From NCBI GenBank assembly GCA_947174185.1, contig CAMWHY010000018.1, positions 1 through 33,263 on the forward strand: DNA of 33,263 bases, written 5' to 3'. The translations under genes were made by a program, and so were the position numbers. The notes under the pieces are model-generated. The model did no database searches, was not told the DNA's origin, and saw nothing but the letters and a program-made list of their open reading frames with translations. Positions 1-33,263 of the stretch are shown one piece after another. This DNA is from an uncultured Lachnospiraceae bacterium (lineage in GTDB: Bacteria; Bacillota; Clostridia; Lachnospirales; Lachnospiraceae). Positions within the stretch are counted from its first letter, which is position 1, and each line of letters starts with the position of its first letter.

Positions 1-315
1 AACCGTGACCACTGCTCCATTTCCTTCTTCCTGAAGTCCATTCGGTGTCAGATACAGAAAATCATACCCATACTCCTTTGACGCCTCTGAAAAAAATTGC
101 CTTAACTCTGACTCCTCTGGCACCTGATCAAAGCCTATCCGATAGGTGCTGGTGGTACTGGCGTTCATAATAGAGGCGCTTAGAGCCATACTTCCGATAA
201 AAATCAGCGGATAAAGAATCAGCGGAACAACAATCATCATCAGGATGGTTTTCTTATCCCTGAGAATATCCGTCATTTCTTTTTTATATAATGCAGCAAT
301 AATCTTTTTATTCAT
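1..315 (-). CDS. ABC-2 type transporter permease, NatB-like, N-terminal part (continues past window edge)
   Basis: Translation from ATG at 315: MNKKIIAALYKKEMTDILRDKKTILMMIVVPLILYPLIFIGSMALSASI..., a typical ABC-2 permease N-terminus; start overlaps the stop of the upstream ATPase gene. Confidence 0.8.
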   Translation of the reverse strand, partial: MNKKIIAALYKKEMTDILRDKKTILMMIVVPLILYPLIFIGSMALSASIMNASTTSTYRIGFDQVPEESELRQFFSEASKEYGYDFLYLTPNGLQEEGNGAVVTV

Positions 316-1099
316 CCGCTTCGCCTCCCATCCCCTCAATCAAAGCCCGGAAGGTCTCGCGAAGATTTGTAGTATCCGTCTGCCGCATCAGCTGCTCTGG
401 TGTTCCTTCGGCAATGATCTTCCCCCGATAAAGCATCACAATCCTGTCGCAGAGATACTGAGCCTCCTCCATATAATGCGTGGAATAAATCACGGTTTTT
501 CCCCGTTCCCGTTCCTTCTTCATAAACTGTATGATTGATTCACTGCTGATAATATCAAGTCCCAGGGTCGGTTCATCAAAAATATAGATCTGCGGTTTAT
601 GGATCAGGCATCTGGCAATATTGGCACGCTGTGTCTGTCCGGTGGACAGACGCTCGATCCGGTTATCAATAAAGGATTCCATGTCAAGTACAGCGCAAAT
701 CTCCTTGATCCTGTCCTGCTGCTCCTCTTTTGGAATCCCGTAGATTTCTGCAATCGTGGAAAGCATCTCCCTTGTACTAAAACGGTGATACAGTTTTGTA
801 TTGCCGGACAGATAACCAACCATCGTTTTGATCCTGATCTGGTCTGTGATCTCCCCACCTTCCTGATCACTGATCACGACCTCTCCCTCCGTAGGCTTCA
901 TCAGATTACCGAGCATACGCAGCAGCGTGGTCTTACCGGCGCCATTGGGCCCTAATACCCCAAGGATCTCCCCGGCATCCGCCTGCATGGTCACATGATC
1001 CACTGCATAAAATTCGAAGGACATTTTTTTATTCACGGTCTTTTGTTTCTCATCCTTTACTTTCCTGAATTTTTTACTTAATCCTTCAGTTCTGATCAT
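308..1099 (-). CDS. ABC transporter ATP-binding protein, NatA-like
   Basis: Walker A GPNGAGKTT, signature LSTGQTQRANIARCL, Walker B IYIFDEPTLGLD; coupled to the permease. Confidence 0.93.
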   Translation of the reverse strand: MIRTEGLSKKFRKVKDEKQKTVNKKMSFEFYAVDHVTMQADAGEILGVLGPNGAGKTTLLRMLGNLMKPTEGEVVISDQEGGEITDQIRIKTMVGYLSGNTKLYHRFSTREMLSTIAEIYGIPKEEQQDRIKEICAVLDMESFIDNRIERLSTGQTQRANIARCLIHKPQIYIFDEPTLGLDIISSESIIQFMKKERERGKTVIYSTHYMEEAQYLCDRIVMLYRGKIIAEGTPEQLMRQTDTTNLRETFRALIEGMGGEADE

Positions 1100-1151
1100 A
1101 CCGCTCCTCTTCTTTCATAATCTTCTTTAAGTAATCTTCTTATGCCTTCCG

Positions 1152-1853
1152 TTATTTTTCACTGCCATACTTCTTAATATAAAGATCCGGACGGCGTTGC
1201 CTGGTGCGCTCTATGGACTGCTCCAGACGCCATTTTTCAATATTCGCATGATGACCGCTCAGCAGTACCTCGGGTACCCGCCTTCCCATCCATTCCTCCG
1301 GACGGGTATATTGGGGATACTCTAACAGTCCGTCGTAAAACGACTCTGTTGTGGCAGATTCCTCATTGTTTAGCACTCCAGGCACCAGACGCGCTACCGC
1401 ATCCATCATGACCAATGCCGGCAGCTCTCCGCCGGTCAGGACATAGTCTCCGATCGAATAGTAATCCGTAACGATCTCCTCCAATACCCGCTCGTCAATT
1501 CCCTCATAGTGTCCGCACAAAAAGATCAGTTGATTTTCTGCTGCCAGTTCGGCTGCCGCCTGCTGATGAAACGGTTTCCCCTGAGGGGTAACGTAGATAA
1601 CCTTCGCTGTCTGCCCGTTCATTTTCCCTTTGACTGCCTGATAGGCGTCATAGACTGGCTGAGCCTGCATCAACATCCCTGCTCCACCGCCATAAGTATA
1701 ATCATCCACGCGGCCATGTTTATTGTTCGTATAATCCCTGATGTTAATGGTTTCCAGCTCGAGTATTCCATTTTCCATGGCCCGTTTGATGATACTGGTG
1801 TTCATAGCCTGTTCGATCATCTCCGGAAATAATGTCATACAATAATATTTCAT
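1152..1853 (-). CDS. trmD: tRNA (guanine37-N1)-methyltransferase TrmD
   Basis: MKYYCMTLFPEMIEQ..., GGGAGMLMQAQPVY, LCGHYEGIDERV, YVLTGGELPALVMMDAVARLVPGVL; ORF-track start at 1865 is TTG, ATG at 1853 preferred. Confidence 0.96.
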   Translation of the reverse strand: MKYYCMTLFPEMIEQAMNTSIIKRAMENGILELETINIRDYTNNKHGRVDDYTYGGGAGMLMQAQPVYDAYQAVKGKMNGQTAKVIYVTPQGKPFHQQAAAELAAENQLIFLCGHYEGIDERVLEEIVTDYYSIGDYVLTGGELPALVMMDAVARLVPGVLNNEESATTESFYDGLLEYPQYTRPEEWMGRRVPEVLLSGHHANIEKWRLEQSIERTRQRRPDLYIKKYGSEK

Positions 1854-1875
1854 AAAGGTATCCAAATCTTTCTTC

Positions 1876-2394
1876 TCACATTAAACCATCCATCACATGC
1901 ACCTGCACATACCCCGCTTCGATATCCACCCGCAGCACGCATTGCCTGATGGCGGGCAAAAGCAATTCTTTTCCATCATTCATAAGAATCTGATAAACAT
2001 CGTTCGCCCCTGTCTGCAACACATCTTTCAGAGTTCCAATCTCCCGATCGTCCTCATCTATGATTTTCAGACCAATCAGATCCGAAATATAATATTCATC
2101 CTTCTTCAAAGGAGAGGCATATTCCCGGCTCACATAAAGCTCTTTTTTTCTTAACCGTTCTACCTCATCCCTGTCATTAAATTCTTTAAATTTGATCAAC
2201 AGCAAATTTTTCTGATGCCTTACGGACTCCGGATGAACGATCCTTTTTTCTTTGCCGTCATCCAAAATGATCTCTTTGATCTTTTTGATACGTTCCGGTT
2301 CATCCGTCGTAGGAAATACCTTCACTTCCCCACGTACTCCATGAGGCTCTGTGATCACGCCGATACGGAATATGTCTTCCAAATGATTTACCAT
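1876..2394 (-). CDS. rimM: 16S rRNA processing protein RimM
   Basis: IGVITEPHGVRGEVKVFPTTD..., downstream of khpA and upstream of trmD; start chosen at MVNHLEDIFRIG because the ORF-track N-terminal extension runs through a hairpin-rich spacer. Confidence 0.94.
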   Translation of the reverse strand: MVNHLEDIFRIGVITEPHGVRGEVKVFPTTDEPERIKKIKEIILDDGKEKRIVHPESVRHQKNLLLIKFKEFNDRDEVERLRKKELYVSREYASPLKKDEYYISDLIGLKIIDEDDREIGTLKDVLQTGANDVYQILMNDGKELLLPAIRQCVLRVDIEAGYVQVHVMDGLM

Positions 2395-2426
2395 GCCTTT
2401 CACGCTAATAACCATGCCTTTCCATA

Positions 2427-2557
2427 GCCTGTGAATTTGGGCCGCAGGCACAAATTTACAAAACGAATTAATTCGTTTTTGAAAAACTCTTTGATTTTTC
2501 AATCTAAAGGCGCAAGCCAAACAGCTTGCGCCACCAAAATGCAGCCGACGCTGCATT
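2427..2557. repeat. Array of consecutive perfect inverted repeats in the khpA-rimM spacer
   Basis: aaaacgaatt/aattcgtttt (2460-2479); ttgaaaaa/tttttcaa (2479-2502); ggcgcaagc/gcttgcgcc (2509-2532); aatgcagc/gctgcatt (2538-2557); plus shorter gcctg/caggc (2427-2449). Confidence 0.85.
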
Positions 2558-2561
2558 CATC

Positions 2562-2792
2562 TTATTCAACGATTTCAACATCTACATAAACATCTTCCTG
2601 CATAGATGCAGCCTTAATTACGGTACGAATTGCTTTTGCAATCCTTCCCTGTTTGCCAATCACCTTTCCCATATCAGTAGGGGCAACATGAAGTTCTATC
2701 GTTGTATGTTTTCCATTTGTCTTTTCCGTGACCACAACCTCATCCGGCTTTTCTACCAGCGCTTTTGCAATCACTTCAACCAATTCTTTCAT
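2562..2792 (-). CDS. khpA: KH-domain RNA-binding protein KhpA (YlqC family)
   Basis: 76 aa, VAPTDMGKVIGKQGRIAKAIRTVIKAA (KH GxxG motif), between rpsP and rimM. Confidence 0.93.
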   Translation of the reverse strand: MKELVEVIAKALVEKPDEVVVTEKTNGKHTTIELHVAPTDMGKVIGKQGRIAKAIRTVIKAASMQEDVYVDVEIVE

Positions 2793-2828
2793 AAGCCACC
2801 TCCTATCAAAAGTCTGTCCAAAACAAGG

Positions 2829-3074
2829 TTACTTCTCAATGCCTGCAAGCTTGAAAATCTTATTGACAACTTCTGTAGGCTGGGCGCCGTTATTCAGCCA
2901 CTGCTTTGCCTTCTCAGCATCTACCTTGTATGTGCTGGGATCTGTGTTGGGATCATAGGTTCCGATCTCATCGATAAATTTACCGTCTCTTGGTGATCTG
3001 GAATCTGCAACAATGATCCTGTAGATCGGATTTCTCTTTTTTCCCATTCTTGTAAGTCTGATTTTTACTGCCAT
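2829..3074 (-). CDS. rpsP: 30S ribosomal protein S16
   Basis: [42 protein letters not shown]. Confidence 0.98.
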
Positions 3075-3110
3075 TTTTCTTTCCTCCAAAAAATATTTAA
3101 TATTGTTTAT

Positions 3111-4463
3111 TTAAAAGGGAAACCGCATTTTGCGTCCTTTCCTTCCTCCCATACCGCCGAACATCCCCGGCATCTGTTTCATCATCTTCTGCGACTGTTC
3201 AAACTGCTTGATGAAACGGTTTACTACCGAAATATCCACACCGGCGCCCCTTGCGATTCTGTGCTTTCTGCTTGGATTTAAAAGCTTCGGATTAGACCGT
3301 TCCTGTGGCGTCATGGAATATACGATCGCCTCGATCTGTGCCAGCTGCTTTTCATCTATCATAGATTCGATATCGCCTAACTGGTTGCCACCCGGCATCA
3401 TCTTGAGGATATTTGCAAATCCTCCAAGATTCCGCATCTGCTTCATGGATTCCAGATAATCATTAAAGTCCAGCTTGCCTTTCTTGAGCCTGCCCGCCAT
3501 TTCACGTTCTTTATCGGCATCCATATCGACATTGGCCTGCACTTTATCGATCAGAGTCAGCACATCGCCCATTCCAAGGATCCTGCCTGCCATACGATCC
3601 GGATAAAACTGCTCAAGATCAGACAGCTTCTCGCCCATACCAACATATAAGATGGGCTTTCCTGTCACCGCCTTAACAGACAGGGCAGCACCGCCTCTGG
3701 TATCACCGTCCATTTTGGATAATACGATACCGGTTACTCCGATCTTCTCATCAAATTCCTTCGCAACATTCACCGCATCCTGTCCGGTCATGGCGTCAAC
3801 TACGAGAAGCGTCTGATGAACTTCCACTGCCTTCTTGATCTTTTGCAGCTCCTCCATCATCCCTTCATCAATATGAAGTCTGCCGGCAGTATCTAAAATA
3901 ACCACATTGTGTCCATTCTTTTCCGCATGGGCAAGGGCATCCTTCGCAATCTCCACCGGATTATGATCCGTACCCATGGAAAAAACATCCACTTCCTGTT
4001 TTTTTCCATTGACGATCAGCTGTTCTACAGCCGCCGGACGATAGACGTCACAGGCCGCCAAAAGCGGCTTCTTGCCCTTTAATTTCATCTTTCCGGCAAT
4101 CTTCGCTGTCGTCGTTGTCTTACCTGCACCCTGAAGGCCGCACATCATGATCACGGTGATTGCTTTTCCTGGCTGAAATACCAGTTCTGTGGTCTCAGAA
4201 CCCATCAGCGTGGTCATCTCTTCATTTACGATCTTGATCACCATCTGCCCGGGATTTAATCCATTCAAAATATCCTCTCCTACGGCACGCTCCTCCACTG
4301 ATTTTACAAACTGCTTAACGACTTTAAAATTAACGTCAGCCTCCAAAAGCGCCATCTTGACTTCCTTCATTGCAGACTTTACGTCCGCTTCCGTCAGCCG
4401 CCCTTTGCTCCGCAGATTCTTAAATACATTCTGAAGTTTTTCGCTTAAACTTTCAAATGCCAT
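3111..4463 (-). CDS. ffh: Signal recognition particle protein Ffh
   Basis: GLQGAGKTTTTAKIA, DTAGRL, Met-rich C-terminal M domain (MMKQMPGMFGGMGGRKGRKMRFPF). Confidence 0.98.
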   Translation of the reverse strand: MAFESLSEKLQNVFKNLRSKGRLTEADVKSAMKEVKMALLEADVNFKVVKQFVKSVEERAVGEDILNGLNPGQMVIKIVNEEMTTLMGSETTELVFQPGKAITVIMMCGLQGAGKTTTTAKIAGKMKLKGKKPLLAACDVYRPAAVEQLIVNGKKQEVDVFSMGTDHNPVEIAKDALAHAEKNGHNVVILDTAGRLHIDEGMMEELQKIKKAVEVHQTLLVVDAMTGQDAVNVAKEFDEKIGVTGIVLSKMDGDTRGGAALSVKAVTGKPILYVGMGEKLSDLEQFYPDRMAGRILGMGDVLTLIDKVQANVDMDADKEREMAGRLKKGKLDFNDYLESMKQMRNLGGFANILKMMPGGNQLGDIESMIDEKQLAQIEAIVYSMTPQERSNPKLLNPSRKHRIARGAGVDISVVNRFIKQFEQSQKMMKQMPGMFGGMGGRKGRKMRFPF

Positions 4464-4543
4464 ATAAAACCCTGATCCTTTTCATCGCCACAATATCACT
4501 CACTTCACTATAAAAACATAATATTCATATCAAATTACAGGCT

Positions 4544-4897
4544 TCAATCCAAACCCTCATAAAGTTCATCAATAATCGCGTTGATTTCCCGTTTATGTTC
4601 TTTATCAGCGCTTTCGCATTCCATAAGGCTATTGACCAGTTCTTTTAACTTCGCGATCTTTTTCTTATTATCAGCGAACCGCTTTACCAGATGCAGCTTT
4701 TCTTCGTAATCAGCCAGAGTCTTGTCACAACGCTTGATCAGGTCATGTACACCCTGCCTGCTGATCCCTTTCTCTGCCGCGATCTCGCCCAGAGAAAGAT
4801 TGTTATAAACCGCCGCCTCATAGATTTCCTGCTGATGCTTTGTCAAGAGCGGACCATAAAAATCATATAATATTCCCTGTTCGATGATCCGTTCCAT
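4544..4897 (-). CDS. ylxM: YlxM/p13-like DNA-binding protein
   Basis: MERIIEQGILYDFYGPLLTKHQQEIYEAAVYNNLSLGEIAAEKGISRQGVHDLIKR (HTH), directly upstream of ffh; GGGAGCGG upstream of this ATG. Confidence 0.9.
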   Translation of the reverse strand: MERIIEQGILYDFYGPLLTKHQQEIYEAAVYNNLSLGEIAAEKGISRQGVHDLIKRCDKTLADYEEKLHLVKRFADNKKKIAKLKELVNSLMECESADKEHKREINAIIDELYEGLD

Positions 4898-4942
4898 GTT
4901 CCAAACCGCTCCCAACAAATAGAAACTTTCAGCACTTTGTCT

Positions 4943-4971
4943 ATCATACACAAAAGAAAACAGACTGTCAA
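4943..4971 (-). promoter_or_regulatory. Sigma-A type promoter for ylxM-ffh
   Basis: Minus strand TTGACA (4966-4971) - 17 bp - TATGAT (4943-4948). Confidence 0.8.
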
Positions 4972-4992
4972 GTATTTTTTCTTGACAGTCTG
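4961..4992 (-). terminator. Perfect 12-bp hairpin followed by a T-rich tract; contains the ylxM -35 element
   Basis: cagactgtcaag-tatttttt-cttgacagtctg; minus-strand continuation is TTTTCTTTT. Confidence 0.6.
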
Positions 4993-5067
4993 CGGTGCAG
5001 CAAAAACCCACTGCACTGTCCCTTTCCTCATAATATAGTTCCTTTAGAAATTGACATTATGAACCTT

Positions 5068-5541
5068 TCAATCAAAGCATTGTTTTTTATAATATATTTC
5101 ACCCCCCAAAGTAGCTACCATTAAATATTCTCCGGTATATTCTGAATTTTGAAGCCAAATAACCTGATCATAAAATATTTCAGGCCACCAATAGTCTATA
5201 AATGGAAATTTGATCGACGAAAACGCGACCAATTTATCTTCTACTGAGACCCATGCACCCTCTCCCTCTATGCCTAATCTATCGATTTCCTCTATTTCCT
5301 TTGGATCTCTTACCATGATGTAATAATTATCTCTGTAACATAATATCCGACTTCCATCCTCCTGACGTATGTAATAGCCTCCAAAATGGTCTCCTCGAAT
5401 GCAAAAAAGGATAAAGGTTATCGTACTGTATAATAAAATTACGATTCCAAAAAATATTCCCAAAAACTTCAGAAAATATTTACACGGCTTTGTCAAATAA
5501 AATTTTTTCATAATTAACTTTAGTCCCTTTTTGTTTTTCAT
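5068..5541 (-). CDS. Hypothetical single-pass membrane protein
   Basis: 157-aa ORF with one hydrophobic helix (FLKFLGIFFGIVILLYSTITFILFCI); possible alternative start at 5511; no family recognised. Confidence 0.65.
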   Translation of the reverse strand: MKNKKGLKLIMKKFYLTKPCKYFLKFLGIFFGIVILLYSTITFILFCIRGDHFGGYYIRQEDGSRILCYRDNYYIMVRDPKEIEEIDRLGIEGEGAWVSVEDKLVAFSSIKFPFIDYWWPEIFYDQVIWLQNSEYTGEYLMVATLGGEIYYKKQCFD

Positions 5542-5641
5542 TTAACCAAATATATTATTACTTCCTGCAGAAGGATTAATAATTATATCTGATTCTTTTG
5601 TAAACATTACCGTCCCGTTATTTTACCAATAGTCCAAAAGT

Positions 5642-6649
5642 CTATGACAATTTTCCACTGCACCAGTCTTCCCTTATTTTTTTCTCATCAAATTCAGGAG
5701 CATATACTGCTGCTTTTTCACACAATACACGTATCACATCTTCCGGTTCCTCAAGCGCTTCCGCTATGTCTGCTTCTGTGTTTCCTTTGGCAAGCTTCTT
5801 GCAGACAAGAAGAAATAATTTTAGCTCGATACCCTGTCTGATTCCCTCTTCCCGCTCGCTTCTCATATGCTTCTCTTCATCATATTCAAATATGCTCACT
5901 GCTATCGCCTCCGCTCGGTTCCTAATTAGGAAGTCTGCCAGAATATCATTCCTGATGCAATAGTCCACTGCCTTTTCTACCGCTTCTTCATAAGTCATCA
6001 TACTGGCAAACCGTCTTACCTGATCAACATACTGTGCATATTCTTCTAATAAACGGCACGCTTTCATTAACTCTTGATTATATCCCCAATTGATGTTATA
6101 TACTGTCACCAACAGTTCAAGTTCAGGCTGTTCCTGTTTCTTTAAAAACGCATCCGATAACCGTAAAACCTGCTTCACCGGCTGAGGATCAGTTCCATTA
6201 TAGAAAACCACAAACCTTGGGGACGGCAGTCTGACCAGTTTCTGCCCATATAGGTTTTCGTCCTTTGTCAGTCTCTGCAGTATCGTTGTGACATAGGTCA
6301 GATCCCTCAGCGGCATGTTGGGATTCACTGTTGACTGGTGTTCATAAAGCATCAGTTCAAAACCGAATACAAAGGAAACGTCATTTTTATAATTCATGTA
6401 TATCGCATTTTCCAATGTCGTGATCTCAAGGTTGTCCACTTCCGTATAAGCCGTTCCATTTACTGCATTGTAAAGGCTCAGAAGATTTTCCCTGTGGTTG
6501 AAAATCATACGGAACACGGTATCTTTATAGCGCCGGCGTGCTTTCGGCTTCTCTACCGTATTCTGTTTTTCTGCCGCTCTCCGCTTCGATGATTCCTTCT
6601 GCTTTACGCTTTTTGCCGCCTTTACCATTACTTTTCGTTTTTTGTTCAT
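5642..6649 (-). CDS. Rpn family recombination-promoting nuclease / PD-(D/E)XK-type putative transposase
   Basis: KDTVFRMIFNHRENLLSLYNAVNGT..., NDVSFVFGFELMLYEHQST (D...E-x-Q-type motif), C-terminal region typical of these proteins; AGGAGG upstream of start. Confidence 0.8.
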   Translation of the reverse strand: MNKKRKVMVKAAKSVKQKESSKRRAAEKQNTVEKPKARRRYKDTVFRMIFNHRENLLSLYNAVNGTAYTEVDNLEITTLENAIYMNYKNDVSFVFGFELMLYEHQSTVNPNMPLRDLTYVTTILQRLTKDENLYGQKLVRLPSPRFVVFYNGTDPQPVKQVLRLSDAFLKKQEQPELELLVTVYNINWGYNQELMKACRLLEEYAQYVDQVRRFASMMTYEEAVEKAVDYCIRNDILADFLIRNRAEAIAVSIFEYDEEKHMRSEREEGIRQGIELKLFLLVCKKLAKGNTEADIAEALEEPEDVIRVLCEKAAVYAPEFDEKKIREDWCSGKLS

Positions 6650-6788
6650 TTTTTGTCCTCCTGTATTGCAGAAGAACTTTTTTCAGAATCTCCTGCTTAT
6701 TTAAATAGTGAAAGTGAATAAAAGCATGGATTTTCTGAAAATAGAATTAGATAAAAGATTTGTTTAATAGAAAAATATGCTTTGAATT

Positions 6789-6817
6789 ATGGTAGCATGG
6801 AATGTGTGGAATTGCAA
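6789..6817 (-). promoter_or_regulatory. Candidate promoter for the Rpn-type gene
   Basis: Minus strand TTGCAA (6812-6817) - 17 bp - TACCAT (6789-6794). Confidence 0.4.
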
Positions 6818-6879
6818 ATAGAATTTTCTAATTGTTTATCATTAAATAGCGAGCAAAATAAGACCGGAAAGGTATTAAT

Positions 6880-7773
6880 TTATATCTGCTTCCTGTAATA
6901 ATCCTTATACCCTTCCCCATAAATCTCAGACGCGCTGGCGATGATCAAAAAAGCATGGCTGTCAATATCCTTTATGATTGCCACTGCATTCGGCGCCTGC
7001 CGTTTGCGCATGATACAAAGCATAATCTTCTTATCTCTTCCGGTATACGCCCCCTGTCCATGCAGATACGTAACCCCTCGTTGCAGTTCCTGCATAAATG
7101 CGCCTGCGATTGTTTCCGCCTCATCAGAAATTACAAAAATCATTCTTGCCTCTTCGCTTCCATACAACACCAGATCCAGTACCCTTGAAGTCACAAATAC
7201 TGTCAATGCTGCAAATAGAACTGTATCCACAGACCCGAAAACAAACAGGGACAGGAAAACGATGATGCTGTCAATGATAAAAAAGAATGCCCCCGTCTTT
7301 AAAAACGGATAACGATTTCTTAAAAGCTTGATCACAATATCCGTACCACCAGTTGTCGCTCCCAGCCGCAGGATCATCCCGATAGCCACAGCATTGATCG
7401 CGCCTCCCGCCACAGCCGCAAGAAACGGTTCTCTTGTCCATGCCCCGCTGATTTCAAATAAATTGGTAAAAAAGGAAATCCATACAAGAGTATATATTGT
7501 GGATGCAGTAAATTTAAATCCAAATTTCCAGATACTCAACGCCATAATCGGAATATTAAACAAAAAGATCAGCGTACCCGTGTCAATGCCTACCAACCGG
7601 TTGACCAGGATCGCAATTCCCGTGACACCACCCGGCGCAAGATTATTCGGATCAAGGAAGCAGCTAACGCCAAAAGCATAAACAGCAGCAAAAAGGATTA
7701 GCAATAAACCTCTCCCGACCAAAGTCCTGATCAATGATTTTGTTTTTTGCTTCACTGAAAAATCTGCCTTCAT
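6880..7773 (-). CDS. YitT family membrane protein (DUF2179 C-terminal domain)
   Basis: FGVSCFLDPNNLAPGGVTGIAILVN, LGATTGGTDIVIKLL, C-terminal GxGxYTGRDKKIMLCIMRKRQ. Confidence 0.92.
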   Translation of the reverse strand: MKADFSVKQKTKSLIRTLVGRGLLLILFAAVYAFGVSCFLDPNNLAPGGVTGIAILVNRLVGIDTGTLIFLFNIPIMALSIWKFGFKFTASTIYTLVWISFFTNLFEISGAWTREPFLAAVAGGAINAVAIGMILRLGATTGGTDIVIKLLRNRYPFLKTGAFFFIIDSIIVFLSLFVFGSVDTVLFAALTVFVTSRVLDLVLYGSEEARMIFVISDEAETIAGAFMQELQRGVTYLHGQGAYTGRDKKIMLCIMRKRQAPNAVAIIKDIDSHAFLIIASASEIYGEGYKDYYRKQI

Positions 7774-7836
7774 AGGATTAGATTATCCTGCGAAGACAGA
7801 TTTCATTCATTCCACATTCAACTGCCTGCTAAAATA

Positions 7837-7958
7837 AATACTGTTTTTCTTTCTAAATATTGGTTCGAGACGAATATCTGCTCTTTAGATATTCGTTTGA
7901 ACAAATATCTGCTTTTTAGATATTTGTTCGGGGCCAATATCTTCTTTTTAGATATTGG
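7837..7958. repeat. Tandem stem-loop array at the 3' end of ilvA: three perfect hairpins plus a degenerate fourth
   Basis: ccaatatct/agatattgg (7934-7958), gaacaaatatct/agatatttgttc (7899-7929), acgaatatct/agatattcgt (7870-7896), degenerate aatact.../..aatatt (7837-7861); centres about 31-34 bp apart with a shared core ATATCTAAA(A/G)AG(A/C)AGATAT on the minus strand. Confidence 0.9.
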
Positions 7959-9186
7959 TTCTAACTAACTTCGGCTTATAATTCTCCTGCTCCAGCCTCG
8001 CCAGTATCCTCTGCTTATGCTCCACACCAAATGCCTCGATCGTGATCCGCAGTTCCACAGCAGCGTTACGATTGGTCGATACAAACTGGTTATGCTCCAG
8101 CTTAATGACATTGCCATTTTCTTCCGCAATAATGCCCGCCACTTTGCAAAGCTCGCCTGGCTTATCTGGCAATAGCACGGATACCGTAAAGATACGATCC
8201 CTAAAGATCAGACCCTGCTGAACCACCGAGGACATCGTTATGATATCCATATTGCCACCGCTTAAAATAGCCACAATCTTTTTATCTTTAACATCAAGAT
8301 GCTTGAGTGCAGCCGCCGTAAGAAGTCCGGAATTTTCCACGATCATCTTGTGGTTTTCCACCATATCCAAAAAAGAAACGATCAGCTCCTCATCCTCCAC
8401 GGTGATGATATCATCCAGATTATCCTGAATATACGAAAAAATCTTCGATCCGGGCGTCTTGACCGCCGTACCGTCAGCAATTGTATTGACCTGTGGCAGC
8501 GTCGTCACCTCACCGCGATTAATAGACGCTTTCATGCAGGCAGCCCCCGCAGGCTCCACGCCGATTACTTTGATCTTCGGATTTAACATCTTTGCCAGAG
8601 TGGATACACCCGCAGCCAGTCCACCACCGCCGATGGGAACTAAAATATAATCTACCAGCGGAAGCTCCTTGACGATCTCCATCGCTATCGTCCCCTGGCC
8701 TGTCGCAACCGCCAGATCATCAAAGGGATGAATAAATGTGTATCCATGTTCCTCCGCCAGTTCGTATGCACGTGCGCATGCCTCATCATATACGTCGCCA
8801 TACAGAACCACCTCTGCACCAAAATTCTTTGTACGGTTCACCTTGATCAAAGGTGTCGTTGTCGGCATAACGATCGTCGCCTTCATATGATTGCGCTGCG
8901 CCGCATAAGCAACACCCTGCGCATGATTTCCCGCAGAAGCAGTGATCACTCCTCTTTTTTTCTCTTCTTCGGACAACGTGCTGGTCTTATAATATGCGCC
9001 CCTGACCTTATAAGCTCCCGTAAACTGCAGGTTCTCCGGTTTGAAAAATATTTTATTGCCTGTTAGATTGCTGAAATACTCGCTATAGACCAGCTTCGTC
9101 TCCAGCGTTACCTGCTTTACGATCTCGGATGCCTCCTCAAATTTCTCCAGTGTCAGCATTCTTTCTTCCATTTCATTCGTATCCAT
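7948..9186 (-). CDS. ilvA: Threonine ammonia-lyase (PLP-dependent, C-terminal ACT domain)
   Basis: PENLQFTGAYKVRGAYYK (PLP Lys region), SAGNHAQGVAYAA, PIGGGGLAAGVS, C-terminal VLLPDKPGELCKVAGIIAEENGNV ACT domain; gene symbol could equally be tdcB. Confidence 0.93.
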   Translation of the reverse strand: MDTNEMEERMLTLEKFEEASEIVKQVTLETKLVYSEYFSNLTGNKIFFKPENLQFTGAYKVRGAYYKTSTLSEEEKKRGVITASAGNHAQGVAYAAQRNHMKATIVMPTTTPLIKVNRTKNFGAEVVLYGDVYDEACARAYELAEEHGYTFIHPFDDLAVATGQGTIAMEIVKELPLVDYILVPIGGGGLAAGVSTLAKMLNPKIKVIGVEPAGAACMKASINRGEVTTLPQVNTIADGTAVKTPGSKIFSYIQDNLDDIITVEDEELIVSFLDMVENHKMIVENSGLLTAAALKHLDVKDKKIVAILSGGNMDIITMSSVVQQGLIFRDRIFTVSVLLPDKPGELCKVAGIIAEENGNVIKLEHNQFVSTNRNAAVELRITIEAFGVEHKQRILARLEQENYKPKLVRTNI

Positions 9187-9314
9187 ATGATGACCCGCCT
9201 TTCATAGTTTTCTTTACCTTATTACAACCATTTATTTTCGCTTTTTCTATCCCATTACTTTTCTTTCAATTATATTTTCTCTCATTTTATTTAGCCATGA
9301 TACAGCGCCTTATT

Positions 9315-10574
9315 TTATTCTCCAATTTCTTCCTCGTCTTCGCTCAAATCCACATCAAACAACGCATCTACAAAACGGTCAGAATCAAATTTCTGAAGAT
9401 CTTCAATCTTCTCTCCCACACCGATATATTTCACCGGAATACCAAGTTCCGACTGGATAGCAACCGCAATCCCGCCTTTGGCAGTACCGTCCATCTTTGT
9501 CAGTATGATCCCCGTCAAATCTGCCGCTTCGGAAAATTCTTTCGCCTGCATCAGCGCATTCTGACCGGTAGTAGCATCCAGCACAATCAGATTTTCTCTG
9601 TGGGCTCCCGGAAATTCCCGGTCAATGATCCGGTTCATCTTCTTTAATTCTTCCATCAGATTCTTCTTATTATGCAGACGTCCCGCAGTATCACAAAGTA
9701 AGACATCTGCCTTTCTCGCCTTTGCCGCATTGATCCCGTCAAAGATCACGCTTGCCGGATCAGCACCTTCCACACCACCTATCATTTCTACGCCGCTTCG
9801 CCTTGACCACTCCGCCAACTGCTCTCCTGCAGCCGCACGGAACGTATCTGCCGCCGCAATCAGCACGTGCCTTCCCTGTGCCTTTAAGATCGCTGCCAGC
9901 TTACCGATTGAAGTCGTCTTTCCGACGCCGTTTACCCCAATCACAAACACGATGGAACGCTTCTGTTCAAATTCATATGCCGTCTCTTCCACACGCATCT
10001 GATCCTTAATGGTCTGAACCAGCAGCGTCTTACAGTCCTCCGGTTTGGAGATATGCTGCTCCTTTACCTTCTGTTTCAAGGCATCAATGATCTCCTCCGT
10101 TGCATGAACGCCGATATCTCCCATGATAAGGATCTCTTCGAGCTCCTCATAAAATTCTTCATCAATCTTTGTAAATCCGCTGAATACAGCATCTATGCCG
10201 GAAACAATATTATTTCTGGTTTTTGTCAAACCTTCCTTCAGACGTGTAAAAAAACCTGTCTTCTTTTTAGGCTGTTCTTCCTCTGCTGCCGAATCGTCTA
10301 TCCCTAATGCATCCTCTCCGTCCGTATCATTTTTTGAAGCAGCTTCCTCCGTTTTGCTCATGTCTACACTATTTTCTTCTATTTTGGGCAATCCTTCTGG
10401 GAGCTCTCTCAATATCTCTTCTGGATTTTCCTCAGATATCCCTTCCAGATTCTCCTCCAATATCCCTTCTGCGTTTTCCCCGGATATTCCTTCTGTATTT
10501 TCTTCAGACATTTCTTCTATATCTTTCTCAGATATTTTTTCTGAATCTTTCTTCTTCCCAAAACCAAACAGCAT
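9315..10574 (-). CDS. ftsY: Signal recognition particle receptor FtsY
   Basis: GVNGVGKTTSIGKLA, DTFRAAAGEQLAEW, DTAGRLHNKKNLMEEL, acidic N-terminal region. Confidence 0.97.
   Translation of the reverse strand: MLFGFGKKKDSEKISEKDIEEMSEENTEGISGENAEGILEENLEGISEENPEEILRELPEGLPKIEENSVDMSKTEEAASKNDTDGEDALGIDDSAAEEEQPKKKTGFFTRLKEGLTKTRNNIVSGIDAVFSGFTKIDEEFYEELEEILIMGDIGVHATEEIIDALKQKVKEQHISKPEDCKTLLVQTIKDQMRVEETAYEFEQKRSIVFVIGVNGVGKTTSIGKLAAILKAQGRHVLIAAADTFRAAAGEQLAEWSRRSGVEMIGGVEGADPASVIFDGINAAKARKADVLLCDTAGRLHNKKNLMEELKKMNRIIDREFPGAHRENLIVLDATTGQNALMQAKEFSEAADLTGIILTKMDGTAKGGIAVAIQSELGIPVKYIGVGEKIEDLQKFDSDRFVDALFDVDLSEDEEEIGE
10374..10541. repeat. Degenerate 24-bp (8-aa) tandem repeat inside the ftsY N-terminus
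   Basis: EKISEKDI/EEMSEENT/EGISGENA/EGILEENL/EGISEENP/EEILRELP/EGLPKIEE. Confidence 0.8.
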
Positions 10575-10641
10575 CCGGTCAATCTCCTTTCTAAATCACT
10601 GCCGCTTAAACAATGTTACATTTTATAAAATTACACTTTGC

Positions 10642-11007
10642 CTACATGATCCACTTCAATCGAATAGGATATATCTCAATTACAAAATGCGCTTCTTTCA
10701 TATCCGTTGACGGATGAAGTTCCGCAACATCTACATTGACGCCATTCAGCGTCGTCTTATCAAAGTCGTCACATTCACCATAAACAATATACTGGGCAAA
10801 TATATACTCAATATATCCGTCTTCCTCCGGTTCAAGAGGTCCGGTTTCAAATGGCTTTTCAATATCAACTCCCATATTCAGCAGATAATCTGCAATCAGC
10901 GGATAGGAGGAATTGATTTGCTCAATGTAATTCCGGCAATAAGCACATTGGCATAAATCATCCGTACTCAATTGTTCATAGTATTCTCTCGTCTTTACCA
11001 CATTCAT
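10642..11007 (-). CDS. Small conserved-looking protein of unknown function, Cys-rich N-terminus
   Basis: 121-aa ORF between smc and ftsY; MNVVKTREYYEQLSTDDLCQCAYCRNYIEQINSSYP... Confidence 0.8.
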   Translation of the reverse strand: MNVVKTREYYEQLSTDDLCQCAYCRNYIEQINSSYPLIADYLLNMGVDIEKPFETGPLEPEEDGYIEYIFAQYIVYGECDDFDKTTLNGVNVDVAELHPSTDMKEAHFVIEIYPIRLKWIM

Positions 11008-11013
11008 GTACGG

Positions 11014-14000
11014 CTAATCCAATTCCTTATCAATCAGATTTACGCTCACCAATGCCGAAACGCCCTTCTCCTGCATGGTAATACCATACAGCCTGTCAGC
11101 CTTCTCCATCGTTCCACGTCGGTGCGTAATCACAATAAACTGCGTATGTTTTGTCAGCTTATGTAGATACTGTGCAAATCTGCCGACATTACTCTCATCC
11201 AATGCCGCCTCAATCTCATCCAGCAGGCAGAACGGTGATGGTTTCAGATTCTGGATGGCAAACAACAGCGCAATCGCCGCAAGGGATTTCTCCCCACCGG
11301 ACAGCTGCATCATATTCTGCAGCTTCTTCCCCGGCGGCTGTGCGATGATCCGGATGCCTGCCTCTAAAATATCCTCATCCTCCATCAGTTCCAGCGTACC
11401 CTTACCGCCTCCAAACATCTCCTTAAATACCTTATCAAATTCTTTGCTGATCTCGGCAAATTTCTCCGTAAATTGTGCCCGCATTGCCTGATCCAGTTCC
11501 TCTATGATACCGATCAGCATTTTCTCCGCTTCCACCAGATCGTCATGCTGTTTTTTCAGGAAATCATACCGTTCCATCACCGCCTTATAATCTTCAATGG
11601 CATTAACGTTGACATCCCCAAGACGTTTGATACCGTCCTTTAACTCCGCCACGCTTCTCTTTAAAAACACAAGATCTGTCATCGTCTCATCGCGAAGCTC
11701 AGTAGCGTCCCTAAGTGTCAGCTCATACTCTGACCACATATAACCGGACAGTCCGTTTAAGGTATCCTCCAGTTTTTCCTTCTGGGTCTTCAGACGGTAG
11801 ATTTCCTTATCCAGTCCCGCGATCTTATCATTCAATTCCTCACGAAGTCCGAAGAACTGCTTCTGTTTGGACGTATATTCTTCTTTCTTCTCCTGCATCT
11901 CCTTTAAGCGGATCTCTGAATCTTCCTGCGTTGTATAGGAGGCGTCCATGGTCTGTTCCAGATTTTTAATATTCTCTTCCTTATCCGCAATATCCGCCTC
12001 GTTTTGTTTCGTCGCCTGCAGAACTTCTTCCCGTTCCGCTGCATACCGCGCCAGTTCTTCTTCCAGACGGTTCAGGTTCTGCTGTTCAAATTCCTGTTTC
12101 TGCAGCGCCTTCTCCACCTCGACATCCTGCTCTGCCACGGACGTTGCGTGGATCGATTCTTCCTCCCGCTTATTTTCCAGATTTCCCTGTTTTTCCGTAA
12201 TCTGCGCTTCTAATGTTTTCTCCTCTTTGGCAGAATCCTCCAGCTGTTGACTGATCTGTCCCTGCTGTTCCTTGATTTCACTGATCTGTTTTTCGATCTC
12301 CGCCTGCTCTGCTTTCAGATCGTCTACTCCATGCACGGTTTCATCGATCCTCTCCTGAGCCTTGATGAGGTTGAGTCTCGCTGTGTTCTGGGCGATAAAC
12401 TGATTCTGGATCTTCAGCTTGATCTCCTCAATTCCGATACGCAGCTTATTCCTTTCATCCTTGATCTGTTCGATCTGATCCAACAGCGTATTGATCTGTT
12501 TCAAAGAAGCCTTCACCTGCTTGTCCAGCTCATCCATCTCACGCCTTCGGCCCAAAAGATTGGAACTATTCTTATATGCACCGCCGCTGATCGCGCCGCC
12601 CGGTACTAAAAGCTCCCCATCCAGCGTAACCATTCGGATACCATAATCGTACTTTCTTGCAATCTTTAACGCCTGATCCACATGATCAATGACAACGATC
12701 CGTCCAAGCATCGCCTTAGCTACATTCCGATAATCCGGCTCTGTAGAAACGATCTCATCCGCCATGCCGATGACGCCCTTCTCCTCCAGAACTTCCGGCG
12801 TCTTAAATTCCTGCGGATGCTCAATACTTGTCAGCGGCAGGAAAGTAGCGCGTCCGAATTTATTCTCTTTGAGGTAATTGATCATCTCTTTCGCGGTTTT
12901 TTCATCCTTGGTAACGATATTCTGAATATTACCGCCCAGGGCAGTCTCTATGGCAGTCTCATATTTTTTTTCAACTTTAATGATATCTGCTACTACGCCA
13001 ACGATCCCCTTATTGCTCCCTTTGCATTCCATAACTTTACGGATGCTGTTACCATAGCCCTCGTATCGCTCCGTAAGATTAGTAATAGCCTCTAACTTTG
13101 TTTTATCCTGATGATATTGTACCTGAGCTTCCCGAAGCCGACGATCCGTTTCCCCAAGTTCATCATGGATCTGTCCGGCACGTTCTTCCTTTTTCTTCTG
13201 CTCGTAATTTAGTTCTTCAATCTCCTGATTGACTTTTTCAAATTCCTCTTTTAATCGGGCTGCAATCTCCTGCTGTTCCTCTTCATTAGATTTCGCTTGC
13301 AGGAATTTAGAATTCAGTTCTGAACGCCGGATAGCGATCTGCTCCAGCATCGTGTCATAACGCTCCTTTTTAGAGCGGATGGTGGCACGCTCATTGAGCG
13401 TCTCGATAATCCGGTTTTTATCCTTCTCAATGGACTCATTGATTTCTTCGATTTCTCCCTGAACCTTCTGCAAAGCCTCTCTTACAACATTACGTTTTGT
13501 TTCCAGTTCCCGAAGCGTCTCGTCTGCCTGTCCCTTACTTTCCGCAAGCAGGGCGCATTCCTTTTCCTTTTGACCGATATTTTCCTCAATACTGCCAAGC
13601 CTTGTCTTAAAATGCTCCATATTATTCTTCGCAGAATTGATCTGCTCTTTTAAGACATTGATTTCACCGATCAACTTTGTCCTGATGGAACTGGTATTAC
13701 TCAGGGAATTGCGCGTCTCCTCGATCGACTTCTCAAGTTCTTCGATCTTTTCCTGCATTTCATCGTATTCCTGCCGGATATTTTCAAACCGTTTACTGTT
13801 CTCCTGATATTCGTCCCCTGCAATCTTCAATTTCTCAGTGACAGCATCCATCTGCTCTGTTGTATGCGCATTTTCCAAAAGGAAATAATTCACATCCAGC
13901 TTTTTCAGTTCCTCTTTTTTCTTAAGATATTCCCTTGCCTTTTCTGACTGCTTCTCTAATGGTCCGATCTGTTTTTCCAATTCTGCAAGAATATCATTGA

Positions 14001-14571
14001 CACGAATCAGATTCTGTTTCTCATCCTCCAGTTTTTTCTGTGAAGTACTTTTTCTTTTTTTATATTTAACGATCCCCGCCGCTTCGTCAAACAGTTCCCG
14101 TCTTTCCTCCGGCTTACCACTTAGGATCTTATCGATCTGCCCCTGTCCGATAATGGAATATCCTTCCTTACCAATACCAGTATCATAAAACAATTCATAT
14201 ACATCCTTTAAGCGGCACACTGTTCCATTTAACAGATATTCACTTTCTCCGGAACGATACAGCTTTCTCGCAACCGTCACCTCATCATAAGAAATATTCA
14301 GCTGATGATCCGCATTATCCAACGTGATCGCCACATAAGCATAGCCCAATGGTTTTCTCTGCTCTGTACCCGAAAAAATAACATCCTGCATGGATGCTCC
14401 CCGAAGCTGCTTAATCTTCTGTTCTCCCAAAACCCATCTGACCGCATCCGCGACATTGGACTTACCACTGCCGTTCGGTCCTACGATACCGGTAATCCCA
14501 TTATGGAATTCAAATACAATTTTATTGGCAAATGATTTGAATCCCTGTATCTCAATACTTTTTAAATACAT
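11014..14571 (-). CDS. smc: Chromosome segregation protein SMC
   Basis: 1185 aa; N-terminal GPNGSGKSNVADAVRWVLGEQ, long coiled coils, hinge, C-terminal LSGGEKSLAAIALLFAI...CLLDEIEAALDE. Confidence 0.98.
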   Translation of the reverse strand: MYLKSIEIQGFKSFANKIVFEFHNGITGIVGPNGSGKSNVADAVRWVLGEQKIKQLRGASMQDVIFSGTEQRKPLGYAYVAITLDNADHQLNISYDEVTVARKLYRSGESEYLLNGTVCRLKDVYELFYDTGIGKEGYSIIGQGQIDKILSGKPEERRELFDEAAGIVKYKKRKSTSQKKLEDEKQNLIRVNDILAELEKQIGPLEKQSEKAREYLKKKEELKKLDVNYFLLENAHTTEQMDAVTEKLKIAGDEYQENSKRFENIRQEYDEMQEKIEELEKSIEETRNSLSNTSSIRTKLIGEINVLKEQINSAKNNMEHFKTRLGSIEENIGQKEKECALLAESKGQADETLRELETKRNVVREALQKVQGEIEEINESIEKDKNRIIETLNERATIRSKKERYDTMLEQIAIRRSELNSKFLQAKSNEEEQQEIAARLKEEFEKVNQEIEELNYEQKKKEERAGQIHDELGETDRRLREAQVQYHQDKTKLEAITNLTERYEGYGNSIRKVMECKGSNKGIVGVVADIIKVEKKYETAIETALGGNIQNIVTKDEKTAKEMINYLKENKFGRATFLPLTSIEHPQEFKTPEVLEEKGVIGMADEIVSTEPDYRNVAKAMLGRIVVIDHVDQALKIARKYDYGIRMVTLDGELLVPGGAISGGAYKNSSNLLGRRREMDELDKQVKASLKQINTLLDQIEQIKDERNKLRIGIEEIKLKIQNQFIAQNTARLNLIKAQERIDETVHGVDDLKAEQAEIEKQISEIKEQQGQISQQLEDSAKEEKTLEAQITEKQGNLENKREEESIHATSVAEQDVEVEKALQKQEFEQQNLNRLEEELARYAAEREEVLQATKQNEADIADKEENIKNLEQTMDASYTTQEDSEIRLKEMQEKKEEYTSKQKQFFGLREELNDKIAGLDKEIYRLKTQKEKLEDTLNGLSGYMWSEYELTLRDATELRDETMTDLVFLKRSVAELKDGIKRLGDVNVNAIEDYKAVMERYDFLKKQHDDLVEAEKMLIGIIEELDQAMRAQFTEKFAEISKEFDKVFKEMFGGGKGTLELMEDEDILEAGIRIIAQPPGKKLQNMMQLSGGEKSLAAIALLFAIQNLKPSPFCLLDEIEAALDESNVGRFAQYLHKLTKHTQFIVITHRRGTMEKADRLYGITMQEKGVSALVSVNLIDKELD

Positions 14572-14623
14572 ATGAACAGACCTTGTCCCTTTCCCAATTC
14601 CTTATCTTAAAAATTTTTGAAAT

Positions 14624-15319
14624 TTAATTATTCTTGAAATTTTTTAATGCCTCATACGCCGCCATCTGCTCTGCAGCCTTTTTATTTCTGCCACGTCCAA
14701 GACTGACCTTCTTCTGATCGATCATAAGTTCCACTTCAAATTCCTTCTCATGCTCCGGTCCGCGCTCACCGATCACCTGATACCGGATCGTACCATAACT
14801 TCCTGACTGCACCAGTTCCTGCAGTTCGGATTTATAATCTATAAACGCTTTTTCTTTTTCCTCTATATTTGTCAGGATATACTGCATGATGAAATGGCTG
14901 GCCGCTTTTTCGCCGCCGTCCAGATACAGCGCGCCGATCAATGCCTCCATAGCGTCAGAGACAACAGACGGCTTTTTACTTCCCCCATTTGCCTTTTCCC
15001 CTTTTCCAAGAAAAATAAAATCACCCAGATCGATCTTTTCTGCCGCAGATGCCAGGGCAGATTCACATACCAAAGAAGCCCGCATCTTCGACAACTGTCC
15101 CTCCGGCACCTTAGGATACTGCCGGAACAGATAAATACTGCTTGCCTGCTCTAAAACCGCATCTCCCAAAAACTCAAGCCTTTCATTGCAATTGATCTTT
15201 CTAATCGACCTTTCGTTGGCATAGGAGCTGTGCGTCAATGCCTCCCTGACCAGATCCTTCTCCTGGAAGTGATATCCAATCCGGTCTTCCAGCTCTTTGA
15301 TCCTGCTTTCCTCATCCAT
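14624..15319 (-). CDS. rnc: Ribonuclease III
   Basis: NERLEFLGDAVLEQ signature, DAMEALIGALYLDGG, C-terminal dsRBD. Confidence 0.97.
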   Translation of the reverse strand: MDEESRIKELEDRIGYHFQEKDLVREALTHSSYANERSIRKINCNERLEFLGDAVLEQASSIYLFRQYPKVPEGQLSKMRASLVCESALASAAEKIDLGDFIFLGKGEKANGGSKKPSVVSDAMEALIGALYLDGGEKAASHFIMQYILTNIEEKEKAFIDYKSELQELVQSGSYGTIRYQVIGERGPEHEKEFEVELMIDQKKVSLGRGRNKKAAEQMAAYEALKNFKNN

Positions 15320-15377
15320 ATCAATCCTCTATGTCCTCTAATTTTTACTTCATCGACCACCTATCCGGCATTACCAG

Positions 15378-15608
15378 TCACTCCATCTGTTCCTGCATCA
15401 CACGGACAGCATCTGCCACGGTAACGATCTTGTCCAGATCGACTGCCCGAAATTTTTTCTCCGTTTCCTTTTCTATATACTGCATCATCTGCATCATATC
15501 TATAGAGTCTGCTCCCAGATCCAAATCAAACTTACTCTCCATGGAGATTTCCGTCTCATATACCTGAAGCACTCTTAAAATCGCTTCCTTTAGTATCTTA
15601 TATTCCAT
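15378..15608 (-). CDS. acpP: Acyl carrier protein
   Basis: MEYKILKEAILRVLQVYE...LGADSIDMMQMMQYIEKE (DSxD phosphopantetheine site variant); ORF-track start at 15614 is TTG. Confidence 0.9.
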   Translation of the reverse strand: MEYKILKEAILRVLQVYETEISMESKFDLDLGADSIDMMQMMQYIEKETEKKFRAVDLDKIVTVADAVRVMQEQME

Positions 15609-15610
15609 TA

Positions 15611-16624
15611 TCAATCATTTCCTATCATTAGTTGTTGTCTGATCTTTCCATTGATATCCTGCTCTTTAAATGTCCTACACTGCAACAGGGAATTTTTGAT
15701 TTCAACCGATTCCGAACTACCATGCGTCTTGACCACCAGTCCGTTTAATCCAAGCAGGGGTGCACCGCCGTGCTCCTTCGTACTAAAGGATTTCAAGGTA
15801 TCTTTCAAGGTAGGCAGCGCCAAAGCTGCACCAATCTTGCTCTTTAAGTTGCTCTTTAAGCCCTCCTTAATCTTCTGAACCAATACGCTCGCTGTTCCCT
15901 CATACAGCTTTAATATAACGTTACCAACAAACGCTTCGCAGACAATGACATCCGCATATCCATTGGGAATCTCTCTTGCCTCAATACTTCCGATAAAATT
16001 AATATCATCGCACGCCTTTAATAATGGAAATGTCTCCTTTACCAGCAGATTACCTTTTTCCTCTTCTGCGCCAATATTAACGATGGCAACCCTCGGCTTT
16101 TCTATTTTTAGTACATGCTCACAATAGATACTTCCCATCTTGGCAAACTGAACCAGATTATTAGGCTTTGCATCTACATTCGCACCACAGTCAATCAAAA
16201 GGGAGCATCCGCTGGCAGTAGGAATGACGGGTGCCAATGGAGCACGGTCAATGCCCTTGATTCTTCCAACGATCAGTTGTCCACCCACCAAAATCGCACC
16301 GCTGCTTCCTGCAGAGACAAAAGCGTCACAGGTTCCGTTTTTCACCAGATAAAGAGCTTTTACAATCGATGACTCTTTCTTTTTCCTAATCGCCATAACT
16401 GGTGGTTCAGCTGTCTCAATCACCTCGTCTGCAGGTACGATCAGCATACGTCTGTCATCGTATTGATATTTGCCCAGTTCTTCCTGAATCGTCTTCTCCC
16501 TGCCAACCAGATAGACTACCAGATCCTCCGATTCCGCCAACGCGTCAACAGCGCCCTTGACAATCTCCACAGGCGCATTATCGCCTCCCATAGCATCCAA
16601 TGCAACTTTTACAACTTGACCCAT
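15611..16624 (-). CDS. plsX: Phosphate acyltransferase PlsX
   Basis: VKVALDAMGGDNAPVEIVKGAVDA..., upstream of acpP and rnc; start at MGQVVKVAL. Confidence 0.96.
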   Translation of the reverse strand: MGQVVKVALDAMGGDNAPVEIVKGAVDALAESEDLVVYLVGREKTIQEELGKYQYDDRRMLIVPADEVIETAEPPVMAIRKKKESSIVKALYLVKNGTCDAFVSAGSSGAILVGGQLIVGRIKGIDRAPLAPVIPTASGCSLLIDCGANVDAKPNNLVQFAKMGSIYCEHVLKIEKPRVAIVNIGAEEEKGNLLVKETFPLLKACDDINFIGSIEAREIPNGYADVIVCEAFVGNVILKLYEGTASVLVQKIKEGLKSNLKSKIGAALALPTLKDTLKSFSTKEHGGAPLLGLNGLVVKTHGSSESVEIKNSLLQCRTFKEQDINGKIRQQLMIGND

Positions 16625-16674
16625 TTTTCTATACCTCGTTCTTTTTATTGCATACGCGTAAAAACTCATCTTCT

Positions 16675-16703
16675 ATAATACTAAAAAAAGCAAGAAAAAT
16701 CAA
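16675..16703 (-). promoter_or_regulatory. Candidate sigma-A promoter for the plsX operon
   Basis: Minus strand TTGATT (16698-16703) - 17 bp - TATTAT (16675-16680). Confidence 0.6.
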
Positions 16704-16728
16704 GAAATTTTGCAACTGGTATAAAGTA

Positions 16729-16761
16729 AAAAAGAGCCTTCCCTATGGGAAAACTCTTTTT
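16729..16761 (-). terminator. Rho-independent terminator downstream of rpmF
   Basis: aaaaagag-cc-ttccc-tat-gggaa-aa-ctcttttt stem-loop with a T run on the minus strand, between the rpmF stop and plsX promoter. Confidence 0.75.
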
Positions 16762-16797
16762 GTATCATTCCAAAACAATACGGATCTTAGAAATCCA

Positions 16798-16977
16798 TTA
16801 ATCAACAGAAATGATCTCTTTCTTATTATATGCGCCACATGCCTTGCATACCCTGTGAGGAACCATCAAAGCACCACACTTGCTGCATTTAACTAATGTA
16901 GGAGCGCTCATCTTCCAGTTTGCTCTTCTTTTATCTCTTCTTCCCTTGGAAGATTTATTCTTAGGACAAATTGACAT
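16798..16977 (-). CDS. rpmF: 50S ribosomal protein L32
   Basis: Not in the ORF track (59 aa). Translation MSICPKNKSSKGRRDKRRANWKMSAPTLVKCSKCGALMVPHRVCKACGAYNKKEIISVD with CxxC...CxxC; AGGAGGTG ribosome-binding site. Confidence 0.97.
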   Translation of the reverse strand: MSICPKNKSSKGRRDKRRANWKMSAPTLVKCSKCGALMVPHRVCKACGAYNKKEIISVD

Positions 16978-17037
16978 CTCATTACACCTCCTGCCGTATC
17001 TTTTTCTTGCAACCTGTTTCTAAACCACACTTATGAT

Positions 17038-17066
17038 ATTATAACCATGTCCATACCATTTGTCAA
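17038..17066 (-). promoter_or_regulatory. Perfect-consensus sigma-A promoter for rpmF
   Basis: Minus strand TTGACA (17061-17066) - 17 bp - TATAAT (17038-17043). Confidence 0.9.
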
Positions 17067-17082
17067 CAAAATTTTCGAATAT

Positions 17083-19413
17083 TTACTGTTCTGTCTTTTG
17101 TCCTGCATTTTCCTCTCCGCTTCCTGCAGGATCCGATGTCTGTCCGGTTGGAGCATTCTGCGGTTCTGCCGGAGTCTGTTCCGGTAAAATTTCCTGTGCA
17201 GACGGTACTGGAGGCACCGGCGGCACTGGAGGTACTGGCGGGATACTGCCCATCTGAGGCATCGTATTCTGTACCGGCGGAATTCCCGGAGTCTGAGGCA
17301 TCGTATTCTGTACTGGCGGAATTCCCGGAGTCTGAGATACATTCTGCGTTGCAGCCTGCTTCTTTTCCTTTCTATCGGCAGATGCCAGCCTAATAATCGC
17401 TACGATGATTACCAGCAACACTATCACGCCGAATATTACGCCGACGATCTCTCCAATGATTAAGAAATTGTTGTTTTCTTCCCGATCACGATCCCTGTCG
17501 TCCTCATCACGGTCTCTGTCAGAATCACGGTCATCCTCTACCACCTCAGGTTTATCCTCCTCCGGTTCCTGTACGACCTCTCCACTGTCTGTCTCCTCAG
17601 CGGGATCCCTGCTTTCCTGCAGTCCCAGATAATAACGAATATTATTAGCATATACTTCAAATCTTGGATTTTCGATCGGATTGTTCAGCCCTGTATCAGC
17701 CAAAACATCTGTATAAGAATCCACCAAACCTTTCTCTACCAGATCAAGATATACGCCAATGCCTTCCTCCCTGTCATCTAATATCACATCCCACAGTTCT
17801 TCCACTGCCGCCATGGAAACCGAATAGCTGACATAATACAAAGGCGACTGGAACGTATGAGGAATCTCCACCCATTCTGTAATTTCATCAGAATCCATAA
17901 AACCATACATCCCCAGATAATAACTATTGTTAAAATCCAGCGCGCCATATTCCTCACAGCAGTTATAATAAATCTCGTTCAACTTTTCAATCGTCAATCC
18001 TTCCGGATTGCTGTAAACCTCATACTGGAAAGCATCCTCCTTCACGCCTTCCACACAGGCATATGCCATGTTCATCAGTGTATATAGCTGGACTGCATAA
18101 GCATTCTCGCCATAAATATCTTCGCCGTAATCCAGAAAAAGCAGCTCAAGTCCCTGGGAATGGATTTCAGCAACGTCAAGATTATTATAGGTGTACATCC
18201 ATTCATCTTCTGATGCAAAGTACATCTGATTATAATGTCCAAATTCATGGATCAGTGTTCCCATATCGCTGATCGTTCCGTCTGCACAATTGAACATAAA
18301 CGGCGCATTATACACATAGATCTGGGTCGTATATCCCCCCGGCGCCTTCCGCTCATCAATCGAAAGATCGCACATACCGTGTTCCACCATATATCTGTAG
18401 GAAATCAGCATATCATCCGATATTTCAGGAAGATACTGTTCAAGATTGTCAAGGCAATCCTGCTCCGACATCTCCGCCTCCCATATAGCATCATATGAAG
18501 AGTTTCCCATCAGCAGGTCATACAGATCATGCTCCAGTGGCACCATATATTCAATCACCTGCCGTCTGTACTCTTCCAGATCCTCCGGCGTATAATCCCG
18601 GTCGTAAATCTCCTCATAGGCATAATCTGCATAATTATCATATCCATAACTCTGCGCAAGCTGTGTCCGAATATCAACAAGTTCCAAAAACAGATTGCCA
18701 AGTTCCTGATTCCGCTGTTCTAAGAGATCTGCATATCCTCGAAAATACTCCTCTACTGTGATCTCTCCTGTTTCATACCCCTCCGAAATGGTATCTAAAC
18801 TATAATCAATGCCATTGATATTGACCGTATAATCTGCAATATAAAGTTCATCATATTTCAGAGAAAGCTCTGTCTCACGATTCGCCAGTTCCTTCTGCTC
18901 CTCTGTCATAGGCTCATATTCCAGAATATCCTGCCATTCCTCTTCATCCTCCACTCTTGCATGAAGTACCTCGGAACAAGCTGACTCCGCAATCGTCCTA
19001 TAGTTCTGCTGGATCTTATCATTGAGATCTACTGCAAGTTCTTCATAATGCGTTACCAGATCATTATACCCCTGATTCTCCGCATCCAAAGTAGCATAAA
19101 TATTAGCAATGACATCATTTGCCATGGTTCTACGCGCCATATCCTCCATCTCGTCAATCAGCGCATCCACCTGATCCGCATTATTGATATCTGTGATCGC
19201 CGCTTCGATTCTGGTCGTCAGGTCATCAAATTCTTCCTCCGTCACATCATCAAAATAAGCAAGGTCTTCAAAAGCGGATTCTGTATGATCGACTTCATCG
19301 GTCAGTTTTCCCCCATTAGCCGCACGGACGCATACAGAATACAACAGCAACGCGCCTGATAACGCAAGCGCGCCGACGATTCCGTAATAGCTACCTTTGT
19401 TCTTCAAATTCAT
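17083..19413 (-). CDS. Exported, membrane-anchored M3-like (oligoendopeptidase-type) metallopeptidase with Pro-rich C-terminal tail
   Basis: N-terminal hydrophobic segment GIVGALALSGALLLYSVCV; TLIHEFGHYNQMYFASED (HExxH); C-terminal TM IIGEIVGVIFGVIVLLVIIVAII; tail with QTPGIPPVQNTMP repeats; start MNLKNKGSYYGI. Confidence 0.85.
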   Translation of the reverse strand: MNLKNKGSYYGIVGALALSGALLLYSVCVRAANGGKLTDEVDHTESAFEDLAYFDDVTEEEFDDLTTRIEAAITDINNADQVDALIDEMEDMARRTMANDVIANIYATLDAENQGYNDLVTHYEELAVDLNDKIQQNYRTIAESACSEVLHARVEDEEEWQDILEYEPMTEEQKELANRETELSLKYDELYIADYTVNINGIDYSLDTISEGYETGEITVEEYFRGYADLLEQRNQELGNLFLELVDIRTQLAQSYGYDNYADYAYEEIYDRDYTPEDLEEYRRQVIEYMVPLEHDLYDLLMGNSSYDAIWEAEMSEQDCLDNLEQYLPEISDDMLISYRYMVEHGMCDLSIDERKAPGGYTTQIYVYNAPFMFNCADGTISDMGTLIHEFGHYNQMYFASEDEWMYTYNNLDVAEIHSQGLELLFLDYGEDIYGENAYAVQLYTLMNMAYACVEGVKEDAFQYEVYSNPEGLTIEKLNEIYYNCCEEYGALDFNNSYYLGMYGFMDSDEITEWVEIPHTFQSPLYYVSYSVSMAAVEELWDVILDDREEGIGVYLDLVEKGLVDSYTDVLADTGLNNPIENPRFEVYANNIRYYLGLQESRDPAEETDSGEVVQEPEEDKPEVVEDDRDSDRDRDEDDRDRDREENNNFLIIGEIVGVIFGVIVLLVIIVAIIRLASADRKEKKQAATQNVSQTPGIPPVQNTMPQTPGIPPVQNTMPQMGSIPPVPPVPPVPPVPSAQEILPEQTPAEPQNAPTGQTSDPAGSGEENAGQKTEQ
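17205..17340. repeat. In-frame tandem repeats encoding Pro-rich tail
   Basis: About two copies of a 39-bp unit (QTPGIPPVQNTMP) plus a 9-bp PPV repeat tract. Confidence 0.85.
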
Positions 19414-19546
19414 AAACTGTTTCCGTTCCTTTCCTGCTGATGGTAGTTTCCATACAAGCATATTTCATATTTTATAACAACTACAGTCAATCAAACCGCT
19501 CCTAACATAGTATAACCCATACAAAAAGCGCTAATCAGATGTGAAC

Positions 19547-20554
19547 TTAGGATTCAATATGTTGCGCCTGCACCGCTGTTAGTGCCACAACGCCCACAAT
19601 GTCTTCCCAACTGCAGCCTCTGGAAAGATCATTCACCGGTCTGGCAATTCCCTGCAGCATCGGGCCGTAAGCGTCTGCATTGGCCAGCCGTTCCACCAAT
19701 TTATATGCAATATTGCCACAATCCAGATTAGGGAATACCAGAACATTTGCCTTTCCAGCAATATCACTATCCGGTGCTTTTGTCTTGGCAACCTTCGGCA
19801 CGATCGCTGCATCTGTCTGCAATTCGCCATCCAGAACCAGTTCCGGATACTGCTCATGTGCGATTCTTGTTGCCTCGATCACTTTATCTACCAGAGGATG
19901 CTTCGCACTTCCCTTCGTAGAATGAGATAATAATGCAATCACCGGATTGGCTCCCACAAGATTGTGAAAACTCTTTGCCGATGAATCAGCGATGGCTGCC
20001 AGTTCCTCCGCCGTCGGATCCTGATTCAATCCACAGTCAGAAAACAGGAATGTTCCATTTTCCCCATACTGGCAATTCGGGACATCAATAATGAAAAATC
20101 CGGATACCAGCTTTGTACCAGGTGCCGTCCTGAGGATCTGCAGGGAAGGTCTGAGAACATCTGCCGTCGCATGACAGCAGCCGGCTACCATGCCATCCGC
20201 ATCTCCCGCCTTTACCATGACAACCCCAAATGTCAGATAATCCGATAGCAGGACTTCCCTCGCCTTTTCCGGCGTCATCCCTTTTTCTTTTCTGGTCTCA
20301 TACAAAAGCTCTATGTAATCATCCAACCGCTCCGTCTTCTCCGGATCAATAACCTTCACCTTGCCCAGATCGATCTCCAGCCATCCGGCTCCGTCTAAAA
20401 TCTTTTCTTCCTTTCCCACCATGATGATATTAGCTATATTTTCCTCAATCACATGTGCCGCCGCGATCAGCGTCCTCTTATCCGTCGTTTCCGGCAGAAC
20501 AATCGTTTTCTTATCCGCCCTCGCCTTATCTTTGATAATATCAATATATGACAT
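19547..20554 (-). CDS. pta: Phosphate acetyltransferase
   Basis: MSYIDIIKDKARADKKTIVLPETTDKRTLIAA..., MVAGCCHATADVLRPSLQI, VLVFPNLDCGNIAYKLVERL. Confidence 0.97.
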   Translation of the reverse strand: MSYIDIIKDKARADKKTIVLPETTDKRTLIAAAHVIEENIANIIMVGKEEKILDGAGWLEIDLGKVKVIDPEKTERLDDYIELLYETRKEKGMTPEKAREVLLSDYLTFGVVMVKAGDADGMVAGCCHATADVLRPSLQILRTAPGTKLVSGFFIIDVPNCQYGENGTFLFSDCGLNQDPTAEELAAIADSSAKSFHNLVGANPVIALLSHSTKGSAKHPLVDKVIEATRIAHEQYPELVLDGELQTDAAIVPKVAKTKAPDSDIAGKANVLVFPNLDCGNIAYKLVERLANADAYGPMLQGIARPVNDLSRGCSWEDIVGVVALTAVQAQHIES

Positions 20555-20803
20555 ACCCTCTCTCCTTTCCTGCCCATGTACATAAACATCTGCATCTGTG
20601 ACATATTGCCACAGATCTGTATTCTATATTTAAATACACGCTAATCTCTGTATCGCAACTCTGCTGCGACTCAAATCAAGATGAGAAACTTCTTCCCATA
20701 CTAATGCTATTATATCGCATATTCTTCTCCCATTCAATAATACTTGTACTTTTTTTCTGCCTATGTTACATTTAATGATATTATCAAAAGTGAGGAATCC
20801 CAG

Positions 20804-22054
20804 ATGATCGTATGCGGCGTCATAGCGGAGTTTAATCCGTTTCACAATGGTCACGCCTATTTCATAGAACAGGCAAGGCATCTTACACATGCTGACTATC
20901 TTATCATCGTCATGAGCGGAGATTATGTGCAACGGGGCGAACCGGCATGTATGGATAAATACTGCCGGACGAAAGCCGCTGTCTCTGTGGGCGCTGACGC
21001 CGTTTTTGAACTTCCGGTCACCGTTGCAACCGGAAGCGCCGAATATTTTGCAAGAGGCGCTGTTGCAGCATTGGATGCTCTCGGCATCGTTGATTATCTG
21101 TGCTTTGGCAGTGAATCCGGGGATCTGGAAAAATTACAGGAACTGGCCAGGAACGATTTTCATTCAAATCATTCCCGCATACAGCAATCTTCCTCCAACG
21201 ATTCAATTGACAAAGATCTCCCTAACAATATCCTTGCAGTCGAGTACCTTCGGGCACTAAACTACTTTCATTCTCCAATGAAACCCATTACATTCAAACG
21301 GCAGGGGTCAGGCTACCATGATACGGCAGCACAGGAAGGAACTTATTGCAGCGCAACGGCATTGAGACCGCTGCTCCGTTCCCTTTCTAACACATCCCTT
21401 CCATACGCTTCCGCTGTCCATTATCAGACATCTCAAGAAAAAAACAAAGGGGAATTATTGCATATGTTATCCCGCTTTGTGCCCGAATGCACCTTACCTA
21501 TGATCAAGGAGTATTATAACAACCATTGCTTTCTCGATCTTAATTCTGTTTCAGATCTGCTATTCTATCATTTCCTGATGCATCCATCAGAAGATCTGAC
21601 TGATTATTTTGATATTTACGGTGATCTGGCAGACAAAATCCAAAACGCCCTTTCCAGAAAAAGACCGGCCAGTCTTTTGGAATTTAGGAACAGTCTAAAA
21701 ACAAAGGACATTGCCATGACCCATATCAACCGTGCATTACTCCACATCCTTCTTTCCATCAAAAAAAGCGATATAGAACTTATCAAAAGATATGGATATT
21801 GCGCTTGTCTGCGTCTGCTTGGTTTCTGCAAGGAAGCTTCTCCATTAATGAATATGATCAAGACCGCTTCCAAATGCCCTGTCATTACCAAACTTGCCGA
21901 TGCAAAAAATAAACTGCCAGAAGAACAGCTCTCTCTACTGGAAAAAGACATTGCCGCATCCAATCTGTACCAGCAGCTTTCTCTTACCAATAAAGAGACC
22001 GCCGTATTCCCTGGGGAATACCGGCAGCCTATTATAATCGCTTCCCGCTCATAA
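20804..22054 (+). CDS. tmcAL: tRNA(Met) cytidine acetate ligase / nucleotidyltransferase (TmcAL, YlbM family)
   Basis: MIVCGVIAEFNPFHNGHAYFIEQAR..., VMSGDYVQRGEPACMDKYCRTKAAVSVGADAVFELP; only clear + strand protein gene in the window. Confidence 0.94.
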   Translation: MIVCGVIAEFNPFHNGHAYFIEQARHLTHADYLIIVMSGDYVQRGEPACMDKYCRTKAAVSVGADAVFELPVTVATGSAEYFARGAVAALDALGIVDYLCFGSESGDLEKLQELARNDFHSNHSRIQQSSSNDSIDKDLPNNILAVEYLRALNYFHSPMKPITFKRQGSGYHDTAAQEGTYCSATALRPLLRSLSNTSLPYASAVHYQTSQEKNKGELLHMLSRFVPECTLPMIKEYYNNHCFLDLNSVSDLLFYHFLMHPSEDLTDYFDIYGDLADKIQNALSRKRPASLLEFRNSLKTKDIAMTHINRALLHILLSIKKSDIELIKRYGYCACLRLLGFCKEASPLMNMIKTASKCPVITKLADAKNKLPEEQLSLLEKDIAASNLYQQLSLTNKETAVFPGEYRQPIIIASRS

Positions 22055-22062
22055 CATATATT

Positions 22063-23427
22063 TTAATTTTTAAAACTATGGATCGGAGCCGGGATACGTC
22101 CCTTTCTTTGGATAAATGCATCACAGGAATGCGGATTAACCGGCATAATCGGAGCATATCCAAGCAGACCGCCAAATTCCACTGACTCTCCCACACCTTT
22201 TCCGATCACCGGAATCAGCCGTACTGCCGTAGTCTTTTGATTTACCATACCAATCGCCATCTCATCCGCAATGATGCCTGAGATCGTTGACGCTTTGGTA
22301 TCTCCCGGTATCGCAATCATATCCAGCCCCACGGAGCAGACACATGTCATGGCTTCCAATTTTTCCAAAGTCAAAGCCCCTGCCTTCACCGCATCAATCA
22401 TCCCCTGATCTTCACTGACCGGAATAAATGCGCCGCTTAACCCTCCTACATAAGACGATGCCATCACACCGCCTTTTTTGACCTGATCATTCAATAATGC
22501 CAGAGCTGCTGTCGTACCCGGCGCCCCTGCATATTCCAAACCGATCTCACATAGGATATCCGCGACGCTGTCTCCCACTGCTGGTGTCGGAGCCAGTGAA
22601 AGATCGACGATTCCGAATGGAATCCCCAGCTTTTTAGAAGCCTCCTTCGCCACCAGCTGTCCTACTCTGGTTACTTTGAACGCCGTCTTCTTAATCGTCT
22701 CGCACAATACTTCAAAACTTTCGCCCCGCACTTTTTCCAACGCAGTCTTTACCACACCGGGACCGCTGACTCCTACATTGATGATCGCATCCGCTTCCGT
22801 CACTCCATGAAAGGCACCTGCCATAAACGGATTATCATCCGGCGCATTACAGAATACCACCAGCTTCGCACATCCTAAGGAATCTTTATCCTTTGTATAT
22901 TCAGCTGTCTTTTTAATGATCTCCCCCATCAGCCGGACGGCATCCATATTGATACCTGTTCTGGTAGAACCCAGATTTACCGAGCTACACACTCTGTCCG
23001 TCTTAGACAATGCCAGCGGAATCGAACGGATCAAAAGTTCATCTGCCTTTGTCATTCCTTTTGATACCAGCGCAGAATATCCTCCGATAAAATTGACGCC
23101 CACTTCCTTTGCCGCCAGATCCAGCAGCTCGGCTATGGATGCAAAGTCCTCTTCCGTCTTACAGGCAGCGCCGGCAACAATTGCAATCGGCGTCACAGAA
23201 ATTCTCTTATTCACGATGGGGATCGCATATTTTTTTTCAATCTCTTTACCGGTCTTTACAAGATCCTTCGCCGTATTGGTTATCTTATGATAAATGTTAT
23301 CTTTCAATTTTCCAAGATCTGCATCAATGCAGTCCAGAAGGCTGATCCCCAACGTGATCGTCCGCACATCAAGATTTTCCTTCTCGATCATCTGATTTGT
23401 CTCGGCTACTTCATAGATATTGATCAT
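22063..23427 (-). CDS. PFL family protein, UPF0210
   Basis: [33 protein letters not shown]...; [32 protein letters not shown]; start could also be 23439. Confidence 0.92.
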
Positions 23428-23483
23428 TTTATCAACCATGCCTTTCTATCGCCCAATCATTCAACTCTCATTTTCAAAGATGA

Positions 23484-23573
23484 AGTCTTAGCCAAAATAA
23501 TTCTATTTGGGCTAAGACTGCTCTTTTCCATCATTTTTAAAATTAGGGAAGCGATGATTTCATCAGCGCTTCC
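23484..23573. repeat. Two tandem stem-loops in the ACT-UPF0210 spacer
   Basis: agtcttagcc...ggctaagact (23484-23519) and ggaagcg...cgcttcc (23547-23573). Confidence 0.8.
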
Positions 23574-23581
23574 TTAGCAAA

Positions 23582-23854
23582 TTATATTCGATGCATGGAA
23601 TCAAAAATTTCTTCCCTCTGGCATCTTACTATGACGCCGATCTCTTCCCCAATCTGGGCAAGTTCATCTGAAATCACATCAAACGGCTTCGCAGAGTCCA
23701 TAATATCTGCAATCATCATCATATTGAAATAATCCTGTACAATAGTCTGTGAAATATCTAAGATATTCACCCTGTTATTTGCAAGGTAGGTACACACCTT
23801 GGCAATGATGCCTACCGTATCCTTGCCTACTACGGTAATAATCGTTTTTTTCAT
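23582..23854 (-). CDS. ACT domain-containing protein (UPF0237 type)
   Basis: 90 aa; MKKTIITVVGKDTVGIIAKVCTYLANNRVNILDISQTIVQDYFNMMMI; adjacent to UPF0210. Confidence 0.93.
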   Translation of the reverse strand: MKKTIITVVGKDTVGIIAKVCTYLANNRVNILDISQTIVQDYFNMMMIADIMDSAKPFDVISDELAQIGEEIGVIVRCQREEIFDSMHRI

Positions 23855-23926
23855 ATCTTAATACTAATCCTCCATGTCAGAGCCTCAAATTGCTGGTTGA
23901 AAATTTTCTGGCTGTAAATAACAAGC

Positions 23927-25669
23927 TTAGATGACAAACTTCTCCATGGCAGCTTCCAGATTGTCCGCGATTTCCTTTAAGGTAAATGCGTTCTTGGATA
24001 CCTGTGTCATAATATCCCCGACTGCCACCACAGAAGCTGATGTTTCTTCCGTACTCGCCGCATTTTCCTCGGCAATCGCTGTCAGATTCTGTACCACATC
24101 TACTACGCCTGTTCTTTCTCTGTCAAGATGCGCCGTTCTGGTAGAAATCTGTTCAATCTTACTGATAGAGTTATCGATCTCTCCCTGCAAATTTCTAAAA
24201 ATATCCGCTGTCTCGGTCACAAAATTAATCTGTTCATCCATGATGCCTTTTACTTCATCCATCGTCTCTACAGCCTGTTTGGAATCACTGATCAGATAAG
24301 TAACAATCTCCTCGATCTTCCTTGCAGACTCGTTGGACTGCTCCGCCAGCTTCTGAATCTGTGATGCAACAACGGCAAATCCACGCCCCTGTTCTCCCGC
24401 ACGGGCAGCCTCTATGGATGCGTTCAGGGAAAGCAGATTAGTCTCCTCTGCAATCTCTGTGATAATTCCGATTACTTCCTGAATCTTCAGTGCTGAATGA
24501 TTGGTGGTATTGGTCTGCTCATAGATATCATCCAGTGAAGCTTTCGCTCTCGCATTAATCTCTTCTAACTGATGCAGTTTATCCGCAGCTGTTTCGCCCG
24601 CCTTCCCCATTTCTTCCATCGTTCCATGAAGTGTATTGACTTCCTGCGTAGTATCCTCCACCATCTCGCCCATGACGATGACATGCTCCGTAGCCTGCTG
24701 TGTCTCATCTGCCTGACTTGAGGCACCGGTAGCAATCTCCTGAACCGCATGTTCAACCTGTCCAACAGTCTCCACTGTCTCCGATGCATTTTTACTCAAT
24801 TCCTCGGAAGCAAGGTACAGCTGCTGTGTCTGATGTTGAAGATTACCGACTACATCCACCAAATTTCCACGTAGATCCCTGATCGCACGGCTTATCTCAC
24901 CAGATTCATCCTTACGCAGAATCAGTTTTGCCTCCTCCGATGTCTCCCGGAAATCCATATCGGCAATCTGATTTACAACTTCCGTTGTTTTTTCAATCGA
25001 CTTCACAATTTTCCAAGGAATCATAATACCGACTGCAGAACAGATCACCAGTGCAATCAGCGATCCGATGATCGCCTGTATTGTCATTTCATCAATCGGT
25101 GCAAACATCTCATCCTCATCCGCCGTCAATACCAGAATAAATTTCCCTGACGGATGGACGTAATATCCGGCATATTTAGTAACGCCCTTAAACAGATACT
25201 GCACAACTTCTGTAGAAGGAATCTTCCCTTGAGAAAGCTGTTCAACCACACCCTTAACTACCTCGTTCTCTACCGGCTGGCCGACTTTCTCTTCAGTGGG
25301 ATGAAAGAGCATCGTACCATCCGCTTCCACAACATAGACATAACTGGAATCCACACCCTCTAAACCGGCATCGGCAAGCATCGCCGACATAATATCATAC
25401 TCGAAAGCTGCCTCACCCAGCATCGCATATTTTTCCGTCATTTTCGTGCCATAGGATTCTGTCATATCATAGATATAATTCTGTGTCTGTTCTCTAATAA
25501 TTCTCTCCACATTGGGAATAATGACCAAAAGATTAACTACTGCAGTAATAATTACAACCAGCACGATCGTTACAGAAATCTGCCCAAGCATCGACCGAAA
25601 AAAGGGCAGCTTTCCTTTTCTTCCAATATGTATTCCCTTCTTTTCAGTTTGTCCATTCATTCCGCTCAT
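23927..25669 (-). CDS. Methyl-accepting chemotaxis protein with extracellular sensor domain and HAMP
   Basis: TM-sensor-TM-HAMP; [41 protein letters not shown] hairpin tip; ORF-track start at 25681 is TTG. Confidence 0.93.
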
Positions 25670-25795
25670 TCTGACACCCAACCTTTCTCTCCTGTTTTAC
25701 GCAGTTAAATCTTACTTTCACAAACTATTCTTTTATATCATAAAACAAATCCATCATTTTTACAATCCAATAATTCGCTTTCCATAAATATTCTT

Positions 25796-26602
25796 TCAGA
25801 TTCTGATCAGACAGGATGGTTGATAGCGGTCAGCCACCATGATCTCAAAATCGTCCCCTGTATATGGCGTATCCGATGCTGTAATCTCCAGCCGCACCGC
25901 CTCATATGCAAGTTCTGGAAGATTATTCTCCTGACTTAAATGACTTAATACGACGCTTCCCATATGATCGTGGAGGATCTGTGAAAGAAGCCTTCCCGAC
26001 GCTTCATTGGATAAATGTCCGTGTTTTCCCAAAATACGTTGCTTTAAAGGATAAGGATATCTTCCCAGCTGCAACATCCTGACGTCATGATTGGCTTCCA
26101 GAAATACGGCGTCCAGCCCCTGCAGACTGCCAAGGATATACTCATCATACACTCCAAGATCTGTCATGACTGCTGTCTTCTGGCTGCCATACATAAACTT
26201 AAAAGCCACCGGCTCTTTGGCATCATGGGAAATCCTGATGGGCTGAATAGAAATATCTTTTATGATAAAACGTTCGTCCGGCTGTATGATCTGAAACAGG
26301 GAAGCATCGATCTCCCCTACCACCTTACGGTTACGTCCCTCGTAGATACCGTCCATTGTCCCTCTAGTGGTATAAATCGGGATATCATACCGCCTGCTGA
26401 GCACGCCCAGTCCTCCAATATGGTCGCTGTGTTCATGGGTAACCAGAATGGCATCCAGATCTTTACAGGTAAGTTCCAGTTGTTCGAGTCCCTCCTCGAT
26501 TCTCTTCCCGCTGATTCCGGCGTCCACCAGCAGATGTGTCGTTTCTGAGCCAACATAAATCGCATTGCCGCTGCTCCCGCTGGCCAAACTTTTCATACGC
26601 AT
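25796..26602 (-). CDS. MBL-fold metallohydrolase, YycJ/WalJ-like
   Basis: KSLASGSSGNAIYVGSETTHLLVDAGISGK, VTHEHSDHIGGLGVL, FLEANHDVRML. Confidence 0.93.
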   Translation of the reverse strand: MRMKSLASGSSGNAIYVGSETTHLLVDAGISGKRIEEGLEQLELTCKDLDAILVTHEHSDHIGGLGVLSRRYDIPIYTTRGTMDGIYEGRNRKVVGEIDASLFQIIQPDERFIIKDISIQPIRISHDAKEPVAFKFMYGSQKTAVMTDLGVYDEYILGSLQGLDAVFLEANHDVRMLQLGRYPYPLKQRILGKHGHLSNEASGRLLSQILHDHMGSVVLSHLSQENNLPELAYEAVRLEITASDTPYTGDDFEIMVADRYQPSCLIRI

Positions 26603-26658
26603 GACATTATATACCTCTTCTCAATCGTTACTCACCAAGAACATTTTCATTACAAGGA

Positions 26659-28722
26659 TTATTCTTCCCAGTACACTTCAATGACCGCTCCATCATATAA
26701 CGGTTCCATATACTCCGCCTTTTTGCCATTGACAGTTGTAATTAAGGTCTTCCCCTGAACCGTATTCAGATCAAAATCTATGTAATCAAAGATATCTACA
26801 AATACATAGGACGTTTTACCCTGTAAGACGATGGGTCTGGAATTCACAAGCACACCGATCGATACCGTCGGCAAGTCTGGCACAATGTTGTCCTGAGAAG
26901 CAGCCTCTTCCTCCACTTCCCCATCTTCCACTTCCTCGTCTTCCAGCACATCCCTTCGGCTTTCTTCCTCAATCGCCATCCGTATACTGAAGTTTTCATA
27001 AACCCTGGTATCATCTTCTGCCAGCTCATTATTAACATAAACCGCCATATTCATATCCAAGGTAACATCCATAAATTCCCTGATCTGCGCAACCGTATAA
27101 TAGCCTAACATTTCTATCTTATCGCCATTCCGGATATCATAATATTCATTTTCCAGCTTTCCGTTGACGGAAGCATATTTCGGAAGCGTCACCTTATTTC
27201 CATTCACCAAAATGCCAATCTTTGACTTGAATTCCGGCAGCTGCCCCAACGATATGGCTGCAGGATTGCCCGCGGTCGACTCCTCTACCATAATGACGTC
27301 ATTGGCATGGATCGCACTGTAAAGATCCGCCTCCTCACCATTCAATAAGATCTTCGCCGCCTCGCCAAATTCCCCACGGCATATCTTCTTCTTGCCGTTC
27401 AACGTATAGGCGATCTCGCTTCCCCGCTTCGGAAACAGCTTATCATTCGGAAAATCAGCCTGCATTGCAGCATCTACAATGGCAAGATTGCTGTTATCAT
27501 AAAGCTTGATATGTTCCTCATTAAATGTCACATAGATAAAGTTGTTATTCTGGTCATAATAATTCAGGCAGATACCGATCGGCGTTACCAGCAGGGAATC
27601 CTTCTTGATTTTTTCCTGAAATGTGATGTTCTGCATCACTTCTTCCCCTCGAAGCGCTACTCTCTCTTTCTGAATGCCAAGATGCTCCGCCAGCTTTTCC
27701 GGATAACCGGTGATCTTACCGCCACCGCCTACAATAAACACTGCGCTGACCGCTTTGCCACCGTTTAATTCCTTGATCTTATCCGATACCAGCTTAGCCA
27801 TCTGATCGATCTGTCCTGACAGCATCTTCAGAACGCGCTGTCTTGTAATAGACTGCTGCAGTCCCATAATATCTTTATATTTTACTTCTGTCCCCGGCTT
27901 GCCGCCGCCCCGCTTGATCTTCTCAGCTGTCTCAAAATCTACCAGACACTCCTTAGCGACCACTTCCGTCAGACTGTCCCCGGCGCAGGGGATCATACCG
28001 TATGCTACAATACATCCGTCCTTTGTAATACAGATATCTGAAGTACCGGCCCCCACATCTACCAGCGCAATATTCAGCATCCGGTACATCTGCGGAATCG
28101 CCACCGTCATGGCAGCGATCGGCTCCAATGTCATATTCACAACATTTAAGCCCGCAAGCTCAACTGCACGATAAAGTCCGTCCACCACATCATCCGGAAG
28201 AAAAGTCGCAATGATATCCGCTCCAATATTTTTTGCCTTATGATTTTCCAAATTGCTGATCGGATAGCCATTCAGATAATATCGGATAACGGAATTGCCA
28301 ACACAATAAAATTTCATATCAGAATCATTCGTTTCCTGCAGCTTCTCATATGCCTTTTCAATTCCAAGAGAAGTCAGCCCCATAATCTCCTCCGGCGTAA
28401 CTACCCTCTCCTTTTCAAACTCCCATGTGACACTGGTCTCAAAGGTAAGCAGCACACGGCCTGCGGCAGCAATACAGACATCCGTCAGCTTCACGGAAAG
28501 CTTCTTCTCCAAAGTACGCTTCACCTGCGTGATCGTATTGCCTACCTGACCGATATCATGAATCTGTCCATCCAGCATCGCACGTGTTTCATGTTCTTTG
28601 ATCACCTGCGCCGCAACGATAAAGCGGTCCCCTTCCCGATAACCTACGGTGCCCACGATACTTCTTGTTCCGATATCCAGTCCAAATACAAGCTGCCCTT
28701 GCGTTTTCATTTCATTGCCCAT
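26659..28722 (-). CDS. FtsA/PilM-like actin-fold ATPase with long C-terminal extension
   Basis: VFGLDIGTRSIVGTVGYREGDRF, NIALVDVGAGTSDICITKDG, VFIVGGGGKITGYPEKLAE; about 300-aa C-terminal region after the actin-like core. Confidence 0.85.
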   Translation of the reverse strand: MGNEMKTQGQLVFGLDIGTRSIVGTVGYREGDRFIVAAQVIKEHETRAMLDGQIHDIGQVGNTITQVKRTLEKKLSVKLTDVCIAAAGRVLLTFETSVTWEFEKERVVTPEEIMGLTSLGIEKAYEKLQETNDSDMKFYCVGNSVIRYYLNGYPISNLENHKAKNIGADIIATFLPDDVVDGLYRAVELAGLNVVNMTLEPIAAMTVAIPQMYRMLNIALVDVGAGTSDICITKDGCIVAYGMIPCAGDSLTEVVAKECLVDFETAEKIKRGGGKPGTEVKYKDIMGLQQSITRQRVLKMLSGQIDQMAKLVSDKIKELNGGKAVSAVFIVGGGGKITGYPEKLAEHLGIQKERVALRGEEVMQNITFQEKIKKDSLLVTPIGICLNYYDQNNNFIYVTFNEEHIKLYDNSNLAIVDAAMQADFPNDKLFPKRGSEIAYTLNGKKKICRGEFGEAAKILLNGEEADLYSAIHANDVIMVEESTAGNPAAISLGQLPEFKSKIGILVNGNKVTLPKYASVNGKLENEYYDIRNGDKIEMLGYYTVAQIREFMDVTLDMNMAVYVNNELAEDDTRVYENFSIRMAIEEESRRDVLEDEEVEDGEVEEEAASQDNIVPDLPTVSIGVLVNSRPIVLQGKTSYVFVDIFDYIDFDLNTVQGKTLITTVNGKKAEYMEPLYDGAVIEVYWEE

Positions 28723-28766
28723 CTTCCAACTCTCTATACTTTCTTAATATTTGCAAAATGCCTCTG

Positions 28767-29354
28767 TTAAAACGCTAATAAATTCGCCACCTGCTTCTGC
28801 ATGTTCTCGATAGAAGCATTATTATCTATAACATGATCACAGACTGCCCGAAACTCTGCCTCCGTCTTCTGCGCAGCCATGATGCTGTCGATCTTCTGAT
28901 CCGAATACCCTCTGCTTTCCTTCAGCCGCTTCCTTCTTACCGGCTCGCTTACATAAATATACCACATTTCATCCAAAATGTCCTGATAATCTTCTTCGAT
29001 CAACAGGGCAGCTTCTACTACAAAAAATTCCGTACCCTTTTTTCGTTCTTCCTCCATTGTTTCCAGTATATAACGCTTCACCGCCGGATGGACGATCGCG
29101 TTGACCTGCGCAAGCGCCTCCTCGTTTGAGAAGATCAGTCCGGACAACGTCTTCGCGTCTATCAATCCTTCCGCATCCAGAATCCCATTTCCCAATACTT
29201 CCACCAGTTTACGATAACATGGCTGTCCCGGCTGTTCCAGTTCCTTCGCCGCAATATCCGCCACGACAACTCTGGCATCATAATATGTTGTAATAAAAGT
29301 AAGCACCTCTGTTTTTCCTGATCCAACCCCGCCGGTGATGCCTATCGTCCTCAT
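28767..29354 (-). CDS. coaE: Dephospho-CoA kinase
   Basis: MRTIGITGGVGSGKTEVLTFI, IVHPAVKRYI; adjacent to polA. Confidence 0.95.
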   Translation of the reverse strand: MRTIGITGGVGSGKTEVLTFITTYYDARVVVADIAAKELEQPGQPCYRKLVEVLGNGILDAEGLIDAKTLSGLIFSNEEALAQVNAIVHPAVKRYILETMEEERKKGTEFFVVEAALLIEEDYQDILDEMWYIYVSEPVRRKRLKESRGYSDQKIDSIMAAQKTEAEFRAVCDHVIDNNASIENMQKQVANLLAF

Positions 29355-29415
29355 ATTCAACCTCCATATCGCATGTCACAGCTTTGAAAGTGCTTTTCAT
29401 CTTTGATTTTTCAAA

Positions 29416-32136
29416 CTATTTTGCCTCGTACCAGTCTGTCCCCCAGTGTGCATCTACTTCCAATTTCACCGGAAAATCCGCTGCACCAGACATTTCTTCT
29501 TCCAGAATCGCCATCACCAACTCTTTTTCCCTCTCCGGCGCTTCGATCAAAAGTTCATCATGGATCTGCAATATCATCCTTGCCTCCAAGCCTTCTTTCA
29601 ACAGCCTGTCATACACTCTGATCATCGCCATTTTGATCACATCTGCCGCAGTCCCCTGGATCGGAGCATTCATAGCCACCCGTTCCCCAAAAGACCTCTG
29701 CATGAAATTGCTATTCTTCAATTCCGGGATCGGTCTCCTCCTGCCGAATGCAGTGACAGAATACCCTGTCTTTTTGGCATATTCCTTTGCCGATTCCAGA
29801 TATTCATGAACGGCAGGATACATCGCAAAATAATCTTCTATATACTGCTGCGCTTCTTTTTTGGATATGGAAAGATCCTGACTGAGTCCAAAAGAACTGA
29901 TGCCATAGACAATCCCAAAATTGACAGCTTTCGCATTACGCCGCTGCAGATCCGTCACTTCCTCAAACGGCACATGGAATACTTTAGACGCCGTACTCCT
30001 GTGGATATCCTGATTTTCACGATATGCTGCAATCAGTTCTTCATCCCCCGCCAGAGACGCCAGAATACGAAGCTCAATCTGCGAATAATCAGCATCCACA
30101 AACACACAGCCCTCTTTTGGAATAAATACTTTCCTGATCTTCCTGCCAATCTCCATGCGCATAGGAATATTCTGCAGATTGGGTTCCGTAGAGCTGATCC
30201 TTCCTGTTGCAGTGATTGTCTGGTTAAAATTTGTATGGATCCGGTCATCCTCCTTAATAAATGCAGAAAGCCCGTCCGCATAGGTCGATTTTAGCTTTGT
30301 CAGAGTACGATATTCCAGAATATCTCTAATCACAGGCTGCTCCGGTGCAAGCTTCTCCAATACATCCGCAGAGGTAGAATATCCTGTTTTTGTCTTCTTA
30401 CCGCCTGGCAGTCCCATCTCACCAAATAATATTTCCCCAAGCTGCTTCGGTGAATTGATATTAAATTCACGCCCTACCGCCGCATAAATCTTTTCTTCCA
30501 GACACGCAATACTCTCCGCCAGTTCTTCTCCGTACCTATGCAGTGCGGCAGCATTCACCCGCACGCCTTCCGCTTCCATACGATATAATACATAGGACAA
30601 AGGCATCTCCATATCATTAAACAGGGAAACCATTTCCTGCTCCTGCAAACGCTTCGTCAGTTCAGAACGGCAATGTAGCGCGGCATATGCCTCCGTACAT
30701 GCATAGACAAAAAATTCCTCTTCCTTTTCTTTTACCACATTCTCTACTGTTGTCTTACCGAATCTTTGTTCATAATCCTGAATCATGCTGTTGCTGCATA
30801 ATCTGACAATATCTCCTGTCCGGTAATCACTATTTAACGGATTCAACAAATAAGCAGCCAGCAAAATATCAAAAAAATGGGCTGCTATCTCCTCTGCTTT
30901 GCCTTTTCCTATCCCAAGAACGCCATATAACTCCTTAACCGCATACGTCGCCATGATCACATTCTTCTGATATAGATCTTGCAGCCGTTCTGGAAGGTAT
31001 CCATCCTCCAGAAGTGCGGAATCCATATAATAAATCTCCTCCTTGGAAACTGCCAATGCTGCGATCAGCCGGTTCCTCTCCTCCAGCGCCTCATCAAATA
31101 AGGAAAGCTGCTGTCCGCCGGTCTTTTCTTCTATTGTCCATACCCGGACGCCTGCCTGTCCTGCCCTGACCGCTTTCTCAAAAGCGGCGTCCGCCTCCTT
31201 TGATCCCGTGATCCGGATAAATGACTTCTCACTAACCAGCACATCCTCCTTGGCGTCTGTGATCCCTGCCGACTCAAATCTTGACAGCATACTGCGGAAT
31301 CCCAATTCCACAAATTTCTTATATGCTTCTTTTGTATAAAGTTCTCCGAGCCTTGCATCCTCCCACTGATAAGAGATCTCTGCGGAAATATTGATCGTCG
31401 CTAATACTTTGCTCAGATCCGCCAGGTCTTTATGCTCGATCAGACTCTCTCTGACCGCTTTCATGGTGATTTCTTCCACATGCGCATAGATCTGATCCAG
31501 CGAACCATACTCTACCATCAGCTTCTCCGCCGTCTTCTGACCGATCTTAGGTACACCCGGTATATTATCTGAAGCATCCCCCATCAGTGCCTTGAGGTCA
31601 ATAAACTGAAGCGGGTCAACCTGATATTCGGCAATTACATCCTTCGCATAATAATCCTTGACCTCCGTCTTGCCGCCCTTTGTTTTCGGAATCCTGATCT
31701 TAATATGATCACTGGCAATCTGCAGCAGATCCCTGTCGCCTGATACCAGAGAAACCTCCATACCTTTCTTCTCCGCAGATTTTGCCATCGTACCTAAGAT
31801 ATCATCTGCCTCCAAGCCTGCCTGCTCCATGATCATCACGCCCATTGCCTGCAAAACTTCTTTCATGACCGGAACCTGTTCTTTCAATTCCGGATCCATC
31901 TGTTTTCTGGTACCTTTATATTCTTTATAAATTTCATGGCGGAACGTCGGCGCAGACACGTCAAAAGCAACTGCCAGATACTCCGGCTGTTCCTCTTCCA
32001 ATATTTTAAACATGATATTCAAAAATCCATAGATTGCATTGATATGAAGTCCGGCCGCATTTGTCAACGGTGGAACCCCATAATATGCCCTGTTTAATAT
32101 ACTGTGTCCATCAATTAATACCAGCTTATCCGCCAT
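29416..32136 (-). CDS. polA: DNA polymerase I
   Basis: 5' nuclease MADKLVLIDGHSILNRAYYG...LEADDILGTMA; polymerase motifs DADYSQIELRILASLAGDE, RRNAKAVNFGIVYGISSFGLS, QIHDELLIE. Confidence 0.98.
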   Translation of the reverse strand: MADKLVLIDGHSILNRAYYGVPPLTNAAGLHINAIYGFLNIMFKILEEEQPEYLAVAFDVSAPTFRHEIYKEYKGTRKQMDPELKEQVPVMKEVLQAMGVMIMEQAGLEADDILGTMAKSAEKKGMEVSLVSGDRDLLQIASDHIKIRIPKTKGGKTEVKDYYAKDVIAEYQVDPLQFIDLKALMGDASDNIPGVPKIGQKTAEKLMVEYGSLDQIYAHVEEITMKAVRESLIEHKDLADLSKVLATINISAEISYQWEDARLGELYTKEAYKKFVELGFRSMLSRFESAGITDAKEDVLVSEKSFIRITGSKEADAAFEKAVRAGQAGVRVWTIEEKTGGQQLSLFDEALEERNRLIAALAVSKEEIYYMDSALLEDGYLPERLQDLYQKNVIMATYAVKELYGVLGIGKGKAEEIAAHFFDILLAAYLLNPLNSDYRTGDIVRLCSNSMIQDYEQRFGKTTVENVVKEKEEEFFVYACTEAYAALHCRSELTKRLQEQEMVSLFNDMEMPLSYVLYRMEAEGVRVNAAALHRYGEELAESIACLEEKIYAAVGREFNINSPKQLGEILFGEMGLPGGKKTKTGYSTSADVLEKLAPEQPVIRDILEYRTLTKLKSTYADGLSAFIKEDDRIHTNFNQTITATGRISSTEPNLQNIPMRMEIGRKIRKVFIPKEGCVFVDADYSQIELRILASLAGDEELIAAYRENQDIHRSTASKVFHVPFEEVTDLQRRNAKAVNFGIVYGISSFGLSQDLSISKKEAQQYIEDYFAMYPAVHEYLESAKEYAKKTGYSVTAFGRRRPIPELKNSNFMQRSFGERVAMNAPIQGTAADVIKMAMIRVYDRLLKEGLEARMILQIHDELLIEAPEREKELVMAILEEEMSGAADFPVKLEVDAHWGTDWYEAK

Positions 32137-32221
32137 ATTTCCTATATCCCCGATCTTTCAAATACTCGATTTTGCCAGAATATTCCGTCTCTCTATCTTA
32201 TTTCATCCGAAAAACAAACGC

Positions 32222-32545
32222 CTACCAGAAAATCCCCTTTAATAAAAACAGGACCACTAGCGCGCATCCGCCATACAGAATACATAACATTAGCTTCTGC
32301 AATATACCACGCATATTGTACTCTCTGGCTGATGTCCTGAGACTTTTTTCAAAATCTTCTTCCAAATTAAAGGTTTTCCCGTATTCCAGACGTTTCATGC
32401 CCTCCATGACAAGAAACTGTACCCTTAATTCTTCCTTGCATTCTGCACATTCTTCCACATGCGAAAGCAGCTTCCTTGTCTTCTTTATGCTCAGTTCATG
32501 CTTCAGATATGGCAGCATATTCATTCGATAGTTGATACAATCCAT
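32222..32545 (-). CDS. Small zf-HC2/anti-sigma-like single-pass membrane protein
   Basis: MDCINYRMNMLPYLKHELSIKKTRKLLSHVEECAECKEEL (HxxxCxxC) plus C-terminal TM. Confidence 0.7.
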   Translation of the reverse strand: MDCINYRMNMLPYLKHELSIKKTRKLLSHVEECAECKEELRVQFLVMEGMKRLEYGKTFNLEEDFEKSLRTSAREYNMRGILQKLMLCILYGGCALVVLFLLKGIFW

Positions 32546-32640
32546 GTTAATATTCTGTCTTTCCTTCCCACTATCCCATATTTCTTTTGCCTATATTATA
32601 TCTTATTCTACAACATTACAGACTAAGATGCAAAAAAATG

Positions 32641-32669
32641 TTGTAAAATTTTTTGGAGTATGTTATTAT
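32641..32669 (+). promoter_or_regulatory. Promoter for tRNA-Leu
   Basis: TTGTAA (32641-32646) - 17 bp - TATTAT (32664-32669), about 27 bp upstream of the tRNA 5' end. Confidence 0.7.
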
Positions 32670-32696
32670 CATGTTTGTGATTCATAATCACCCTAA

Positions 32697-32779
32697 GCCG
32701 GCGTGTCGGAATGGCAGACGAGGCAGACTCAAAATCTGTTGTGGGCAACCACGTGCGGGTTCAAGTCCCGCTGCCGGCA
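32697..32779 (+). tRNA. tRNA-Leu (anticodon CAA)
   Basis: Acceptor GCCGGCG/TGCCGGC, anticodon loop CTCAAAA, long class II variable arm GTGGGCAACCAC, T arm GCGGGTTCAAGTCCCGC, discriminator A; no encoded CCA. Confidence 0.95.
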
Positions 32780-32788
32780 GTTTTTAAA

Positions 32789-32839
32789 AAATACCCAATT
32801 CATGCAAAACCGTTTCGAATATGCATAAATTGGGTATTT
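32789..32839 (+). terminator. Terminator-like hairpin downstream of tRNA-Leu
   Basis: aaatacccaatt ... aattgggtattt 12-bp stem with additional inner pairing, followed by a T-rich tract. Confidence 0.7.
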
Positions 32840-32985
32840 CTTTATTTTTTTATAATTATACTTTTCTTTAAAAAATGAAAAAATTATGTTTAAAAACACA
32901 ACTATGCAACACGAAATACAACACGAATCAACACCACAAAATATACATTTCATTTATTCTTTTAATATATTTTTTGCTTAATTTA

Positions 32986-33029
32986 AAAATGAGATCAACT
33001 TTTAATAGTCCAAAAGTTGATCTCATTTT
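32986..33029. terminator. Bidirectional terminator-like hairpin between tRNA-Leu and the right-edge gene
   Basis: Perfect 18-bp stem aaaatgagatcaactttt / aaaagttgatctcatttt with loop aatagtcc; T-runs on both strands. Confidence 0.75.
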
Positions 33030-33066
33030 AAATGTGTAAGTTAATTAAATTAATTTTGTGTCTTAG

Positions 33067-33263
33067 TTAAATACCTTTTCTTCCTTCTGATCTACCAAAT
33101 ACCATATAGTGCATCACGTAACCGTACAGATTATCGCCGTATGCCGCCTGCAGATCAGGATAGAGATCCCGGTACTTGGTTACGCTGAAATCTGGATGGG
33201 GTTGTCTTCCTGCATTAATGACATAAGTGAGGTAATGTTCGAGCAGTTTTGGGTCAGTATTTC
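33067..33263 (-). CDS. C-terminal fragment of a surface-type protein with a Y-x-DL-x-x-A-(Y/F)-G ... HY...G..EGR module (continues past window)
   Basis: Minus-strand translation ending ...NAGRQPHPDFSVTKYRDLYPDLQAAYGDNLYGYVMHYMVFGRSEGRKGI*. Confidence 0.7.
   Translation of the reverse strand, partial: NTDPKLLEHYLTYVINAGRQPHPDFSVTKYRDLYPDLQAAYGDNLYGYVMHYMVFGRSEGRKGI

Follow-up and report, generated by a model that had tools for sequence, protein, structure and literature searches.

The 3' end of ilvA in an uncultured Lachnospiraceae bacterium raises the question of how several hairpins came to be lined up where a coding sequence stops, and of whether the transcript makes any use of them. The window analyzed here, that is, the whole 33,263-nt stretch of DNA under study, carries ilvA followed by a gene for a YitT-family membrane protein, and an initial annotation had described, beside ilvA, three perfect hairpins in tandem together with a decayed fourth.

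Architecture of the array

The three hairpins are present as described, with perfect Watson-Crick stems free of G-U pairs, and they extend on the minus strand from the stop codon of ilvA in the direction of yitT (Table 1). Their loops are A-rich and 7 nt long in each case, and their centers are spaced 31-32 nt apart. The supposed fourth hairpin is really a half unit, a left arm and loop from which the matching right arm is absent, and it is followed in the window by an extra stretch of ~34 nt. Along the sequence that leaves ilvA towards the YitT-family gene (...AGTTAGTTAGAACCAATATCTAAAAAGAAGATATTGGCCCCGAACAAATATCTAAAAAGCAGATATTTGTTCAAACGAATATCTAAAGAGCAGATATTCGTCTCGAACCAATATTTAGAAAG...), the left arm (L) and its reverse complement (R) alternate, in the order L R L R L R L. 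ilvA contributes the first L with its own last codons, ACC AAT ATC TAA (T-N-I-stop), and hairpin 1 spans the final ilvA codons and the stop, as the initial annotation had also pointed out; the R arms are reverse complements of the ilvA 3' end that adjoin their source sequence.

Table 1. Features of the ilvA-yitT region, in coordinates of the window.
Feature	Coordinates	Strand	Description or basis
ilvA, threonine dehydratase with ACT domain	7948..9186	-	ORF; PF00291 E=4.5e-79, PF01842 E=4.6e-6
Hairpin 1	7934..7958	-	9-bp stem, loop AAAAAGA, -8.8 kcal/mol
Hairpin 2	7899..7929	-	12-bp stem, loop AAAAAGC, -11.7 kcal/mol
Hairpin 3	7870..7896	-	10-bp stem, loop AAAGAGC, -9.7 kcal/mol
Half unit, left arm and loop alone (CGAACCAATATTTAGAAAG)	~7849..7867	-	Sequence and coordinates
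Long separate hairpin, then U tract, over the yitT-family ORF start	7758..7803	-	MFE structure; kept in G000, G018 and G022
YitT-family membrane protein, gene next downstream	6880..7773	-	PF02588 E=4.2e-55, PF10035 E=6.6e-20

The array is not a chance product. None of 20,000 random sequences (first-order Markov, composition matched) contained at least two hairpins of at least 9 bp, and the real sequence has three; folding z-scores were -5.0 for positions 7774-7970 and -7.5 for positions 7740-7985. Within the 431 kb of its own genome sampled as background (20 stretches plus the window), the triple hairpin is unique to the ilvA locus. The assemblies are drafts, that of the window species comprising 200 contigs; an assembly duplicate is the less likely because the units differ from one another.

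Hairpins at a gene end bring to mind a cluster of transcription terminators, serving either ilvA or antisense transcription, and the A-rich loops are indeed T-rich on the opposite strand. However, none of the three hairpins is followed by a U tract on either strand, the terminator scan returned nothing, and a separate one that does have a U tract occurs ~130 nt downstream of them; we regard a terminator cluster as very improbable. The separate hairpin, at -21.9 kcal/mol in the window and followed by UUUUU, is far stronger than those of the array, and it was skipped by the terminator scan because its loop region exceeds the size that the scan permits. It is common to the three nearest species (G000, G018 and G022), with changed pairs and energies of -19.7 to -21.9 kcal/mol, and encloses the yitT start codon and the AGGA upstream of it. 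Judging from these sequences, it would be the likelier terminator or start-site control element, and it may act as a translation-control hairpin or as a terminator that overlaps the start of the gene, whereas the array itself, as its sequence reads, is not the ilvA terminator. If co-transcribed with ilvA, the array hairpins should be stem-loops of its 3' UTR. At gathering score, Rfam identified one tRNA in the whole window and left the array unmatched.

Distribution among relatives

A search with the 122-nt array gave a single site in its own genome and, across 60 relatives, a match in G018 alone (80% over 65 nt). This closest species, with about 91-94% nucleotide identity over ilvA-yitT, carries 1.5 units, one hairpin and a half, and a half unit terminates the array there as well. 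G022, the next closest (88-90% nucleotide identity over ilvA-yitT), presents a collapsed remnant (AACGAATATTTAAAAAGCAGATATCTAAAAAGC), the hairpin part of which has a fold energy of 0 and forms no stable hairpin by itself; its ilvA consists of two matches in a draft assembly, which leaves the G022 sequence somewhat uncertain. Copy number at the ilvA 3' end, which the initial annotation had singled out for comparison, does change, from three hairpins in the window to 1.5 units in G018 and the remnant in G022, in a comparison that comprises one genome per species and leaves out G008, whose contig stops short of the 3' end of ilvA. The genome itself contains no second locus, and the suggestion in that annotation of a small palindromic repeat family is therefore not supported.

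A one-unit covariance model, applied to 35 congeneric genomes, recovered three units at the window locus (with unit 2 also matching on the opposite strand), together with G018 and the remnant in G022. Besides these it gave just four weak single matches (E 0.03-0.1), about what chance would produce for 35 genomes, and no tandem units are found in their regions. The wider order sample yielded a chance match alone (295-genome search, with two candidates scored per genome and low sensitivity to diverged copies): a 31-nt match in G290, at order level and in two identical places, which hits an AT-rich part of the query outside the three hairpins and was discounted. Exact unit patterns had no match in viral contigs.

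The array is absent from a congener more distant than G018 and G022, and the ilvA relative L008 (89% protein identity, the best match in G011 being equally 89%) is without it. Several other Lachnospiraceae show, by eye, a single hairpin (CCGCATAT..ATATGCGG) and then a T-rich stretch between both genes, which is terminator-like and unrelated to the array; some others have none. The T-N-I-stop ending, or a similar one, is common in the ilvA genes of relatives devoid of the array, indicating that the L arm is older and the R arms are new.

This distribution bears directly on a selected role in stabilizing the mRNA 3' end, which the initial annotation had listed among its possibilities. Serial stem-loops would block 3'-to-5' exonucleases after a cut or termination, raising ilvA mRNA relative to yitT, and both the perfectly paired stems and the strong sense-strand structure between the stop codon and the probable terminator hairpin are congruent with such a role. 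Nonetheless, G022 is devoid of a stable hairpin, other Lachnospiraceae carry no hairpin or an unrelated one, and ribosomes would open hairpin 1, which overlaps the stop codon. A conserved function is unlikely because the array is reduced or collapsed in both nearest relatives. In the window species itself a stabilizing role is conceivable, and we deem a stabilizer maintained by selection unlikely. A further elaboration, in which the end of the gene would act as a phase-variable dial, slippage changing the copy number of a 3'-UTR hairpin ladder and thereby tuning the stability of the ilvA mRNA and the ratio of ilvA to yitT, appears quite improbable.

Stem variation and proposed origin

Compensated variation of the outer stems, as put forward in the initial annotation, is confined to one position. 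In the aligned units (compared by eye and by ungapped pairing counts, MAFFT having misplaced the G000 repeats), the stem varies at X in AC-X-AATATCT alone, the pair being C:G in unit 1, A:T in unit 2 and G:C in unit 3, and the remaining outer differences are unpaired ends. X is complementary inside the hairpin in all four testable units (three in the window and one in G018). Between adjacent hairpins it is Watson-Crick in one of four cases, that of G018, with one additional G-T; for each right arm and the left arm after it, the window reads G/A, T/G and C/C. Given that X pairs within but mostly not between hairpins, the coupling appears to operate inside each hairpin, and we regard it as real but thin, comprising one position in three window units plus one unit in G018. 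Selection for RNA pairing predicts the same complementarity of the arms, and hence the covariation is not decisive for template switching.

The initial annotation had invoked selection or copying of structure, and it is copying that finds support here, since the units repeat the ilvA 3' end in inverted and in direct orientation and their number varies among relatives. We consider it probable that the array is a palindromic tandem repeat of recent, lineage-specific origin, which template switching and slippage built from the ilvA 3' end. In a snap-back template switch, the terminal bases GAACCAATATCT would have been copied as their reverse complement at a distance of a few bases downstream, so that a hairpin formed; the repeated arms might then have allowed replication slippage or unequal recombination, with expansion in the window species and contraction in its relatives, and template switching inside a hairpin would transfer a change on one arm to the other and keep the arms exactly complementary. 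A single template-switch event is reported to be able to make a perfect stem, and the mechanism to account for compensatory changes (PMC8794818); its action at quasipalindromes has been described in E. coli (PMC7202029). With two ATAT repeats on the flanks of the R-L palindrome, loss of the ~17 bp between them, a typical product of slippage, would leave the remnant seen in G022. Counting against the proposal, the half unit and the ~34-nt stretch that follows it find no detailed explanation in it. Beyond these steps we infer that the array is probably near neutral, in which case an mRNA-stabilizing effect, if any, would be incidental or lineage-specific.

The identity of the first arm as coding sequence also speaks against a DNA-binding or site-specific recombination array, composed of tyrosine-recombinase core sites or of a repeated operator. 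This analogy would draw on a likeness in dimensions alone (12-bp arms and a 7-bp spacer), and the array occupies a single locus, next to which neither an inserted element nor a recombinase gene was recognized; such an arrangement seems to us very unlikely.

Known palindromic repeats and the wider genome

The array is a locally generated palindromic repeat of an already known type. With quasipalindrome or template-switch mutations (PMC8794818; PMC7202029) it shares the adjacent reverse-complement copy, the perfect stems and a palindrome-linked deletion, here in a relative, and the changes at its one variable stem position may be compensated in the manner of such mutations; it differs from them in being amplified to three hairpins and in beginning in the stop codon region, and the mutation is in this case a reconstructed one. 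Variable-number tandem repeats (minisatellites) have in common with it a ~32-bp unit and a copy number that differs between close species, but in the array each unit forms a palindrome, its arms covarying at one position. REP and BIME elements are palindromes with a GTAG or CGTC tag (PMC3733652), and the array resembles them in its small palindromes (25-31 bp) of alternating orientation at a gene end. In contrast to them, it occupies a single locus and has no demonstrated associated transposase, and no GTAG or CGTC tag is common to the unit ends by eye, CGTC occurring solely at the end of hairpin 3. Membership in a mobile REP, BIME or MITE-like family might be argued from the dispersed palindromic family and the stop-interrupted Y1 transposase region that the genome holds; yet the array is restricted to one locus and does not evidently resemble the dispersed family in sequence, and we find such membership highly improbable.

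Of the palindromic features in this genome, the dispersed family is the more unusual. It is a modular, multi-hairpin repeat of ~139 nt (e.g. L158, G000:C1:54184-54295, and L173, G000:C21:26357-26495), with the sequence parts TGTCAGAGC..., GATGAGAAATCC..., GCAATTTGAGGCTCTGACTCAAATTGC and GATTGAAAAAT...ATTTTTCAATC, and its modules are found singly or with one hairpin cleanly absent. There are 43 matches in the genome itself, 44, 44, 46, 17 and 8 in five relatives (G018, G008, G012, G022 and G002) and none in 29 other congeners, counts that take in fragments and opposite-strand matches of its palindromes. The tip of the last hairpin shows compensated variation (AAGATATCAATCTT / AAGCTATCAAGCTT), the 5' GTCAGAGC is complementary to the loop of the third hairpin, and Rfam gave no match in the copies checked. 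The Y1_Tnp match, of IS200/IS605 or RAYT type, consists of two pieces with a stop codon in each (L182 and L183, G000:C89:636-991). A tandem-hairpin scan also located two adjacent hairpins, of 9 and 8 bp, at positions 2509-2557 of the window.

The ilvA array offers a compact natural example in which compensated, perfect RNA hairpins could come from DNA copying and not from selection, and it advises caution, since compensation within an array is not proof of RNA function. Here, the array would have been seeded from coding sequence, and differing stages are visible in three close species.
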